Source of the DNA: Thermanaerothrix daxensis
GTDB taxonomy: Bacteria > Chloroflexota > Anaerolineae > Anaerolineales > Anaerolineaceae
Assembly: GCF_001306145.1 (NCBI RefSeq)
Contig: NZ_LGKO01000006.1
Span: 124,001-188,000 of the forward strand
Direction: 5' to 3'
DNA: 64,000 bases
Within the stretch, counting starts at the first letter, position 1; every line of letters begins with the position of its first letter. The notes beneath the pieces are model-generated. The model saw only the letters and a list, made by a program, of their open reading frames with translations, searched no databases and was not told where the DNA came from. Of this stretch, positions 1-64,000 are shown in pieces. A program made the position numbers and the translations under genes.

Positions 1-1
1 C

Positions 2-670
2 TTCGCAGGGAGTCACGACTTGGCGCTGGAGCAACTGGCCGAAGCGCTGGAACCCCACCTCCTGCTCCTGGCCATGCCGCAGGGCTCGCTCAATGGGCTG
101 GTGGCCCTGCGGCAGGGGCTTTGCCACCTGGCGGGGGCGCACCTGCATGAACCCGGAGGCGATTTCAACCTGCCCACCCTGCGCCACCTTTTCCCCGATC
201 GCACCGTGGGGGTGGTCACCCTGGCGTACCGCATCCAGGGGTTGATGGTGGCTCCCGGCAACCCCCTCGGCCTGCGTGACCTGAGCGACCTGGCCCGCCC
301 GGGGCTGCGCTGGGTAGGGCGCAACCCGGGGTCAGGCACGCACCTGTGGATGCAGCAGACGGTGCGGCGCCTGGGGCTGGCCCTGCCGGCCCCCCGGCAG
401 GTGGTCAGCACCCACACCGAGGCGGCGGCACTGGTGGCGCAGGGGCAGGCCGATGTGGCGGTGGGGCTGGAAGCCGCGGCGGCGCGCTTCGGGTTGGTCT
501 TCATCCCCCTGTTTGCCGAGCGCTACGACCTGGTCTTTGGCATGGAACAGCGCGAGCGCCTCGCGCCCCTGCTGGATTTTCTGCAAAGCGCGGCCTATCG
601 CCGCCGCGTGCGCGCTCTGCCCGGCTACGATCCCGCTCAGAGCGGAACTCTTCTCTCGTTGGAGGAATGA
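2..670 (+). CDS. ModE-like regulator, C-terminal substrate-binding domain (5' partial)
   Basis: The reading frame is open from the window edge, so the N-terminus (expected to be a ModE-type helix-turn-helix) is missing. The visible part is the periplasmic-binding-protein-like domain found at the end of one-component regulators of molybdate and tungstate genes. Seen: it opens with AGSHDLALEQLA, and later carries HEPGGDFNLPTL and NPGSGTHLWMQQ, which are the anion-binding loops of this family. It ends one base before the tungstate-binding protein gene, so it probably senses oxyanion or molybdopterin status and controls the downstream transporter. That role is inferred from family and position. 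Confidence 0.8.
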   Translation, partial: FAGSHDLALEQLAEALEPHLLLLAMPQGSLNGLVALRQGLCHLAGAHLHEPGGDFNLPTLRHLFPDRTVGVVTLAYRIQGLMVAPGNPLGLRDLSDLARPGLRWVGRNPGSGTHLWMQQTVRRLGLALPAPRQVVSTHTEAAALVAQGQADVAVGLEAAAARFGLVFIPLFAERYDLVFGMEQRERLAPLLDFLQSAAYRRRVRALPGYDPAQSGTLLSLEE

Positions 671-671
671 T

Positions 672-1508
672 ATGAAGCGTTGGTGGTCTTTCCTCGTGAG
701 TGTGGCCTTGAGCATGGGGCTGGCCGCCTGTGCCGCCCGCCCGGCGGGTGTGACGCCCCCGGCCACGCTGATCCTGGCCACCACCACCAGCACGCAGGAT
801 AGCGGATTGCTGGACGTGCTCATCCCCCGCTTTGAAGCCCAGAGCGGCTATCCGGTCAAGGTGGTGGCGGTGGGGAGCGGCCAGGCGCTTAAGATGGGGG
901 AGCGGGGCGACGCAGATGTGTTGCTGGTGCATTCCCCGGAGGCCGAGGAGGCGTTTATGCAGGCCGGGTGGGGGAAAGATCGCGTGCAGGTCATGCACAA
1001 CGATTTCATCCTGCTGGGCCCGCCGGAGGATGCGGCCCAGGTGCAGGGGGCAGATATCCTCACGGCATTGCGCCGCATTGCGGCCCGGGGGGCGCGGTTC
1101 GTCTCACGGGGGGATCAATCGGGCACCCACGCTCTGGAACTGCGCCTGTGGGAATCCGCCGGCCTCCAACCGCAGGGGCAGGCCTGGTACCTGGAGACGG
1201 GGCAGGGCATGGGCGCCACGCTGATGGTGGCGGCGGAGAAGCGGGCCTACACCCTGAGCGACCGGGGTACCTACCTGGCATACCGCGCGAAGATCGGCCT
1301 GCGCCCGCTGGTGGAAGGCGACCCCCGCCTGCAAAACATCTACCACGTCATTACCGTCAACCCCGAAAAGTGGCCGCACGTCAATTACGTGGGTGCGCGG
1401 GCTTTCCTGGAATTTCTGCTTGACCCCGAAACGCAGCGCCGGATCGGTACATTCGGGGTGGAAACCTACGGCGAACCTCTGTTTGTGCCCGATGCCATAA
1501 CCCCCTGA
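672..1508 (+). CDS. tupA: Tungstate ABC transporter, substrate-binding lipoprotein
   Basis: Extracytoplasmic tungstate (or molybdate) receptor of the TupA family. The start at 672 gives a proper lipoprotein signal: basic MKRWW, a hydrophobic stretch, then the lipobox LAAC. The mature part opens with LILATTTSTQDSGLL; the TTTS loop is the oxyanion-binding signature of TupA. FVSRGDQSGTHALE is the second ligand loop. At 278 residues it has normal family length. It lies between the regulator and the permease in a tight operon. A start at 453 would overlap the regulator extensively and put residues ahead of the signal peptide, so I rejected it. Confidence 0.93.
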   Translation: MKRWWSFLVSVALSMGLAACAARPAGVTPPATLILATTTSTQDSGLLDVLIPRFEAQSGYPVKVVAVGSGQALKMGERGDADVLLVHSPEAEEAFMQAGWGKDRVQVMHNDFILLGPPEDAAQVQGADILTALRRIAARGARFVSRGDQSGTHALELRLWESAGLQPQGQAWYLETGQGMGATLMVAAEKRAYTLSDRGTYLAYRAKIGLRPLVEGDPRLQNIYHVITVNPEKWPHVNYVGARAFLEFLLDPETQRRIGTFGVETYGEPLFVPDAITP

Positions 1509-1522
1509 CGTGAGGAAGACAC

Positions 1523-2173
1523 ATGATCCCAGAGGCCGAGATCTGGCAGATTACCGCGCTCTCGCTGCGCATCTCCCTGACCGCTACCGGGCTGAGCCTG
1601 TTCCTGGGGCTGCCCCTGGGCACCTGGCTGGCGCTGGGGCGCTTCCGCGGGCAGACGTTTCTGCTCAGCCTGATCAACACCGGGATGGGGCTCCCGCCAG
1701 TGGTGGTGGGGCTGGTGGTGGCCATGCTGCTCTGGCGCTCCGGCCCGCTGGGTGGGCTGAACCTGATTTACACCCCCACTGCCATTGTGATTGCCCAAAC
1801 CCTGATCGCCCTGCCGGTGGTGACCGGGCTGACCGCCTCGGCCCTGCAACAACTGGATGTGCGCCTACAGTGGCAACTGGCCGGGCTGGGCGCCTCGCGG
1901 GTGCAGATGGTGCTGGTGCTGTGGCGCGAGGCGCGTCTGCCGATCCTGGCCGCGCTAATGGCGGGGTTCGGGGCGGTGATCTCGGAGGTGGGGGCTTCGA
2001 TGATGGTGGGGGGCAACATAAAGGGGCAGACGCGCGTGCTGACCACGGCGATTGTGCTGGAAACCAGCAGGGGTGCCTTTGATCGGGCGCTGGCGCTGGG
2101 AGCGCTGCTCCTGGGGCTGACCTTCCTCGTCAATTGGGGGCTCACCCTCCTGCAACAGCGAGGACGACGATGA
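1523..2173 (+). CDS. tupB: Tungstate ABC transporter, permease
   Basis: Inner-membrane channel subunit of the tungstate importer. Its 216 residues contain about five or six hydrophobic segments. The cytoplasmic coupling loop (EAA loop) is visible as LGASRVQMVLVLWREARLP, which docks onto the ATPase. GFGAVISEVGASMMVGGNI is typical of TupB and ModB permeases. The gene follows tupA after 14 bases and its TGA overlaps the ATG of the ATPase gene (ATGA), so the two are probably translationally coupled. Family assignment is secure; tungstate rather than molybdate specificity rests on the TupA partner. Confidence 0.92.
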   Translation: MIPEAEIWQITALSLRISLTATGLSLFLGLPLGTWLALGRFRGQTFLLSLINTGMGLPPVVVGLVVAMLLWRSGPLGGLNLIYTPTAIVIAQTLIALPVVTGLTASALQQLDVRLQWQLAGLGASRVQMVLVLWREARLPILAALMAGFGAVISEVGASMMVGGNIKGQTRVLTTAIVLETSRGAFDRALALGALLLGLTFLVNWGLTLLQQRGRR

Positions 2174-2910
2174 AGCCTTTGCTGGAAGTCCACCGGTTGT
2201 GCGTACCGCGTAATGCCCATTTTGCCGTGCAGGTGGAGCGGCTGACGGTGTATGCCGGCGAGACCCTGGTGCTGATCGGCCCGAACGGAGCGGGGAAGAC
2301 AACCCTGCTCCTGGGGCTGGCGCGCATTCTCAAGGCGACGCAGGGAAGCCTGCGCCTGAACGGCGAGGAAATCCGGGATGACCTGACCTACCGCCGGCAT
2401 TTGGGGCTGGTGTTGCAGGATGCCCTGCTGGTGAGCACCACGGTGTGGAACAACGTGGCGCTGGGACTGCGGTTTCGGGGGCTACCCGCCGCGGAGATCC
2501 GCCAGCGCACCCGGCGCTGGCTGGAGCGCCTGGGGGTGGCGCACCTGGCCGGGCGGCCGGCAACCCAACTTTCGGGGGGTGAAGCCCGGCGGGTCAGCCT
2601 GGCGCGCGCGCTGGCGCTGGAACCCACCTTGCTGCTGCTAGATGAGCCGTTTGCGGGGCTGGACGCACCCACCCGCGAGCGCCTGCGCGAGGACTTTCAC
2701 GCCATCCTGAGCGAGACGCGCACCACCGCCATCCTGGTCACCCACGAACTGGAAGAAGCGTGCACCCTGGCCACGCGGGTGGCGGTCATGCTCGCGGGGC
2801 GGGTGGTGCAGGTGGGGCCTGTGCAAGAGGTCTTTGCCCGGCCGGTCAATGCGGCCGTGGGTGCCTACCTCCGGCGCCTGGGGGCGGAGGAACGCGCGGC
2901 CTATTCCTGA
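2170..2910 (+). CDS. tupC: Tungstate ABC transporter, ATP-binding protein
   Basis: ATPase that powers the tungstate importer. Seen: Walker A GPNGAGKT at residues 37-44, signature LSGGEARRVSLARAL, Walker B LLLLDEPFAGLD, and the switch histidine in ILVTHELEEA. At 246 residues it lacks the extra C-terminal TOBE regulatory domain of ModC-type ATPases. The ATG at 2170 overlaps the tupB stop. Its 3' end overlaps the convergent DUF1232 gene by 10 bases, so there is no room for a separate terminator between the two convergent genes. Confidence 0.93.
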   Translation: MKPLLEVHRLCVPRNAHFAVQVERLTVYAGETLVLIGPNGAGKTTLLLGLARILKATQGSLRLNGEEIRDDLTYRRHLGLVLQDALLVSTTVWNNVALGLRFRGLPAAEIRQRTRRWLERLGVAHLAGRPATQLSGGEARRVSLARALALEPTLLLLDEPFAGLDAPTRERLREDFHAILSETRTTAILVTHELEEACTLATRVAVMLAGRVVQVGPVQEVFARPVNAAVGAYLRRLGAEERAAYS

Positions 2911-3233
2911 ATCTCGCGGAATTCGCCTTCGATCACCTCGGGCGGGGTGGAAGCCGGCGCCGGGCCCTCCACCAGGGCGCGCCAGTGCTCCGCCACTACC
3001 TCGGGTGGGCAGAGTTCCACAAAGATGGCCATGCCCAGCCAGACCACGGCGGCATCGTCGAGCGGGCCGATGACCAGGTCGGGGATGAAGAGGTAAGCCA
3101 GCGAGAGCACGGGGATGAGTTTGATCAGCGGATGCACGCGCCGATCGCGCAGCAGGCGCAAGATCAGGCGGGCGCGGGTGATCAGGTTACCGCCCTCGAA
3201 GGGCTGAATGGATCGGGGGAGTGAGCGGGGCAT
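2901..3233 (-). CDS. DUF1232 (YkvA-type) small membrane protein
   Basis: A 110-residue protein whose core, LIPVLSLAYLFIPDLVIGPLDDAAVVWLGM, is the DUF1232 signature: a hydrophobic helix, PDL/IP, then LDD. The biochemical role of this family is not established. It is the last gene of the minus-strand glycosyltransferase operon and starts immediately before the stop of the preceding gene (its ATG ends at 3233, the previous stop begins at 3234), so it is probably co-transcribed. I do not infer a link to glycosylation beyond position. Confidence 0.75.
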   Translation of the reverse strand: MPRSLPRSIQPFEGGNLITRARLILRLLRDRRVHPLIKLIPVLSLAYLFIPDLVIGPLDDAAVVWLGMAIFVELCPPEVVAEHWRALVEGPAPASTPPEVIEGEFREIQE

Positions 3234-4031
3234 TTATTCACCTCCGCGTTCATTATACCGCTCAAAGAGGCGCCGGCGACGCCAGCGCAGGTAGGGGGCA
3301 ACCAGTTTGCGCACCAGGTACTTGGCGACGATGGGAGAAAACCAACTGCCCCCATCGCGGAAGTGGACGCGTAGCATCTCCGGCCAGCAGCGGTCATCGG
3401 CCAGGATGGTCTTGGCGTCGCCGTGCAGGCGGAAATTGGCCCACACCCGCGGGACGTAGTGCAGGGGGGCCTCGCGTGCCAGCCGCACCCAAAGGTCGTA
3501 GTCCATGGCGAAGTAGAAGGTGGGGTCCAGCGGGCCGACCTTGCGCCACAGGGCGGCGCGGAAGAAAGCGGCCTGCTGGGGAATGTGCACGTAGCCGCGG
3601 CGCAGGCGGCGGTAATCGGTCTGGGCGGCCGGGAAGCGCCCGATGACGCGCCCGTGCTCGTCAATGTAGTGGGCATCCCCGTACACCAGGCCCACGTCGG
3701 GGTGAGCCTGGAGGTAGGCCACGGCCTCGCGCACGGCGCCGGGCTCGTAGGTGTCATCGGAGTTGAGCCAGGCCAGGATCTCGCCGTGGGCATGGGCAAA
3801 GCCCTTGTTGATCGCATCCGTCTGGCCGCGGTCGGGCTCGGAGACCCACCAGGCCAGGCGGTCGGCGTAGCGGCGGATGATCTCCAGGCTGCCGTCGGTG
3901 GAGCCGCCATCCACGATGATATATTCCAAGCGCGGGTAGTCCTGGCTGAGCACGGAGCGGATGGTGGCTTCCAGGAAGCGCGCCTGATTGAAGGACGGCG
4001 TGACGATGGAGACCAGCGGCAGGTCGTTCAT
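3234..4031 (-). CDS. Family 2 glycosyltransferase
   Basis: GT-A fold inverting glycosyltransferase of 265 residues. The N-terminus has the nucleotide-sugar binding core: [18 protein letters not shown], then [25 protein letters not shown] and the metal-binding WLNSDDTY (DxD-like). The rest resembles cytoplasmic transferases of envelope-polysaccharide loci. Its ATG overlaps the stop of the membrane glycosyltransferase upstream (ATGA). It is a paralogue of the gene at 5572-6564, and an 84-bp stretch is identical between them (3822-3905 and 6358-6441). Its first codons form one copy of the 24-bp direct repeat that bounds the intervening gene. Donor and acceptor sugars are unknown. Confidence 0.9.
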
Positions 4032-4035
4032 GGGG
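4012..4035. repeat. 24-bp direct repeat, copy A
   Basis: On the minus strand these 24 bases read as CCCC followed by the first codons (ATG AAC GAC CTG CCG CTG GT) of the glycosyltransferase gene. The identical 24 bases occur at 5556-5579, on the other side of the lower-GC membrane glycosyltransferase gene. The match stops abruptly on both sides. Confidence 0.9.
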
Positions 4036-5533
4036 TTCCCTTAGGATGACGTAAGTCAAAAATCAGATAGCCATCCCCCTGGTCCAGAAGTGTATAGTGT
4101 TGTTCCAGGGTTTGTTTAAGAACAGGCTGATTCTCATATTCGCCCATTAACGTGATCAAAAAATAATCAAAGCCTTCAATGTGGGCCTGGAATTCGTGCA
4201 AGATGTCTTCGGGGGAACCGCCACTCAACTGACGCAGGAAGAGATCCCCTTGAGTGGGCCAAATACCAGCATCTTTCCATCCCCAGTAGGCCAGGCGATA
4301 GCCATAATCATGGGTCAGTGCCATGACGCTGCCGTTTGCCAGTTTTTCACCCAGAGTTGCCCAGAAAGAGGCCTCATGGCGGTAATCGTTGCGCTTCAGG
4401 GTTACCCGGATATCCCACAGATTGTTGGCAAAAAGGATCACCAATACCCCGATCAGGACAGCCGTTGCAAACTTACTGAACGTTAATTCACGCAAGCGCT
4501 GATAAACCGTATCCACGACTGGGGAGATGGAGAGCGCCATGAGGGGGATCAGAGGAAGGTGATAGTAGTCGTGGGTCATGTAGTGATAAGAAAAGGCAAA
4601 ACCGAGGGCAAAATAACCCAGCCACAAAATGAGTAACCAACGTCGGTGGGTGGGAGAGGCGCTTAAGAATATGCCGGCCAAACCCAGGGCGAATAAATAC
4701 CGTGACCCAACCACATGTTCGATTTGCCCCAACCACCGAATGTAAAAAACGGGGTCAATCCACAATTGTGGGAAGAAACGGCCACTGAACTGACTTTTAA
4801 GAAAGCCGCTGATCCAGACCCCGTATATGGTGTAAACCCCTGTGGGCAGAACGGACAGGATGAGAATCACCCAGGCCTGGGGTTGACGCCAGATTTGCAA
4901 GTGGTAGCGTTCGAATAAGAGTAGAAGTAGGGGGGGTAGGACGAGAAAAACCACCAAATTTTTGACCAGAATGGCCAGTCCGGCCAGCAAACCTGCCACG
5001 ACAGCGCGTTGGAAGGTGGGGGATTCGTACCAGGTATAGGCTCCCCACCAGGCCCAAACCATCAGGGAGACCATCAACGGGTCGGGTTGAAAGGAGCGGC
5101 TAGCGATACCGCCATAAGGGACGGAAAGGTAGACCCCCAAGGCAATCAGTCCGATGACCCAATTGCGCCCCAGCCGGCGTCCTAGCCAGAACACGGGAAG
5201 TCCCCCCAACACCCAGAAGAGGCTGGAATATATCCGTGCCACCCACAACTGTAGGCCCGTAAAGCGATAAGTTTGGGCAACCAGGAATTCCATGATAGGG
5301 GGCTCGATGATCCCGATTTCTCTCCATTGGCGTATGGCGATCTGGCGCTGCCATTCAGGCATATTGGTAGCAAAAGCGGCATAGAGGCCACGCGCTTTGA
5401 GGGCTGAGAACAGTTGCCGGGTGGCGTGGAAATCGAGGGGCAAATCGGTAAGGTCGTAGAGGCGAATGCCGAGCCCAATCAGGAGAAAGAGGCTGACCCA
5501 AAAAGTTATCCAGAAGGAGTTTTTGTGTCTCAT
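4028..5533 (-). CDS. Polytopic membrane glycosyltransferase (PMT/ArnT-like), probably acquired
   Basis: A 501-residue integral membrane protein with roughly ten or more hydrophobic segments. It resembles GT39/GT83-type enzymes that transfer sugars from polyprenyl-phosphate donors on the outer face of the membrane. Seen: a first loop with [37 protein letters not shown] in the middle, and [13 protein letters not shown] near the end. The start at 5533 has AGGA six bases upstream; in-frame ATGs at 5548 and 5575 are alternatives. By eye the base composition is clearly lower in GC than its neighbours. It sits exactly between two copies of a 24-bp repeat, so I infer insertion into an existing operon. 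Confidence 0.8.
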
Positions 5534-5555
5534 TGTGATTCCTGACATTGATTTC

Positions 5556-5579
5556 ACCAGCGGCAGGTCGTTCATGGGG
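5556..5579. repeat. 24-bp direct repeat, copy B
   Basis: Identical to 4012-4035. Here it spans the end of the 5572-6564 glycosyltransferase gene. In the membrane-protein frame it reads MNDLPLV, a relic of the start of the downstream glycosyltransferase. If the segment between the repeats is removed, the two family-2 glycosyltransferase genes join through a clean ATGA overlap. Confidence 0.9.
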
Positions 5580-6564
5580 CTTCGCTCACCCATTGGAAGC
5601 CGTTCTGCGTCAGCATCAGGCGCTTGCGCCCGTGCTGAGCGCGCCGCCGCAGAGCGCGGTAGCCGAGGAAGAGGGCCTGAAGGCCGACGGCGCCCCCCAG
5701 AGCCTGCACCACCTTGTACCAGCGCCGCAGGACCTGGCGCGGCTGCAGGCGCCAGGCGTGGGCAAAATGGCGCAGGGCGGCGCGGGGTTGGCCGGCATCG
5801 ATCAGCCGGCGCGCCGCAAAGACATGCAGACCGGCGTAAATTCGCCGGCGGTGACGGGCAAAGGTGGGAGCAAAGGCGGGCATCTGCTCCAGGGATTGAA
5901 TCAGGGCAAAGGCTTCGTGCACAAACGTGGCCGCCTGGGCCGTGGTCTTGGCCTGCGCGTGGGTGCGTTCCACCGCCCAAATCTCCTCGACATGATAAAG
6001 CGGGCCCACGGCGGCCAGACGAATCCACAGGTCGTGGTCGAGGATCAGGTGCAATTCGGGGCGCAGGTAGCCAGCGGCTTCCAGCGCGCTCCGCCGCATG
6101 AAGACGGTGGGCTGGAGCAGGACCTCAAAGGCCAGCAGGTCCACCAGGTCGTAGCGGGGGTAGCGGTGCCAGTCCAGCAGGTAGCCCTGGGCATCTACCA
6201 TCACCCCATCTGCGTACACCATGCTGGCTTCGGGGTGGGCTTCCAGGGCCGCCACGGCTTGGCTGACCACTTTGGGCGTGTAGTAGCAATCGTCCGAATT
6301 CAGCCAGGCGACGATCTCGCCCTGCGCGCGGGCAAAGCCCTTGTTGATGGCCTCGGCCTGGCCGCGGTCGGGCTCGGAGACCCACCAGGCCAGGCGGTCG
6401 GCGTAGCGGCGGATGATCTCCAGGCTGCCGTCGGTGGAGCCACCATCCACCACAAGGTACTCGATACGCGGGTAATCCTGCATCAGCACCGAACGCAGGG
6501 TGGTTTCCAGAAAAGCCGCCTGGTTATAAGAGGGGGTGATGATCGAAACCAGCGGGTGCATCAT
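5572..6564 (-). CDS. Family 2 glycosyltransferase (longer paralogue)
   Basis: A GT-A glycosyltransferase of 330 residues, paralogous to the gene at 3234-4031. Core motifs: [43 protein letters not shown] and WLNSDDCYY. An acceptor-side [10 protein letters not shown] (ED/DHDLW) motif lies mid-protein. The extra C-terminal region of about 120 residues is basic and helical. Both ends use ATGA overlaps: with the DUF115 gene upstream and, originally, with the shorter glycosyltransferase downstream. The double start MMHPL leaves the first residue uncertain. Likely acts in assembly of a surface glycan or glycoprotein. Confidence 0.88.
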
Positions 6565-7394
6565 GCGGTTGCATCAAACAGGCGGGTGTACTCCACCTTG
6601 GGGAAGATGGTCAATTTGCCGCCCACGGTGGCATCCAGGATGGTGCGACCGGCGGCCTCGTAAGCCGCGCGCGCCAGGCGGTAGGCGCGTTCGGAGCCTT
6701 CCAGATCGGGGAGTTGCCACTTGAAGCCCTTGCCAAAGTAGTTGGGGGAAAAGTGATTGGGGTCATTGCCCTGGGAGACCACCGCCGCGTTGGGCGGGCC
6801 TTGGGTGGCAAAGTTGTGGTCTACCCCGATCAGGATGACCTGCGAAAACCCCATGAAGAAGGCCAGTTGCATGGCAACGTAGGTGACTGTGAAGCCCTCA
6901 AACAGGCGGCCGGTGGCCTCGCCGCTGAAGGTCTCGGGGCCGGTGTAGTCGGTATCCAGGAACAGGGTGTTGGGGTCATCGGCGAACCAGCGCCGCGCAC
7001 GCCAGGTGATGAACTTGGGCAGGGCCAGCGCTCGCATCTCCTCGGCACACTGCTGGAGCACCAGGTCGTTGACCGAAACCAGGTAGGTGGTGGTGAAGCC
7101 CACCTCGGGGAAGAGCAGGTAGATACGGTTGAGGCCGAAGGTGATCTCATGGCGCAGGGGCGAAAGGTCCATCTTACGCAGGCTGGGGCCGTTGCCGATG
7201 ATGAAACAGCGCTGGCCGGCGTGACGGTTGCGGTAGGCTTCCAGGCGGCGCAGGTTGGCTGCCCAGCGTGGGCTGAGCCAGCGGGCCAGCACGTGCCGAC
7301 CGCGGTTGCGCCAGCCCCAGTAAGTGCGGGAGCCCAGGCGCCAGAGAGGCGGGGGAATGAAGGGCTTGAGGGCGTCGCGCTTCACGGGCCTCAC
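6561..7394 (-). CDS. DUF115 / MptE-like protein, possible sialyltransferase-type glycosyltransferase
   Basis: A 277-residue protein of the DUF115 superfamily, which contains the archaeal pterin kinase MptE and Maf-type glycosyltransferases that attach nonulosonic acids to flagellin. Seen: [18 protein letters not shown] near residue 65, [12 protein letters not shown], and [11 protein letters not shown]. The GNGPSL and GVDHNF motifs are typical. Translation starts at a GTG that overlaps the SDR stop (GTGA). Its place between dehydrogenases and glycosyltransferases, and a CMP-sugar-type cytidylyltransferase at 15743 in the same window, make a glycan role likelier than a pterin one. Substrate is unknown. 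Confidence 0.75.
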
Positions 7395-8167
7395 TCCGTG
7401 CTCAGGCGGGCGGTGGCGCCACCATCTACCACCAGGGCCTGGCCGGTCATGAACGAGGATTCGCGCGAGTCGGCCAGGAAGTAGATGGCGCGGGCGATTT
7501 CCTCGGGCTGACCTACGCGGCCGTTGACGGTGCGGCGGGCCAGGTTTTCCAGGCGCTCGTGCACATCCTCGCCGCCCACGTGGCCGCGGTTCAGGCCGGC
7601 GCGCAGCATGGGGGTATCCACGGCACCGGGCAGGATGGCGTTCACGCGGATGTTATCTCGCGCGAATTCAATCGCCATGGCGCGCGTCAGCGCCAGCAGG
7701 CCGCCCTTGCTGGCGGCGTAAGCGGCGATGTTGGCCGAGGTCTGGATGGCATGCACCGAGGAGACGTTGACAATGGCGCTCTCCCCGGCGGCTTTCAGCA
7801 GCGGGTAGGCCAGTTTGACCCCCAGGAATACCGAACGCAGGTTGGAGGCCATCACCGCATCCCACTCTTCCACCGTGGTTTCCAGGAAGGGCTTGGCGAT
7901 CTGAATGGCGGCATTGTTGACCAGCGCATGCAGGCGGTCGGTGAAGATCTGGGCGCGCTCGAAGATGGCGGCAATGTTTTCCGCCAGCGAGATATCGGAC
8001 TGGATGAACAGGCCCTCGGCGGGAAAATCCGCACCGAAGGGAGCGCGGTCCACGCCGATGACGCGCCAGCCGCGCTCGGCAAACAGGCGCACCGTGGCGC
8101 GGCCGATGCCGCCGGCGGCACCGGTGATCAGGACCACGCGGTTCTCAGGGGCAGTCGTTGAGGTCAT
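7391..8167 (-). CDS. Short-chain dehydrogenase/reductase
   Basis: NAD(P)-dependent oxidoreductase of the classical SDR family, 258 residues. Seen: cofactor motif TGAAGGIG near the N-terminus, NNAA in the middle, catalytic Ser in VNVSSVHA, and the YAASK tetrad Tyr/Lys. The start at 8167 has GGAGGTGAGG just upstream. The open frame continues further 5' only as an artefact through the upstream gene. It is co-directional with the D-2-hydroxyacid dehydrogenase (29-bp gap) and overlaps the DUF115 gene. Together they suggest oxidation and reduction of a sugar or sugar acid, but the substrate cannot be read from sequence. Confidence 0.88.
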   Translation of the reverse strand: MTSTTAPENRVVLITGAAGGIGRATVRLFAERGWRVIGVDRAPFGADFPAEGLFIQSDISLAENIAAIFERAQIFTDRLHALVNNAAIQIAKPFLETTVEEWDAVMASNLRSVFLGVKLAYPLLKAAGESAIVNVSSVHAIQTSANIAAYAASKGGLLALTRAMAIEFARDNIRVNAILPGAVDTPMLRAGLNRGHVGGEDVHERLENLARRTVNGRVGQPEEIARAIYFLADSRESSFMTGQALVVDGGATARLSTE

Positions 8168-8196
8168 GGCAACCTCACCTCCATCAAGGGATGAAT

Positions 8197-9186
8197 TCAC
8201 ACCTCCGGCGGGCGCAGGCGCGCCTGCCAGGTGGCTAACGGCTCTGTGGGCAGTCCCAGGCCGTCGAACAGGTTGCGCAGGGTGTTCCAGTGCACGCGCT
8301 CCCAGGCCGCCGGGCTGGCATTGGCATTGTGGGCGGCCAGCAGGACGTTTTCCATGCGGCGCAGGGGCGAATCGAGGGGCAGGGGCTCCACCTCGAAGAC
8401 ATCCAGCGCCGCCCCGGCGATACGCCCGGCCTGCAGGGCGGCAATCAGCGCGGCTTCGTCCACCACCGGCCCGCGCGCGGTGTTGATCAGCACGGCGGTG
8501 GGCTTCATCCACCCCAACGTTTCGGCGTTGATCAGGTGGTAACTGGTGGGGTTGAGGTCGCAGTTCAGGCTGACGAAATCGGCGCGTTCCAGCAGGTGGC
8601 GCAGGGGAACCATCTCCACGCCGTACTCGGCGATGAAATCGGGCGCGATCGGCACGATGTCGTTGCCCAGCAGGGTCATGCCAAAGGCGCGCGCCCGCCG
8701 CAAGACGGCCTTGCCAATGTTGCCGACCCCGATCACGCCCAGGGTGCATTCACTGAGCGAGCGTGCGGCTCGTTTCTCCCAGCCGCCGGCTTTGAGCGTG
8801 CGGTCCATCCAGGGTAGTTGGCGGGCAAAGGCCAGGATGTAGCCCAGGACGGTATCTGCCACCGGCAGGGTGAAGGCATTGGGGGTGTTGCGCACCTGGA
8901 TGCCCAGGCGCGCCGCGGCCTCGCGGTCAATCGAATCAATGCCCGTGCCCCACTTGGAGATGACCTTGAGGCGCGGGACACAGGCTTCCAGCACGCGTGC
9001 GCTGAAGCGGTCGTCGCCGCACAGCGCCCCATCGAACTGCCCGGCGTAGGCCAGCAGAGCGTCTTCCTCCAGGCGCTCGGTGACTGCCGGGGTGATCAGG
9101 TCCATCTGGTACGCCTCGAACAGCGGCCGGAAGCGTTCCAGCACGGCCAGGAAGTACGGCGCAGAAATGAGAACGGTGTAGCCCAA
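8197..9186 (-). CDS. D-2-hydroxyacid dehydrogenase (phosphoglycerate dehydrogenase-like)
   Basis: NAD-dependent dehydrogenase of the D-2-hydroxyacid family, 329 residues. Seen: KWGTGIDSIDREAA, Rossmann motif GVIGVGNIGKAVLRRA, catalytic Arg in NTARGPVVDE, Glu in DVFEVEPL and His in LAAHNANAS. It lacks the ACT/ASB domains of SerA. The likely start is a TTG at 9186, preceded by GAGGGA. First gene of the operon running to 2901, with a TATAAT at 9225-9220 (minus). In an operon with glycosyltransferases its substrate is more likely a sugar acid than 3-phosphoglycerate (inference); a separate serA-like gene exists at 42358. Confidence 0.87.
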   Translation of the reverse strand: MGYTVLISAPYFLAVLERFRPLFEAYQMDLITPAVTERLEEDALLAYAGQFDGALCGDDRFSARVLEACVPRLKVISKWGTGIDSIDREAAARLGIQVRNTPNAFTLPVADTVLGYILAFARQLPWMDRTLKAGGWEKRAARSLSECTLGVIGVGNIGKAVLRRARAFGMTLLGNDIVPIAPDFIAEYGVEMVPLRHLLERADFVSLNCDLNPTSYHLINAETLGWMKPTAVLINTARGPVVDEAALIAALQAGRIAGAALDVFEVEPLPLDSPLRRMENVLLAAHNANASPAAWERVHWNTLRNLFDGLGLPTEPLATWQARLRPPEV

Positions 9187-9219
9187 GGGTCGTCCCTCGC
9201 AGGTTGATGTGCGCCTGGG

Positions 9220-9225
9220 ATTATA
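9220..9225 (-). promoter_or_regulatory. -10 box of the glycosyltransferase operon
   Basis: TATAAT on the minus strand, about 34 bases before the TTG start of the dehydrogenase at 9186. No convincing -35 is visible. It lies back to back with the TACAAT that serves the fluoride riboswitch. Confidence 0.55.
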
Positions 9226-9274
9226 CCATCAGGCGGCGGCAATTTACTTAACGTTCCCGGCGCGCTTGCGGTGG

Positions 9275-9280
9275 TACAAT
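9275..9280 (+). promoter_or_regulatory. -10 box upstream of fluoride riboswitch 1
   Basis: TACAAT placed so that transcription would begin near 9287, only about four bases before the aptamer. The -35 region is weak (about 9252-9257). Confidence 0.5.
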
Positions 9281-9290
9281 GGATCTCGCT

Positions 9291-9339
9291 GGCGATGAGG
9301 CTCGCCTGAAACCGTCGGTTCACGACTGATAGCCTCTGC
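9291..9339 (+). ncRNA. Fluoride riboswitch aptamer (crcB motif), copy 1
   Basis: The sequence follows the crcB/fluoride consensus closely. A GGCG/CGCC stem (9291-9294 with 9303-9306) encloses loop ATGAGGCT. Next come the linker TGAAAC and a GTCG/CGAC hairpin with loop GTTCA. Then TGAT leads into AGCCTCT. GAGGC of the first loop can pair with the distal GCCTC to form the family's pseudoknot. The order and spacing match the Thermotoga petrophila aptamer as I remember it. The distal GCCTCT is also the 5' arm of the terminator that follows, giving a simple ON switch: fluoride binding holds the strand and prevents termination. Confidence 0.9.
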
Positions 9340-9368
9340 CCCTGAATCCTCAGGTCGGTAGAGGCTTT
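9332..9368 (+). terminator. Riboswitch-controlled terminator, copy 1
   Basis: GCCTCT (9332-9337) pairs with AGAGGC (9360-9365), followed inward by CC/GG and CCTGA/TCAGG around loop ATCC. The T run is short (TTT), so termination may be partial. Its 5' arm overlaps the aptamer pseudoknot strand, making the two structures mutually exclusive. Confidence 0.75.
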
Positions 9369-9392
9369 GTGCTTAAGAGAGTGGAGAGGTCC

Positions 9393-10145
9393 ATGTCGTT
9401 TCTGAGCGCTGTTTTCGACCTGAAAACCCTGTTAAATCAGCCGGGGTGCCCCGTTTGTAAAATCTACGATCGGGCGGCCTGGCGCTACGTGGAGAGCCTG
9501 CACTGGGAGAATATTAACGACCCGGCCACCCGTCAAACGTTTCTGGCCGCCTGGGGCTACTGCCCGGCCCATACGCGCCTGGTGGCGCAGGTAGAGCAGG
9601 CCATGTTCAACGACTGGTTGGGCACCAATATCCTGTATGAATCGCTCAGCCTGTATGTGCGCCAGGAACTCGCGCGGGTCCTGGAACACCTCCCGCGCCT
9701 CGAGCGACCACGCGGGCGTCTGGTGCGCTTTTTACGACGCTTGCGCACCCCCCGGCGGAGTCCTGCTTCTCCACCTGCCTGCCCCATCTGCACCACGGCT
9801 GAATCGAGCGCCCGCAACGCCCTGGCCGGGCTGTTGGAGGCGTTGGAGCACCAGGCCGAGGACTGGCAACCGCTTTACCGAGAATCGGACGGACTGTGTT
9901 TACGCCATTTGCGGCTGGCGCTGACCCTGGCAGAGACCTACCCCCAGGCGGTGAGGTTTGTGCTCCAAACGCGCCTGGCCCGGTTGGATGCCCAGATCGC
10001 CGCCATGGGCGAGTACATCCGCAAACATGCCTGGGAGTACCGCAATGAGCCGATGAGCGAGGCCGAACAGCGCGCCTGGCAGGAAAATCTGGCTTTTTTC
10101 AGCGGGTACGCTCCCTCGGACCTGCTCCATCGAAAGCCCGGTTAG
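9393..10145 (+). CDS. DUF6062-type Cys/His protein under fluoride riboswitch control
   Basis: A 250-residue soluble protein, probably of the DUF6062 family, with no known function. It has two equivalent metal-site-like modules: C19PVC22 with C57PAH60, and C130PIC133 with C169LRH172. These look like an internally duplicated CxxC...CxxH zinc or iron site. The linker around residues 100-128 is very rich in Arg and Pro. No signal peptide or membrane segment is seen. The start at 9393 has GGAGAGG just upstream; a GTG at 9369 lies next to the terminator and is less likely. The fluoride riboswitch in its leader implies expression when fluoride is high. It converges with the second fluoride-controlled gene, 25 bp apart. 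Confidence 0.8.
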   Translation: MSFLSAVFDLKTLLNQPGCPVCKIYDRAAWRYVESLHWENINDPATRQTFLAAWGYCPAHTRLVAQVEQAMFNDWLGTNILYESLSLYVRQELARVLEHLPRLERPRGRLVRFLRRLRTPRRSPASPPACPICTTAESSARNALAGLLEALEHQAEDWQPLYRESDGLCLRHLRLALTLAETYPQAVRFVLQTRLARLDAQIAAMGEYIRKHAWEYRNEPMSEAEQRAWQENLAFFSGYAPSDLLHRKPG

Positions 10146-10170
10146 AGCGGCGCGGCGGGCAGGCGCCGAA

Positions 10171-11445
10171 TCAGCCGCGCGCTTCTTGCCCGGTGTGTTC
10201 CTCCGCCTCCCGGCTTTCCAGAACGGCGCGCACAAGGGACATCCGGGTGACCACCCCCACGATCTGCCCCTCGCGGAGGACCGGCAGGGGGTGCTTCCCG
10301 CTGTTGATCATGATTTCGGCAGCTTTCAGCACGGGGGTTTCTTCGGTGACGTAGAGCAGTTGTGAGTTCATCAGGTGCTCTACCCGGCTGGTCTCCCAGG
10401 TGCGGCGGAATTGAGTCAGGGCGCGCTGTTCGGGAACCATCATCTCGGCCACGCCGGCCCGCAGGACGGATTCCTGGGCGCCCATGCCCACCCCCCACAG
10501 CCCCATGCCCACCGCCGCGCTGACCGTGCCGCCCAAAAAAACCAGCGGGGCGAAGAAAGCGGTGAGGGCGGCCGCCAGGACCATGGTGACCCGGCCGAGG
10601 CGGTCGAAAAGGCGGCCAAAGAGCGGTGCCGCCAGGGCATCTACCCCCGTGGCAAGGGCGTAAAAGACGGGCACCAGGGTGGCCGGGACGACGGCGGCTT
10701 TCTGGAAATGGTAGGCGATGAGGGGAAAATCGGCAAAGCCGGTGGCGATGCCACCTGCAGCGAGCACGTAGATCCAGAAGGTACGGTCGAAGCCACCGAA
10801 CCGCAGGGTTGGGGATGGGGTTTCCAGCGCCCGGGGGTTGGGGTAGAGCCGGCGTGCCACCAGGAGCACGCTGAGCGCCAGCAGGGCCGGCAGGGTCAAA
10901 ATGGCATAGCCGTGGCGGTAGTTCCCCTGCCAGGCCAGGACGCCCGCCACCACCAGCGGCCCTAGGATGGCACCGATCTGGTCCAGGGCTTCGTGCAGGC
11001 CGAAGCCCCACCCGTGTCCCATCGGCTGGGTGGCAAAGGAGAGCATGGTATCGCGCGGCGGCACACGGATGCCCTTGCCGATGCGCTCGCTGATCCTCAA
11101 CAGGGCGGCAACGCCCCAGTGGCCGCTCAAGGCCAGGAGCGGCACGCTCAGCCGGTTGAGGGCATACCCGATGAGCGTGATCAGCCAGTAGCGCCGGGTG
11201 CGCTGGCCCAGGTAGCCCGAAACCAGACGCAGCCCATACCCCACCGGTTCGCCCACTCCGGAAACTACCCCCACGGTGAGGCCGCTGGCTCCCAGCAATG
11301 CCGGGAAGGGCCCATTGATGCTACGCGCTCCCTCATAGGTCATATCGGCCAGCAAACTAACGCCCCCCAGCAGCAAGACAAAGCGCAGTGCCAGCGCGGA
11401 AGTCAGGCTTTGCGACGCTTGGGCTGAAGCCGAGAGCGGTGTCAT
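10171..11445 (-). CDS. MFS permease fused to a C-terminal CBS-like segment, fluoride riboswitch controlled
   Basis: A 424-residue protein. The first ~340 residues are a major-facilitator permease. Near the N-terminus: LLADMTYEGARSINGPFPALL; loop 4-5 region: ISERIGKGIRVPPRDTMLS; then GWGFGLHEALDQIGAILGPL; later GRLFDRLGRVTMV. After MGAQESVLRAGVAEMMVPEQRA the expected last transmembrane helices are missing. Instead TWETSRVEHLMNSQLLYVTE to VGVVTRMSLVRAVLE reads as one CBS motif. The start at 11445 has TTTGGAGG seven bases upstream. A fluoride riboswitch with a strong terminator lies in the leader. Fluoride or another halide/acid export is a plausible role, but transport specificity is not visible in sequence. 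Confidence 0.85.
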   Translation of the reverse strand: MTPLSASAQASQSLTSALALRFVLLLGGVSLLADMTYEGARSINGPFPALLGASGLTVGVVSGVGEPVGYGLRLVSGYLGQRTRRYWLITLIGYALNRLSVPLLALSGHWGVAALLRISERIGKGIRVPPRDTMLSFATQPMGHGWGFGLHEALDQIGAILGPLVVAGVLAWQGNYRHGYAILTLPALLALSVLLVARRLYPNPRALETPSPTLRFGGFDRTFWIYVLAAGGIATGFADFPLIAYHFQKAAVVPATLVPVFYALATGVDALAAPLFGRLFDRLGRVTMVLAAALTAFFAPLVFLGGTVSAAVGMGLWGVGMGAQESVLRAGVAEMMVPEQRALTQFRRTWETSRVEHLMNSQLLYVTEETPVLKAAEIMINSGKHPLPVLREGQIVGVVTRMSLVRAVLESREAEEHTGQEARG

Positions 11446-11469
11446 GGGAACCTCCAAATTCGAAGCCAA

Positions 11470-11503
11470 TAAAAAAGGCCTCTACCGTGGAATGGGTAGA
11501 GGC
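11470..11503 (-). terminator. Riboswitch-controlled intrinsic terminator, copy 2
   Basis: On the minus strand GCCTCTACC (11503-11495) pairs perfectly with GGTAGAGGC (11486-11478) around a seven-base loop, followed by CTTTTTTATT. This is a textbook intrinsic terminator. The 5' arm is the distal pseudoknot strand of the aptamer, so fluoride binding should allow read-through into the MFS-CBS gene. Confidence 0.88.
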
Positions 11504-11557
11504 TATCATCGGTCATTCCGAATTTGTGATGCTTCGTGCGGGGCGGGCCTCATCGCC
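11498..11557 (-). ncRNA. Fluoride riboswitch aptamer (crcB motif), copy 2
   Basis: On the minus strand from 11557: GGCG, loop ATGAGGCC, CGCC; then a long linker of about 20 bases ending CACAAAT; a TCGG/CCGA hairpin with loop AATGA; TGAT; and AGCCTCTACC. GAGGC of the loop pairs with the distal GCCTC. Core features equal copy 1, but the linker between the first stem and the second hairpin is longer, an insertion in a usually short region. A TATTAT at 11591-11586 (minus) would start transcription about 20 bases upstream. Confidence 0.86.
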
Positions 11558-11662
11558 TCCGCGTCAGAGTGTTGAGGATAGAAGCATAATACTCTTCCCG
11601 GCCGGCTTTGGGGAGGGGCAGGTTTCGGCCAGAACACGCCTGCGTGCCGGCGCAGAATCGCG

Positions 11663-11668
11663 TATAAT
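11663..11668 (+). promoter_or_regulatory. -10 box of gatCA, predicting a leaderless mRNA
   Basis: TATAAT ends seven bases before the ATG of gatC at 11676, so the expected transcription start coincides with the start codon. There is no Shine-Dalgarno sequence in the gap. The -35 region is weak. Confidence 0.6.
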
Positions 11669-11675
11669 TGCGGGC

Positions 11676-11963
11676 ATGAGCCTTTCACGTGAAGAAGTGG
11701 AACACATTGCCCATCTGGCGCGCCTGGAACTGAGCGAAGAGGAAAAGGAGCGCTACCGCCAGCAACTCTCGGCCATCCTGGAGTATGCCGCCCGTCTGCA
11801 GGCGCTGGATACGGCGGACATCCCGCCCACGGCCAGTGTCCTGCCGCCGCGCAGTGTGCTGCGTCCGGATGAGCCGCGCCCCGGCCTCCGCCGCGAAGAT
11901 CTGCTGCGCAATGCGCCCCAGGTCGAAGATGGCCAGTTCCGCGTGCCGCCTGTGCTGGAGTAG
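11676..11963 (+). CDS. gatC: Aspartyl/glutamyl-tRNA amidotransferase subunit C
   Basis: Small subunit of GatCAB, which converts Glu-tRNA(Gln) and Asp-tRNA(Asn) to the amide forms. The 95 residues match the family: LSREEVEHIAHLARLELSEEE at the start, LSAILEYAARLQALDTADI in the middle and LRPDEPRPGLRREDLLRNAP at the end. GatC wraps GatA and stabilises it. gatA follows after three bases. gatB is not in this window. The frame stays open well upstream of 11676, but only the segment from this ATG resembles the family. Confidence 0.95.
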   Translation: MSLSREEVEHIAHLARLELSEEEKERYRQQLSAILEYAARLQALDTADIPPTASVLPPRSVLRPDEPRPGLRREDLLRNAPQVEDGQFRVPPVLE

Positions 11964-11966
11964 CCC

Positions 11967-13445
<1,479 letters not shown>

Positions 13446-13534
13446 AGCCGGTGCAACCCCCGGCGCGCGGCTGCGTAGATATAGGGGCTGACCGCCGTGG
13501 TCAGCACTACCGGCCTTAGTAAGGAGAATGCGCC

Positions 13535-13981
13535 ATGAGCCAGACCCAACCTCCGGTGATGGTTCTACCCGAAGAACGCGGCCCCGGCTGCCTGATTCGG
13601 CTGTTGTATTTCGTGTTCATCGGCCTGTGGGTGGGCGGGGCGGTCACGCTGATCGCCTGGGTGCTCAACATTACCATCATCGGCCTGCCGCTGGGGCTGT
13701 GGCTGCTCAACCGCCTGCCCGTGATCATGACCCTGCACCCGGTGCGCCGCGAAACGCAGGTGGTGGTGGTCAATGGGCGGGTGCTGTTGCGCCGCCGCGA
13801 CCTGCCCCAATATCCCTTCCTGGTGCGGGCGGCTTACTTCCTGCTCATCGGCTGGTGGTTCAGCCTGCTGTGGATGGGCATGGCGTGGCTGCTCACCGGC
13901 CTCAGCCTGGGGCTGGGCCTGCCCCTCGCGTTCTGGATGTTCGACCAGGTGCCGTTTGTCACCACCTTGGCCCGCCTGTGA
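13535..13981 (+). CDS. YccF-type small membrane protein
   Basis: A 148-residue membrane protein with two related halves, each a pair of hydrophobic segments: FIGLWVGGAVTLIAWVLNIT and IGWWFSLLWMGMAWLLTGLS. Each half ends with a GLPLG/GLGLPL motif and a short arm (LLNRLPVIMTL and MFDQVPFVTTL). This is the YccF-domain pattern; the family's function is unknown. Preceded by TAAGGAG at good spacing. A hairpin at 13487-13505 lies between gatA and this gene. Confidence 0.75.
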   Translation: MSQTQPPVMVLPEERGPGCLIRLLYFVFIGLWVGGAVTLIAWVLNITIIGLPLGLWLLNRLPVIMTLHPVRRETQVVVVNGRVLLRRRDLPQYPFLVRAAYFLLIGWWFSLLWMGMAWLLTGLSLGLGLPLAFWMFDQVPFVTTLARL

Positions 13982-14013
13982 CCTTTACTTCATCACCAAC
14001 TGAGAAGGAGCCC

Positions 14014-15729
14014 ATGCGCATGATGTGGAATGCCCTGCCCTCCGATCCGCAAACCCTGATTACCTGGGAGTGGAAGGATTTTGAGCCGTACTACCAGGAC
14101 CTGCAGCAGCGCCCTCTGAACGCCGCGAACGTGCAGGCCTGGTTGGAAGACTGGTCGGCGCTGGATGAGCGCCTGATGGAACTGCGCAGTCGTCTGCACG
14201 TGGCCACTGCCGTCAACACCGCCGACGAAGTGGCCCGCCAGCGCCTGGAGGCCTTCTTCGACCATCTGTTTCCCCGGGCCATGGCCGCCGAGCAAGCGTT
14301 GAAGCAGAAACTGCTGGCCAGCGGGCTGGAGCCGGCAGGGTTTGAGATGCCCCTGCGCAACATGCGCGCCGAGGTGGCGCTCTTCCGCGAGGAGAACCTG
14401 CCCCTGCTGGCCGAGGAGCAGAAACTGATTCAGGAGTACGACCGCATTCTGGGGGCCCAAACGGTGGAGTGGGAGGGTCAGGAGCGCACCGTCCAGCAGA
14501 TGCGCCCGCTGTTGCAGGAAACCGACCGTGCCCGCCGCGAGGAGGCCTGGCGGCAGGTGGCCCAGCGCCAGTTGGCCGACCGCGAGGCGCTGAACGACTT
14601 GTGGGTCAAACTCTTTCGCCTGCGCCAGCAGATCGCCCACAACGCCGGCTTCGCCAGTTACCGCGAGTACCGCTGGCAGCAGTTGTTGCGCTTTGATTAC
14701 ACCCCCGCCGATTGCGAGCGTTTTCGCGAGGCCATTGCCGAGGTGGTGGTGCCGCTGGCGGTAGCCCGCTACGAGCAGCGCCGCCGGCAGATGGGCCTGC
14801 CCCACCTGCGCCCCTGGGATACCGAGGTGGATGCGCTGGGGCGTCCGCCGCTGAAGCCCTTCAACGAGGTTGAGGAACTGGTTGCCGGCACCGCGCGCAT
14901 CTTTGCCCGTCTGGATACCACCTTGGCGACCTACTTCGAGACCATGCGCCGCGAAAATCTGCTGGACCTGGAAAACCGTAAGAACAAAGCCCCCGGCGGG
15001 TTTTGCACCGAATTTGCCATTCAGCGCCGCCCCTTCATTTTCATGAACGCAGTGGGCATCCACGACGACGTGAGCACCCTGGTCCACGAGAGCGGACACG
15101 CCTTCCACGTGTTTGAGACGGCACCCATCCGCCTGGTGCACCTGCTGGAAATCCCCATGGAGTTCGCCGAGGTGGCTTCGATGAGCATGGAGTACCTGAC
15201 CCTGCCCTACCTGGAAGCGGCGCAGGGCGGGTTCTACTCGGCGGAGGACGCCGACCGCGCCCGCCTCAATCAAATGGAAGGCGCGCTGCTCTTCTGGCCT
15301 TACATGGCAGTGGTGGATGGTTTCCAGCACTGGGCGTACACCCACCCGGAGGAAGCGGTGGACCCGGCCCGCTGTGATGCGGCCTGGGGGGCGCTGTGGG
15401 AGCGCTTCATGGCCGGCGTGGATTGGAGCGGCCTGGACGATGAAATGAAGACCGGCTGGCAGCGCAAACTGCACATCTACGAGGTGCCTTTCTACTACGT
15501 GGAATACGGCCTGGCCCAGTTGGGCGCCCTGCAGGTGTGGCGAAACGCTCAACGCGACCCTGCGGAGGCGGTGGCGGCCTACCGCCGCGCCCTGGCGCTG
15601 GGGGGCAGTCGCCCCCTGCCCGAACTCTACCGCACCGCAGGCGCGCGCCTGTCGTTCGAGGCGGGGGTGTTCCGCGAGGTGACCGCGGCCATGCACGCGG
15701 CCATGCAGACCTGGGAGCGCAGTGCCTGA
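14014..15729 (+). CDS. M3-family oligoendopeptidase (PepF-like)
   Basis: Cytoplasmic zinc metallopeptidase of family M3, 571 residues. Seen: the HExxH zinc motif as VHESGHAFHVF, with the third ligand region IPMEFAEVASMSMEYL downstream, and the typical GGFCTEF and FIFMNAVGIHDDVSTL segments just before the active site. It should cleave short peptides in the cytosol. The start at 14014 follows AGAAGGAG. The frame is open further 5' only because it overlaps YccF in another frame. It ends 13 bases before the cytidylyltransferase gene. Confidence 0.92.
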   Translation: MRMMWNALPSDPQTLITWEWKDFEPYYQDLQQRPLNAANVQAWLEDWSALDERLMELRSRLHVATAVNTADEVARQRLEAFFDHLFPRAMAAEQALKQKLLASGLEPAGFEMPLRNMRAEVALFREENLPLLAEEQKLIQEYDRILGAQTVEWEGQERTVQQMRPLLQETDRARREEAWRQVAQRQLADREALNDLWVKLFRLRQQIAHNAGFASYREYRWQQLLRFDYTPADCERFREAIAEVVVPLAVARYEQRRRQMGLPHLRPWDTEVDALGRPPLKPFNEVEELVAGTARIFARLDTTLATYFETMRRENLLDLENRKNKAPGGFCTEFAIQRRPFIFMNAVGIHDDVSTLVHESGHAFHVFETAPIRLVHLLEIPMEFAEVASMSMEYLTLPYLEAAQGGFYSAEDADRARLNQMEGALLFWPYMAVVDGFQHWAYTHPEEAVDPARCDAAWGALWERFMAGVDWSGLDDEMKTGWQRKLHIYEVPFYYVEYGLAQLGALQVWRNAQRDPAEAVAAYRRALALGGSRPLPELYRTAGARLSFEAGVFREVTAAMHAAMQTWERSA

Positions 15730-15742
15730 GGAGGGAGTGCCG

Positions 15743-16432
15743 ATGACCGAACGCCCTACCGTTGTGGCCCTGGTGCCGATGCGCCACCATTCCGAGCGCG
15801 TGCCGGGCAAAAACTACCGCCCCCTGGCCGGCAAACCGCTCTTTCACCACATCCTGGAAACGCTGCTGAACTGCCCCTCGATCCACCGGATTGCGGTGGA
15901 TACCGACTCGCCCACCATCATCGCCGGACTGCGCGAGCACTTCCCCACGGTGATGGTCATCGAGCGCCCGGAGCACCTGCGCGGGGATGCCGTGCCGATG
16001 AACGAGATTCTGATGCACGATACGGCGCTGGTGGAGGCCGATTTTTACCTGCAAACCCACAGCACCAACCCGCTTTTGCGCGCCGAGACGATCGAGCGTG
16101 CCATCCAGACCCTGCTGGGGCTTTACCCGGCCTACGACAGCCTCTTTGGGGTTACGCGCGTGCAGACCCGCCTGTGGGATCAACTGGCGCGCCCGATCAA
16201 CCACAACCCCAACATCCTGCTGCGCACGCAAGACCTGCCGCCGGTGTACGAGGAGAACTCGTGCATTTACCTCTTCACGCGCCAGACGCTGATCCAGCGG
16301 CGCAACCGCATTGGGGAGCGCCCCTACCTTTTCGAGATCCCGCGTGAAGAGGCGCTGGACATTGACGAGCCGTTGGATTTCACCATTGCCGATCTGCTGC
16401 TGCGCCAGCGTGTGCAGGGGCAGGCCGGTTAG
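15743..16432 (+). CDS. Acylneuraminate cytidylyltransferase-like protein
   Basis: A 229-residue nucleotidyltransferase of the CMP-sugar synthetase family (NeuA/PseF/KdsB group). It opens with VVALVPMRHHSERVPGKNYRPLAGKPL, which carries the CTP-binding R..S.R.PGKN loop. YLQTHSTNPLL is the central motif and EEALDIDEPLDF the metal-binding end motif with ID.P.D. It probably activates a nonulosonic or other acidic sugar with CTP. The DUF115 and glycosyltransferase operon at 2901-9186 could use such a product; that link is inferred. Start at 15743 has GAGGGAG upstream. It converges on, and slightly overlaps, the next gene. Confidence 0.85.
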   Translation: MTERPTVVALVPMRHHSERVPGKNYRPLAGKPLFHHILETLLNCPSIHRIAVDTDSPTIIAGLREHFPTVMVIERPEHLRGDAVPMNEILMHDTALVEADFYLQTHSTNPLLRAETIERAIQTLLGLYPAYDSLFGVTRVQTRLWDQLARPINHNPNILLRTQDLPPVYEENSCIYLFTRQTLIQRRNRIGERPYLFEIPREEALDIDEPLDFTIADLLLRQRVQGQAG

Positions 16433-18675
16433 AACATGCTCATCTGGGCGGTCTCGCGCCAGAGGGGCGGGTCGCTATCCAGCAGGGCTTCCCACAGGTC
16501 GTGGCTCAGGTCGGCCTGACCGGCGACGTGGTGAAGGTGGCGGAACTTGAGCACGTGCCAGCCGCGTTGCAGAGCGGTTGCCAGGCGCGGGTCGCGCTGC
16601 ATTTTGTAGGCCAGCAGGCCGGCGCGACTGCCCGGCAGGACCAGCACGTGATGGCGCGCGGTGGGGTGCGGGGCCTGTAAAAAGCGCGTCACCATGGCCG
16701 AAGCCAGGCCGTAGAAGGCATAACTCACCTCGGCGCTGGTCGGGTGCACCCACAGGAGGGGGGTCTCGCCTTCGACGCGGTAGCCCAGGCGCTCGGCCAG
16801 GCGGCGTAGGGCCTGGGTCACGGCGTTCAGGTCGCGGCGGCGCTGGGCGGGCTGTTCCTGCGGGCGTAGTTGCCAGCGGTTGGGGTCGGCTTCCAGCGGC
16901 TGGGCGTAAGAAGTGAGGATGGCCTGCACCAGGGCCTGCCGGGGGGTCACCCAGCCGGGGAAGGCACGCCGGAGGGCCTGCGCCAGGTCTTCACGGGTCA
17001 CTTCCGGCTGGTTCAGCAGGAGGGAAAGCACCGCTTTTTCCACCCGGTCGGCCAGGGGGGTGCCCTGCCAGGGCGTTTCGGCCAGCCACCAGCGCGGGCC
17101 GCTTTCGCCCTCGGCGCGGGCGTGCAGGCGGGTGACCAGGCCGGTGTCGGCCAGCACCTCATCCAGCATGGCCTGCAAGCGCGCCGCGTAGCCTGGGGTG
17201 AGATCGCCCAGGTGCGCGGGCAGGAGGCCCGCCCGCAGCAGTGCCAGCAAGCCGGCCAGGTAGAGCGGCAGGTAATCGGCGGGCTCGCCGAAATCGGCCA
17301 GGGTGCGGCGCACGGCCTGCTGAAGCACCGTCTTGGGGTTCTCCGAATTTTCTTTTGGGGCGGGTAAGCGTGCCTGCCAGGTGCTCTGCACGGCGGGAGC
17401 ATCCGGGTCGAAAGCCAGCCCCACCAATCCCCAGCCGGAGGCATGCGGCCCCAGCAGGCCGGCCAGGGCGGTGGCGGGGGTCAGTTCATCGCCGAAGAAC
17501 CACAGCCGTGCGGCGGGGTCGGCACAGCGGTGGGCCGGCTGCAGGGCATTTTGCAGAGCGCCGGCCAGCCAGTGCCAGGACTGGGTGCGCGGGTTGAGCA
17601 GGGGGTAGAGGGGGCGCGCGACCTCCTCGCCCCACAACCAACCGCTCCACAGCGTGGAAAGGCTCCAAAAGGCCGGGCTGGGGCGGGTGATGACCACCAG
17701 CACGGCGCGCACGGGGGGCAGGTGGGGCTGAGCGGCCAGCGCGCGCATGCGCCCGCGGAAGAGGCAGATGCCGCCGCTTTCGGGGGGCAGGTCCGGCCAG
17801 TGGGTCAGCGGGAGCGGAGTTGTCCCTGCCGTCCAGGCGGCCGGGCTGTGCTCCAGTTCCAGCATCAGGTTGTGCTCGATGAAGGTGGGCGGGGTTTGCA
17901 GGGCGCGCGGGCGCAGGGAGGTCTCGGGCCAGGGCCAGAGCGTGGTGGCGCGGTCGCACAGCGAGATGAGCAGGGCGGTCAGCAGGGACTTGTGCTCGGG
18001 GGTGACTCCCGGCCCTTCGATGCGGTTGAGCAGGGTGAAGAGCACGGTGAGGGCGCGGGGCGGGTAGAAGCGCAGCAGGGCCTCGGCGGCGGCGCGGGCT
18101 TCGCCGGTGGCTTCGGTGGCAATGCGAGCGAGGGCGCGGGCGCGGTGGAGGGCGGCATGGCCGATTTGGGCCAGGAGTTGCCCGTCTTCGGGGGCCAGGG
18201 TGTGCTCGCCCTGTTCGCCGCAGTGGGGGCAGTGGAGCAGGCGGGCGTAGGGCTGGGCGGCGCCGCGCTGCCAGAGGAAGCCCCGCGCCGGGATGGTGGC
18301 TTTGCAGCGCGGGCAGGGGGTCTGGTACAGGGCGCTCAGATAGACTTCCAGGCGTTGGTCGCCGCGGCGGGAGGTGAGCAGGTGCGCCAGCGCGGCTTGA
18401 AAAGCCGCGAGCGGGGGCGCCTGGGCCAGCACCTGCAGGATGAAGGCCATCAGCGGGTGGTTGCAGGCCACCAGGACGCGGTAGCCCGCCCGGGCGGCTT
18501 CCAGGCTGACCTGGGGATGCAGGCCCAACGGGTCGAGCACCCAGGCGCCGGGCGGCACGTGCGCTCGCAACCAGTGGCCCAGGCTGTCTTCGGGCAGGCG
18601 GGGGAGGTAGCGTTGCAGGGGAAGGGTGGGGAGGCGGCCGCTGCCGATGAGATATGGCTCGGCGCTGATATCCAT
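16429..18675 (-). CDS. Degenerate DNA-methylase-like protein with zinc ribbon
   Basis: A 748-residue protein. The N-terminal layout matches Zn-ribbon adenine-specific DNA methylases: VLDPLGLHPQVSLEAARAGY in the place of the DPFxGxGT SAM motif, CNHPLM in place of the following loop, and two CxxC knuckles (CPRC and CPHC) about 60 bases of coding apart. In the position of the catalytic DPPY the protein has VVITRPSPAFWSLSTLWSGW. The first proline-aromatic core is lost, so methyl transfer looks unlikely. The C-terminal third is helical and may be winged-helix. Partner and role are unknown. It has its own region between convergent neighbours. Confidence 0.55.
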   Translation of the reverse strand: MDISAEPYLIGSGRLPTLPLQRYLPRLPEDSLGHWLRAHVPPGAWVLDPLGLHPQVSLEAARAGYRVLVACNHPLMAFILQVLAQAPPLAAFQAALAHLLTSRRGDQRLEVYLSALYQTPCPRCKATIPARGFLWQRGAAQPYARLLHCPHCGEQGEHTLAPEDGQLLAQIGHAALHRARALARIATEATGEARAAAEALLRFYPPRALTVLFTLLNRIEGPGVTPEHKSLLTALLISLCDRATTLWPWPETSLRPRALQTPPTFIEHNLMLELEHSPAAWTAGTTPLPLTHWPDLPPESGGICLFRGRMRALAAQPHLPPVRAVLVVITRPSPAFWSLSTLWSGWLWGEEVARPLYPLLNPRTQSWHWLAGALQNALQPAHRCADPAARLWFFGDELTPATALAGLLGPHASGWGLVGLAFDPDAPAVQSTWQARLPAPKENSENPKTVLQQAVRRTLADFGEPADYLPLYLAGLLALLRAGLLPAHLGDLTPGYAARLQAMLDEVLADTGLVTRLHARAEGESGPRWWLAETPWQGTPLADRVEKAVLSLLLNQPEVTREDLAQALRRAFPGWVTPRQALVQAILTSYAQPLEADPNRWQLRPQEQPAQRRRDLNAVTQALRRLAERLGYRVEGETPLLWVHPTSAEVSYAFYGLASAMVTRFLQAPHPTARHHVLVLPGSRAGLLAYKMQRDPRLATALQRGWHVLKFRHLHHVAGQADLSHDLWEALLDSDPPLWRETAQMSMF

Positions 18676-18830
18676 ACATTGATTTTAACCGATTGGGCAA
18701 GCGCGGGGTTGGGGTCGGGCATGTGGCGGCGAAAATCTTCATGCAATCTTCAAACGATATGTTTATAAATATGGTAAACTTTGTGCCAATATTGGCGCTC
18801 CATTCGGATTGGAAGGAAAACGGAGGTGTT

Positions 18831-19562
18831 ATGAAACGCACGCTGCTCGTGACCCTGGGGGTGCTGATGGGAGTGCTGGTGGCCGCCTGTGCGCCTGCCG
18901 CTACCCCCGCGCCGACTCCCACGCCCCTGCCCCCCACGTCCACCCCTGCCGCGGCCATCTCACCCACCCCGCTCCCCACCGCCACGCCGCAGGTTGCCCC
19001 AACGGCTCCCACCGCCGGGGGCGGCATCGTGGTGTTCAAGATCGTCCCCGGTGAATCGCAGGCCACCTACGAGGTGGGCGAGACCTTCTTCAACCAGAAC
19101 AACCGCTTCAACGTGGCGGTTGGCGTCACCAGCGCCGTGGAGGGCCAGATTGAAGCCAACCTGGCCGACCCGCCGGCCAGCCGCCTGGGGCCGATCACCG
19201 TGGATGTCAGCCAGTTGCGCTCCGACAGCAGCCGCCGCGACAATTACATCCGCAACAATGCCCTCGAATCGGCGCGCTACCCCATCGTCACCTTCACCCC
19301 CACCGCGGTGGAGGGCCTGCCCACCACCTACGCCGAGGGGCAGGACTACACCTTCCGCGTCAGCGGCAACCTGACCGTGCGCGAGGTCACCCGCCCGGTC
19401 ACCTTTGAGGTGACGGCACGGCTGGAAGGCCAGACGCTGAGCGGTACGGCCACCACCACCATTCGCATGAGCGATTTCGGTATCGGTCCGATTGACCTGG
19501 TGGGCATCCTGCGCACCGAGGACGAGGTGAAATTGACTCTGAAGTTTGTGGCCCGGCCGTAA
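18831..19562 (+). CDS. YceI-like lipoprotein
   Basis: A 243-residue exported protein. The signal peptide ends in the lipobox VAAC, followed by about 45 residues of Pro/Thr-rich linker. The remainder has the YceI beta-barrel pattern, a lipocalin-like fold that binds isoprenoid-type ligands: SRLGPITVDVSQLRSDSSRRDNYI, then YPIVTFTPTAV, VSGNLTVREVTRPV and MSDFGIGPIDLVGI. Ligand unknown. The start at 18831 has CGGAGG upstream. The leader between 18676 and 18830 is AT-rich around 18755-18785, where the promoter probably lies. Confidence 0.85.
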   Translation: MKRTLLVTLGVLMGVLVAACAPAATPAPTPTPLPPTSTPAAAISPTPLPTATPQVAPTAPTAGGGIVVFKIVPGESQATYEVGETFFNQNNRFNVAVGVTSAVEGQIEANLADPPASRLGPITVDVSQLRSDSSRRDNYIRNNALESARYPIVTFTPTAVEGLPTTYAEGQDYTFRVSGNLTVREVTRPVTFEVTARLEGQTLSGTATTTIRMSDFGIGPIDLVGILRTEDEVKLTLKFVARP

Positions 19563-19595
19563 AAAACCGCCCTCCCGCTCCCCCTCTGCGGAGGG

Positions 19596-19631
19596 TATAA
19601 TCAAAGGGTGCTGATTCCACAGCGCCCTTTG
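19596..19631 (+). promoter_or_regulatory. -10 box and palindrome at the ino1 start site
   Basis: TATAAT at 19596-19601 is followed immediately by a 12-bp inverted repeat (19602-19613 with 19620-19631, one G-T pair, loop ATTCCA). The expected transcription start (~19608) falls inside the repeat, so it could act as a DNA operator rather than only as an RNA hairpin. Confidence 0.5.
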
Positions 19632-19669
19632 ATGATCTAATAATAACTTTCGTGCAGGAGTAATGACCG

Positions 19670-20755
19670 ATGAGTGAAGGCAAAAAAGTCCGCGTGGCCA
19701 TCATTGGCGTGGGTAACTGCGCCTCCTCCCTGGTGCAGGGGGTCTATTTTTACCGCAACGCGGCCGATACCGACCGCATCCCGGGGTTGATGCACGTCAA
19801 TCTGGGCGGCTACCACATCCGCGATATTGAATTTACCGCTGCCTTCGATGTGGTGGACACCAAAGTGGGCAAGGACCTTTCCGAGGCCATTTTCGCCTAC
19901 CCCAACAACACCTACAAATTCTGCGAGGTGCCCCACCTCAACGTGCCGGTTTACCGCGGCATGACCCACGATGGGCTGGGCAAGTATCTCAGCCAGATCG
20001 TGCGCAAGGCGCCCGGCCCCACCGCCGACATTGTCAAAATCCTCAAAGACACCGGCACCGATGTGGTGGTGAATTACCTGCCGGTCGGCTCGGAGATGGC
20101 CACCAAGTGGTACGTGGAGCAGGTGCTGGATGCCGGGTGCGGTTTTGTCAACGCCATTCCCGTGTTCATTGCCAGTTCCGAGTACTGGTCCAAGCGCTTC
20201 CGCGAGCAGAATCTGCCCATCATCGGCGACGACATCAAGAGCCAGGTGGGGGCCACCATTCTGCACCGCGTGCTGACCAGCCTCTTTGTGGATCGTGGGG
20301 TGCGTCTGGATCGCACCTACCAGTTGAATTTCGGCGGCAACACCGACTTCCTGAACATGTTGGAACGCGAGCGCCTGGAATCCAAGAAGATCTCCAAGAC
20401 CGGCGCGGTGACCAGTATGCTGCCCTACACCCTGCCGGAAGAGAACATTCACGTTGGGCCGAGCGACTACGTGCCCTGGCTGACCGACCGCAAGTGGTGT
20501 TACATCCGCATGGAGGGGACCACTTTCGGCGAGGTGCCGCTCAACCTGGAAGCCAAACTGGAAGTGTGGGACTCGCCCAATTCGGCGGGGGTGGTCATTG
20601 ATGCCATTCGCTGTGTCAAACTGGCGCTGGACCGCGGCATTGGCGGCCCGCTCTACGGCCCGGCGGCTTACTTCATGAAGACCCCGCCCAAGCAGTTCAA
20701 GGATGAGGTGGCCCGCGAGATGACCGAGGCCTTCATCCGTGGCGAGAAGGTGTAG
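19670..20755 (+). CDS. ino1: myo-Inositol-1-phosphate synthase
   Basis: NAD-dependent isomerase that converts glucose 6-phosphate to 1L-myo-inositol 1-phosphate, first step of inositol lipid and compatible-solute synthesis. The 361 residues match the short prokaryotic form. Seen: NAD motif [45 protein letters not shown] and [22 protein letters not shown], the conserved active-site segment with GGN.D and the SKK lysines. AGGAG lies upstream of the ATG. Single gene with its own promoter; the following deacetylase may be co-transcribed. Confidence 0.95.
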
Positions 20756-20780
20756 CGACGCATTCAACCCGTTCGCGGTG

Positions 20781-21962
20781 ATGAATCTCCTCTCCTCTCC
20801 TGTGGGCCGGCACGGGCGACCCAGCCGATGGGCGCTCTGGCTTGTGATGAGCCTCTGGCTGAGCGCCTGTGCCACGGCCTGGGGGGCCACCCCCGTGGCC
20901 ACCCCAACGGCGTTGGCGCCCCCGTCGCAGACTCGGGCCGCCACCCCCACGGCCGAGCCCAGCGCCGGCCCGTCTTCCGCCCTTTTCACACTCACCCCCA
21001 CCCCCACTGCCCCATCGCCCACTCCCACCCCGCTTCCCACGGCCACCCCGCTGCCCCCCTTCCAGACCCGCCTGCTGCTGAGCGGGGTTACCCCGCAGAC
21101 CTACCTGGATGCCTGCACCTACCTGCGCCTGCGCTGGACGCCCGGCAACGCCGCGCCGGGGACCATCGTGGTGCCCTTCATGTACCACAGCGTGCGCCAG
21201 AGCGGCCGCCCCATCCGCGATAACATCACCGTCAGCGCCGCCTACCTGGAAGCCAGCCTGAAACACGCCCACGAACTGGGCTTTCAGACCATTACCACGG
21301 CGCAACTGGCCGATTTCTTGCACCACAATGCCTACATCCCGCCCCGCTCCCTGCTGATCATCGTGGATGACCGCTCCCAGGGGTCGGTGCGCACGCATTT
21401 TCTGCCCCTTTTGGAAACCTACGATTGGACGCTGACCATGGCATATATTACCGGCGTGGGCAATGAACGGGAATGGCAGGAGATACGCGACCTGGTGGCG
21501 ACCGGCCGGGTGGAGGTGCAGGCGCACGGCTTTCTGCACAATGCGGAGACCTACTTCACCGAGACCACACCCGAGGAGATCCTGCACCAGGAGATCGAGG
21601 GCCCCATTGCGGCGCTGGAAGCGCACCTGGGGGTGCGCCCGCGGGCCTTCATCTGGCCCGGCGGTAACTTCACCCCGCGCGCCATTCAGGTGGCCCGCCA
21701 GGCCGGCTACGACCTGGGCTTCACCGCCTACGCCCGCGGCCCGCTCATGTTCAACTGGATTCCCCTGGGGGCGCCCGAGCAGGCCATGCACGACCCGTTA
21801 ATGGTCCTGCCGCGCTACTGGGGCACCACGGCCTACGTCAACCTGGATGCGGCGGTGGCCATCGGCGAGGAAGCGCGTGCGGCGGCGGAGGCCGGCCGTG
21901 CGCAGGAACTGGCCTGGTACCGTCAGAATTGTTCGGCTGCGGAGCCTTTGCCTGCGGAGTGA
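20781..21962 (+). CDS. Polysaccharide deacetylase lipoprotein
   Basis: Exported protein of about 393 residues. From the ATG at 20781 a signal peptide runs to the lipobox LSAC, followed by a long Pro/Thr linker. The catalytic domain is NodB-type: VPFMYHSV first, then LLIIVDDRSQG in place of the usual TFDDG, HGFLHN (H-x3-H metal ligands), FIWPGGNFTP and the late LPRY. Replacement of FDDG by VDDRS keeps the two aspartates. It probably deacetylates a cell-envelope glycan. The ORF can be read from a GTG at 20739 inside ino1, but 20781 gives the cleaner signal peptide. Confidence 0.83.
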   Translation: MNLLSSPVGRHGRPSRWALWLVMSLWLSACATAWGATPVATPTALAPPSQTRAATPTAEPSAGPSSALFTLTPTPTAPSPTPTPLPTATPLPPFQTRLLLSGVTPQTYLDACTYLRLRWTPGNAAPGTIVVPFMYHSVRQSGRPIRDNITVSAAYLEASLKHAHELGFQTITTAQLADFLHHNAYIPPRSLLIIVDDRSQGSVRTHFLPLLETYDWTLTMAYITGVGNEREWQEIRDLVATGRVEVQAHGFLHNAETYFTETTPEEILHQEIEGPIAALEAHLGVRPRAFIWPGGNFTPRAIQVARQAGYDLGFTAYARGPLMFNWIPLGAPEQAMHDPLMVLPRYWGTTAYVNLDAAVAIGEEARAAAEAGRAQELAWYRQNCSAAEPLPAE

Positions 21963-21967
21963 GACTC

Positions 21968-22324
21968 ATGACCGATGTCTGGATGGAGGCATGTCCTTTC
22001 TGCCGTATTGTACGGGGACAGACCGATACCCGCATCTTGTATCAGGATGACCTGGTGACGGCGTTCCCGGATATTCGTCCCATTGCGCCTCTGCACTTCC
22101 TGATTGTGCCCAACGTGCACCTGGAATCGGTCAACGCCGTGGAGGCGGGGCACGAGGCGGCGCTGGGGCGGATGTTCACGGTGGCGCGCCGCCTGGCCGA
22201 GACCTACCACGTCACCCAGAGCGGCTACCGCCTGATCGTCAACACCGGCCCGCACGCCGGGCAATCGGTGTTTCACCTGCACATGCACTTCATTGCCGGG
22301 CGGCACATGCCGTTCCGCGCCTGA
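21968..22324 (+). CDS. HIT-family protein (Hint-like nucleotide hydrolase)
   Basis: A 118-residue histidine-triad protein. The triad is seen as HLHMHF near the C-terminus, and the N-terminal CPFCRIVRGQ and PIAPLHFLIVPNVHL are standard for Hint-type hydrolases, which remove adducts from nucleoside 5'-phosphoramidates. The single CxxC at the N-terminus lacks the partner half of the classical zinc site. The start at 21968 lies six bases after the deacetylase stop, and the next gene starts 12 bases after this one ends, so these genes are probably one transcript. Confidence 0.9.
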   Translation: MTDVWMEACPFCRIVRGQTDTRILYQDDLVTAFPDIRPIAPLHFLIVPNVHLESVNAVEAGHEAALGRMFTVARRLAETYHVTQSGYRLIVNTGPHAGQSVFHLHMHFIAGRHMPFRA

Positions 22325-22336
22325 GGGGGAGGACGC

Positions 22337-23863
22337 ATGCGCCGGCGGGGTTTCATCTTCGCGCTGGTGTGGGGGCTGGGCCTGACCCTGCTGGCCTGCG
22401 TGCGCTACGCGGATCGGGCGCCGCTGTGGGTGCCGGCGGCATCGCCCCTGCCGGCCGGCACCACGCCTGCTGGCATCACGCCGCTGCCCTTTCAGCCCCC
22501 CACCCGTCCGCCGGGCGCGCCCATCTACACCCCCACTCCCGACCCCCCGCGTGTGCTCCCCACCCTGCGGGTGGAAGAGGAGACCTACGTGGTCCAGGCC
22601 AACGATACCCTGGGGCAGATTGCGGCGCGCTACGGGCTGAGCCTGGATGCACTGATCGAAGCCAATCAACTGACCAACCCCGACCTGCTCTACGTGGGGC
22701 AGATGCTGGTCATCCCGGCGCCGACGCCCGCCGGGAGCGCCCCGGCCTTCAAGATTATCCCCGATTCCGAACTGGTGTACGGCCCGGCCACGGTGGGCTT
22801 CGACCCGGCCGCCTGGATCGCCGGGCAGGGCGGCTACCTGGCCGCTTACCAGGAGACGTTGGGCGAGGTAACGCTGAGCGGGGCGGAGATCGTGAGCGAA
22901 ATCGCGCGCAATTTCTCGGTCAACCCACGCCTGCTCCTGGCGGTGCTGGAATACCAGAGCGGCTGGGTCACCCAACCACAGCCCGACCCGGCCTGGCAGG
23001 ATTACCCCCTGCGCTACGTGGACCTGCGGCGCAAGGGGCTGTACCGCCAACTGGCCTGGGCGGCCAACAATCTGAACCGCGGTTACTACCTGTGGCGGGT
23101 GAACGCGCTGGGGCACTTTCTGCTGGCAGATGGCAGCATTGTCCCGGCGGCCAACACGGTCAACGCGGGGACGGCGGGGGTGCAGTACCTCTTCAGCCTG
23201 CTCTACGGGCGCGCGGAGTGGGAGCGCGCGGTGGGCGAGCAGGGGGTGTTTGCCACCTTCCAGCGCTTTTTCGGCTACCCCTTCGATTGGGCCGTTGAGC
23301 CGCTCTTGCCCGCGGACCTGAGCCAGCCGCCCCTCCAACTGCCGTTTGAGCCGGGGGTGACCTGGTCGTTCACCGGCGGGCCGCACGGCGGCTACGGGGA
23401 TGGCTCGGCCTGGGCGGCGCTGGATTTTGCTCCCTCGGATGGGCGCTACGGCTGTCGCGAAAGCGATGCCTGGGTCACCGCCGCCGCGGATGGGCTGGTG
23501 GTGCGTTCTGAGCCGGCGGTGGTGGTGCTCGACCTGGATGGAGACGGCTACGAGCAAACCGGCTGGAGCCTTTTCTACCTGCACATCGCCACCGCCGACC
23601 GGGTGGCGCCGGGGGTGCGCCTCAAAGCCGGCGAGCGCATTGGGCACCCCTCCTGCGAGGGCGGGATTTCCAGCGGCACGCATGTGCACATTGCCCGCCG
23701 CTACAACGGCGAGTGGATTCCGGCGGACGGCCCGCTCCCCTTCAACCTGGATGGTTGGATTTCGCAGGGGAAGGGGGTAGAATATGAAGGAACGTTGGTG
23801 CGTGATGGCGTGGTACTCGAAGCCTCGGGACGGCGCATTCCCCAAAATCAGATCCAGCGCTGA
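22337..23863 (+). CDS. LysM/M23 peptidase lipoprotein, paralogue 1
   Basis: A 508-residue exported protein: lipoprotein signal (LTLLAC), Pro/Thr linker, LysM domain (residues ~85-130: YVVQANDTLGQIAARYGLSL to QMLVIPA), a central helical domain, and a C-terminal M23 (LytM) peptidase domain. The peptidase keeps His in FTGGPHGGYG, Asp in ALDFAPS and the HxH in GTHVHIARRYNGEW. The central domain resembles a lytic transglycosylase core, but the catalytic ES is replaced (LEYQSGW). LysM suggests peptidoglycan binding, M23 cleavage of peptide cross-links. First of three tandem paralogues. Confidence 0.85.
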   Translation: MRRRGFIFALVWGLGLTLLACVRYADRAPLWVPAASPLPAGTTPAGITPLPFQPPTRPPGAPIYTPTPDPPRVLPTLRVEEETYVVQANDTLGQIAARYGLSLDALIEANQLTNPDLLYVGQMLVIPAPTPAGSAPAFKIIPDSELVYGPATVGFDPAAWIAGQGGYLAAYQETLGEVTLSGAEIVSEIARNFSVNPRLLLAVLEYQSGWVTQPQPDPAWQDYPLRYVDLRRKGLYRQLAWAANNLNRGYYLWRVNALGHFLLADGSIVPAANTVNAGTAGVQYLFSLLYGRAEWERAVGEQGVFATFQRFFGYPFDWAVEPLLPADLSQPPLQLPFEPGVTWSFTGGPHGGYGDGSAWAALDFAPSDGRYGCRESDAWVTAAADGLVVRSEPAVVVLDLDGDGYEQTGWSLFYLHIATADRVAPGVRLKAGERIGHPSCEGGISSGTHVHIARRYNGEWIPADGPLPFNLDGWISQGKGVEYEGTLVRDGVVLEASGRRIPQNQIQR

Positions 23864-25439
23864 GCGCCTGGGAATTCTGCTCATCCTGCTGGGCTGGGTG
23901 GCTCTCACGCTGGCCTGCGGCGGGCAGGCCTACCTGAGTTCCGCCGAATTGACCGCCACGGCAGCCCGGCACAGCGGTGCCGGCGGCGGCAGTGAGATCA
24001 CCCCACCGCCGCCCGGGTTGCCCGGCGCCCCCGCAACGCCGCCGGCCCAGGCGGCCACGCCGGACGAGGCACCAACCCTACCGCCGCCCACGCCGACGCC
24101 CAGCCCCATTCTCACCGAGGCCGGCACCCCGCGCCCGCCCATCCTCTACTACGCCCAAGCCGGGGATACCCTGCCCGCGCTGGCCGTGCGCTACGGGGTG
24201 GCACCGGAGGAGATCACCTCCCCCGACCCGCTCGATGCCACCGGGCTGATCACGCCCGGCCAGTTGCTGATCATCCCCAACCGCCTGGATGGCCTGGGCC
24301 CCGATCAGGCGCTCCTGCCGGACAGCGAGGTGGTCAATTCCCCCTCGGCACTGGGGTTTGATATTGAGGCGTTCGTGAAATCCGCGGGGGGCTACCTGGC
24401 GGCCTACCGCGAGTACCTGACCGACCGCACCTACACCGGGGCCGGGGTGATCGAGCGGGTGGCCGTCGAGAATTCGGTCAACCCGCGCCTGCTCCTGGCG
24501 CTGGTGGAGTACCAGAGCGGCTGGGTGTACGGCCAGCCGGATTCGCTGGCCAAGGTGGATTATCCGCTGGGGTATGTGGCGCTGGAACGCAAGGGCCTCT
24601 ACAAGCAGTTGACCTGGGCGGTGCAGAATCTCTTCATCGGCTACTACCGCTGGCGTGAGGGGCGGCTGACCACGCTGACCTTCCCGGATGGCAGCAGCCT
24701 GCGCCTGGCGCCGAACCTGAACGCCGGGTCGGTGGCCTTGCAGGTTTTGTTTGCGCAACTCTACCCCTATCCACGCTGGCAGGCGGTGCTGTACGGCGAT
24801 GCCGGCTTCCCGGCCCTGTATGAGCGCATGTTCGGCAGTCCCTGGCTGCGCGCCCGGACGGTGGAGCCGCTGATCCCACCGGGCACCACCCAACCCGATT
24901 TCATCCTGCCCTTCCTGCCCGGCCACACCTGGGCCTACACCGGCGGGCCGCATTCGGCTTGGGGGCCCGATAGCGCGCTGGCGGCGCTGGATTTTGCGCC
25001 CTCTTCCACGCAGAGCGGCTGTGCGCCTTCGGAGGAGTGGGTCACGGCGGTGGCAAGCGGACAGGTGGTGCGCTCGGAGAAAGGCGTGGTGGTGCTCGAC
25101 CTGGATGGGGACGGGCACGAGCAGACCGGCTGGGTGGTGTTATACTTGCACATTGCCAGCGAGGGCCGTCCCCCGGTCGGCACCTGGCTGGAACAAGGGG
25201 CGTTGGTTGGGCATCCCTCGTGCGAAGGCGGCTCGGCCACGGGCACCCACGTGCATGTGGCCCGCAAGTACAACGGTGAGTGGGTGCTGGCCGATGGCCC
25301 TCTGCCGTTCGTCCTGGATGGCTGGCGCGCCCAGGCGGGCGGCGCCCCCTACCAGGGCCGCCTGGTGAAGGACGACCGGGTGGTGGAAGCCTGCACCTGC
25401 GCCTCATCTGCAACCCACATTACCCGCCCCGCGCGCTGA
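23784..25439 (+). CDS. LysM/M23 peptidase lipoprotein, paralogue 2
   Basis: A 551-residue paralogue with the same order: signal and lipobox (VALTLAC), long linker, a LysM-like repeat (YYAQAGDTLPALAVRYGV to QLLIIPN), central domain (VNPRLLLALVEYQSGW), and M23 domain (FTGGPHSAWG, ALDFAPS, GTHVHVARKYNGEW). The ATG at 23784 has AAGGGGG upstream but overlaps the previous gene by 80 bases; an ATG at 23805 is an alternative. Metal ligands of the peptidase are intact. The tandem arrangement implies gene duplication with divergence for different cell-wall substrates or sites. Confidence 0.83.
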   Translation: MKERWCVMAWYSKPRDGAFPKIRSSAERLGILLILLGWVALTLACGGQAYLSSAELTATAARHSGAGGGSEITPPPPGLPGAPATPPAQAATPDEAPTLPPPTPTPSPILTEAGTPRPPILYYAQAGDTLPALAVRYGVAPEEITSPDPLDATGLITPGQLLIIPNRLDGLGPDQALLPDSEVVNSPSALGFDIEAFVKSAGGYLAAYREYLTDRTYTGAGVIERVAVENSVNPRLLLALVEYQSGWVYGQPDSLAKVDYPLGYVALERKGLYKQLTWAVQNLFIGYYRWREGRLTTLTFPDGSSLRLAPNLNAGSVALQVLFAQLYPYPRWQAVLYGDAGFPALYERMFGSPWLRARTVEPLIPPGTTQPDFILPFLPGHTWAYTGGPHSAWGPDSALAALDFAPSSTQSGCAPSEEWVTAVASGQVVRSEKGVVVLDLDGDGHEQTGWVVLYLHIASEGRPPVGTWLEQGALVGHPSCEGGSATGTHVHVARKYNGEWVLADGPLPFVLDGWRAQAGGAPYQGRLVKDDRVVEACTCASSATHITRPAR

Positions 25440-25465
25440 GCCGCGGCGGGCGAGAACGAATTTTG

Positions 25466-26938
25466 ATGCACCGATTGCACCTCTTGGGACTGCTACTGCT
25501 CCTCAGTGCGCTGGTGGCCTGTGCGCCTGCTGCACCTCGTGAGCCGCTGGTGGACCTGGCGGCCACACGTCTGGCGGCAACGCCAACCCCGGCCGTGACG
25601 GCCACCGCCTTTGCCACGCGCCCGCCCTACCCGCCCGGCACGCTGGTGGACTACACCGCCCAGACCGGGGATACCCTGCCCGCGCTGGCGGCGCGCTTCA
25701 ACACCACCGAGACCGAGATCCGCGCGGCCAACCCCATCCTGCCCGAACGGGTGACGACCCTGCCGCCGGGCCTGCCGATGAAAATCCCCATTTACTACCG
25801 TCCACTGTGGGGCAACCCCTACCCGATTTTGCCGGATAGCCTTTTCATCAACGGGCCGGCCCAGCAGGGGTTTGACCCGGTGGCGTTCGTGGATGCCCAG
25901 CCCGGCTGGTTCAAATCCTACACGGCGTACCTGGGCGGGCAAAATCGCCGCGGCGGGGAGATCGTGGCGCACATTGCCAAAAACTACAGCCTCAGCCCGC
26001 GCCTGCTGCTGGCCCTGCTGGAATACCAGACCGGCGCGCTCAGCCGGCCCGACCAGCCCGCCGACCTGGGGCCCTACCCGCTGGGCTACCGCGACACTCG
26101 CTACCCGGGACTGGCCCAGCAACTGACCTGGGCGGCCAACACACTCAACAACGGCTACTACGGCTGGCGCAACGGCACGTTGATCTCGCTGGACCTGCTG
26201 GACGGGCGCGAGGAGACCATTGACCCCTGGCAGAATGCGGCCAGCGCGGCGCTGCACTACTACTTTGCACGCGTGTTGGGTGGGGAGGCCTACGACCGCG
26301 CCATTGGGCCGGATGGGCTGGCGGCGACCTACCGCACCCTCTTCGGCGATCCCTGGGAGGAGGTGCAGCCGCACCTGCCCGGCAGTTTGGAGCAGCCGGC
26401 TCTGCGCTTCCCCTTTGCGCCGGGCAAGCGCTGGTCTTTCACCGGGGGGCCGCACACGGCCTGGGGCACGGGCGATCCGCTGGCGGCGCTGGATTTTGCC
26501 CCACCGGCTGTGGTGGGGGGGTGCCGGCCCAGCGAGGAGTGGGCCACCGCCGTGGCAGATGGGGTGATCGCGCGGGTGGATACGGCCAGCGTGGTACTCG
26601 ACCTGGACGGGGATGGGGATGAACGCACCGGCTGGACAATCTACTACCTGCACCTGGCGCAAGATAGTTTGCCGGCACTGGGCGCGCGGCTCAAAGCCGG
26701 CGACCCCATCGGGCGACCTTCCTGCGAGGGGGGCACGGCCACCGGGACGCATGTGCACATTGCCCGCCGCTACAACGGCGAGTGGATCCCGGCGGATGGG
26801 CCGTTGGCGTTCAACCTGGAAGGCTGGGTGGCGGTTAACGGCAGTGTGCCCTACGAGGGCTACCTGGTCCAGCGCGGCCAGCGCATTCGCGCCTGCCTGT
26901 GCTCCGACCGGGCCAGCCAGGTGGAATCCCGGCCGTAG
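25466..26938 (+). CDS. LysM/M23 peptidase lipoprotein, paralogue 3
   Basis: A 490-residue third paralogue. Lipobox LVAC, a short linker, LysM-like repeat (DYTAQTGDTLPALAARFNTT), central domain (LSPRLLLALLEYQTGA) and M23 domain (FTGGPHTAWG, ALDFAPP, GTHVHIARRYNGEW). The start at 25466 gives a complete lipoprotein signal; the frame is open further upstream only through the previous gene. The LysM-like repeat is the most divergent of the three, and the central active-site region has changed further (EYQTGALS). Converges with surE. Confidence 0.83.
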   Translation: MHRLHLLGLLLLLSALVACAPAAPREPLVDLAATRLAATPTPAVTATAFATRPPYPPGTLVDYTAQTGDTLPALAARFNTTETEIRAANPILPERVTTLPPGLPMKIPIYYRPLWGNPYPILPDSLFINGPAQQGFDPVAFVDAQPGWFKSYTAYLGGQNRRGGEIVAHIAKNYSLSPRLLLALLEYQTGALSRPDQPADLGPYPLGYRDTRYPGLAQQLTWAANTLNNGYYGWRNGTLISLDLLDGREETIDPWQNAASAALHYYFARVLGGEAYDRAIGPDGLAATYRTLFGDPWEEVQPHLPGSLEQPALRFPFAPGKRWSFTGGPHTAWGTGDPLAALDFAPPAVVGGCRPSEEWATAVADGVIARVDTASVVLDLDGDGDERTGWTIYYLHLAQDSLPALGARLKAGDPIGRPSCEGGTATGTHVHIARRYNGEWIPADGPLAFNLEGWVAVNGSVPYEGYLVQRGQRIRACLCSDRASQVESRP

Positions 26939-26953
26939 GGTGCAGGGCGGGGC

Positions 26954-27766
26954 TTAGGCGGCCGCAGGGGGCGGGTTGGTGGGGGTCTCCCAGGCCGGCC
27001 AGGGCCAGCGGCGCAGGGTTTCCAGGTACTGATGGGCGGTCAGGTCGAGCTGGATGGGGGTGATGGAGACGTAGTTGCGCGCCAGTGCGCCGATGTCGGT
27101 GCCCTCTTCGGCCACGCCGCCCGGCGCGTCGCCGCCGATCCAGTAGTAGGGGCGGCCGCGGGGGTCTTCACGGCGGATCAGTTCATCGTGGTAGATGCGC
27201 AGGCCCTGGCGGGTGATCTGCAGGCCGCGGATTTCGGCAAGGGGTGCGTAGGGGATATTGACATTGAGCAGGACGTTGGGGGGCAGGCCCTGGGTGAGCA
27301 CCTGTTCGGCGACCAGGGCGGCAATGTGGGCGGCGGCGGAGTAATCCAGGCGGTCGAGGTGGTTGCTTTCTTTGGAATCGAGCGAGAACGCGATGGAGGG
27401 GATGCCCCAGATGGTGCCCTCCATGGCGGCGGTCACCGTGCCGGAGTAGGTCACGTCGTGGCCCACGTTGGCATAGGGGTTGATGCCCGAGACCACCAGG
27501 TCTATCGGGTGGGGGATGAGTCCCAGCACGGCCAGGGCAACGCAGTCGGAAGGCGCGCCATCGCTGGCCAGGGCGGGGGTGCCATCGGCCAGGGTCACTT
27601 CTTTGACGCGCAGGGGGCGGTGCAGGGTTTTGACGTGCCCTGAAGCCGACCAGTTGTGGTCGGGGGCCAGCACCGTCACCCGGCCGAAGCGGCGCATGGC
27701 CTGGGCGAGGGCCAGCAGGCCCGGCGCGGTCACACCATCGTCGTTGGTTACCAGGATATGCGTCAT
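26954..27766 (-). CDS. surE: 5'/3'-Nucleotidase SurE
   Basis: Metal-dependent nucleotidase and stationary-phase survival protein, 270 residues. The N-terminus ILVTNDDGVTAPGL holds the metal-binding DD, followed by VLAPDHNWSASGHVKT (the usual AP...S..S region), DLVVSGINPYANVGHDVTYSGTV and GIPSIAFSL. It dephosphorylates nucleoside monophosphates and can act on short polyphosphate. The ATG at 27766 has GGAGG ten bases upstream. Single gene, convergent with paralogue 3 of the LysM/M23 set; downstream of the radical SAM gene on the same strand. Confidence 0.94.
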   Translation of the reverse strand: MTHILVTNDDGVTAPGLLALAQAMRRFGRVTVLAPDHNWSASGHVKTLHRPLRVKEVTLADGTPALASDGAPSDCVALAVLGLIPHPIDLVVSGINPYANVGHDVTYSGTVTAAMEGTIWGIPSIAFSLDSKESNHLDRLDYSAAAHIAALVAEQVLTQGLPPNVLLNVNIPYAPLAEIRGLQITRQGLRIYHDELIRREDPRGRPYYWIGGDAPGGVAEEGTDIGALARNYVSITPIQLDLTAHQYLETLRRWPWPAWETPTNPPPAAA

Positions 27767-27808
27767 GGGGGGGTCCTCCACGGGTCAATTATACCCGCAG
27801 ATGGGGGC

Positions 27809-27865
27809 TCAGCCGTCCCCGGCCTCGGCCAGGTAGGCCTTTTCGAGGGCGCGGAAGAGCGCGGG
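27809..27865 (-). pseudogene. Apparent C-terminal tail of the radical SAM protein after an amber codon
   Basis: Directly after the TAG that ends the radical SAM frame, the same frame continues as PALFRALEKAYLAEAGDG and then meets a TGA. The composition and amphipathic character look coding. A single-base change (for example TAC or TGG to TAG) would explain it; sequencing error is the alternative. Confidence 0.5.
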
Positions 27866-29671
27866 CTACTCGGGCGGGTGGCGCAGGGGCACTTGGCGCC
27901 CGGCCAGGCGGCTCTGCCACCAGTCGGCGAGGACGGTGTGGGCGGCCTGGAGCAGGTTAATGCGCATGCCGCGCACGGGGATTTCCAGTTCGCGCTTGTC
28001 GCACACGGTGCTCAGGTTGGCCTGGTCCACCTCGGCTTTGAGCGCGCGCAGGGCCTGACGGCGCGGCTCGCCTTCGGGCGTGGTGGCGACGATGCGGTCA
28101 ATCTCGGCCATCAGGCGGCGGGCACGGCGGATGCGCGCCGCGGTGGCTTCGGCCTGGGCCGCCTCGATCACCCCGTACTCCCCTTTGAGCAGGTTGAGGC
28201 GCAGGCCGGCTTCGTAGGTGGCCTCCACAATTTGATCGCGGTTCATCCAGACCGTTTCGTAATTCAGCACGTACTTCCACGAGGGCGCCAACAGGCGCTG
28301 GCGGTGCTCGGCCAGCGTGCGCGCAAAGAGGCGGTAGCCGTGCTTTTCGGGCTCTTCAAAAGCCCGGCTGCCGGGGTCGAGAAAAGGCGCCAGCGGAGAG
28401 ATGAAGGGGATGAGGCGCGGGCCGTAGAGCGGGGTGAAGCGCTCCAACAAGGTGCGGGCGTAATCCACCGTGGCCATGACCGAGTCGTACGTCTGCCCCT
28501 TCAGCCCGACCATGAAGAAGATATCCAGGCGCTGACAGCCGGCGTCAAGGGCGGCTTCCATGCTGGCCTCGATGGCGGCGTTGGAGTAGGGACGGCCAAA
28601 AGCGCGCCGCACCGCCTCATCGTGCGATTCGAGGGAGATCTCCACGGTGAAATTGGGCAGGGCACGCGCCACCTGGCGGAAGAATTCCGGCGGGGCGGCG
28701 TCGAAGAGTTCAATGAATACCGGCTGATCGTAGCCGGCAATGGCTTCCAGGAAGCGCTGGGCGTAGGCCTCGCCCGGCTGGCGGATATCCCCGAGGATGA
28801 AGACCGGGCCGCGGCTGTACTCGCCGATACGCCGAATGTCCTGGGCCAGTTTTTCGGGGGAGCGAAAAGCCGGGCGGGTGCGCCCGTGGATGTGGCGGAA
28901 GGCGCAGGCCGAGCCGCCGCAGGTGACGCAGTTGTAGGAACAGCCGCGCACCGAAAGCGCCGCCGTGATGGGGTAGCGCAGCCAGTTGCGGAAGGGCTTG
29001 TAAGAAGCCAGGTCGCGGTAGCGCACCACCGAGCGCAGGACGTGGGTGTAATCCAGGAGTAGGTCATCCAGCGTCTCGGGCGAGTAGGTCAGCGGGTTGA
29101 CGTGCGCCTCGCCCTCGGCATCTTTCCACACCAGGTTGGGGATGGCCTCCAGGGCACGCGCGGCAGGGCTGGTGGCGGCAGGGCGGAACGCGCCGCCGCG
29201 GCGCAGGTACTGCATCAGCAGGAGCAGGGGGTGCTCGGTGGAATCGCCGCGCAGGATGAAATCTACTGCCGGGTCGGCGATCAGTTCGCGGTGGAAGTAG
29301 GAGGATGAGAAGCCCCCGAAGATGACGGCGCGGTGCGGGTGCAGACGCTTGACCATGTGGGCGATCTCAATGGCGCCGTGGGCGTGAGGCAGCCAGTGCA
29401 GGTCAATGCCGAAGGCCAGCGCATCCAGGTGCCGGAGGTAGGGTTCGACCGCGAAGTCGGGGTCATCCAGCATGCGCACGGCCAGGTTGAGGATGCGCGT
29501 GCGCAGGCCGTGGCGTTCCAGGTACTCGGCCATGGTGGTGAAGCCAATGGGGTACATTTCGAAGACCGGGGTGGAGGGCACCAGATCACTGACCGGGCCG
29601 AAGAGGATGGCCTCACGGCGGAAGTCATAGACGCTGGGAGCGTGCAGGAAGATCAAATCGGGGGTTGCCAT
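27866..29671 (-). CDS. B12-binding/radical SAM protein
   Basis: A 601-residue enzyme with an N-terminal cobalamin-binding-like domain (residues ~1-190: FEMYPIGFTTMAEYLERHG, AVIFGGFSSSYFHREL) and a radical SAM domain with cluster motif RGCSYNCVTCGGS (Cx3Cx2C). It matches the description of the Ta0216/TIGR04190 group, whose substrate is unknown. IHGRTRPAFRSPEKLAQDIRRI and NFTVEISLESHD belong to the TIM barrel. The frame ends at a TAG, but coding-like sequence continues for 18 codons. A TATAAT (29745-29740, minus) and a 9-bp-arm hairpin lie in the leader; GGAG precedes the ATG. Confidence 0.85.
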   Translation of the reverse strand: MATPDLIFLHAPSVYDFRREAILFGPVSDLVPSTPVFEMYPIGFTTMAEYLERHGLRTRILNLAVRMLDDPDFAVEPYLRHLDALAFGIDLHWLPHAHGAIEIAHMVKRLHPHRAVIFGGFSSSYFHRELIADPAVDFILRGDSTEHPLLLLMQYLRRGGAFRPAATSPAARALEAIPNLVWKDAEGEAHVNPLTYSPETLDDLLLDYTHVLRSVVRYRDLASYKPFRNWLRYPITAALSVRGCSYNCVTCGGSACAFRHIHGRTRPAFRSPEKLAQDIRRIGEYSRGPVFILGDIRQPGEAYAQRFLEAIAGYDQPVFIELFDAAPPEFFRQVARALPNFTVEISLESHDEAVRRAFGRPYSNAAIEASMEAALDAGCQRLDIFFMVGLKGQTYDSVMATVDYARTLLERFTPLYGPRLIPFISPLAPFLDPGSRAFEEPEKHGYRLFARTLAEHRQRLLAPSWKYVLNYETVWMNRDQIVEATYEAGLRLNLLKGEYGVIEAAQAEATAARIRRARRLMAEIDRIVATTPEGEPRRQALRALKAEVDQANLSTVCDKRELEIPVRGMRINLLQAAHTVLADWWQSRLAGRQVPLRHPPE

Positions 29672-29702
29672 GGGCGTTTCGCTCCGGGTCGAACTAAAAT
29701 GT

Positions 29703-29723
29703 GTTCCCCAGCAACTGGGGAAC
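29703..29723 (-). promoter_or_regulatory. Perfect 9-bp inverted repeat in the radical SAM leader
   Basis: GTTCCCCAG, three bases, CTGGGGAAC. It lies about 10 bases downstream of the expected transcription start (from TATAAT at 29745-29740) and about 30 bases before the start codon. It could be a repressor operator or a stabilising 5' hairpin. Confidence 0.5.
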
Positions 29724-29739
29724 GTGCTTAACCGTGCTC

Positions 29740-29745
29740 CATTAT
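29740..29745 (-). promoter_or_regulatory. -10 box of the radical SAM gene
   Basis: TATAAT on the minus strand, 69 bases before the ATG at 29671. The region 29746-29917 between this promoter and the next gene holds no further feature I can support. Confidence 0.55.
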
Positions 29746-29917
29746 AGCACTTTGGAACGTTTTCGGTTAAAAAATGTGAATACTTTCACAAGGTGAATCT
29801 GACGAATCTCCTACCTGCTCTCCCCCGCATTTGGAAGGCAGGGAGAGCCGTCCGATCTACCTGAGGGTGAGGCGTTCAGGCGCTTAGCGGGCGGGGCTGC
29901 CCATGGGGCGAGGCGCC

Positions 29918-30577
29918 TCAGCGCGATTTGATGAATTGACCCGTTCGCGCATCGTAGACGTCAAAGCGTCCGAAGGACGTTTCGGCCAGCCAGAGCAGAG
30001 GGTAGGTGGCCAGTTCGGCGTCCACGTCCTCAAACAGGTCGCTGGTGCGCAGTTCCAGGCCGGCGGGCTGGGAGGAGTGCCACCGGATCTCGGTAGAATC
30101 CACCCACCCCTCCCGGTCAAAAAGTTCATCCGGTCGAATCACCGCCAAATCCTCCGCGACCAACGTCACTTTGTCGGTTTCGACGTAGAACGCCCGGGCG
30201 GGGGAAGCGGAGGCGTCTTTGGCAAAAATGACCACCCAATGAGCCTGACGGCCGTCCGAGCCGATGCCCGGATCATCCTCGACCACGAGGGGAGAACATT
30301 TCGTGTTGCAGTAGTGGGAATAACGGCCCACAAAGGCCAGTTTTGCGGTGTCTTTCCACGCGTCGGGCAGGTTGGCATAGGCCAGCGCAACCGCCTCCCG
30401 GGCGCTGAGCCACCCCGCCGCACTTGCCTGGCCCGCCGGGGTGGCTGAGCCTGCAGGCGCGGGCTGAGATGGAGGGGGTTGAGACGGGGCGGGCGGCGCC
30501 GTCGCCGGCCCGGCGCAGGCCGCTAACCCCATGGCCAGGAGCAGAAACAGGATTGGCCATCGAGCCTTTGAAACCAT
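29918..30577 (-). CDS. Lipoprotein of unknown function
   Basis: A 219-residue exported protein. Signal peptide and lipobox (MGLAAC) are clear, then a Pro/Ser/Ala-rich linker to about residue 50. The globular part starts with LSAREAVALAYANLPDAWKD and has two close cysteines (HYCNTKCSPLVV), then VEDDPGIGSDGRQAHWVVIFA. I do not recognise a family; the fold of the globular part may resemble PepSY-like or ligand-binding lipoproteins, but I cannot support that. Monocistronic, with TACAAT about 130 bases upstream on the minus strand (30713-30708). Confidence 0.7.
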   Translation of the reverse strand: MVSKARWPILFLLLAMGLAACAGPATAPPAPSQPPPSQPAPAGSATPAGQASAAGWLSAREAVALAYANLPDAWKDTAKLAFVGRYSHYCNTKCSPLVVEDDPGIGSDGRQAHWVVIFAKDASASPARAFYVETDKVTLVAEDLAVIRPDELFDREGWVDSTEIRWHSSQPAGLELRTSDLFEDVDAELATYPLLWLAETSFGRFDVYDARTGQFIKSR

Positions 30578-30740
30578 GTCAGTTCCCTCCCTGAAAGGAT
30601 GGTGAGATTTCCCGTCTTAGACGTCTCGCCGTGCAGGTTGCGCTGCGATCGTGGGGTGGGCCGTAAACCGCAAGTGGACGGCGCTCCGCTAAGATTTCCT
30701 GCTGAGATTGTAGCACGCGGAGATGGCGCTTACAATCGGG

Positions 30741-30746
30741 TATAAT
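30741..30746 (+). promoter_or_regulatory. -10 box of the LysM lipoprotein gene, predicting a leaderless mRNA
   Basis: TATAAT ends eight bases before the GTG start at 30754. The gap TCCCGGG is too short for a separate ribosome-binding site. Confidence 0.55.
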
Positions 30747-30753
30747 TCCCGGG

Positions 30754-31734
30754 GTGAACATTCCCTCGCGTTTCATCGCCGGCCTGGTGCTGGCGCTTCT
30801 GCTGGGGCTGGTGGGCTGCACGGCGGAGGTCTTCCCACTCTTTACTCCGACCGCTGCGCCGCTGCCCAGCCCAACCGCTACCCCCACTCTCACCCCATAC
30901 CTGACCGCAACTCCCACCCGGCCACAGCGCAGTCCGACCCCGCTGCCTTCCCCCACGCCCACCCCGCGTACGCACGTGGTGCAGCGCGGTGAGGATCTCT
31001 TCGGCATTGCCCTGCGCTACGGGATCAGCCTGGAGGCCCTGCTGGCGGCCAACCCGACCGTTACCCCGCAGTTCCTCAGCGTGGGCACCCAACTGCGCAT
31101 CCCCGCCGCCGTGCCCACCCCCGACCCGAACAACCCGCCCACCCCCACCCCCATCGGCCTGACTCTGGATGCGCCGTTCTGCGCCCCCAGCACGGAAGGC
31201 GGGCTGTGGTGCTTTGCCTGGGTGCACAACCCCCAGTCCTTTGCGGTGGAGGGGGTGACGGCCCAGTTCCGCCGCCTGGATGTCGAGAGCGGTGCCATTG
31301 AGGCTCAGAATGTGGCCCCCTTACTCAACCGCCTGCCCGCGGGGGAGGCCCTGCCCCTGGCGGTGTTCTTCCCGCCGCCGCTTCCGCGCACCTACCAGGT
31401 GGATGCCGAGGTACTGACGGCTCTGCCCATCCCCGCCGGGGCACCGCGCTACCTGGATGCCGAGGTGGTGGAGGTGACGCAGACGCTGAGCCCCGATGGC
31501 CTGAGCGCCTACCTGGAGGGGGAGGTGCAACTGGCCGCCGGGGTGAGCCAGACGGCCCAGCAGGTGTGGGTGCTGGGCATGGCCCTGGATGGCGCCGGGC
31601 AGGTGGTGGGCGTGCGCCGCTGGGAGAGCCCCGCACCGCTGGCGCCGGGTGAGCGCCTGCCGTTCCGCCTATGGGTGTATGCCAGCGGCGCGCCGATGGC
31701 CCGCGCCGAGGTGCGTGTGGAGGCCCGCCCCTGA
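30754..31734 (+). CDS. LysM-domain lipoprotein
   Basis: A 326-residue exported protein starting at GTG 30754. Lipobox LVGC, then about 45 residues of Pro/Thr linker, a single LysM (HVVQRGEDLFGIALRYGISL to TQLRIPA), a second linker, and a beta-rich C-terminal domain (from about residue 130) whose segments FAWVHNPQSFAVEGVTAQFR and LGMALDGAGQVVGVRRWES resemble extracellular FxLYD-type domains. No catalytic motif is seen. It should sit on the cell surface bound to glycan. Stands alone, after a promoter with TATAAT. Confidence 0.8.
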   Translation: MNIPSRFIAGLVLALLLGLVGCTAEVFPLFTPTAAPLPSPTATPTLTPYLTATPTRPQRSPTPLPSPTPTPRTHVVQRGEDLFGIALRYGISLEALLAANPTVTPQFLSVGTQLRIPAAVPTPDPNNPPTPTPIGLTLDAPFCAPSTEGGLWCFAWVHNPQSFAVEGVTAQFRRLDVESGAIEAQNVAPLLNRLPAGEALPLAVFFPPPLPRTYQVDAEVLTALPIPAGAPRYLDAEVVEVTQTLSPDGLSAYLEGEVQLAAGVSQTAQQVWVLGMALDGAGQVVGVRRWESPAPLAPGERLPFRLWVYASGAPMARAEVRVEARP

Positions 31735-31806
31735 GGGGCACGGCGTGCCGGGAGCGGGCACACCGTTTTCAAACCAAATTGTAAAGAAATCCTAAGGTAG
31801 CGCGCA

Positions 31807-31835
31807 TTGACGCCCCCCCGGGCCAAAAGTATAAT
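31807..31835 (+). promoter_or_regulatory. Sigma-70 promoter of the PATAN/GTPase operon
   Basis: TTGACG (31807-31812), a 17-base spacer and TATAAT (31830-31835). Transcription would start near 31842, leaving a leader of about 100 bases before the ATG at 31943. The leader contains complementary TGCCGGAGG/CCGGAG-type stretches but no riboswitch I recognise. Confidence 0.75.
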
Positions 31836-31942
31836 CGTTCGTGGATCGTAATCTGCATGATAGGTGTGGGTTTATCTCCTGCCGGAGGACCGGAGTCAGG
31901 GGGCAGGGCCGCGGGAGGCTATCCCCCCAATGAGGCACTTGC

Positions 31943-32752
31943 ATGGCACTTAAGGGCAATCTGCGCGATTTCAGCATTACCCAGTTGTTCAACCTGATCC
32001 ACCTGGCGCGCAAAACCGGCTTGCTGACGGTGCAGGGGGCCAGCGAGACGGCCCAGGTGTACTTCCGCGAGGGCAAACTCAGTTACGCGCAAATCGGCCA
32101 AACCCCCAGCGACCTGGCAACCGTGCTTTACCGCAACCGCAAGTTGAGCGCCAACCAGGTGCGCATCCTGCATGAGCGCGCCCGGGGGATGAGCGACAAG
32201 GAACTGGGCCTGCTGCTGATCAACGCCGGTTACCTGACCCAAAAGGAAATCCTGGAAAGCCTGCAGGCCTACACGCTGGAGATCGTGCGGCGCCTGTTTA
32301 CCTGGGTAGAGGGGCTGTTTAACTTTGAGCCGAACGTACCCATCCCGAATGGCAAGATTCCCCTGCGCATTGACCTGCAGAACCTGATCATCGAGGGCAC
32401 GCGCCAATTGCGCGAGTGGGAGCAACTGCAAGAGGAAATCCCCAGCCTGGACATGGCACTCAAATTCACCGACCGGCCGGGGCGCAACCTGCGCAACCTC
32501 AACCTCAGTTTGGAGGAGTGGCGGGTCATCTCCTACGTCAACCCGAAGAACACCCTGCGCCAGATCGCCCAGGCCACCAAGATGAACGAACTGGAAATCC
32601 GCCGGGTGGTGTATGCCCTGCTGCAGGCGGGGATTGTGGAACTGGTGCGTCCGGCCGGCGCCCTACCGGCTACCCGCTCGCTGCCCGCCGCCCAAAAGGA
32701 GCAGCAGCGCTCGCTGATCAACCGCCTGATAGAACGTATTCGCTCGATCTGA
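31943..32752 (+). CDS. DUF4388 (PATAN) domain protein
   Basis: A 269-residue cytoplasmic protein. The first ~100 residues are the PATAN/DUF4388 domain: MALKGNLRDFSITQLFNLIHLARKTGLLTV followed by VYFREGKLSYAQIG. PATAN domains are signalling adaptors found with response regulators and small GTPases. The second half continues the pattern with two winged-helix-like segments; AATKMNELEIRRVVYALLQAGIVELV-type sequence near the end is helix-turn-helix-like. It heads an operon with a Ras-like GTPase, the usual partnership of this family, so it may be the GTPase's regulator or effector. Confidence 0.85.
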   Translation: MALKGNLRDFSITQLFNLIHLARKTGLLTVQGASETAQVYFREGKLSYAQIGQTPSDLATVLYRNRKLSANQVRILHERARGMSDKELGLLLINAGYLTQKEILESLQAYTLEIVRRLFTWVEGLFNFEPNVPIPNGKIPLRIDLQNLIIEGTRQLREWEQLQEEIPSLDMALKFTDRPGRNLRNLNLSLEEWRVISYVNPKNTLRQIAQATKMNELEIRRVVYALLQAGIVELVRPAGALPATRSLPAAQKEQQRSLINRLIERIRSI

Positions 32753-32780
32753 TTCTTTGATCCCCGGAGAGCACGCTGGT

Positions 32781-33320
32781 ATGCAAAATGTCAAGATTGT
32801 GGTAACCGGTCCCTTCAATGCAGGCAAAACCGCCTTCATCCGTTCGATCAGCGAAATTGACGTGGTTTCGACCGAACGCAAGATCACCACGGCGGCTGAG
32901 CGGGTCAAGGACCAGACCACGGTGGCCATGGATTTTGGCCGCATCACGGTGGATGACGACCTCGTGCTCTACCTCTTCGGCACTCCCGGCCAAAAGCGCT
33001 TTGACTTCATGTGGGAGATACTTTCGGAGGGCATGCTGGGGTTTGTGGTGATGGTGGACAGCACGCGCCCGGAGACCTTCCGCGAAGCGCGCAGCATCCT
33101 GGAGACCTTCCGCGCCTACGCGCCGACCCCCTACGTGGTGGCCGCCAACAAGCAAGATAGCCCCGATGCCTGGGACCTGGAGGATATGCGCGTGGCGCTG
33201 CGCCTGGACCGCAAGGTCAAACTGCTCCCCTGTGTGGCGACCCAAAAGGAGGCCGTCAAGAACGTTTTGCTGGAACTGCTGTACAGCATCCTGGCCGAGA
33301 TGGAGGAGGGCCGGTCCTGA
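32781..33320 (+). CDS. Small Ras-like GTPase (COG2229/MglA-type)
   Basis: A 179-residue GTPase. G1 P-loop GPFNAGKT (residues 10-17), G2-region threonine in ERKITTAAERVKDQTTVAMDFG, G3 FGTPGQKRF and G4 NKQD are all present. G3 has TPGQ with the catalytic Gln. No membrane anchor is seen. Such GTPases work with PATAN/roadblock proteins in polarity, motility or signalling in Myxococcota, Chloroflexota and others; the exact job here is not visible. The ATG at 32781 is preferred to an upstream TTG at 32757. Confidence 0.9.
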   Translation: MQNVKIVVTGPFNAGKTAFIRSISEIDVVSTERKITTAAERVKDQTTVAMDFGRITVDDDLVLYLFGTPGQKRFDFMWEILSEGMLGFVVMVDSTRPETFREARSILETFRAYAPTPYVVAANKQDSPDAWDLEDMRVALRLDRKVKLLPCVATQKEAVKNVLLELLYSILAEMEEGRS

Positions 33321-33330
33321 ACGCGGGCCG

Positions 33331-34179
33331 GTGGGTGTGGCTGTGTCGTCCATTACGACCGATCAGGGCATCCTTCACTACGAGGTGTACGGCCGTGGCA
33401 AGCCGGTGATCCTGCTGCACGGCTGGTTGGGTTCGTGGGGGTTGTGGCAGGATACCATGGCCTACTTGGGACGCTACTACCGCACCTACGCCCTGGATTT
33501 CTGGGGATTTGGCGAATCGGGCAAGAAACTGGATACCTACCAGGTTAGCGATTTTGTGGACCTGGTGGATCAATTTATGGAGCGCCTGGGCCTGAGCAGT
33601 GCCCCGTTGGTGGGACACAGCATGGGCGGGACGGTCAGTCTGCTGGTGGCGATGCGCTACCCCCGGCGGGTGGAGAAGGTAGTGGTCATCGGCTCGCCGA
33701 TTGCCGGCGCTTCGCTGGCGCCGGCGCTCAAACTGGCCGGCCTGCGCCCGATTGCCTTCTTGCTGTTCACCTTCTTCGGCCTTTTCCGCTGGGGAATGCG
33801 CGTGGCTTCGCCGCTCATCTGCCGCGATCCGCGCTTCCCGGAGATGATGGACCGGGATCTTTCGCAGACCACGCTGGAATCATTCCTCACCAGCATTGCC
33901 TCACTGCGGCGCACCGACCTGCGCTCCCACCTGGATCAGGTGCGCGTGCCGGTGATGGGGATGTACGGCCTGCGCGATAACATTGTCCACCCCTATCAGG
34001 GGCGCGTGCTGCGCCGGGGGGTGCCGCACGCCGACCTGGTGGAGTACCCCCGCGCGGGGCACTTCATCATGCTGGATGAGCCGCAATCTTTCATGAGCAC
34101 CCTACACGCATTTCTGGAGCGCACCCCACAACCCCAGGAACCCGTCTATGAACCCCGACAACCGCCCGTTACCCTCTGA
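33331..34179 (+). CDS. Alpha/beta-fold hydrolase
   Basis: About 282 residues, alpha/beta hydrolase superfamily. Seen: oxyanion-hole HGWLGSWGLW, nucleophile elbow VGHSMGGTVS, acid region GLRDNIVHP and catalytic His in RAGHFIMLDEP. A hydrophobic lid segment (IAFLLFTFFGLFRWGM) suggests a lipid-like or membrane-near substrate. Several in-frame GTG codons (33331, 33337, 33343) are possible starts; no ATG is available. It follows the GTPase by 10 bases in the same operon. Substrate unknown. Confidence 0.85.
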   Translation: MGVAVSSITTDQGILHYEVYGRGKPVILLHGWLGSWGLWQDTMAYLGRYYRTYALDFWGFGESGKKLDTYQVSDFVDLVDQFMERLGLSSAPLVGHSMGGTVSLLVAMRYPRRVEKVVVIGSPIAGASLAPALKLAGLRPIAFLLFTFFGLFRWGMRVASPLICRDPRFPEMMDRDLSQTTLESFLTSIASLRRTDLRSHLDQVRVPVMGMYGLRDNIVHPYQGRVLRRGVPHADLVEYPRAGHFIMLDEPQSFMSTLHAFLERTPQPQEPVYEPRQPPVTL

Positions 34180-34708
34180 GACCTGGTACGCACTCCTGCG
34201 CCAGGGGGTGGAAACGGTGGCAGGGAAGGCCGTGCTTGCGGCGCTGGAAGCAGAAACCTCGGCGGGTCTGCTGGAAGGCCTGCCCATGCGCTACGGCCCG
34301 CCCACAGCCCAGGGATTGGCCTGGCGCGCCGGTCGGGTGGCCTGGAACGATCTGCGCCGGCACAACCCGGCGGCGCTGGGGCTGGAGGGGCTGGAGTACT
34401 GGCTGCTGCCCCCGCGGCGGCGCCTGAGCCAGGGACTGCGCGCGCTGGTGGCCTTTTGCCAGGCCGGGGGGTGGGGGGTGAGCCTGGAGGAGACGGCGCA
34501 CGAGTGGCGGCTGGACCTGCATGCCGTCCCGGCACCGACTGCCGACCCGGCGCACCTGTGGTGCTGGTTCCTGGCCGGGTTGGTGCAGGAATTTCTGGCC
34601 TGGGCGGGCGGCGCGCGGGTGTATCCCCTGCGCGGGCTGACCTGTGCGGCCGACCCGACGGCCCGGCACCCCTGCCGCCTGAGCCTGGGGCGTGAGCCCC
34701 TGGATTGA
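34148..34708 (+). CDS. V4R-like small-molecule-binding domain protein
   Basis: A 186-residue protein that overlaps the hydrolase gene by 32 bases. The C-terminal half has the order of a V4R domain: LWCWFLAGLVQEFLAWAGG, then YPLRGLTCAADPTARHPCRLSL, matching the usual 'E..C...GD..C.F' end with some degeneration (the Glu is Leu or Arg here). V4R domains bind small ligands or metals and regulate transcription or signalling; with PATAN and GTPase neighbours a sensory input is plausible. The assignment is tentative. Confidence 0.5.
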   Translation: MNPDNRPLPSETWYALLRQGVETVAGKAVLAALEAETSAGLLEGLPMRYGPPTAQGLAWRAGRVAWNDLRRHNPAALGLEGLEYWLLPPRRRLSQGLRALVAFCQAGGWGVSLEETAHEWRLDLHAVPAPTADPAHLWCWFLAGLVQEFLAWAGGARVYPLRGLTCAADPTARHPCRLSLGREPLD

Positions 34709-34736
34709 GCACGCTTCTGCCGGATGAGGGCCTGCC

Positions 34737-36014
34737 ATGCTCAAGATCATCCTGCAATCACCCCGCTACATTGCTCCGTTCAACGAACGCGCGCACGACC
34801 TGCGCATTCAAAATAAGCCGCTGTGGCTGGCCCAGCGAGATGTGCTGGCGCCCTACACCACCCACGAACTGGAACTGCCCCCCGATGCACGCCTGCCCCA
34901 GGTGCGCGAGCCCTGCCTGGTGTACCGGGATAACCTGTTTTTTGATGCCCCCTACATGGCCGCCTTCTTGGAAGAAGCGCGCAAGCGCCCCTACCCCTCG
35001 CGGGCAGCGTTTTCCATCAACGATCCGGCGTTTCGTGAGCACTGCCTGCCGCTTTCCGATTCATACACCCCGGCGGGCGATCTCTACCTGGCCGACCTGT
35101 GGTACTATCCCAACGGACCGGAGCCCTATGCCGAGCCGCTGGTGATTGACCTGCAGGCGCGCGAGATCGGCTACTACCACGTCCCGACCTACATGGCGGC
35201 GCAGAGCGGCGATCTGGTGTATCAGGTGCCGCTACGCAGTCTGATTGCGATTGACTCGTGGGTGCACATCTTCATTGCGGATTGCGTCTTCGGGCTGTTT
35301 GGGCGCGGGGCGCGCTTTGAGGAGCGCCTGAAGCACGACCTGGGCTTCAAACTTTCCATCCTCTGGCGGGCGCTCTACGAAGGCAAGCAGGTGCTGGAGT
35401 GCTCCAAACTGGTCCAGGTGGGGCGCAACTGCTCGATTGATCCCACCGCCGTCATCCACGGCCCCACCACCATTGGCGACAATGTGACCATCGGCGCGGG
35501 GGCGGTGATCGAGAACTGCATCATCGGCGACAATGTGAACATCTCGCAGGGCTGCCAGTTGATGCTTTCGGTGGTGGGTGATGGCACCTTTTTGCCCTTC
35601 CGCGCCTCGCTGTTCATGACCACGGTAATGGACAACTGCCTGATTGCGCAGAACACCTGCCTGCAGATGTGCGTGGTGGGGCGCAACACGTTCATCGGCG
35701 CCGGCTCGACCTTCACCGATTTCAACCTGCTGCCGACTCCCATCCGCGCGCGGGATGCCAACGGCAACCTGGTGCCCTCCAACCGCCCGGTGCTGGGGGG
35801 GTGCGTGGGGCACAACTGCCGCATTGGGGCGGGGATGATCGTTTACCCGGCCCGCACCATTGAATCGGATGTGATTCTTTTTGCCTCTAAGGAGCGGCGG
35901 GTAATTGACAAAGACGTGACCTACGAGCAAAGCGATCACCACCAATTGCCCATTGCGCACCTGCACCGCCGCCTCTACCCCCGCCCCGGTGAGGCCACTC
36001 CCGAGACGTGGTAA
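34737..36014 (+). CDS. Left-handed beta-helix (hexapeptide) nucleotidyltransferase-like protein
   Basis: A 425-residue protein. From about residue 230 it carries hexapeptide repeats of a left-handed parallel beta helix (VGRNCSIDPTAVIHGPTTIG, VTIGAGAVIENCIIGDNVNI, and later NTFIGAGSTFTDF, VGHNCRIGAGMIVYP). The N-terminal 220 residues lie where GlmU/GlgC-type proteins keep a nucleotidyltransferase domain, but I see no clear nucleotide-binding loop, so catalysis is uncertain. It could be a sugar-nucleotide acyltransferase-like or scaffold protein. Last gene of the operon; a hairpin at 36018-36044 follows. Confidence 0.65.
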   Translation: MLKIILQSPRYIAPFNERAHDLRIQNKPLWLAQRDVLAPYTTHELELPPDARLPQVREPCLVYRDNLFFDAPYMAAFLEEARKRPYPSRAAFSINDPAFREHCLPLSDSYTPAGDLYLADLWYYPNGPEPYAEPLVIDLQAREIGYYHVPTYMAAQSGDLVYQVPLRSLIAIDSWVHIFIADCVFGLFGRGARFEERLKHDLGFKLSILWRALYEGKQVLECSKLVQVGRNCSIDPTAVIHGPTTIGDNVTIGAGAVIENCIIGDNVNISQGCQLMLSVVGDGTFLPFRASLFMTTVMDNCLIAQNTCLQMCVVGRNTFIGAGSTFTDFNLLPTPIRARDANGNLVPSNRPVLGGCVGHNCRIGAGMIVYPARTIESDVILFASKERRVIDKDVTYEQSDHHQLPIAHLHRRLYPRPGEATPETW

Positions 36015-36044
36015 AACAGAGGTCTGGCACACGGCCAGATCTCT
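36012..36044 (-). terminator. Terminator of recF (probably bidirectional)
   Basis: An 11-bp stem (36018-36028 with 36034-36044, one G-T pair) around a five-base loop. On the minus strand it is followed by TGTTTTACC, a fair T run, so it best serves transcripts coming from recF. It also lies four bases after the stop of the beta-helix gene. Confidence 0.6.
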
Positions 36045-36134
36045 GCCGAAAGAAGGGGGAAGCGGGCGTTAGCGGCGCACCAGGGGCAGGGCGGGTGGGG
36101 TCTGCTTTGCGGCCTGAGCGGGTTGTGGGGGGCT

Positions 36135-37355
36135 TCAGGCCTGCGCGGGCAACTCGCTGGAAACGATGCAGCCGGCGCGGATGTTCCAGATGGCCGCGCG
36201 GCGGACAAAGGCGGGGGTGAACAGGTTGAGGTCGGTGGTGGTGAGCAGGCTCTGCTCGCCCTCGGCCAGGAAGGCCAGCAGGTCCTGGCGGCGCTGGGCG
36301 TCCAGTTCGGCCAGCACCTCATCCAGCAGCAAAACCGGCCATTCGCCGCTCTTCTGGCGCATCCAGGCCATTTCGGCCAGTTTGAGCGCCATCAGCGCCG
36401 TGCGTACCTGGCCGCGCGAGCCGTAATCCCCCAAGTCAATCCCGTTGCTGAGGATGCGAAATTCATCCCGGTGCGGGCCGATCAGGGTCATGCCGCGCTG
36501 GATCTCTTCACCGCGCAGGGCTTCCAGACGGCGCAAGAAGCCCTGCTGGATCTGATTCAGGCTGAGGTGATCGCGCCGCACCACGGTATCCAAGCGGAGG
36601 GCCATCTGGCCGTTCTCGGGGGCGGCGGGGTCGTAAGCGGGCTGGTACACCAGGCGCAGGACTTCCTGTCCGTGGGTCAGGCGGTCGTGAATGCGGGCGG
36701 CCAGGCTTTCCATCTCGTTCAGGGCTTTACTGCGGGCCTGGATGATCAGCGCGCCGCGTTCCACCAGCAGGCTGTCCCAGTAGTGCAGTTGTGTGGCGTC
36801 GCCGCCGCGCTCGGCCAGTTGTTTGAGCAGGGCGTTGCGCTGGCTGAGCACCTGGGCGTACTCGCTGAGCGCCTGGGCGTAGCCCGGCATGACCTGGGCC
36901 AGCGCCATGTTGAGGTAACGGCGGCGCTCCTCAGGCGCTCCCTCGATGATGTTGGTCATCTGGGGCAGGAACAGCACGGCGTTGAAGTGCCCCAGCGCCT
37001 CACGCGCGGTGCGCTTGACCCCATCTACCAGGATTTCGCGGCGCAGGCGGTTGCCGTTGAGGGCGGCGTTCTCCTGAATCAGGCGCACTTCCAGGCGGTG
37101 CAGGTGCTCGCCGCGCTGAAATTCCGCCACAATGCGCGCCACCGCCAGGGGTTCGCGCGCCGCCAGGAAGTTGATTAACTGGCGGTCGCTCTCGGTGTGG
37201 AACGAGGTCAGGGTGGCCAGGTAGTAAATGGCTTCCAGCAGGGTGGTCTTGCCCTGGGCATTTTCCCCCACGATGAGCAGGGTGGGGCGCGGGACGTCCA
37301 CGTCCAGGCGCGCAAACGCGCGGAAGTTGGTCAGCGAGAGGTGTGTCAGGATCAT
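36135..37355 (-). CDS. recF: DNA replication and repair protein RecF
   Basis: SMC-like ATPase that helps load RecA at gapped DNA. 406 residues, slightly longer than usual. Seen: N-terminal MILTHLSLTNFRAFARLDVD, Walker A GENAQGKT (30-37), FLPQMTNIIEGAPEERRRYLN, signature SRGQVRTALMALKLAEM (the usual S.GQ.R), and Walker B PVLLLDEVLAELD. The start at 37355 has AAGG upstream. The upstream neighbour is def, not dnaN, so the classical dnaA-dnaN-recF order is not present here. Confidence 0.93.
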   Translation of the reverse strand: MILTHLSLTNFRAFARLDVDVPRPTLLIVGENAQGKTTLLEAIYYLATLTSFHTESDRQLINFLAAREPLAVARIVAEFQRGEHLHRLEVRLIQENAALNGNRLRREILVDGVKRTAREALGHFNAVLFLPQMTNIIEGAPEERRRYLNMALAQVMPGYAQALSEYAQVLSQRNALLKQLAERGGDATQLHYWDSLLVERGALIIQARSKALNEMESLAARIHDRLTHGQEVLRLVYQPAYDPAAPENGQMALRLDTVVRRDHLSLNQIQQGFLRRLEALRGEEIQRGMTLIGPHRDEFRILSNGIDLGDYGSRGQVRTALMALKLAEMAWMRQKSGEWPVLLLDEVLAELDAQRRQDLLAFLAEGEQSLLTTTDLNLFTPAFVRRAAIWNIRAGCIVSSELPAQA

Positions 37356-37402
37356 CCACGCCTTGTTGAGCAGGGGCGTCGGCGCACCGGTGGCCGCCGC
37401 GC

Positions 37403-37909
37403 TCAATCCACCGGGATGGCTTCTTCGGGGCTGGGCTTCCAGACCCGCACGGCGCGGTCGGTGAAGAGGATGCCCTCCAGGTGGTCAATTTCGTGCTGAA
37501 AGATGCGCGCCACCCATCCCTGCAGTTTGAGTTTAATCGGCTGGCCGCGGCGGTTCTGGCCCTTGACCACGATGCGCTGGTGGCGTTCGACTTCACCCAC
37601 CAGCCCGGGAATGGAGAGACAACCCTCCACGCCCATCTCGGTTTCCGGAGAGACTTCCACGATTTCGGGGTTGACCACCACGTAGAGGCGGGGCGGCCGG
37701 CTTTCATCCTCGTCATCGCCGTACTCCACCACAATCACCCGTTGCGAAACCCCCACCTGGGGAGCGGCCAGGCCCACGCCGGGCGCGGCGCGCATGGTTT
37801 CGACCATGTCCTCGATCAATTGCTGCAAATCGGCATCAAACTGACGCACTTTTTGGGCTTTGCGCCGCAAAACCGGGTCGGGGACGGTGACAATTTCACG
37901 TAATGCCAT
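37403..37909 (-). CDS. def: Peptide deformylase
   Basis: Iron/zinc enzyme that removes the formyl group from nascent proteins, 168 residues. All three motifs are seen: GVGLAAPQVG (motif 1), EGCLSIPG (motif 2, metal Cys) and QHEIDHLEG (motif 3, metal His pair and catalytic Glu). The start at 37909 has GAGGTG nine bases upstream; a GTG at 37921 lacks a ribosome-binding site. Just upstream of recF with a 47-base gap, probably co-transcribed. Confidence 0.95.
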   Translation of the reverse strand: MALREIVTVPDPVLRRKAQKVRQFDADLQQLIEDMVETMRAAPGVGLAAPQVGVSQRVIVVEYGDDEDESRPPRLYVVVNPEIVEVSPETEMGVEGCLSIPGLVGEVERHQRIVVKGQNRRGQPIKLKLQGWVARIFQHEIDHLEGILFTDRAVRVWKPSPEEAIPVD

Positions 37910-37953
37910 GAGCAGTTTCACCTCTAAATCATCGCGAACGAAGTACCCCTATT

Positions 37954-39648
37954 TTACCCCGATTCTGAGGCGGGTGGGGGCGTCTGGGCGGCGGGGGGTG
38001 GAGGGGGAGGGGTGTTGGTCACACGGTGGTACAGTTCAATCCACTCAACCAGTTGTTCGCGCTGGGCCTGTTCGGCGCGCTGTTCCTCGCGCTGGCGGGC
38101 CGCCACCAGGTGCTGAAACAATTCCCGCTGGACTTCGGAGGGGTTGTACACATTATCAAACGTGAACTGAGTATCCCCCACACGGATGTAAACCGTGCCG
38201 AAGTTGAGCAGGAGGTGGATGAGGGTTTTGCGGGCGTACTCGATGGTCTGGATGTTGCGCAAAGGCGCACTGCGCTTTTCTTCAACTCCCAGGGGCTTTT
38301 TGTACACGTCTATGATCATCTCGGGGGTGATGATGTAACGGTCATTGCGCCAGTCCACATACTGATAAAGCCACCACAGCCACAGGGCCGGCAGGCCGAT
38401 CAGTAGGAGCACCCAGCCCAGGCGCTGGGGCAGCGGCAGGCGCTGGCTCAGGATGAGCAGGGCCAGCGCAAGGTCCAGGAGCAGGCACAGCGTGGGCAGA
38501 GCGGTCTTGGCCAGCAGGATGGCCCAGTGGGTGCGGTAGATGATTGTATCGCCTTCTTCCTGGCGCAGCATGAAGAGGCGCGCCAGGGTTTTGCCCAGGC
38601 GCTGGCCGGAAGTGGGAGGTGGGGGTGGGCTTTCTTCGGCAGGAGTGGGGACCGATTCGGCGGGCGGGGTGGGGGTGGGCAGTCCCAGGCGGCTGCGGAT
38701 GGTGGCTTCGATGGCCTCGCGCTGAGCGCGGCGGCGGCCCCGGCGGGCACGTTCGCGCTGTTCGTCCAGCAGGGCCAGCACCCGCTGGGGCTCGGCCAGG
38801 CGATCCAGGATGATCTGCCCGGTGTAGGTGCGCACGATCAGGTTGCCGTAATTGATGAAGCGTCCGATCTGGTCGGTTTGCACCTCATCGGCCAGGATGG
38901 CTTCCAGGGGTACTTCCTGGCGGCTTTCGTAGAGCAGGAGGATGCGTTCCAGGAGTACCACGCGGCGGTTGGTAATGACCACGTAGTCGTTGCTCCAATC
39001 AATCACCGACCACGCCAGCCAGCCCAGTCCCCCGACCAGGCTGAGAACCAGCAGGAGGGTGGGCAGAAACGCCCCGTGCCAGACGACAATGGTCAGAAAG
39101 GCAAACAGGCTCACCAGGGCGGTCGTGACCAGTGCCGGCAGGGCGGCGCGCAGGAAGAGGAAAAAGGGGTGGCGGCGAGCCAGGTAGCGCACGGCCTCGC
39201 GTGGGCCGCGCCAGTGGAACGACATTCGGGAAGCCAGCAGATAACTGTTGAGGATCAGGCGGAAGGTGGGGGCCAGGTGGGGGATTTCGCGCACCAGGGC
39301 CTGGTAGTCGGTCGCTTCCAGGCGCAGGACGATGAGCGGCGCCGCGGCGCTGGCCGTGGCACGGCGCGCCAGCGGGGTGGGGCTGAGGGCTTCCTCGCCG
39401 AAGTAATCCCCCTCTTCCAGGTAGGTGATCTCTTCGCGGTCACCGTGGCGGTGGCTCAGGCGAACGCGCCCGCTGAAAATGAGGAAAAAAGCCGTGGCGT
39501 CCTGGCCCGCTTCGTAGAGCGTCAGCCCTTCCTCGTAGAAGAGCGCCTGCCAGCGTGCCGCCACGCTCAGCCGCTGTTCTTCGCTGAGGTTGCGGAAGAG
39601 GTGGCACTGCTGCAACAGTGCCAGCACCTGTTCCTGCGGGATTTCCAT
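37954..39648 (-). CDS. Cyclic-nucleotide-binding / PH-domain membrane protein
   Basis: A 564-residue protein. Residues ~1-125 form a cyclic-nucleotide-binding domain (LFYEEGLTLYEAGQDATAFFLIFSGRVRLS, YFGEEALSPTPLARRATA). Two hydrophobic hairpins follow, each leading into a bacterial PH (YdbT/DUF304-like) domain: WSVIDWSNDYVVITNRRVVL and YQYVDWRNDRYIITPEMII, with FINYGNLIVRTYTG and LLNFGTVYIRVGD as matching ends. So the layout is cNMP, then two TM-PH repeats. The minus-strand TATACT is six bases before the ATG at 39648, predicting a leaderless mRNA; MSM at 39654 is an alternative start. Function unknown. Confidence 0.8.
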   Translation of the reverse strand: MEIPQEQVLALLQQCHLFRNLSEEQRLSVAARWQALFYEEGLTLYEAGQDATAFFLIFSGRVRLSHRHGDREEITYLEEGDYFGEEALSPTPLARRATASAAAPLIVLRLEATDYQALVREIPHLAPTFRLILNSYLLASRMSFHWRGPREAVRYLARRHPFFLFLRAALPALVTTALVSLFAFLTIVVWHGAFLPTLLLVLSLVGGLGWLAWSVIDWSNDYVVITNRRVVLLERILLLYESRQEVPLEAILADEVQTDQIGRFINYGNLIVRTYTGQIILDRLAEPQRVLALLDEQRERARRGRRRAQREAIEATIRSRLGLPTPTPPAESVPTPAEESPPPPPTSGQRLGKTLARLFMLRQEEGDTIIYRTHWAILLAKTALPTLCLLLDLALALLILSQRLPLPQRLGWVLLLIGLPALWLWWLYQYVDWRNDRYIITPEMIIDVYKKPLGVEEKRSAPLRNIQTIEYARKTLIHLLLNFGTVYIRVGDTQFTFDNVYNPSEVQRELFQHLVAARQREEQRAEQAQREQLVEWIELYHRVTNTPPPPPPAAQTPPPASESG

Positions 39649-39832
39649 GCTCATAGTATAGCCCAATCTGCCGCGGCGAGAGGAGGCGCGGGCAACCCTA
39701 AATTATTATATGAGAATCCGGAGGTGTGAGGGCAGGGCGATGCACCCCGGCCCAAACGGGGGGCGAAGGAGGCCAGGGTTTTGCCCCGGCGGGGCTATAA
39801 TCCTCTTGGAAATCCTGAGCGGAGGTACAGGG

Positions 39833-40636
39833 ATGGAGAAGTACCGTGTCAAACCGGGGCAGAGGATTCACTTGAAGGACTGGGATCCCAATGAGACCGA
39901 CTTGCTGGATGGCGATAAGGACGAGGGCAAGGAACGCCTGGAGGCGTTGAATCGGGACCTGGAAAGACTGCAGGAGTTGTTATACGCCGAGCATAAGCAT
40001 AAAGTGCTGATCGTTCTGCAAGGGATGGACACCAGCGGCAAGGACGGCGTCATCCGCCACGTTTTTGAAGGGGTCAACCCCCAGGGCGTGCGGGTGGCCA
40101 ATTTCAAGGTGCCGACGCCTGAGGAACTCGACCACGATTATCTCTGGCGCATCCACCGTCAGACGCCCGGTAAAGGCGAGATGGTCATTTTCAACCGCAG
40201 CCACTATGAGGATGTGCTGGTGGTCCGGGTGCACGGGTTGGTACCCGCAGAGGTGTGGCAGCGGCGCTACGCGCACATCAACGCTTTTGAGCAGATGCTG
40301 GCCGAGGAAGGCACCCTGATCTTAAAATTCTTCCTGCACATTGATTTGGACGAGCAGAAAAAGCGCCTGCAGGCACGCCTGGATGACCCCACCAAGCGCT
40401 GGAAATTCAACCCCGGCGACCTGCAAGAACGCGCGCTTTGGGCGGAGTACATGCGGGCCTATGAGGATGTGCTGAGCAAAACCAGCACCGACTACGCGCC
40501 GTGGTACATCGTTCCGTCGAATAAAAAGTGGTACCGCAATTATGTGGTTGCGAGTGTGCTGGTGGAGGCCCTCAAGGGTTTGCACATGCAGTACCCCCAG
40601 CCCAAAGACGACCTGAGCCGGGTGGTGATCCCATGA
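39833..40636 (+). CDS. Polyphosphate kinase 2 (PPK2) family
   Basis: A 267-residue PPK2-type phosphotransferase, which uses polyphosphate to phosphorylate nucleoside mono- or diphosphates. Seen: Walker A-like LQGMDTSGKDGVI, the NFKVPTPEELDHDYLWR segment, MVIFNRSHYEDVLVVRVH (Walker B region), and the lid with QKKRLQARLDDPTKRWKFNPGD. The length and the KRWKFNPGD lid fit the class I/III one-domain group; which nucleotide it prefers cannot be decided here. AGGTACAGGG precedes the ATG, and a TATAAT lies at 39796-39801. A GGGGG/CCCCC hairpin at 40668-40682 follows. Confidence 0.92.
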   Translation: MEKYRVKPGQRIHLKDWDPNETDLLDGDKDEGKERLEALNRDLERLQELLYAEHKHKVLIVLQGMDTSGKDGVIRHVFEGVNPQGVRVANFKVPTPEELDHDYLWRIHRQTPGKGEMVIFNRSHYEDVLVVRVHGLVPAEVWQRRYAHINAFEQMLAEEGTLILKFFLHIDLDEQKKRLQARLDDPTKRWKFNPGDLQERALWAEYMRAYEDVLSKTSTDYAPWYIVPSNKKWYRNYVVASVLVEALKGLHMQYPQPKDDLSRVVIP

Positions 40637-40821
40637 GCGGGTTACCCGGCTTTACGCTTGGTTGGGTGGGGGTTGTGCCCCCTGGGGGAAAGTAAGGAAG
40701 GCCCGGCACACCTGCTGAGGCAGCCCGCCGGCGAGGCGGAGCAGGGGCCCTTAAAGCGCCGCGCCCCGCAGGATCGTGCGGGGCACGGCAACCGGTGTGA
40801 GGATGGATGGGGCCGGAGGGT

Positions 40822-42324
40822 TTACAGCCCGTAAATCTCGCCGTACTTGGCCGTCAGGTAGCGCAGGTAGGGTTCGGGGGTGATGGGCGAGCCGGTGACG
40901 CGCTGAATCAGGTCCTGCGGCTCGAACTTGGCGCCGTGCTGGTGGATCTTTTCTCGCAGCCAGGCCAGCAGGTCGGCAAACTCGCCGCGCGCAATCCGGC
41001 TTTCCAGGTCGGGGAGGTCGCGGCGGATGACCTCCCACAACTGCGCCGAGACCAGGTTGCCCAGGGCGTAGGTGGGGAAGTAGCCGATCAGCCCTGCCGA
41101 CCAGTGCACATCCTGCAGAACTCCCAGGCGGTCATTGGGCGGGACGATGCCCAGGTACTCCTGCATGCGTGCGTTCCATGCCTCGGGCAGGTCTTTGACC
41201 TCCAAACTGCCTTCGGCCAGGGCGATTTCGAGTTCCAGGCGCAGCATGATGTGCAGGTTGTAGGTGGCTTCGTCGGCCTCCACGCGGATGAAGGAGGGCT
41301 TCACTTTGTTGATGGCCTTGTAGAAAGCCTCCAGGCTCACATTGCCCAACTGGCGCGGGAAGAGCGCCTGCAAGCGCGGGTAGGCAAATTGCCAGAAGGG
41401 CCGCGAGCGCCCCACCAGGTTCTCCCACATGCGCGATTGGGATTCGTGGACGGCCATGGAAGCGCCATCCGCCAGCAGGGTGCGGCGCAGGTTGCGCCCG
41501 ATGCCCTGGTGGTAGAGGGCGTGCCCGCACTCGTGCATGGTGCTGAAAAGGCCCGAGGTCAGGTTGCGGGGGTGGATGCGGGTGGTGATGCGCACATCCC
41601 CCAGGCCGAACGCCGTGGTGAAAGGATGGGCCGAACGATCCTGCCGCCCGGCTTTCCAGTCGTAGCCGAAGCGGGTGATCACCTCGACCCCGAAATCCCA
41701 CTGCTTTTTCTCGCTGTAGCGCAGGAAGAGGAAGCCATCTTCCACCTGCGGACGCGTGGTGATCTGGCGCACCAGTTCAACCTGGCGGGGGCGCAGGGCG
41801 TTGAAGATGGCCTGCACCTCGGCGGTTTTCATACCCGGCTCGAAATCATCCAGCAGGGGGTCGTACACGTGGTCGTAGGGGGCAAAGCAGGCGGCGTAGG
41901 CACGGCGCAGTTCGACGATCTTTTCCAGGTGGGGGCGGAAGTGGGCGAAATTGGCTTCGGCGCGTGCCTGCACCCATGCCTCCTGGGCCAGCGTGGTGAC
42001 CTGGGTGAATTCGGCCACCAGATCTGCCGGCACTTTGGTCTGTTTGTCGTAGGCGCGCTTGGCCTTGCGGATCAGGCGCGCATCGTCCGAATCGGGGGGC
42101 AGGGTCTCGGCGTAGGGGAGTAGGTCTTCAATCAGTTGGCCCACTTCGGGGGCGGTGGATTTTAGGTGGATCAGGCGCGAGAGGGTGGCCAGTTGCTCGC
42201 TGCGCTCTTCTGCCCCGGCCGGGGGCATGTAGGTCTGCTGATCCCATGAAAGCAGAGCGGCGGCGGCCTGCAGGTCCATCACCTCGGCCATCAGGGTTTT
42301 GAGTTGTTGAAGTTTCGCTTCCAT
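40822..42324 (-). CDS. Carboxypeptidase Taq (M32) metallocarboxypeptidase
   Basis: Zinc carboxypeptidase of family M32, 500 residues, normal length. Seen: active-site MHECGHALYHQG (HExxH), MAVHESQSRMWENLVGRS downstream with the third ligand Glu, the family's DPRTTTRI-like region VRITTRIHPRNLTSGLFST, and the family's HxRY-type end VHWSAGLIGYFPTYALGN. It removes C-terminal residues from peptides in the cytosol. The intergenic stretch 40637-40821 holds two GC-rich hairpins (40668-40682 and 40763-40784) without good T runs. Confidence 0.94.
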   Translation of the reverse strand: MEAKLQQLKTLMAEVMDLQAAAALLSWDQQTYMPPAGAEERSEQLATLSRLIHLKSTAPEVGQLIEDLLPYAETLPPDSDDARLIRKAKRAYDKQTKVPADLVAEFTQVTTLAQEAWVQARAEANFAHFRPHLEKIVELRRAYAACFAPYDHVYDPLLDDFEPGMKTAEVQAIFNALRPRQVELVRQITTRPQVEDGFLFLRYSEKKQWDFGVEVITRFGYDWKAGRQDRSAHPFTTAFGLGDVRITTRIHPRNLTSGLFSTMHECGHALYHQGIGRNLRRTLLADGASMAVHESQSRMWENLVGRSRPFWQFAYPRLQALFPRQLGNVSLEAFYKAINKVKPSFIRVEADEATYNLHIMLRLELEIALAEGSLEVKDLPEAWNARMQEYLGIVPPNDRLGVLQDVHWSAGLIGYFPTYALGNLVSAQLWEVIRRDLPDLESRIARGEFADLLAWLREKIHQHGAKFEPQDLIQRVTGSPITPEPYLRYLTAKYGEIYGL

Positions 42325-42357
42325 GCAGTTCCTCAGGGTGTAGAAATGGGATGGGGT

Positions 42358-43299
42358 TCAGGCCACGCGCCAGCGCAAAGGTTTGCCTTCCAGAGCGGCA
42401 AGCACCTCGGTGGCAATATCTTCGGCGGCGCGGGTTTGGGCTTCGAGCGTTTGGGCGCCGATGTGCGGCGTACACACGACCTTGGGGTGGGTGACCAGGG
42501 CGGTAGCACCCGGGGGTTCGGTGGCAAATACGTCCAGGCCAGCCCCGGCGACTTTGCCCGAATTGAGCGCCTGGAGCAGGGCATCTTCGTCAATGACACC
42601 GCCGCGCGCGGCGCAGATGATGTAAACGCCGTCCTTCATCTTGGCGAAGGCCTCGGCATTGAGCAGGTTGCGCGTGTTTTCATCCAGCGGCACGTGCAGT
42701 GTGATGATGTCGGCGCGCGCCAGCAGGTCTTCCAACGAGACCGGCTCGCCCCCGCGTAGGCGGATGGCTTCAGTAGGGAGCAGGGGGTCGTAGGCGATGA
42801 TTTCCATATCAAAGGCCTTGGCGCGGCGGGCGACTTCGGTGCCGATGCGACCAAAGCCGATGACGCCCAGAGTTTTGCGCCACAACTCGCGCCCTTCCAG
42901 TTCTTTTTTGATCCATTGGCCGGCCTTCATGGTGGCATCGGCGCGCGGGATCTCGCGCACAACCGCGAGCATCAGACCCAGGGTGAGCTCGGCCACGGCG
43001 ATGGTGGTTGCCGTGGGGGAGTTGACCACGATGACCTTGTGGGCTTTGGCGGCGTTGAGGTCAATGTTGTCCACGCCCACGCCGGCGCGACCCACCACCT
43101 TGAGGCGGGCAGCGGCGTCGAAAACGGCGGCGGTGACTTTGGTGCGCCCGCGCACGATGAGCGCATCGTAGTCGGCCACCACTTTGAGCAGGTCGTCGGC
43201 GGAGATGCCGGCGCGGTTATCCACCTGCGCGGCGACACGCAGGATTTCCTGGCCGTTCTGTTCCAGGCCATCGGTGAGCAGAATCTTCCATTCGGGCAT
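42358..43299 (-). CDS. serA: D-3-phosphoglycerate dehydrogenase, short form
   Basis: NAD-dependent dehydrogenase, 313 residues, first step of serine synthesis. Seen: VVGRAGVGVDNIDL, NSPTATTIAVAELTLGLML, Rossmann motif GVIGFGRIGTEVARRA, CAARGGVIDEDAL (catalytic Arg), DVFATEPPG (Glu) and TPHIGAQTLEAQ (His). It ends before the ASB and ACT domains of long SerA, so serine feedback inhibition through ACT is not expected. The family assignment as SerA rather than another hydroxyacid dehydrogenase is likely from motif similarity. Located directly upstream of carboxypeptidase Taq on the same strand. Confidence 0.87.
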   Translation of the reverse strand: MPEWKILLTDGLEQNGQEILRVAAQVDNRAGISADDLLKVVADYDALIVRGRTKVTAAVFDAAARLKVVGRAGVGVDNIDLNAAKAHKVIVVNSPTATTIAVAELTLGLMLAVVREIPRADATMKAGQWIKKELEGRELWRKTLGVIGFGRIGTEVARRAKAFDMEIIAYDPLLPTEAIRLRGGEPVSLEDLLARADIITLHVPLDENTRNLLNAEAFAKMKDGVYIICAARGGVIDEDALLQALNSGKVAGAGLDVFATEPPGATALVTHPKVVCTPHIGAQTLEAQTRAAEDIATEVLAALEGKPLRWRVA

Positions 43300-43489
43300 G
43301 GCATGTCTCCTTTGAGTGGGGTGGTTCAGGAAAGGACTGCGGGGGGTGAGTACCCGGCGTTAATATTCTACCCTAAATGGACCGGAGCGCAAAATTCCCC
43401 TCTTTGGGCGGGTTCGTGGGCACTTCGGGGCGATGGCGAGAGGGTTTGACAAACCCCATACAAAAGGCGACGCACTGGCGGGAAGAGTC

Positions 43490-43495
43490 TATAAT
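43490..43495 (+). promoter_or_regulatory. -10 box of the TspO-like gene
   Basis: TATAAT about 50 bases before the ATG at 43545. The nearby TTGACA at 43445 is far too distant to be its -35. Confidence 0.5.
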
Positions 43496-43544
43496 GAAAT
43501 CACAGCACTGGGTGCTTAAATTTTTTTCAAGTGAAAGGTTTCTC

Positions 43545-44318
43545 ATGAATCGCGACACCCTTCGTCAATGGCTGACGCTTCTGCTCGTTCTGGCAACCCT
43601 GGTCGTCAACGGGCTGGCCAATGCCCTGCCCTTCAACAACCTGAGCACGGCCGAGATCTCAGACCGCTTTCAGGTTTACTTCGTCCCTGCCGGTTATGTC
43701 TTTGCCATCTGGGGGCTGATCTACCTGGGCCTGCTGGGTTTTGCCGTGTTCCAGGCATTGCCCGCCCAGCGTCAGAACCCGCACCTGCGGGCCATTTTCC
43801 CCTGGTTTGGGCTGGCCAGCGTGGCCAACATGACCTGGCTTTTCCTCTGGCATTATGAGCAGTTCCCGCTCACCCTGGTGGCCATGCTAACCCTGCTGAT
43901 CAGTTTGGTGGTGATCTACGTGCGCCTGGGTGTGCAGCGCCGCGTTGTTTCGCCGGCGGAACGCTGGTTGGTGCACGCTCCCTTTAGCCTGTACCTGGGC
44001 TGGATCAGCGTGGCGACGATTGCCAATGTGACGGATGTGCTGTACGATCTGGGCTGGAACGGCGGCGGTCTGGCGCCGGAGACGTGGGTGCTGATCCTCT
44101 TTGGCGTGGTGGTGCTCCTGGCCGGGGTGATGGCCTGGACGCGCCGGGATGTCATCTACCTGCTGGTGCTGGTGTGGGCGTTGGCCGGCATTGGGGTCAA
44201 GCAAAGTGCGCTGCCGCTGGTGGCCACGGCGGCTTACCTGGCGGCGGGTGGGGTGGCTCTGCAGGCGCTCGGCAGTTTGCTGCTGCCGCGCCGGCGCGGT
44301 GAGGGCCGTGAGGCTTAG
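43545..44318 (+). CDS. TspO/MBR-like tryptophan-rich membrane protein
   Basis: A 257-residue integral membrane protein with about seven to eight hydrophobic segments. FQVYFVPAGYVFAIWGLIYLGLLGFAVFQ carries the P.G..F..WG..Y signature of the TspO/YhhN-neighbour 'tryptophan-rich' family; LYLGWISVATIANVTDVLYDLGWNG is the second hallmark. It is longer than classical five-helix TspO. Porphyrin or stress signalling is known for TspO, but the function of this long group is unclear. AAAGG lies at good spacing before 43545. Its end overlaps the convergent lipoprotein gene by four bases. Confidence 0.75.
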   Translation: MNRDTLRQWLTLLLVLATLVVNGLANALPFNNLSTAEISDRFQVYFVPAGYVFAIWGLIYLGLLGFAVFQALPAQRQNPHLRAIFPWFGLASVANMTWLFLWHYEQFPLTLVAMLTLLISLVVIYVRLGVQRRVVSPAERWLVHAPFSLYLGWISVATIANVTDVLYDLGWNGGGLAPETWVLILFGVVVLLAGVMAWTRRDVIYLLVLVWALAGIGVKQSALPLVATAAYLAAGGVALQALGSLLLPRRRGEGREA

Positions 44319-45646
44319 CCCCCTGTCATCAGGCGCTGAAACACCGCCTGTGCCCAATCCCACAGGGCTTTCTGCCCCGCGGCATCGGGAACGGCTTCAC
44401 CCCGTCCGTTGAAGGCCAGCTGGTAGCCGAAGCCATCCGGGTAGGGCTCCTCTATCTCCAGCCCCAGCGGCTGCCATGCATCCACCCAGGTGAAGAGGGT
44501 TTCCAGTTCTGCGGCGGTCAGGCGCCGGCGGACGACCAGGGTGGGTTCGGCCTCGGGGCTACGGCAATCGTAGACCTCGGCCCAGCCGGATTCGTAGACG
44601 CGCAGGGTGTGGCACATCCCGGCGATGCCGCCACTGCGCCTCCAGGAGAGCACCAGGCCGATGCCCCCTTCAAATTCCAGGTTTTGGGCGGTGGCTACCA
44701 GCGCCATCATCCAGGCCGCCAGACTGCGCTGTTCGGCCGGGGTGGCGGTCTGGCGGCCCTTGCCGGCCAGGCTGACCCAGCCCAGCGGCGTCTCGGCTTC
44801 AAAAGGGGCGTAGGTCTGCACCCACTCACTCAGGTCGGCGGCATACTGGGGCGCTTTGAACGGCCAGCGCTGTGAGGTGGCGCCGCAGGCTCCGTAGGTC
44901 AGCCCCAGCAGGTCGGCGCTGGCCTGCAGGCAGGCGTTCGGCGTCTGACGCTGCCAGCGCACCAACGGCAGGCTGCTCTCTCCTCCGGGTTCCTCGGCCA
45001 GGCGGATGGCATTGCCGTTCTGGTTGGTGTGCAGGGTGTAGCGCTGGCCCTGGGCTTCTAACGTGATGCGGTAGCCGGGGGTGAGCACCTGGGCGCACAT
45101 CTCACCGGGCTGGCTCAGGCCCAGGCAGGCATCCGGCCAGGTCACCTCTTCCACCGCAATCACCGAAATGGCATTGGGGTCGCTCAGGCCGAGGCGCTCG
45201 GCCAGGTAGCGTCGCGCGGCTTCCACCGCGGGCGACGTGCTGGTGCTCAGATTTTCCAGGCGCATTTGCCGGCCCTCCATGTCGGTTCGGTAGGTGTAGA
45301 TTTGTCCTTCGGCCTCCAGGACCACCCGAAAGCCCTCTACGATCATCTCGGCGCAGGCCTCGTCGGGGGCAGGCAGGCCCAGACAGGCATCCGGCCACTG
45401 TGCCGGCTCCACAGAAAGGATGGTAACGCCTTCCGCCGGCAGTCCCAGGCGCTGTGCCAGATCGGCCTGGGCGGCAGTGACCACGCGCAGGGTGGTGGGT
45501 TCCAGCGGGGTGGCGGCGCTGGGGGGAGTGGGCAGACCGCCGGGCAGGGGGGTTTTGACATCGGGGGGCGGGGTCAGGGCAACCGGCTGGCAGGCGGCCA
45601 GCAGGAGCAGGGCCAGCCCCAGGATGAAGGGCAACGATCGCGACAT
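44315..45646 (-). CDS. Lipoprotein with duplicated WPDACLGL motif domains
   Basis: A 443-residue exported protein. Signal and lipobox (LLLLAAC), short linker, then two copies of a ~90-residue domain, each with W-P-D-A-C-L-G-L, then E.CA, then a G...LE..G..Y strand and TD/TN: WPDACLGLPAPDEACAEMI and WPDACLGLSQPGEMCAQVL. A related third piece has NACLQASADLLGLTYGACG. The C-terminal half has regularly spaced Trp and paired Cys (CHTL..YDC). The conserved Cys pairs suggest disulfides. Function unknown; this motif is common in Chloroflexota lipoproteins. GAGGAG lies before the ATG. Confidence 0.75.
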   Translation of the reverse strand: MSRSLPFILGLALLLLAACQPVALTPPPDVKTPLPGGLPTPPSAATPLEPTTLRVVTAAQADLAQRLGLPAEGVTILSVEPAQWPDACLGLPAPDEACAEMIVEGFRVVLEAEGQIYTYRTDMEGRQMRLENLSTSTSPAVEAARRYLAERLGLSDPNAISVIAVEEVTWPDACLGLSQPGEMCAQVLTPGYRITLEAQGQRYTLHTNQNGNAIRLAEEPGGESSLPLVRWQRQTPNACLQASADLLGLTYGACGATSQRWPFKAPQYAADLSEWVQTYAPFEAETPLGWVSLAGKGRQTATPAEQRSLAAWMMALVATAQNLEFEGGIGLVLSWRRSGGIAGMCHTLRVYESGWAEVYDCRSPEAEPTLVVRRRLTAAELETLFTWVDAWQPLGLEIEEPYPDGFGYQLAFNGRGEAVPDAAGQKALWDWAQAVFQRLMTGG

Positions 45647-45672
45647 GAGTATCTCCTCTCTTAGGGTTCGAA

Positions 45673-45687
45673 GTCTAGATTCTAGAC
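45673..45687. repeat. Palindrome GTCTAGA-T-TCTAGAC
   Basis: A perfect 7-bp inverted repeat with a one-base centre, between the repeat lipoprotein and the chromate transporter genes, 27 bases upstream of the lipoprotein start. It could be an operator for the lipoprotein gene. Confidence 0.5.
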
Positions 45688-45719
45688 GTCCTGAGGAGGC
45701 CGGGGGTTCCCCGGTCGGC

Positions 45720-46244
45720 CTAGCGCAGGAAGAGGATGCCGGCAAAGCCCGCCGCGACCAGCACCAGCGGTGCGGGCACATTGAGCAGGTAGGCGATCAG
45801 ACTGCCGCCGGCAATGGCAATGGAGACCCAGTTGACCGAGGCGGTGGCTTCTCCCTGAAAGACCTTCCAGGCCACCAAAACCATCAGCACCGCCACGGCG
45901 GGGGCCAGGCCGCGCACGAAACCACCCACCCAGGCCTCACCGCTCAGCCAGCGTAACGCCGAGGCCACCCCCAGCATCAGCACGGTCGGCGGGAGGATGG
46001 AGCCCAGCAGCGCAACCAGGGCGCCGGGAAGCCCGCCGACGCTGTAGCCGACGAACATGGCCAGTTGCAGGGCGTCGCTCCCCGGTAGGACGCTGGAGAA
46101 GCCCACCGCTTCGACGAACTGGGCCTCGGTCATCAGCCCACGTTCCACGGCTTCTTTATAAAGCAGCCCAACCGACGCCGGTCCGGAAGTGGTCAGCAGG
46201 TTGATTTTCAGGAACATCCAGAAAAGCGGCCAGAGGTTGTTCAC
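45720..46244 (-). CDS. Half-size chromate transporter (CHR domain)
   Basis: A 174-residue membrane protein corresponding to one CHR domain. GTG start at 46244 has AAAGGA seven bases upstream. The N-terminus (FLKINLLTTSGPASVGLLYKEAVERGLMTEAQFVEAVGFSSVLPGSDALQLAMFVGY) follows the CHR pattern F.K....G......L..E.V....L....F......S...PG......A...GY. Short CHR proteins usually occur as pairs encoded by adjacent genes and work as heterodimers. No second CHR gene is next to it. Chromate export is the known family role; the substrate here is not certain. Confidence 0.78.
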   Translation of the reverse strand: MNNLWPLFWMFLKINLLTTSGPASVGLLYKEAVERGLMTEAQFVEAVGFSSVLPGSDALQLAMFVGYSVGGLPGALVALLGSILPPTVLMLGVASALRWLSGEAWVGGFVRGLAPAVAVLMVLVAWKVFQGEATASVNWVSIAIAGGSLIAYLLNVPAPLVLVAAGFAGILFLR

Positions 46245-46365
46245 GCTACCGTCCTTTCTTACATCCTGCGGAAGGGGGGATGGAAAAAGGTCAAGCCAAT
46301 CTTGAGGCGCCCATGCCCGCTGCGCCCATCTCAAGTAAAATTATAAAAGAGGTTATCATTTGCAC

Positions 46366-46755
46366 ATGGATGCTATCCGTGAAGAACGCCTGCGTGTGCT
46401 GGAGATGGTGGCGCAGGGCCTGATTACTGCCGAAGAGGGCGCGCGTTTGATTGAAGCCCTGGAGCGCCCAACCCCCGCCGTACCGGCACCATCCCCGGCC
46501 TCACCTGCGGAAAGCGGGCCGCGCTGGCTGCGTGTGCGCGTGACCGAGCTGGCCAGTGGGCGCACGCGGGTGAATGTGCGGTTGCCGGTTTCGGTGTTGG
46601 AAGCCGGGGCGCGTATTGGGGCGCGTTTTGCGCCGGGCATGGGAGAAAATGAGCGCGCGCAGATCCTGCGCGCGGTGCGGGCCGGCACCTACGGGCCGAT
46701 CCTGGAAGTCGTTGATGCCGAAGAGGGGGAACGGGTGGAGATCTTTTTAGAGTGA
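46366..46755 (+). CDS. Small SHOCT-like protein
   Basis: A 129-residue cytoplasmic protein. The N-terminal IREERLRVLEMVAQGLITAEEGARLIEALE is a SHOCT-like helical hairpin. After an Ala/Pro linker the rest reads WLRVRVTELASGRTRVNVRLPVSVLEAG, typical of the C-terminal part of YvlB/DUF4097-associated proteins. No enzymatic motif is seen. A TATCAT ends six bases before the ATG at 46366, so a leaderless mRNA is possible; a TTG at 46360 with AGAGG is an alternative start. The end overlaps the convergent NifU-like gene. Confidence 0.7.
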   Translation: MDAIREERLRVLEMVAQGLITAEEGARLIEALERPTPAVPAPSPASPAESGPRWLRVRVTELASGRTRVNVRLPVSVLEAGARIGARFAPGMGENERAQILRAVRAGTYGPILEVVDAEEGERVEIFLE

Positions 46756-47019
46756 GGCACCGCCGGGTGCAACCTCGACCGCCTCGACGGTTACATCGGG
46801 GAAGAACTGCCGCACCGTGCCCTCGACCCAGCCTTTGAGCGTCACCGGGGAGAGCGGGCAGCCCAGGCAGGCCCCACCCAGCCGCACCTGCACCACCTTC
46901 CCATCAAAGGCCACAAAATCCACCGAGCCGCCATGATAGGTTTCAATGTAGGCGCTGAGTTGCTCGATCAGCGCGCGGATCTGTTCTTCTGTGCTAAACT
47001 GGGGTGCTTGATCGCCCAT
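46747..47019 (-). CDS. NifU C-terminal-domain protein (Fe-S scaffold/carrier)
   Basis: A 90-residue protein with the NifU C-terminal (Nfu) fold. VDFVAFDGKVVQVRLGGACLGCPLSPVTLKGWVE contains the CxxC that binds a [4Fe-4S] cluster between two subunits, used to deliver clusters to target proteins. Start at 47019; a longer reading from 47067 would overlap the upstream gene completely. The upstream Crp-like gene overlaps it by 26 bases, so the two are probably co-expressed. Confidence 0.9.
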   Translation of the reverse strand: MGDQAPQFSTEEQIRALIEQLSAYIETYHGGSVDFVAFDGKVVQVRLGGACLGCPLSPVTLKGWVEGTVRQFFPDVTVEAVEVAPGGASL

Positions 47020-47506
47020 TTTTAATCCTCCGCAGACAGTCGCCCTTAAGATCCATCCCGCGTCCAATCATATTTAACACGTCCCCGCGTAAATTGTCCA
47101 GCCGTTCGTGGATGAGGCTGGCCAGGCGCTCCATGAGGACGGCGCCAGTATCGGGGAACATCTCGCACAGGTGCTGGAGTTGCTCGCCGCGGATGCGCAG
47201 CACCCGGCTTTCCTGGGCGGTGGTGGCCGTTGAGGTGTAGGTCTCGCGCCCCAGCGCCGCCGACCAGCCGAAAACGCCCCCCGGCAGGATGCGCGCCACG
47301 ACCAGGGGCGGCCCATCGTAGGGCTTGTAGCGAATGGTGACTTCACCGCAGAAGAGGATGTAGAAGTACTCGGCCCGCGCCCCCTGGGCGAAGATCTCGG
47401 TTTCGGGCGGGTAGGTTTGCTCTTCCATCAGGGTGAGCAGGTGCTCGACCTGTTCGGCGCTGAAGCCCTGGAAAAGCGGAAAAGCGAGCAGTTCCGGTCT
47501 GGACAT
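46994..47506 (-). CDS. Cyclic-nucleotide-binding-domain protein (Crp-like sensor without DNA-binding domain)
   Basis: A 170-residue protein consisting of one cyclic-nucleotide-binding domain: LFQGFSAEQVEHLLTLMEEQTY, ETEIFAQGARAEYFYILFCGEVTIRYKP, and GGVFGWSAALGRETYTSTATTAQESRVLRI. No helix-turn-helix follows, so it is not a complete Crp regulator. It may be a stand-alone sensor acting on a partner, perhaps the NifU-like protein encoded downstream. The minus-strand TAATAT ends seven bases before the ATG, so a leaderless transcript is possible. Confidence 0.83.
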   Translation of the reverse strand: MSRPELLAFPLFQGFSAEQVEHLLTLMEEQTYPPETEIFAQGARAEYFYILFCGEVTIRYKPYDGPPLVVARILPGGVFGWSAALGRETYTSTATTAQESRVLRIRGEQLQHLCEMFPDTGAVLMERLASLIHERLDNLRGDVLNMIGRGMDLKGDCLRRIKNGRSSTPV

Positions 47507-47661
47507 TGACCTTATATTAAGCAAAGCCCTGCCGGGTTTGAAGTGGCAAATGTCATCTTCTGCAGGATGACCCCTCACGCCTTAAGCGGGAAAGGTATCG
47601 GGCGGCCATGGCGCCCTGGTGGGAAGCCCATCAGGTTTGTGAGGGGGGCAAAGCCCGGTTT

Positions 47662-48150
47662 TCAGGGCGCTGATGTCGCATTCAAAGCCCGGTGCAAGAC
47701 CTGCAGGGCCCGTTCGGGGCTTTGAGCGCTCATGAGTTGCTCCAGTAACCCCGGCGATTGCAGCAACCCCACCACTTCTTGAATGAGTTCGACTTGCTTC
47801 TCACGTTCTTTGATGGCCAGCAGGAAGAGAATGTGCACATCCAGCCCGATAGAACCATCGGTGCCCATTTGCCCAAACCTGACCGGGGCTTTGAGGGTGC
47901 TGATGGCGACGGCGGTTTGCCGCACATGCTCCGGATCGGCGTGGGGAAGGGCGGTTGCCAGGGGCTGGGTGGGCAGGCCGGTGGGAAAAACCTGCTCACG
48001 CTGCCAGACATCTTCGGCAAAGGCAGGTTCGGCGTGACCCGTGCGGACCAGCGCGGCCACGGTTTGGTCAATGGCCTCCCTGGCCGAAGATGCGTCCAGG
48101 TTGAGGAGAATGTGTTCCGGGCGAAGGAGATCCTTAAGGCGATACTGCAT
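47662..48150 (-). CDS. sgcA: PTS EIIA component (galactitol/SgcA type)
   Basis: Phosphotransferase-system EIIA of the fructose/mannitol/nitrogen superfamily, 162 residues. The phosphorylated histidine is seen as H70 in LATALPHADPEHV. It receives phosphate from HPr and passes it to EIIB. This is the last gene of the sgc-like operon, overlapping the epimerase gene by 17 bases. The PTS sugar is unknown. General PTS proteins (EI, HPr) are not in this window. Confidence 0.88.
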   Translation of the reverse strand: MQYRLKDLLRPEHILLNLDASSAREAIDQTVAALVRTGHAEPAFAEDVWQREQVFPTGLPTQPLATALPHADPEHVRQTAVAISTLKAPVRFGQMGTDGSIGLDVHILFLLAIKEREKQVELIQEVVGLLQSPGLLEQLMSAQSPERALQVLHRALNATSAP

Positions 48151-48811
48151 GGCGCGAGGCTCCCGAAATGGCCTGCCGTAGGGTATGCAGGTTTTCTTGG
48201 ATGGAATTATTTTTGAAAAGGGCGCGTCCGATCACCAGGGTATCGGCGCCGGCGGCCAGCACCTGGGCAAGGTTGTCTGAGTTAATGCCTCCATCCACGA
48301 TCCACTCGAGGCTGTGGAGCGTGGGCTGGGCTTTGCCCCGGCGCACTTTTTCGAGCACCGCCGGTAAAAAGGGACAATCTGGAATCTCCGGCTCGCTGCT
48401 CAGGATGAGGACGAAATCCAGATAGGGGCGGAGGTAATCTAAATCGGGGAGGGGGGTGGCCGGGTTGAGGGCAATGCCGGCTCGGGCGCCCGCTTCGACG
48501 ATCTTACGCAGGGTGCGGCGGGGGTAGGGACAGGCCTCGTAATGAACCGAGATGCGGTCGGCCCCCATGCGCACCAGGTCTGGAATCAGCCATTCTGGGT
48601 TGACCATCATTAGATGAACATCAAAAGGCAGGTGCGTCAGGGGACGCAGGTCCTGGATGATCTTGACCCCCAGCGTCATGGCCGGGACGAAGACCCCGTC
48701 CTCAATATCGAAATGCAGGTAATCCACCTGACCCTCGCTCAGGGCGGTCACTACGTCCTCCAGGCGGTGCAGGGGGGCCGCCGCCAGCGAAGCCGAGATT
48801 TTTACGCTCAT
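48134..48811 (-). CDS. sgcE: Ribulose-phosphate 3-epimerase-like enzyme (SgcE type)
   Basis: TIM-barrel epimerase, 225 residues. Metal and catalytic residues appear in YLHFDIEDGVFVP (H, D), PFDVHLMMVNPE (H) and IVDGGINSDN (D), the standard set. It interconverts a ketopentose/ketohexose phosphate pair, in E. coli SgcE a non-Rpe pathway role. Its place between the SgcQ-like gene and EIIA copies the E. coli sgc gene set. It starts four bases inside the end of the upstream gene. Confidence 0.88.
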   Translation of the reverse strand: MSVKISASLAAAPLHRLEDVVTALSEGQVDYLHFDIEDGVFVPAMTLGVKIIQDLRPLTHLPFDVHLMMVNPEWLIPDLVRMGADRISVHYEACPYPRRTLRKIVEAGARAGIALNPATPLPDLDYLRPYLDFVLILSSEPEIPDCPFLPAVLEKVRRGKAQPTLHSLEWIVDGGINSDNLAQVLAAGADTLVIGRALFKNNSIQENLHTLRQAISGASRHAVSP

Positions 48812-49623
48812 AGCGCTGACCTTAACTCACGCACCCGGCTCATGATCGCCCTGACCCGCTCAACATCCACCGGATTCCAGGTGTAGCCGTCTACCTTGAA
48901 GGCCGAACCAATCACGGCGCCGTCGGCAACGCTGAGCTGTTCGACCACGTTTTCCAACCGCACCCCGGTGTTGGCAAAGACGGGGGTTTCGGGCACCGCG
49001 TCTTTGACAATTTTGAGGGTCTGGGCCGAGACCTGTGCGCCGGCGGTCAGGCCCGAAACGCACAACGCATCCGGCTGGGTGTTGAAGACCGTGGAGCGGG
49101 CAATGTCGGCGATTTGGCGCTCGCCCAGGTAAGCCGCCGACTCGGGCACAATGTTGAAGAACAGACGCACGTTCTGCGCGCCAATGTGGTGCTGGTGGCG
49201 GATGACCGCGCCGGGGTTGGTGTTCCACAGACCGAAGTCGGAGCCGTACACGCCGGTAAAGACTTCGCGCACGAATTGCGCTCCCGTGGCCATGGCCAGA
49301 TCCAGCGAGGCGCGCGCGTCCCACAGCACATTGACGCCGAAGGGAAGGTGCAAATGGGGTTTAATTTGGGCAATGATCGCCGCCATGCAGGCCACGGTAA
49401 TCGTATCTACCTGGGTGAGGTAGGGCAGGCTGAATTCATTGGAAAACAATACGGCATCTACCCCGCCTTCCTGGAGCGCCCGAACATCGGCCAAGGCGCA
49501 CTCATAAACCCATTCCATCCCTTTGTGCGCATCATAACCCGGATCGCCGGGGAGGGCACGCAGATGGCACATGCCAATGATGGGTTTGGAGACACCGAAC
49601 AGCTCTTTAAGCCACGTTTTCAT
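48808..49623 (-). CDS. sgcQ: BtpA/SgcQ-family TIM-barrel protein
   Basis: A 271-residue protein of the BtpA family, to which E. coli SgcQ belongs. Seen: IIGMCHLRALPGDPGYD at the N-terminus (MxHLxxLPGxP is diagnostic), GVDAVLFSNEFSLPY, GVNVLWDARASLDLAMATGAQFVRE, and TPVFANTGVRLENV (barrel end). BtpA was linked to photosystem I stability in cyanobacteria; the enzyme activity of the family is not established to my knowledge. Here the context suggests metabolism of the PTS-imported sugar phosphate. Confidence 0.9.
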   Translation of the reverse strand: MKTWLKELFGVSKPIIGMCHLRALPGDPGYDAHKGMEWVYECALADVRALQEGGVDAVLFSNEFSLPYLTQVDTITVACMAAIIAQIKPHLHLPFGVNVLWDARASLDLAMATGAQFVREVFTGVYGSDFGLWNTNPGAVIRHQHHIGAQNVRLFFNIVPESAAYLGERQIADIARSTVFNTQPDALCVSGLTAGAQVSAQTLKIVKDAVPETPVFANTGVRLENVVEQLSVADGAVIGSAFKVDGYTWNPVDVERVRAIMSRVRELRSAL

Positions 49624-49686
49624 GCAAAGCCTCCGATTTGGGTTGCTCGGGTGGGATGATGGTTGCGTAGAGTCCCAAATGATGAT

Positions 49687-50784
49687 TTACCCCCGCGTGA
49701 GGTCGAGGTTGGGTGAGAAAGCCAGCGCCACTGCCTTTAATAGGTCAATGGCCCGGCGAATATCCGCTTCATGACACATTTGCACGGCCGAATGGGTATA
49801 ACGTTGCGGGATGGACAGTCCCGCAATCACATACCCCTTATCTCCAAGGTAGAGCTGGAACGCGGGGTCGGTGATCACGCCGACAATGACCTCGCGTTGC
49901 AGTGGGATCTGGTGCTCCTGGGCAATGGCTTCGATAAAGCGGCGCAATTTGGGCGCCGAGAAGAGGCCGCCCAGGGTTCCCCGCCCGTGAAAATCCATCA
50001 TCTTTACCGCCGGGCCCTTGCGCATGGCGACGGGGTGAAGCGGCGCTTCGGCGGGGGTATCTACGGCCACGGTAATGTCCACCGAAATGATGGCGTGGGG
50101 CTGGGTGGCATTTACAACCGGTAGCGAGCCGCGAATGCTGAATTCTTCCAAGACGGTAAAGGCAAACACCAACGTACAGGCGGGACGGTGGTTATACAGA
50201 TATTTTAAGACCTCGAGCAGAATAAAGACTCCCACACGGTTATCCAGGGCTTTTGAGCAGATCATGCCATCGCCAAAGCGGGTAAAGTTCGGGTGGTAGG
50301 TGGCGGTATTCCCCACCTGAATGCCCGCCCTTTCGACCTCCTCACGACTGCTCAGCCCCACATCAATAAACATCTCGTGTACCGAGGGTACTTTGAATTT
50401 CTCTTCTGCCCCGGTCACGTGATGAGATTTGGCGCCCACGTAACCTGTAATCCGTTGCCCGGTTTCGGTTTTAATGTCCACCCGCTGGCCCAGCAGGGTT
50501 TTTTCGGGCATACCGCCAATGCGTTCAATCAGTAAGAAGCCATCGGGAGTGATATTGCGAATCATCAGCCCGAGTTCGTCCATATGCGCTTGAAGCATCA
50601 GGCGATGCTCGGGAAACGTGGTTCCCCGGAGAATGCCCGTAACGTTCCCCAGGTTGTCTACGGCGACCTCATCCACCCACGGGCGAATGAGATCGCGCAC
50701 AAACGCCGTCATCTCATCTTCATGACCCGAAACAGCGTGAATGGCGCACAGAGTTTCCAGTAATTGCCAGTCGTATGAAGTCAT
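49687..50784 (-). CDS. sgcX: M42-family metallopeptidase-like protein (SgcX type)
   Basis: A 365-residue dinuclear metal hydrolase of family M42. Metal ligands are seen in LQAHMDELGLM (H, D), ICSKALDNRVG (D), VLEEFSIRG (EE pair), SVDITVAVDTPA (D) and RYTHSAVQ (H). The family includes glutamyl aminopeptidases and cellulase-associated CelM. SgcX in E. coli is the same type in the same operon. A peptidase in a sugar operon suggests an amide-linked or glycoamino-acid-type substrate, but this is inference. Confidence 0.9.
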   Translation of the reverse strand: MTSYDWQLLETLCAIHAVSGHEDEMTAFVRDLIRPWVDEVAVDNLGNVTGILRGTTFPEHRLMLQAHMDELGLMIRNITPDGFLLIERIGGMPEKTLLGQRVDIKTETGQRITGYVGAKSHHVTGAEEKFKVPSVHEMFIDVGLSSREEVERAGIQVGNTATYHPNFTRFGDGMICSKALDNRVGVFILLEVLKYLYNHRPACTLVFAFTVLEEFSIRGSLPVVNATQPHAIISVDITVAVDTPAEAPLHPVAMRKGPAVKMMDFHGRGTLGGLFSAPKLRRFIEAIAQEHQIPLQREVIVGVITDPAFQLYLGDKGYVIAGLSIPQRYTHSAVQMCHEADIRRAIDLLKAVALAFSPNLDLTRG

Positions 50785-50848
50785 GGGATTACCCTGGTTG
50801 AATAGGTTGGGGAAGGGGCATGTTGCCCCTTCCCCATGGAATTATAAA

Positions 50849-52147
50849 CTAGCCTCCGAAGATGAGGCGGGTGAGGGTGGTCAGCACCCAGGCAATCCAG
50901 TTGCCGCCGGAAAGCCCGGTGATCTGGACGGCACCTTCGGGGATGGCGTAGCCGATGTCCTTGGCGATTTGGGTGAGCAGGGGTGCAAAGGCGCTGGAAA
51001 TGTAAAGCACCATGGTCATGATCAGGATGCCGTAGAGGACCGAGCGGAAGAAGTTGCCGCGCGTCAGAGGCGGCACCATGCACACGAAGAAAGCGGTAGC
51101 GGCCAGGTCGGCGGCGGGCAGGGTGGTGTTCCCGGGCAGGATCGCCGCCAGGAGCAGGGTGATGGGGATGAGCAGGATACCGGTGGCGATGGTGATGGGG
51201 TGACCAATCAGAATGGCGGAATCCAACCCAACATAAAATTCACGGCCGGCGAAGCGCTTCTGCATGAAGGTGCGGGCGGCCTCTGAAAGCGGAGTAAGCC
51301 CTTCCATGAAGATCGCAATGATGCGGGGGATCAGGAGCATCACAGCGGCCATCTGGACGGATAGCATGAGCACTTTGCCGAGAATCTCGTTGAACGTCAT
51401 CCCGGCTGGGTTAATGCCATAGGCCAGCACACCGAACAGTAAGCCCAGGATGGCGCCCATGATAATGGGCTGGCCGAAGATCCCCAGTCGCTTCTGCAGG
51501 GTTTCGGAATCCCAGTAGACCTCGCGCAAGCCGGGGATTTTCTCCACAACCCAGTTCAAGACCTTGATAATGGGAACCGAAGTGATGGCCCACCCCTGCG
51601 GGATGGAGATGCCCGGCAGTTTGAAGAAGCCCTGCACGTCTTTGGCCACCCAGTCTGCGATCAGCAGTGCTACCACCGCGTGGATGGCGGCGGCCAGCAA
51701 TCCCAGCGCCAGGTTGCCCCCGCTGACCAGGTACACCAGGGAGCCGGTGAAGGCGTAGTGCCAGTAGTTCCACATATCCACGTTCAGGGTCTTGGTCCAG
51801 TTGAAGATCAGCATGATCAGGTTGACCCCGAAGGCTATCACGAAGACCAGCGAACCCACTACTGTACCGAATGCGATGGCGGCAGCGACTCCCCAGCCCA
51901 CGTCCAGCGAGTTCAACTGCAGTCCGGTGGATTTTACTAACGCGTCAGTGGCGGGGCCCAACGCCTGGAACAAGAGGTTGATGACCAGACCCAGGCCGAT
52001 GAAACCCACTCCCACCGTGAGCGAGGAGATGAAGGCACGGCTGAGCTTCTGACCCAGGATAAGGCTCAGGATGAAGATGACGATGGGCAGCATGACCGGC
52101 GACCCCAGGCCGGTGAGAAAATCGAAGATGGACTTGATCGCCTCCAT
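50849..52147 (-). CDS. sgcC: PTS EIIC component (galactitol/SgcC type)
   Basis: Membrane channel of the PTS permease, 432 residues with about ten to eleven hydrophobic segments. PVMLPIVIFILSLILGQKLSRAF and IGLGLVINLL at the start, GYDL/DVGWGVAAAIAFGT and FNWTKTLNVDMWNYWHYAFTG in the middle are typical of the galactitol EIIC family. It moves and phosphorylates the sugar with EIIB/EIIA. The gene sits between EIIB and SgcX. Which sugar is carried cannot be read out; galactitol-family PTS also handle arabinitol and related polyols. Confidence 0.9.
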   Translation of the reverse strand: MEAIKSIFDFLTGLGSPVMLPIVIFILSLILGQKLSRAFISSLTVGVGFIGLGLVINLLFQALGPATDALVKSTGLQLNSLDVGWGVAAAIAFGTVVGSLVFVIAFGVNLIMLIFNWTKTLNVDMWNYWHYAFTGSLVYLVSGGNLALGLLAAAIHAVVALLIADWVAKDVQGFFKLPGISIPQGWAITSVPIIKVLNWVVEKIPGLREVYWDSETLQKRLGIFGQPIIMGAILGLLFGVLAYGINPAGMTFNEILGKVLMLSVQMAAVMLLIPRIIAIFMEGLTPLSEAARTFMQKRFAGREFYVGLDSAILIGHPITIATGILLIPITLLLAAILPGNTTLPAADLAATAFFVCMVPPLTRGNFFRSVLYGILIMTMVLYISSAFAPLLTQIAKDIGYAIPEGAVQITGLSGGNWIAWVLTTLTRLIFGG

Positions 52148-52188
52148 TTTTTACTCCTTTCTTCCTTCCAACTGAATGAATGATGAAA

Positions 52189-52506
52189 TTAGGGGGTTGG
52201 GGGGGATTGTCTCAAAATCTGCTCAATTTGATCTACCACCTCCTTTGTGCCGATGCCGGTTAAAAACGGAATCCCATCCACGACCGGGATGTTCACATCA
52301 AAAGGGACCTGAGCCGTCGCGACGATCAAATCGGCGTTCAATGCCATGCCGGGAAGATCCTGCACACGGCATTGAACGGTCTGGACGTCCAGGCCCCGTT
52401 CTCCTAATAATTCCTTGATCTTCAGCGCCACGTGGGTCGAAGTGGCAATGGCCGTTCCACAGGCCACCAGGATGGTGAAGGATCTGGGAGGTGTGGTGGT
52501 CATCAT
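52189..52506 (-). CDS. sgcB: PTS EIIB component (galactitol/SgcB type)
   Basis: Small cytoplasmic EIIB, 105 residues, that carries phosphate to the incoming sugar. The phosphorylated cysteine is C16 in ILVACGTAIATSTHVA, the usual P-loop of the lactose/galactitol-type EIIB. MMTTTPP gives two adjacent start codons, so the first residue is uncertain. Separated by four bases from the unknown gene upstream and 41 from EIIC downstream. Confidence 0.9.
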   Translation of the reverse strand: MMTTTPPRSFTILVACGTAIATSTHVALKIKELLGERGLDVQTVQCRVQDLPGMALNADLIVATAQVPFDVNIPVVDGIPFLTGIGTKEVVDQIEQILRQSPPTP

Positions 52507-52509
52507 AGC

Positions 52510-53025
52510 CTACTCTCCGGAGAAGAGATCGCGAAAGGTGAGTTCAAACATCCAGATATCGTATTCATAGGCATCATCAAACGGAGGCGGCACGACAGCC
52601 AGGAGGCGAAACTTTTTGCTGGCGAGTTGCTCACGGAAGCGTTCGGGGACATTGCCGGGATTGCCGAACTGGGAATGCAGGATGATGGTCTCGGTGTTAT
52701 CGGCCTCTTTGAGAAGATCGAGCAGTGCCTCGGTTTCGGGAGTGATGGAACCCGGTTCACAGATGGCGGCAATGAATTTCTCAGGCCCCGCGGCCAGTAC
52801 ATCCACAACAAAAGAGTGCTCACCCAGCAAGACGCGGGGCAAAATGTAAATGGTTTCCTCGCCGCGGTTGTACAACGCCCGCGCCATGTAAAAACGAAAG
52901 ATGTGGCGCAGGTGCATGTCTTCATCCGGGGGTTTGAGAATGTCGCTGCGAAAGGCGGTGTAGGTCTTGGTGTGGGCGGGCAAAACCCTCGGAGGCTCAA
53001 ACGTGGGATCGAGTTGAAGGTTCAT
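52510..53025 (-). CDS. Unknown protein in the sgc-like operon
   Basis: A 171-residue soluble protein with no family I recognise. It starts at 53025 after GGAGGCAGG and overlaps the regulator gene by 29 bases; EIIB follows after three bases. So it is certainly part of the operon. Seen: HLRHIFRFYMARALYNRGEE, then GEHSFVVDVLAAGPEKFIAAICEPG, then ETEALLDLLKEADNTETIILH. The hydrophobic-D-hydrophobic followed by C-E-x-G arrangement faintly recalls a nuclease-type core, which I treat as coincidence until tested. E. coli sgc has no counterpart. Confidence 0.8.
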   Translation of the reverse strand: MNLQLDPTFEPPRVLPAHTKTYTAFRSDILKPPDEDMHLRHIFRFYMARALYNRGEETIYILPRVLLGEHSFVVDVLAAGPEKFIAAICEPGSITPETEALLDLLKEADNTETIILHSQFGNPGNVPERFREQLASKKFRLLAVVPPPFDDAYEYDIWMFELTFRDLFSGE

Positions 53026-53833
53026 CCCTGCCTCCAAATGCCATTTCAGAATCGGGTTCTGTTAGGTAGACCTGGATGCCCATTTTTTCAAGGGCTTCCA
53101 CCATGGCGTGGGGGGCATTGGTGTCGGTGACAATCGCGTCAATGGCAGAAAGGGGGGCAATGGAAGCAAAGGCGGTGACTCCGAATTTGCTGCTGTCGGC
53201 GACAACGATTTTTTCGCGCGCTGTGCGCAACAGGACCTGCTTGATCTGTGTGTCTTCGAGGTTGTATTCGGTCAGCCCGTCTTCGAGGCTGATGCCCCCG
53301 ACGCCGATAAATGCCTTATCCACATGCAGTTCCTGGTAGATGCGCTCGGCCATGGCACCGATCATTGAAAGCTCGCGCGGGCGCACGATCCCGCCGGTCA
53401 AGATCAGGCGTGCATCCACCTCCAGAGAAAGGTGATTGACCACCGCATTGGCGATCTGCAGGCATGAGGTGACAATGGTGAGGTTGCGCCGGGCTTTTAG
53501 ATGGGGGACGATTTCCAGGGTGGTGGTCCCCACATCCAGGGCGATGCTGTCGCCGTCGTAGACGAGCTCGGCGGCTTTGCGGCCAATAGCCCGTTTGGCG
53601 GGCTGGTTCTTGGTGGCGCGGGTGTTAAAGGGGGGTTCATAACTGCGCCCCAGGTTGGCAATGGCTCCACCGTGGACACGGCGTAGCAGGCCCTGGCGAT
53701 CCAGCTCATTCAGATCGCGGCGTGCGGTCATCTCTGAGACGTTGAACAGGCGGGCAATCTCCGCAATGGAGATGCTGCCCTTCTCGAGCACCCACTCCAC
53801 AATTTTGGCATGACGTTCCGCCGTATTCATCAT
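52997..53833 (-). CDS. DeoR-family repressor (SgcR type)
   Basis: A 278-residue regulator. N-terminal DeoR helix-turn-helix: RHAKIVEWVLEKGSISIAEIARLFNVSEMTARRDLNELDRQGLLRRVHGGA in several pieces, followed by a sugar-phosphate-sensing (ISOCOT) domain with DGDSIALDVGTTTLEIV, LTGGIVRPRELSMIG and VVADSSKFG. It probably represses its own operon until a sugar phosphate binds. Two repeated sites overlap the promoter just upstream. It heads the operon and its 3' end overlaps the unknown gene. Confidence 0.93.
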   Translation of the reverse strand: MMNTAERHAKIVEWVLEKGSISIAEIARLFNVSEMTARRDLNELDRQGLLRRVHGGAIANLGRSYEPPFNTRATKNQPAKRAIGRKAAELVYDGDSIALDVGTTTLEIVPHLKARRNLTIVTSCLQIANAVVNHLSLEVDARLILTGGIVRPRELSMIGAMAERIYQELHVDKAFIGVGGISLEDGLTEYNLEDTQIKQVLLRTAREKIVVADSSKFGVTAFASIAPLSAIDAIVTDTNAPHAMVEALEKMGIQVYLTEPDSEMAFGGRDEPSTRSHV

Positions 53834-53845
53834 CCGATTTCCTTA

Positions 53846-53887
53846 TGTTCGATTGTGTTTATATATTACAAATTTTTTGTTCGAATG
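53846..53887. promoter_or_regulatory. Paired DeoR-type operator sites
   Basis: TGTTCGATTG (53846-53855) and TGTTCGAATG (53878-53887) are near-identical direct repeats spaced 32 bases apart, i.e. three helical turns. One overlaps the -35 box and the other the transcription start of the sgc-like promoter. TTCGAA-type repeats are common DeoR-family operators. Confidence 0.65.
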
Positions 53888-53891
53888 TCAA
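53863..53891 (-). promoter_or_regulatory. Sigma-70 promoter of the sgc-like operon
   Basis: On the minus strand: TTGACA (53891-53886), a 17-base spacer and TAATAT (53868-53863). Start about 53856, leader about 23 bases to the ATG at 53833, with AAGGA before the ATG. Confidence 0.8.
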
Positions 53892-53911
53892 TTGGTTTTT
53901 TCGTAATTTTA

Positions 53912-54055
53912 CTCTTGACATTTCCTTTTTTATGCTTTGTAGTAGTTGCAAACAGGTTTGTATTGCAAACTAGTATGTGGGGTTCACCTATGGGCCCTCA
54001 ACCCCCGCTTGAAGATTGGCTGCGCCGCCCCCAGCGCTATTGGTACATTGATGGT
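53912..54055 (+). repeat. 144-bp direct repeat, copy A (promoter plus gene start)
   Basis: Matches 56491-56634 over the full 144 bases with ten substitutions and no gaps. It contains a TTGACA/TGTAGT promoter, the GCAAAC/GTTTG repeats and the first 22 codons of the ABC-cassette membrane gene. In the coding part most differences are silent, which suggests both copies were once under selection. Confidence 0.9.
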
Positions 54056-54085
54056 TTGTGCTCAGCGGCGGAGGAAATTAGTTGA
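53990..54085 (+). pseudogene. Truncated copy of the ABC-cassette membrane protein gene
   Basis: Reads MGPQPPLEDWLRRPQRYWYI then DGLCSAAEEIS and a stop: the first 22 residues match the intact gene at 56569, after which homology ends. The remainder of the gene has been replaced by the methyltransferase cassette. The promoter in front appears largely intact, so a short peptide could still be made. Region 54086-54145 beyond it shows nothing further. Confidence 0.85.
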
Positions 54086-54145
54086 TTTGTGGGGGTGACT
54101 CGTAGTTGAGGTGGGGAGCACCACCTGGATAAAGTCCCTAAATGC

Positions 54146-55354
54146 TTATGTGCGATACTCAGTGATCAGGTCTTGACGTTTCTGGTACCCCTCGCAGTGG
54201 TTTGAGATGGGACACTCGGGGCATTGGGGTTTGTCATGGTTGAAGCAATAATGCGTGCCAATGAAGATTAGCCCATCATCGAAATCCCCCGCCGAAAGGG
54301 GTGAAGCAGGATTTTCCTTGTTATGTAGCAATAGATAGGCGTGTTGAATGCGTTGAATTTCTATTTTTTGCGGTGCTTTGGTGTGGGTCTTTAAGTGCGT
54401 GATGCAAATTTCGTTATAAGCCTCACAAATTTCAGAGGGAAGATTTAATCTCCTGGAGGGGGACATTCCACGAATGTTGGTGACGCGCAAGTAATTTTTC
54501 CCACCTTTTCCCCGCCCTTTCTGAAGGACTGGGGTTTTGTGGTGAGTGTAGTCGTCTTCAGTGGCCCACTTCAACAGATAACCTGTGCGCCACAGAACAC
54601 GCCCGGCGTTTGAGTCGAAAGGTACCTCGTAAGAGAGTCCTTGCCACGATTCCTCCTGACGGCGGATCAGTGAAAAGGAGGATACCAGCCACTTGCCAAA
54701 CAAATGGGCTCCCTTGTCCCCAATGGCCTTCCCCAGGCCATATCTCGGATCATCCTTAATTTTTTGAGTCATCTTCTCTGTGGATGGATAGGTTTCAAGG
54801 TGGTCCAGCAGGGGTGTCGTTGAATCGCCCCGATCTTGGTGTAAAAGATGGATTAGCGCAAGCGGTACTCCCCAGCGGAACACAGCATAACCAAGCGCCT
54901 GCCGGGCATTATCCATGAACAAATTGTAGCGATTGGGATTGGTCCGATTGGACCTTGCCCAATCTTCTGCACGCAACTTCTTAACACACTCGTGTTGTTC
55001 CAATAATTTGTCAATGCCCACCCTTAATTTCTCAAAGAAACGTATGGGGTTATGCAAAAAGTCTATCTGCTGGCGATACAGGTCATTAGTAATCCGTTGA
55101 ACCCATTGGCGCAGTCCCACCATGTCAGGGCCCTGATCCAGCACAGCGCTCAATAACAGAAAACGTGCTAAGAGCTCGCGTCGGGTTATGGCGCCGTCTA
55201 AATCATCGAGATGGTTTATGTCCAGGTTCCCATCGGCAAGGACGATACCAGCAAAGGGGTCAATGAATCTTAAGTCGGGGTGGGAGGGGTGTTCTTTTCC
55301 GATCTTGGCAATTTGCAAAATGAGTGTGGCGGTGGGGTCAGATAACGTTGGCAT
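54146..55354 (-). CDS. HhH-GPD-like protein with C-terminal Fe-S loop, methyltransferase partner
   Basis: A 402-residue protein. Near the end it has C370-x7-C378-x2-C381-x5-C387 in a context (GLIFIGTHYC to ISNHCEGY) like the iron-sulfur loop of endonuclease III and MutY. Upstream, GLGKAIGDKGAHLFGKW (K214) resembles a helix-hairpin-helix and VPFDSNAGRVLWRTGYLL (D247) resembles the catalytic Asp segment of HhH-GPD glycosylases (D-T/G-N/H-V-x-R-V). The N-terminal ~200 residues match nothing I know. The ATG overlaps the methyltransferase stop (ATGA), as in restriction-modification pairs. A role as a base-excising restriction enzyme is my inference. Confidence 0.7.
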   Translation of the reverse strand: MPTLSDPTATLILQIAKIGKEHPSHPDLRFIDPFAGIVLADGNLDINHLDDLDGAITRRELLARFLLLSAVLDQGPDMVGLRQWVQRITNDLYRQQIDFLHNPIRFFEKLRVGIDKLLEQHECVKKLRAEDWARSNRTNPNRYNLFMDNARQALGYAVFRWGVPLALIHLLHQDRGDSTTPLLDHLETYPSTEKMTQKIKDDPRYGLGKAIGDKGAHLFGKWLVSSFSLIRRQEESWQGLSYEVPFDSNAGRVLWRTGYLLKWATEDDYTHHKTPVLQKGRGKGGKNYLRVTNIRGMSPSRRLNLPSEICEAYNEICITHLKTHTKAPQKIEIQRIQHAYLLLHNKENPASPLSAGDFDDGLIFIGTHYCFNHDKPQCPECPISNHCEGYQKRQDLITEYRT

Positions 55355-56280
55355 CAGGGTTCTTCAAATAGTGGGATTTGTGTGGTTTCCTCGGCGGGTT
55401 TATGCTGAAATGAGGCTGACTTGTTTAGATCCACTTTTTCAAAAACTGCTACAAGCTGTTGGGCTCGCAGTGCCAGTGGTTCATTAATGCGTTGTGTGGC
55501 TAATTGCACATACCTTTCAATGATCTCGTACCCCGCAAATTGGCGACCCAGGTGATGGGCCACCTTAAGCGTCTGGCCGGAGCCGGTAAATGGATCCAGG
55601 ATGAGATCGCCCGGATATGAATACAACTGAATCAGGCGATAGGGAATTTCTTCGGGGAAGGGAGCCGGGTGGTCAATGACCCCAGGGGGGACGGGGGCGA
55701 TGTGCCAGATGTTGTTGGCAATGTCAAGCGTAAAGAGACGATCAATGGGATAGCGCGCTGCCTCCTTCTCGGCCTGGGTGCGCCCCGCATAGGGCTTGGG
55801 CCCAGGTTTTTGGAAGACCAAAATGTACTCGTTCATGATGTTAGGGTAGTAGTAACCAGGGTAAGGGTTTTGGATGCTCACCCCCGCTCGCTTGACCCCT
55901 GCGGTGCACTTATGCCAGATGATGTCCTGATGAAACAGCCAGCCACTGGCGGTGAGACGGGCTACGGTGTCAAAAGGAACAGGGTACAACCGACCCTCAA
56001 GCAAGACGGTACCAATGACGATGGCGCAGAACCCTCCCGGGCGCGTGACACGATAAACTTCCTGGAAGATGCGCGTTAACCAATCCAGATACTCTTCGTA
56101 ATCTCTGTACCCGTTAGCGTAGCGCCGTGTTCGATAATACTGCTCGCTATTAGTGGCGTGAATATCATAATCAATGGCGTTCCAGTACGGAGGTGATGTA
56201 ACGGTCAAGGCCACGCAATCGTCTGGTAATTCCGGCATGTGCTCACAAGAGTGGCAGTAAATGGTATTCAAGTGCCCCAT
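55354..56280 (-). CDS. Beta-class DNA methyltransferase (N4-cytosine or N6-adenine)
   Basis: A 308-residue SAM-dependent DNA methyltransferase. The catalytic motif TSPPYWN (residues 28-34) comes before the SAM-binding motif DPFTGSGQT (229-237), with the recognition region between them, the beta-class order of PF01555 enzymes. SPPY is most often N4-cytosine but also occurs in N6-adenine enzymes. It modifies one sequence in duplex DNA; the target is unknown. Base composition is lower in GC than surrounding chromosomal genes. First gene of the two-gene cassette, coupled to the HhH-GPD-like gene. Confidence 0.92.
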   Translation of the reverse strand: MGHLNTIYCHSCEHMPELPDDCVALTVTSPPYWNAIDYDIHATNSEQYYRTRRYANGYRDYEEYLDWLTRIFQEVYRVTRPGGFCAIVIGTVLLEGRLYPVPFDTVARLTASGWLFHQDIIWHKCTAGVKRAGVSIQNPYPGYYYPNIMNEYILVFQKPGPKPYAGRTQAEKEAARYPIDRLFTLDIANNIWHIAPVPPGVIDHPAPFPEEIPYRLIQLYSYPGDLILDPFTGSGQTLKVAHHLGRQFAGYEIIERYVQLATQRINEPLALRAQQLVAVFEKVDLNKSASFQHKPAEETTQIPLFEEP

Positions 56281-56493
56281 CCTTTTCGTGCTCTCTCATA
56301 CTCCAGCCAATGTGCTTTGTTCTTCATCTTACTTTCAGGTTGGAGGTGTGTCAAGCAAGTGGCACGCACCCGTGGACGTTTACGTTTTGGTCAGATCAAA
56401 AGTTTAAACCATCGGGTCACTTCCAGAATAAAAAGACCTCATGGGATTTTCGAGTGGTTGAATGAGTCGCTAGCCGGTTACTGGGTCAAGCTC

Positions 56494-56522
56494 TTGACAT
56501 TCCCTTTTTTATGCTTTATAGT
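56494..56522 (+). promoter_or_regulatory. Sigma-70 promoter of the ABC cassette
   Basis: TTGACA (56494-56499), 17 bases, TATAGT (56517-56522). The start near 56529 falls inside the GCAAAC/GTTTG repeats. Confidence 0.8.
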
Positions 56523-56526
56523 AATT

Positions 56527-56549
56527 GCAAACAGGTTTGTAGTGCAAAC
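56527..56549. promoter_or_regulatory. Probable operator with GCAAAC/GTTTGT repeats
   Basis: GCAAAC, GTTTGT and GCAAAC stand at 56527, 56535 and 56544, giving overlapping inverted repeats around the transcription start. The same arrangement is kept in copy A at 53946-53970. A likely target is the winged-helix protein encoded second in this operon. Confidence 0.55.
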
Positions 56550-56568
56550 TAGTATGTGAGGTTCATCT

Positions 56569-57201
56569 ATGGCCCCTCAACCCCCTCTCGAAGATTGGCT
56601 GCGCCGCCCCCAGCGCTACTGGTACATTGATGGTCTCACCGAGATGGCAGTGGGCGGGGTTTTTGTGCTCGTGGCGCTGACCTACCTGGTCCCTTTGCTT
56701 CTGCCCTCGCACCAGGGCCTGGTCATGGGCATTTTACAGCCCCTGGTCGTCATTGGCGCCGTGCTCGGTGCACGCCCCCTGGTGCGCTACCTCAAGGAGC
56801 GCATCACCTACCCCCGCACCGGCCGGGTGAATTACCGTCAGCCCACCCCGGCGCGGCGGCGCTGGCTGATCGCCCTGACTTTCCTGATCGCTCTTGGACT
56901 GGCCGCCCTGGTCTCCCGCATCGGTGCCACCTTCGGGCAGCGCTGGTTGCCCATGGTCAGCGCCTTTATCATCGCCTTTGTCGCGGCGCTGGGCGTGCGC
57001 CTACGCCTGATGCGCTTTCTGGTGCTGGCCCTCTACATCCTGGGGGTAGGGGCGCTGATCACCTGGCTGGCGCCGGCGGAGCCCCTGGATGCCCTGGCTT
57101 TCTTCGGCCTGACCGGCCTGGGCTGGCTGGCTTCGGGCGGTTGGGCGCTGTGGCACTACCTGCGCCAGACCCATCCCCCGAGCGCGGAGGAGGTCCAATG
57201 A
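56569..57201 (+). CDS. Integral membrane protein of the ABC cassette
   Basis: A 210-residue membrane protein with about six hydrophobic segments in three pairs. The N-terminus MAPQPPLEDWLRRPQRYWYI is cytoplasmic-looking and is the part duplicated at 53990. I do not recognise the family. It leads an operon with a winged-helix regulator, an ABC ATPase and a permease, so it may be a sensor or a third transport subunit. The ATG has no strong Shine-Dalgarno (GTGAGGTTC). Its stop overlaps the regulator ATG (ATGA). Confidence 0.8.
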   Translation: MAPQPPLEDWLRRPQRYWYIDGLTEMAVGGVFVLVALTYLVPLLLPSHQGLVMGILQPLVVIGAVLGARPLVRYLKERITYPRTGRVNYRQPTPARRRWLIALTFLIALGLAALVSRIGATFGQRWLPMVSAFIIAFVAALGVRLRLMRFLVLALYILGVGALITWLAPAEPLDALAFFGLTGLGWLASGGWALWHYLRQTHPPSAEEVQ

Positions 57202-57512
57202 CCCCGCCGCATTGGAGCGACCTGGATCGGGTGATTCACGAGCCGGCCCGGCTGATGATCGTGACTCTGCTCTACGCTGTGGAGCAAGCCGATTTCCTCT
57301 ACCTGCTGCACGAGACCGGCCTGACCAAGGGCAATTTATCGGCCCACCTGAGCAAACTGGAAGAGGCCGGCTACGTCCGCATCGAAAAGACCTTCCGCGG
57401 CAAGATCCCGCACACGCTCGTCGCTCTGACCCCGGCCGGACGCGCCGCATTCGAGACCTACCGCCAGCAACTCAGCCACCTGATCCATCCCCCTTCTGAA
57501 GGAGCATCCTGA
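57198..57512 (+). CDS. Winged-helix transcriptional regulator
   Basis: A 104-residue single-domain regulator. HEPARLMIVTLLYAVEQADF, LTKGNLSAHLSKLEEAGYVRIEK and a wing KIPHTLVALTPAGRAAFE fit the ArsR/MarR-like 'winged helix DNA-binding' group often found beside ABC-transporter genes. It probably binds the GCAAAC/GTTTG repeats upstream of the cassette and represses it. ATG overlaps the previous stop; its TGA overlaps the ATG of the ABC ATPase. The signal it senses is unknown. Confidence 0.88.
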   Translation: MTPPHWSDLDRVIHEPARLMIVTLLYAVEQADFLYLLHETGLTKGNLSAHLSKLEEAGYVRIEKTFRGKIPHTLVALTPAGRAAFETYRQQLSHLIHPPSEGAS

Positions 57513-58456
57513 TGTCTCTGTATGCCATTCGTACCGAACACCTCTCGCGCGCGTTTGGCACCCTGCGCGCGGTGGACGATCTCAACCTGGAGGTGCCTGC
57601 CGGGATTATCTTTGGCTTTCTGGGCCCCAATGGTGCCGGTAAAACTACCACCATCCGCCTTTTGCTGGGTCTGCTGCCCCCCACCACCGGCACGGCGTTC
57701 GTCCTCGGGTACGACGTGCGCACCCAGGCGGATGCCGTGCGAGCGCGTTGTGGCGCTCTGCTGGAGCATACCGGCCTTTACGAGCGTTTGAGCGCCGAGG
57801 ACAACCTGGAATTCTTCGGGCGGGTGGCCCGCCTGCCGCGCGCCGAGCGCCGGGCGCGCATCCGCCAGTTGCTCACCGATGTGGGACTGTGGGAGCGCCG
57901 GGCTGAGCCGATTGCCACCTGGAGCCGCGGGATGAAGCAGAAACTGGCCATTGCCCGGGCGCTGCTGCACCGCCCGGCGCTGCTGTTCCTGGATGAGCCC
58001 ACTGCCGGGCTGGATGCCCTGGCTGCCGCGGCTCTGCGCGAGGACCTGGCTGCCCTGGCCCGACAGGAGGGCATTACCATCTTCCTCACCACCCACAACC
58101 TCACCGAAGCCGAGAGGCTCTGTCAGCAGGTGGCCGTGATCCGCGAGGGGCGTCTGCTGGCGGTGGGCAGCCCGGAGGCACTGCGCCGGCAGCGCCAGGC
58201 CCCGGTGCACGTGGTGACCACAGGGCTCTCTCCGGCGGTGCTGGAGGGTTTGCGTGCCACTTTCGGTGCCGAGGTCGTCCAACCGGGAGCGGCTGACGGG
58301 CACCTGGTGCTGAACCTGGGGCCGCAGCAATCGGCGGCTGCGGTGGTGGCGTACCTGGTCCGGCAGGGGGTTGCCGTGGAAGAAGTGCGCCGTGAAGGCG
58401 CCAGTTTAGAAACGGTCTTTTTGAACCTGGTGCAGGAGAACGAACATGGGATATGA
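57512..58456 (+). CDS. ABC transporter ATP-binding protein
   Basis: A 314-residue ATPase of the DrrA/NatA-type exporter group. Seen: Walker A GPNGAGKT (residues 38-45), signature region TWSRGMKQKLAIARALL (WSRGMKQ in place of LSGGQ, common in this group), Walker B LLFLDEPTAGLD and switch His in FLTTHNLTEAE. The C-terminal ~80 residues form the DUF4162-like tail. It pairs with the permease that follows, 11 bases of overlap. Substrate unknown; such pairs export drugs, lantibiotics or ions. Confidence 0.93.
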   Translation: MSLYAIRTEHLSRAFGTLRAVDDLNLEVPAGIIFGFLGPNGAGKTTTIRLLLGLLPPTTGTAFVLGYDVRTQADAVRARCGALLEHTGLYERLSAEDNLEFFGRVARLPRAERRARIRQLLTDVGLWERRAEPIATWSRGMKQKLAIARALLHRPALLFLDEPTAGLDALAAAALREDLAALARQEGITIFLTTHNLTEAERLCQQVAVIREGRLLAVGSPEALRRQRQAPVHVVTTGLSPAVLEGLRATFGAEVVQPGAADGHLVLNLGPQQSAAAVVAYLVRQGVAVEEVRREGASLETVFLNLVQENEHGI

Positions 58457-59177
58457 CATTCAGACCATGCTTTGGAAGGAGTGGAAAGAACTCTTTGCGC
58501 GGCGTGCCGCCGGACGCGGCACCTTGCTTTCCACGCTGATCATCCTGGGGATGCTGGGCGTCTTCCTGCCTCTGCAGGTGGGTGCCGACTGGTTTACCCA
58601 GCCCCTGACGCTGATCGTCTGGGCGTGGCTGCCCATTTTCCTCACCCTGGGGATGGTGACCGATTCGTTCGCCGGCGAGCGTGAGCGCCACACCCTGGAA
58701 ACCCTGCTCTCCACCCGCCTGCCGGATGCGGCCATCCTGCTGGGGAAGCTCCTGGCGGCAGTGCTCTATGGGTGGAGTGTGGCCGTGCTCAGCCTGCTGC
58801 TGGCGGCGCTCACCCTTAACCTGGCCCTGAAGAATGGGCCGTACTTCTACGCCCCCGGTTTTCTGGCGGCAGCGTTGGGCTTCAGTTTGCTCAGTACGGG
58901 GCTCTTTGCCGGCCTGGGCGTGCTGGCTTCCCTGCGCGCCGCGACGGCGCGGCAGGCTTACCAGCGCCTGAGCCTGCTTCTGCTGGTGTTTTACTTCTTG
59001 CCTTTCGGGGTGCAGTTCCTGCCTACCGATCTGCGCCTGCGCCTTCTGGATGCGCTGATGCGCCTGGACCTGGCGAGCGTAGCGGTGGGGGTGATGGGGG
59101 TGCTGCTGGTTCTGAATCTGGCCGTGCTGAGCCTGTGCTTCCGGCGCTTCCAGAGAGCGCGCCTGCTGCTGGATTAG
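58446..59177 (+). CDS. ABC transporter permease (ABC-2 type)
   Basis: A 243-residue permease with about six hydrophobic segments. MLWKEWKELFARR at the N-terminus is the typical cytoplasmic elbow of ABC-2 permeases, and the motif DSFAGERERHTLETLLSTRL is the hallmark found after the second membrane segment. Forms a homodimer with the ATPase dimer. It starts inside the ATPase gene and its end overlaps the convergent penicillin-binding-protein-like gene by four bases. Confidence 0.9.
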   Translation: MGYDIQTMLWKEWKELFARRAAGRGTLLSTLIILGMLGVFLPLQVGADWFTQPLTLIVWAWLPIFLTLGMVTDSFAGERERHTLETLLSTRLPDAAILLGKLLAAVLYGWSVAVLSLLLAALTLNLALKNGPYFYAPGFLAAALGFSLLSTGLFAGLGVLASLRAATARQAYQRLSLLLLVFYFLPFGVQFLPTDLRLRLLDALMRLDLASVAVGVMGVLLVLNLAVLSLCFRRFQRARLLLD

Positions 59178-62017
59178 CGCACGCGGAAGCGGAGCACCCC
59201 CGAGGAAGCGCGATTGCCGGCCAGGTCTTCGGCCAGCACTTCCAGGGTGTGTTCGCCGCGGGTGGCTTTCCACACCAGGATGTAGGGAGGGGTGCGGTTT
59301 TCACCCACCTCGCGCCCATCTACCTGCCAGATCACGCGGCGCACGCCGTAGGCATCCCTGGCCTCGGCATACAGGCTGAGCATCCCGTTGGTGGGCAATA
59401 GGAGATCCTGGCCGGGAGCGGGGAGGCGCACCTCCACCTGAGGCGGCGTGTTATCCACGGTCACCTGGAGCAGGGCCGTCTCGACGCGCTGATCCAGGTG
59501 CACGAGCGTCAGGCGCAGGATGTAGAGGCCCTCGGGCAGGCCGCGGGTGTCCCAGGTGGCCAGCACTCCCTCCTCCACCGGCCCACTGCTGGCCGGGGTG
59601 AGGGTCACCCAGGCGCGCGGGTTGAGGCCCTCGCCCACCTGAATGCGATACTCGGCAAAATCGGGGGCGGTGGCCGTGCCGCGCAGGGTGACCGTACCGC
59701 GCACGTAGGCAAACGGCGCGGGCTGGCTGAAGCGCACCTGCGGGTTGGTGGAGGGGTTTTGGATGTTATCGTACTGGGTGGGAGGGAGCGGCAAGCCGGC
59801 CTGCGCGGCCCAGGCGCTGACCTCGGGCGGGACAACCAAATAAACGCGCTCTTCCACCAGTTCCGGAGGGGTGAAGGCGGTGGCCAGGCGCCCGGTCTCG
59901 CGGTTGATCGGGTAGCGGCGGTAGAGCGTATCGTACTGGGTGGGCTGGTTTTCGCTGAGGAAGATCTCGCGCACCACCTGGGGACAATCAGGGGTGGGGA
60001 GCAACCCGGACGGATCGCACACATTCACCAGGGTCAGCCCCGGCGGAGCGGTCCAATCGCTGGCCGGCACCTCGCGGTGCAGGTATTGCATCAGGCCGTG
60101 CCACAAGGCAGCGGCCAGGCGGGGATTGAGCGCAGTGCCGCCGGCACCGGGGCGGTAGCCCACCCACACCGCTACCAGGTAGTGCGGGGTGTATCCCACC
60201 GCCCAGGCGGTCTGTCCATCGGCCACCTGGCCCAATTTGGCCGCCGCCGGGCGCCCCAGGTCCAGCCAATCCGGACTGCCGAGGCGCTGACGGCGGGCTT
60301 CGCCGTCGCTGAGCACGTGGTGTACCAGGTAGGCCAGTTGTGCGCTGATCAGTGGGCGCACCTGGGCCGGTTCTCCCTGCATCCACAGCACCCCATCGCT
60401 CCCTTCCAGGCGGCGCAGGGCCAGGGGCTGTGATTCCGGCCAGCCCGGCAGGCGGTAGCCCAGCCCCAGAGTGGCCAAAGGCAGATACGCCTGAGCCACC
60501 TCCGGGAGGGTGAGGGGGGCACCCTGGGTGAGGAAGGCGGCAGCGTCGCCGACGGTCAGGGGTACGCCCAGCGTGCGAACGGTTTGCGCCACGGTCGGTA
60601 CGCCGATTTGCTCCAGCAGGCGGGTCAGCGCACCGGCATCATCGCCCGCCAGTGCCAGGCGCAAGCGTTCCGGGCCGTGGTAGCGGGAGGTGGCGAGGGG
60701 GCTTTCGTCGGAGGTCGGGGGCACATCCCACACCAGGCTGGCCGGGCTCATCCCACGGGCAAAGGCCGAGAGTGCCAGGAAGGGGGTGAGCAGGCTGCCG
60801 GTGGGGCGGCGGCTCAGGTTGGAAGTGGGCAGGCCACGGGCGTCTACCTCCACCAGCGCCAGCATCTCGCCGCTGGTCACATCCACCACCACAGCGCCGC
60901 CGGCCAGCTCCTCGGGGTGTGCGGGCCAGAGCGCGCTGGGCAGGGTGGGCAGGTCGCGGGCGGCCTCGCAGGTGGGGTCTTCTGCGGCGGCCACAGCCCC
61001 CAGGCTCTGGAAATAAGCGCGTAGCGCGCAGGTGACCTGCTGCTGTAAGGCCTCATCCAGGGTGGTGAGCAGGCGCAGCCCGCCCCGTTCGAGCACCTCT
61101 GGCGGGTAGTTCTCGGCCAGGGCCGCCTGGACCTGGTGGATGAAGGCATCGGTCGAGGCAGGGGGCACCTCACGGCGCGGGAGCAGGGTGGGGGGATGCT
61201 GGCGGGCCTGCTCGTAGGTGGGCAGGTCAATCACACCGGCGCCCAGCAGGCGTTCCAACACCTGCCGCTGGCGCTCCAGCGCCCCCTCGGGGGTATCCAG
61301 GGGGTTGAGGGCAGGGCTTTCCAGCGCCGCTAGGAGCAGAGCCACCTCACCCGCATCCAGGTGGGTGGCCGTTTTACCCAGGTAGCGCCGTGCGGCGGCT
61401 TCGGCGCCGTAGGTTTGGGGGCCGAAGCGGGCGCTGTTGAGGTACCACGCCAGCACCTGCGCTCGCCCGTAGTGCGTCACCGTCTGCCAGGCCAGCAGGC
61501 GCATGCGCAGGGTGCGGCGCAGGGAAGGCGGTTCGCGCCAGAGCAGCAGGTCGCTCACCAGGCGCTCGGCGAGGGTCTGAGGAGCGGGGTCCAGGGAAAG
61601 GGCGAAGCCGGGGCTGGTCCAGAAATCGGGTTGGGTGAGCGCCAGGGTGGCCTGCACCAGGAGCGGACTGAACGCCTCCGATGAACCGGGGTCCACACTG
61701 CGGAAGGTGCGCGCACCCACGCCGCCATCCAGGGCGGCCAGCAGGTGGGTGCCGGTGCGGTCGTAGAAGCGGGTGGGCTGGGTGAGCGTCCCCGTGGAGG
61801 GGGCCAGCAGGGTTTCCAGGGCTTCTACCGGGGGCAAATCGGCGGTCAGCGCCGCATAGGCAAACGCCAGGGTGAGGCTGAGCAGTGCCAGAACAAGGCT
61901 GAGGACCAGTGCCAGCCCGATGCCAGCGCGCAGAGCCCGGTGGCTGGGGCTGCGTCGCTGAACGGCCTGACGCTGCCGGCGGGCTTTGAGCCAGTGGTGC
62001 ACCCACAATGCGCGCAT
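59174..62017 (-). CDS. Penicillin-binding-protein 1-like protein without catalytic residues
   Basis: A 947-residue bitopic membrane protein: short basic N-terminus, one membrane anchor (~32-56), a GT51-like region (~75-250), a transpeptidase-like region (~370-640) and a C-terminal beta-sandwich segment. The fold landmarks are kept (FWTSPGF; SARFGPQTYGAEAAARRYLGK; AWAVGYTPHYLVAVWVGY) but active-site residues are lost: ED of the glycosyltransferase is TQ (128-129), the KIxE Glu is Met172, SxxK is S408-L-L-T411, and KTG is K594-L-G596-Q. It may be a structural cell-envelope protein. It is followed by nothing on its strand. Confidence 0.75.
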   Translation of the reverse strand: MRALWVHHWLKARRQRQAVQRRSPSHRALRAGIGLALVLSLVLALLSLTLAFAYAALTADLPPVEALETLLAPSTGTLTQPTRFYDRTGTHLLAALDGGVGARTFRSVDPGSSEAFSPLLVQATLALTQPDFWTSPGFALSLDPAPQTLAERLVSDLLLWREPPSLRRTLRMRLLAWQTVTHYGRAQVLAWYLNSARFGPQTYGAEAAARRYLGKTATHLDAGEVALLLAALESPALNPLDTPEGALERQRQVLERLLGAGVIDLPTYEQARQHPPTLLPRREVPPASTDAFIHQVQAALAENYPPEVLERGGLRLLTTLDEALQQQVTCALRAYFQSLGAVAAAEDPTCEAARDLPTLPSALWPAHPEELAGGAVVVDVTSGEMLALVEVDARGLPTSNLSRRPTGSLLTPFLALSAFARGMSPASLVWDVPPTSDESPLATSRYHGPERLRLALAGDDAGALTRLLEQIGVPTVAQTVRTLGVPLTVGDAAAFLTQGAPLTLPEVAQAYLPLATLGLGYRLPGWPESQPLALRRLEGSDGVLWMQGEPAQVRPLISAQLAYLVHHVLSDGEARRQRLGSPDWLDLGRPAAAKLGQVADGQTAWAVGYTPHYLVAVWVGYRPGAGGTALNPRLAAALWHGLMQYLHREVPASDWTAPPGLTLVNVCDPSGLLPTPDCPQVVREIFLSENQPTQYDTLYRRYPINRETGRLATAFTPPELVEERVYLVVPPEVSAWAAQAGLPLPPTQYDNIQNPSTNPQVRFSQPAPFAYVRGTVTLRGTATAPDFAEYRIQVGEGLNPRAWVTLTPASSGPVEEGVLATWDTRGLPEGLYILRLTLVHLDQRVETALLQVTVDNTPPQVEVRLPAPGQDLLLPTNGMLSLYAEARDAYGVRRVIWQVDGREVGENRTPPYILVWKATRGEHTLEVLAEDLAGNRASSGVLRFRVR

Positions 62018-62026
62018 CGGCTGCCC

Positions 62027-63808
62027 TCAGCGGATGGCGGTAGCCGCACGGGTGGGGGTGGCTTTGGGCGGGGTGCCGGTGGGGGTCGCAGAATACAGCG
62101 GGGTGGGTGTGGGGGTGGCCAGGCGGGCCAGGGCCGCCTGTGCCTGGGCACGCCAGGCGGCGGGCATGGCCGTCTCGGGCAGGGCCAGCAGGCGCTGCCA
62201 ATCGGCGTAGGCCGCGCGGGGGTCAAGGGACTCAACGGCCTGGGCGCGCCAGTAGTAGATGGCCGCCTTGTCCGCCTCACTGCGTGCCAGCCCTTCGCTC
62301 TTGCTCAACTGCATGTAGGCATCGCCGTAAGCCTGCAGCCCCAACAGGGCGCGCCCGAGGCCCAGGCTGGCCGCCAAGGAGCGCGGGTTGAGGTTCAGCG
62401 CGGCCTTGAAATCTTCCAGGGCGTCTGCGTAGTTACCGGCTTCCAGGTTGACCTCGCCGCGTTGCAGCCACAGGGCCAAGTTCAGGCGGTCGGTGGCCAG
62501 GGCGCGGTCGAGCAGGGCTAGCGCTGGCCCGGTACGCCCCTCGCGGGCATAGGCCTGCGCCAGCCAGCCCAGGGCCTCTACGTCGGGGGAGGGCGGGCCG
62601 TAGGTCAGGTACACCTCCAGGGGAGGAATGGCCTGTGCAGGCCGGTCCTGGAGCAGGTAGATCTGCCCCAACAGGCGGTATGCCGGCAGCAGCGCCAGGT
62701 CACGTTGCAGGGCTTCCTGCACCTGGCGCAGGGCCTCATCCAGGTCGTTGGCCTGCAGGGCGATCCAGCCGCGGTAGTAAGCCACCAGCGGGGAATCCGG
62801 CAGTTGGGCGGCTGCCTGCTCCAGCTGGCGGGTGGCTTCGGCGAGGTCATTCTGTTCGGCAGCCAGCATGGCCAGTTCCAGGTGCGCCTCGGCCAGGTTG
62901 GGATCCAGGCGCAGTGCCTCTTCCAGGTTGCGGAGGACCTCTTTTTCGGAATTGGGCGCGCTCTTGCGCAGAGCGCGGGCACGCCCCAGGTAGGCCGGGG
63001 CATAGGTTTTATCGGTCTGGACGGCCTGGTTGTAGGCCTGCAAAGCCTGGGTGTAAGCCCCCCGGCTCAGGTAGATATCCCCGATGAGGGTGTAGATATC
63101 GGCGGCGGGTTGAATCTGAGCCGCCTGATCCAGGTACTGGATGGCGCGGTTGTAATCTCCGCGCTCAAAGGCGCGCAGGCCCAGGCCGTACGCCTCGATG
63201 ATCGGGTGTGGGGTACGCCCATAAGCCGGGGTGGGGGTGTAAGTGGCGGCGAGGGCGGCCCAGGGCGGGGTGATGGTGGGGGTGAAGGCGGGGTTGGGAG
63301 TGGCGGCGGTCTGCGCCTGGGGCAGAGGGGTGGCGGTGGGCAAGGGCTGGAACGAGATGGCGGGGCGGGTGGGTTGGGCGCGCTGACGCAGCCGGTTGAC
63401 GCTGAAAACGCCCAGCGTCACCAGGGCGACGACCAGAAGGACCAGACCGCCGTAGAGGGCGATGCGCCGCCACAGGTGGTGGGTGGCTTCATCGCGCGGC
63501 TTTTCCAGTTCAACCTGCCAGGAGCGGCGTTGCAGGGCTGCCGGGACCACCAGGCGCTCATCGCGCGGTAGGGCCCCCATGAGAATCAAACCGCGCCGCG
63601 CATCCAGGTTATCGGGATCCAGGCGCAGGACCTCGCGCAGGCAGTAGAGGCGCTCTTTGGACGTCTCCACGGCGGCGCTCATCCACAGCCAGTACTCCGG
63701 TTGGTTGGGGTCGCGGCGCAGCAGCCGGGTCAGCAGGTCGCGCGCACGGGCGCGCTGCCCCTGGGCCAGAGCGGTGCGCACTTCTTCGAGGATCTTTTCA
63801 TCGGCCAT
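62027..63808 (-). CDS. TPR-repeat membrane protein
   Basis: A 593-residue protein. A cytoplasmic TPR-like N-terminus (IEEVRTALAQGQRARARDLLTRLLRRDPNQPEYWLWMSAAVE-type helices) leads to one membrane segment (GLVLLVVALVTLGVFSVNRL), a Pro/Thr-rich linker, then about ten TPR motifs on the far side (e.g. PAADIYTLIGDIYLSRGAYTQALQAYN), ending with another Pro/Thr tail. TPRs bind partner proteins. It stops nine bases before the penicillin-binding-protein-like gene, so the two are co-transcribed and may form one envelope complex. The start is the ATG at 63808. Confidence 0.85.
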   Translation of the reverse strand: MADEKILEEVRTALAQGQRARARDLLTRLLRRDPNQPEYWLWMSAAVETSKERLYCLREVLRLDPDNLDARRGLILMGALPRDERLVVPAALQRRSWQVELEKPRDEATHHLWRRIALYGGLVLLVVALVTLGVFSVNRLRQRAQPTRPAISFQPLPTATPLPQAQTAATPNPAFTPTITPPWAALAATYTPTPAYGRTPHPIIEAYGLGLRAFERGDYNRAIQYLDQAAQIQPAADIYTLIGDIYLSRGAYTQALQAYNQAVQTDKTYAPAYLGRARALRKSAPNSEKEVLRNLEEALRLDPNLAEAHLELAMLAAEQNDLAEATRQLEQAAAQLPDSPLVAYYRGWIALQANDLDEALRQVQEALQRDLALLPAYRLLGQIYLLQDRPAQAIPPLEVYLTYGPPSPDVEALGWLAQAYAREGRTGPALALLDRALATDRLNLALWLQRGEVNLEAGNYADALEDFKAALNLNPRSLAASLGLGRALLGLQAYGDAYMQLSKSEGLARSEADKAAIYYWRAQAVESLDPRAAYADWQRLLALPETAMPAAWRAQAQAALARLATPTPTPLYSATPTGTPPKATPTRAATAIR

Positions 63809-64000
63809 TCTGGTGAAAAGTGTAGCACAGCCCGCCCGCAGGGGCAAGATGAGGTGCCCCAGTTCTGCTCTGGCAGGAGAAGCCAGGAGCCGCGGCATTG
63901 TGCCGTCTCGATTGTGAAAATTAGATGAAAAAATGGTGATAAAACCATGACAGTCACCTTACAGAATCCTAAGGATGGCTTGACAGTTGGGCCGGCTTTC
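63809..64000. other. Intergenic region at the right edge
   Basis: AT-rich stretch with the promoter region of the minus-strand TPR/penicillin-binding-protein operon. On the plus strand a TTGACA lies at 63979-63984, possibly the -35 of a gene beyond the window. The motif TCCTAAGG is seen at 63968-63975 and also at 31790-31797, upstream of another promoter; I do not know whether it has meaning. Confidence 0.4.

Follow-up and report, generated by a model that had tools for sequence, protein, structure and literature searches.

Facing fluoride riboswitches at a DUF6062 gene and a truncated MFS-CBS fusion suggest a pared-down copy of a widespread fluoride-resistance module

INTRODUCTION

Which genes does a bacterium place under fluoride riboswitches when neither known kind of fluoride exporter can be found in its genome? 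A 2024 review gives Fluc and CLC-F as the two kinds of bacterial fluoride exporter, and leaves MFS and DUF proteins unmentioned (PMC11139923). In the crcB-riboswitch class, fluoride stabilizes a pseudoknot and so blocks a terminator, and the genes downstream are induced. Both the overlap of the crcB motif with terminators and its mutS-type genes were already noted in a 2010 report (PMC2864571). Enolase is a classic target of fluoride. It is also a known riboswitch-controlled gene (PMC5533749).

The locus considered here lies in a 64 kb stretch of DNA from Thermanaerothrix daxensis, which we call the window. A preliminary description, made from sequence alone, reported two facing crcB-motif aptamers, each with a pseudoknot and a terminator, that drive a gene for a DUF6062-like Cys/His protein and a gene for an MFS-CBS permease. 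It inferred a dedicated fluoride-stress module, perhaps an exporter plus a metal-binding protective protein, and suggested both an RF01734 search of the window and a survey of relatives for upstream crcB motifs. Here we ask whether the aptamers are real, what the two genes are, and whether the arrangement recurs elsewhere.

RESULTS

Two fluoride aptamers, one of them a variant

The features of the locus are as follows, with positions counted along the window.

9282..9345, plus strand: fluoride riboswitch aptamer 1 (39.1 bits with RF01734, above its cutoff; 61.7 bits with lineage model R1)
9291-9338, plus strand: P1-P2-pseudoknot core of aptamer 1
9331..9373, plus strand: terminator hairpin overlapping the aptamer 1 pseudoknot strand, weak U tract (from sequence; fold -24.2 kcal/mol)
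9393..10145, plus strand: DUF6062 protein, 250 aa (PF19538 43.2 bits, cutoff 27)
10146..10170, no strand: 25-nt gap between convergent stop codons, a place occupied in the sister species by enolase and two more genes
10171..10416, minus strand: C-terminal part of the fusion, the second CBS domain of a once-separate two-CBS protein (CBS 43.3 bits)
10417..11445, minus strand: MFS part of the fusion, covering residues 1-343 of about 395 and without TM11-12 (MFS_1 61.6 bits)
11471..11503, minus strand: intrinsic terminator overlapping the aptamer 2 pseudoknot strand (9-bp stem plus CTTTTTT; fold -16.7 kcal/mol)
11490..11566, minus strand: fluoride riboswitch aptamer 2, a variant form carrying 13 inserted nt between P1 and P2 (core 11557-11496)

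RF01734 is the sole RNA family above threshold across the whole window. By cmscan, aptamer 1 passes the gathering score of 34 (39.1 bits, E 2e-08), whereas aptamer 2 stays under it (22.7 bits, E 0.0045 in 5 kb) because of its insert. We also used a lineage-specific covariance model, R1, built from 40 aptamers from relatives; the window sequence was left out, and the 40 include the orthologues of site 1 and site 2 from the sister species (genome G001), one each. R1 scores site 1 at 61.7 bits (E 6e-16) and site 2 at 42.0 bits (E 2.8e-10), and the third-best match in the window reaches only 10.3 bits. Taking the RF01734 cutoff as the sole judge of site 2 was rejected in view of the R1 score and of the copy conserved in G001.

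All three helices (P1, P2 and the loop/distal-strand pseudoknot, with its strands GAGGC.../...GCCTC) form at both sites. Among the 40 relatives, 99% of cells in these helices are paired, with 86 double-sided changes versus 22.8 in shuffles. Pairing of P1 and the pseudoknot formed part of aptamer selection, which qualifies this result; P2 pairing did not. Inserted forms similar to aptamer 2 precede the MFS gene in relatives. Sequence and conservation together establish that both fluoride aptamers are real, while fluoride binding and switching remain inferred.

At both sites the 5' arm of the terminator is the distal strand of the pseudoknot, and the expression platform is therefore exclusive with the pseudoknot. 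The U tract is weak at site 1 (TTTGTGCTT) and strong at site 2 (CTTTTTT). A consensus scan found no sigma-70 promoter upstream of either leader. The preliminary account of the two aptamers, with pseudoknot and terminator, thus held, although the score of site 2 is convincing only with the lineage model.

A DUF6062 gene faces a truncated fusion gene

The DUF6062 gene runs from an ATG at 9393 to the stop codon ending at 10145, with a Shine-Dalgarno sequence (GGAGAGG) ahead of the ATG. The MFS-CBS reading frame begins with an ATG at 11445 and stops at 10171 on the minus strand, and exactly 25 nt separate the two stops, as had been described. Enolase, CrcB, NhaP, UspA and MutS-like genes are all absent at the window locus itself. 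The MFS_1 match is well over its cutoff of 33.4 bits, and Foldseek returns MFS proteins as best matches (E about 1e-7); a sequence search for solved-structure relatives of the MFS profile gave none at E 0.01. The window protein lacks the full twelve transmembrane helices, as the segment with TM11-12, kept in G001, is missing. The twelve helices of the G001 protein are themselves inferred from length and family, and the hydropathy counts are 8 (window) against 10 (G001).

Comparison with the sister species shows how the fusion is built. In G001, one arm of the locus reads riboswitch, MFS (a 405-aa reading frame), two-CBS protein (148 aa), enolase and a 207-aa protein, and the facing arm reads riboswitch, DUF6062 and a 146-aa protein. 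Both riboswitch leaders stand at the same place as in the window. The MFS part of the window protein is 73% identical over 340 aa to the intact G001 transporter, and its C-terminal part matches residues 68-143 of the CBS protein (148 aa) at 63% identity. Relative to G001, the window lacks about 365 nt that encode TM11-12 and the first CBS domain, together with the enolase and two small genes between the arms. A single enolase was found in the window genome; it lies at another site and shares 66% identity with the copy in the G001 operon.

The fused gene is in frame, without an internal stop, and its riboswitch and RBS are intact. It retains 116 of 121 conserved columns, within the range of the MFS family, and dN/dS for the MFS part is about 0.15, which we read as old purifying selection. 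In a quick tree, the branch leading to the window MFS has 2.6 times the length of its G001 sister (0.42 vs 0.16), and locus proteins share 73% identity across the two species, whereas five of six other pairs reach 87-91%. AlphaFold is confident in the MFS core to about residue 345 and poor in the fusion tail. A designed sensor-permease was rejected, the parts being two separate genes in the sister species and no other fused MFS occurring in the alignment. Thus the MFS and CBS domains of the preliminary description held, and its permease reading is corrected: the gene is a truncated deletion fusion, not the original permease architecture. This is shown by comparison with G001, with the reservation that an assembly fault is possible.

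A genome with four fluoride riboswitches and no match to either exporter family

The window genome (G000; 3.01 Mb, 97% complete, six contigs) holds exactly four fluoride riboswitches in an R1 search, two of them outside the window. The third (L010) stands ahead of genes for a 161-aa protein and another DUF6062 protein, and G001 likewise has a second DUF6062 downstream of a riboswitch. The fourth precedes two MutS-like ATPases (L009); genes of this kind have already been linked to the crcB motif (PMC2864571).

The earlier observation that neither crcB nor a CLC gene lies at the locus held and extends to the whole genome. There is no match to CrcB/Fluc (PF02537) at the locus or anywhere in G000, where the same search was positive in 10 of 14 control genomes, and none to CLC (PF00654), positive in 12 of 14. 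G001 also gives no match to PF02537 or PF00654. Genomes without either family are not unusual in this order and make up 27 of 61 relatives.

The MFS family is linked to fluoride genes in many phyla

We surveyed 80 MFS loci from many phyla, drawn from a search of one genome per species. In Chloroflexota, Deltaproteobacteria, Bacillota, Omnitrophota and archaea, members of the family often stand immediately downstream of a fluoride riboswitch or next to enolase, CrcB, NhaP, MutS-like genes and DUF6062. A pattern (regex) scan found 31 aptamers in 22 of the 80 loci, versus 0.4 expected in shuffled sequence (626 kb), and 0/21 control MFS loci of other subfamilies carried one, a result repeated with the covariance model. 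R1 places a riboswitch in 25 of the 80 loci at E below 1e-4, directly upstream of the MFS gene in ten, including an archaeon and a spirochaete. Some of these aptamers were built into R1, so the figure of 25 is a count and not a test. Enolase, CrcB, NhaP, MutS-like, DUF190 or phosphoglycerate mutase genes lie within 1.5 kb of the MFS gene in 25/80 loci versus none of the 21 controls, a small set with 1.5-kb flanks. Of the 31 aptamers from the pattern scan, the one at L203 lies inside the MFS gene and is likely false.

The family occurs in 53 of 396 Anaerolineae genomes (an even sample), with a riboswitch at 11 of the 29 Anaerolineae MFS loci scanned. L258 has the order riboswitch, CrcB, MFS; several further Anaerolineae loci have a riboswitch at the same distance, the gene order being known for L258 only. 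The MFS gene also adjoins CrcB at L134, L136 and L139. For many family members (in Brocadia, Legionella, chlamydiae and most cyanobacteria) the 4 kb examined contain nothing linked to fluoride, and the fluoride-linked members are scattered across the whole tree (again a quick one) rather than forming a single clade.

The MFS protein as a plain substitute for Fluc is weakened by these data. CrcB is often beside it, so it is not simply a substitute exporter. Three relatives without Fluc and CLC (G026, G027 and G006) have riboswitches, none of them found on this MFS, and the transporter is therefore not a general answer to a missing exporter.

DUF6062 is a conserved Cys/His protein that accompanies the MFS gene

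The window protein exceeds the family cutoff of PF19538, confirming the description of a DUF6062-like Cys/His protein. It has two C-x2-C...C-x2-H modules (C19, C22, C57, H60 and C130, C133, C169, H172), both invariant across the 10 members aligned. The protein is predicted to fold into helices alone; a fold search of the PDB gave no match below E 1.6, and sequence searches gave no convincing solved-structure relative. DUF6062 is probably a zinc protein, an inference from the motifs only.

DUF6062 occurs in 158 of the 396 Anaerolineae genomes. A riboswitch, mostly directly upstream, is found at 12 of 40 scanned loci, which is not an unbiased proportion, as these were mostly the best-scoring members. 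The gene stands beside the MFS gene, or no more than a few kb away, in the window, G001, L139, L144, L165, L170, L182, L192 and L199, and within 5 kb of it in at least 10 Anaerolineae genomes (G000, G070, G083, G090, G136, G180, G246, G297, G332 and G351). The Omnitrophota locus L182 reads riboswitch, phosphoglycerate mutase, DUF6062, MFS, enolase. The survey for upstream crcB motifs thus did find the association, at 25/80 MFS, 11/29 Anaerolineae MFS and 12/40 DUF6062 loci.

DISCUSSION

A fluoride-induced module in reduced form

We interpret the window locus as a fluoride-induced resistance locus, a pared-down copy of a widespread module. This reading is likely, on comparative sequence evidence without expression or transport data, because both leaders are kept in G001, DUF6062 and MFS adjoin each other and known fluoride genes, and riboswitch-led copies occur across phyla. 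The inference of a dedicated fluoride-stress module is therefore supported, with the locus recast as the reduced form of a larger fluoride island that is itself widespread.

Each of two convergent transcripts is headed by a fluoride aptamer whose sequence overlaps an intrinsic terminator, an anatomy that can be read directly in the DNA. By analogy to the way crcB riboswitches are known to work, the pseudoknot would be locked by fluoride together with Mg2+, the terminator would fail to form and the gene would be turned on, and we have little doubt that this applies to each switch. Across many phyla, the module comprises the MFS family and DUF6062 near enolase, CrcB, NhaP/UspA, MutS-like ATPases and phosphoglycerate mutase. 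An H+-coupled exporter, whether of fluoride or of another solute, would agree with the MFS fold and with a location by CrcB, NhaP and enolase; this is inferred, and the data do not choose. That the intact MFS is a proton-coupled fluoride exporter is a reasonable suggestion which we would not yet favor, export itself being inferred, and we are just as hesitant about an exporter of another solute that accumulates under fluoride stress. DUF6062 may be a zinc-binding cytoplasmic accessory protein, its action unknown. In the window genome, a deletion took away the operon enolase and joined the transporter, now without TM11-12, to one half of the neighboring CBS protein, with both switches persisting.

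The degree of confidence is lower for the transporter of this particular genome. With TM11-12 lost, there is possibly no working exporter in this organism, and the case that the fused transporter is impaired is balanced or slightly favored. The combination of an exporter and a metal-binding protective protein thus remains an inference, and the fused MFS may not export here.

Alternative explanations

One alternative is that the window locus is a decaying remnant, in which the fusion is no working transporter and only the DUF6062 arm acts. The loss of TM11-12, the first CBS domain and the operon enolase speaks for it, as do the low AlphaFold confidence of the tail, the long MFS branch (0.42 vs 0.16) and the low identity of the locus (73%, where five of six other pairs have 87-91%). 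However, the fusion is in frame, without internal stop, with 116/121 conserved columns retained; dN/dS of the shared part is about 0.15, and the riboswitch and RBS are intact. We see the arguments as evenly matched, and this explanation is compatible with the module reading.

A second possibility is that the MFS protein carries no fluoride, and instead moves a solute altered by the block of enolase or pyrophosphatase (phosphoglycerate or an organic acid) or aids pH balance like NhaP antiporters. With CrcB adjacent in several loci, the need for another F- route is not obvious; the neighbors are enolase, phosphoglycerate mutase and NhaP; and the MFS fold is common to transporters of organic anions and many other solutes. 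However, the window genus has a riboswitch-led MFS without Fluc or CLC, where an exporter would be expected. We hold this alternative to be credible but less likely than not.

A third explanation, that the fusion arose as a mistake in assembly or consensus calling, the organism itself having two ordinary genes, is unlikely: the fusion is seen in one genome only, but the join is clean and in frame, and enolase and two further genes are also missing between the arms, which a single join error would not be expected to produce. Finally, that the aptamers are fortuitous resemblances or nonfunctional relics without a role for either gene, as the sub-cutoff Rfam score of site 2 might suggest, is all but excluded by their same-place conservation in G001, the 0.4 chance matches expected per 626 kb and the dozens of parallel cases in relatives.

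It is possible, though at well under an even chance of being right, to read the module more boldly: the MFS family would be a third prokaryotic class of fluoride exporter, riboswitch-switched in bacteria and archaea, with DUF6062 as its zinc-site partner, replacing the missing Fluc and CLC-F in the window's genus.

Relation to known fluoride systems

Both sites resemble the fluoride riboswitch (crcB motif, RF01734) in P1, P2, the loop/distal-strand pseudoknot, the overlapping terminator and the ON-switch layout. They differ in the 13-nt insert of site 2, which scores under the Rfam cutoff, and in the genes controlled, DUF6062 and one MFS family. The closest operon for comparison is the fluoride-resistance operon of Enterobacter cloacae FRM, ppaC-uspA-eno-gpmA-crcB (PMC5533749), which shares riboswitch control, and whose enolase, phosphoglycerate mutase and UspA also appear in relatives of the window locus. 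In contrast, no MFS or DUF6062 is named there (PMC5533749), the window copy has lost its enolase, and G000 has no CrcB match. Like Fluc/CrcB and CLC-F, the transporter is a membrane protein under fluoride-riboswitch control, and the same job is possible for it, but it has an MFS fold.

The riboswitch class is known, and so, in part, are the other members of the island (enolase, CrcB, NhaP, UspA, MutS-like genes and phosphoglycerate mutase). What appears to be new is a recurrent MFS transporter family, together with DUF6062 of unassigned role, in a known riboswitch regulon. No function is given in Pfam for DUF6062, and its fluoride link is reported here. The literature searched contained no paper naming DUF6062 and none tying MFS or DUF6062 to fluoride riboswitches, though an earlier mention of MFS in the gene list of a 2012 Science paper is not excluded. 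The sole paper in that literature containing both "fluoride riboswitch" and "MFS" is a review of CRISPR diagnostics.

A genome with four fluoride riboswitches and no Fluc or CLC match exposes a gap in the two-exporter picture. The MFS family and DUF6062, recurrent and riboswitch-controlled with a role still unknown, are a testable new part of fluoride defence. If true, a role in export or in metal binding would extend how cells are understood to handle fluoride, a question that is now important for organofluorine degradation.

Fluoride exporters in the order and divergence of the loci

Among 61 relatives of the window genome from its order, 27 gave no match to either CrcB or CLC, and several of these 27 are >95% complete. 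The order lacks a match to either family far more often than bacteria in general, for which the proportion without a fluoride exporter is quoted as <15% (PMC11139923).

We also compared two congeneric genomes (the window, L010 and L090 versus L087, L088 and L089). The proteins of the window locus share 73% identity between the two; in five of six other gene pairs from the same genomes, identity is 87-91%. The sixth pair, at 61%, likewise involves a fluoride-operon gene. Either these loci evolve rapidly or they have been exchanged.

Genes associated with the riboswitch and the MFS

A second case of MFS-CBS pairing under a fluoride riboswitch occurs in G012, where the gene after the riboswitch encodes a protein with two CBS domains and is itself followed by an MFS gene from another subfamily (27% identity).

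L095:646-694, + strand, fluoride riboswitch of G012, two-CBS and MFS genes downstream

Other genes are also found in the interval from a fluoride riboswitch to the MFS gene. A dynamin-like GTPase (Dynamin_N match, ~100 bits) lies there in Desulfomonile, other Deltaproteobacteria and Clostridia, and a prenyltransferase-type alpha-alpha toroid protein in Methanoperedens and Syntrophaceae.

L168:220-2088, L173:1954-3924, L197:269-2089, L207:191-2044, dynamin-like GTPase
L154:313-1140, L160:3192-4001, prenyltransferase-type alpha-alpha toroid protein

In Anaerolineae, two small protein families recur between the fluoride riboswitch and enolase, one of 140-170 aa with the motif NPxQRR...FEKxLR and one of 130-185 aa with GWEExxGLRxxLGAGLGYL. 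The members tested matched no Pfam family.

L010:5135-5620 (- strand), L088, L094, L096, L098, L105, L133, L139, both small families (loci given jointly)

The window genome (G000) carries an MFS paralogue, ∼46% identical to the MFS, which lacks a riboswitch.

L090:2441-4236 (G000 C5), MFS paralogue locus

The paralogue is preceded by a gene that we take to be ChrB-like, and similar genes are also found in L158, L164 and L188. It is possible that the MFS family has other substrates, perhaps oxyanions.
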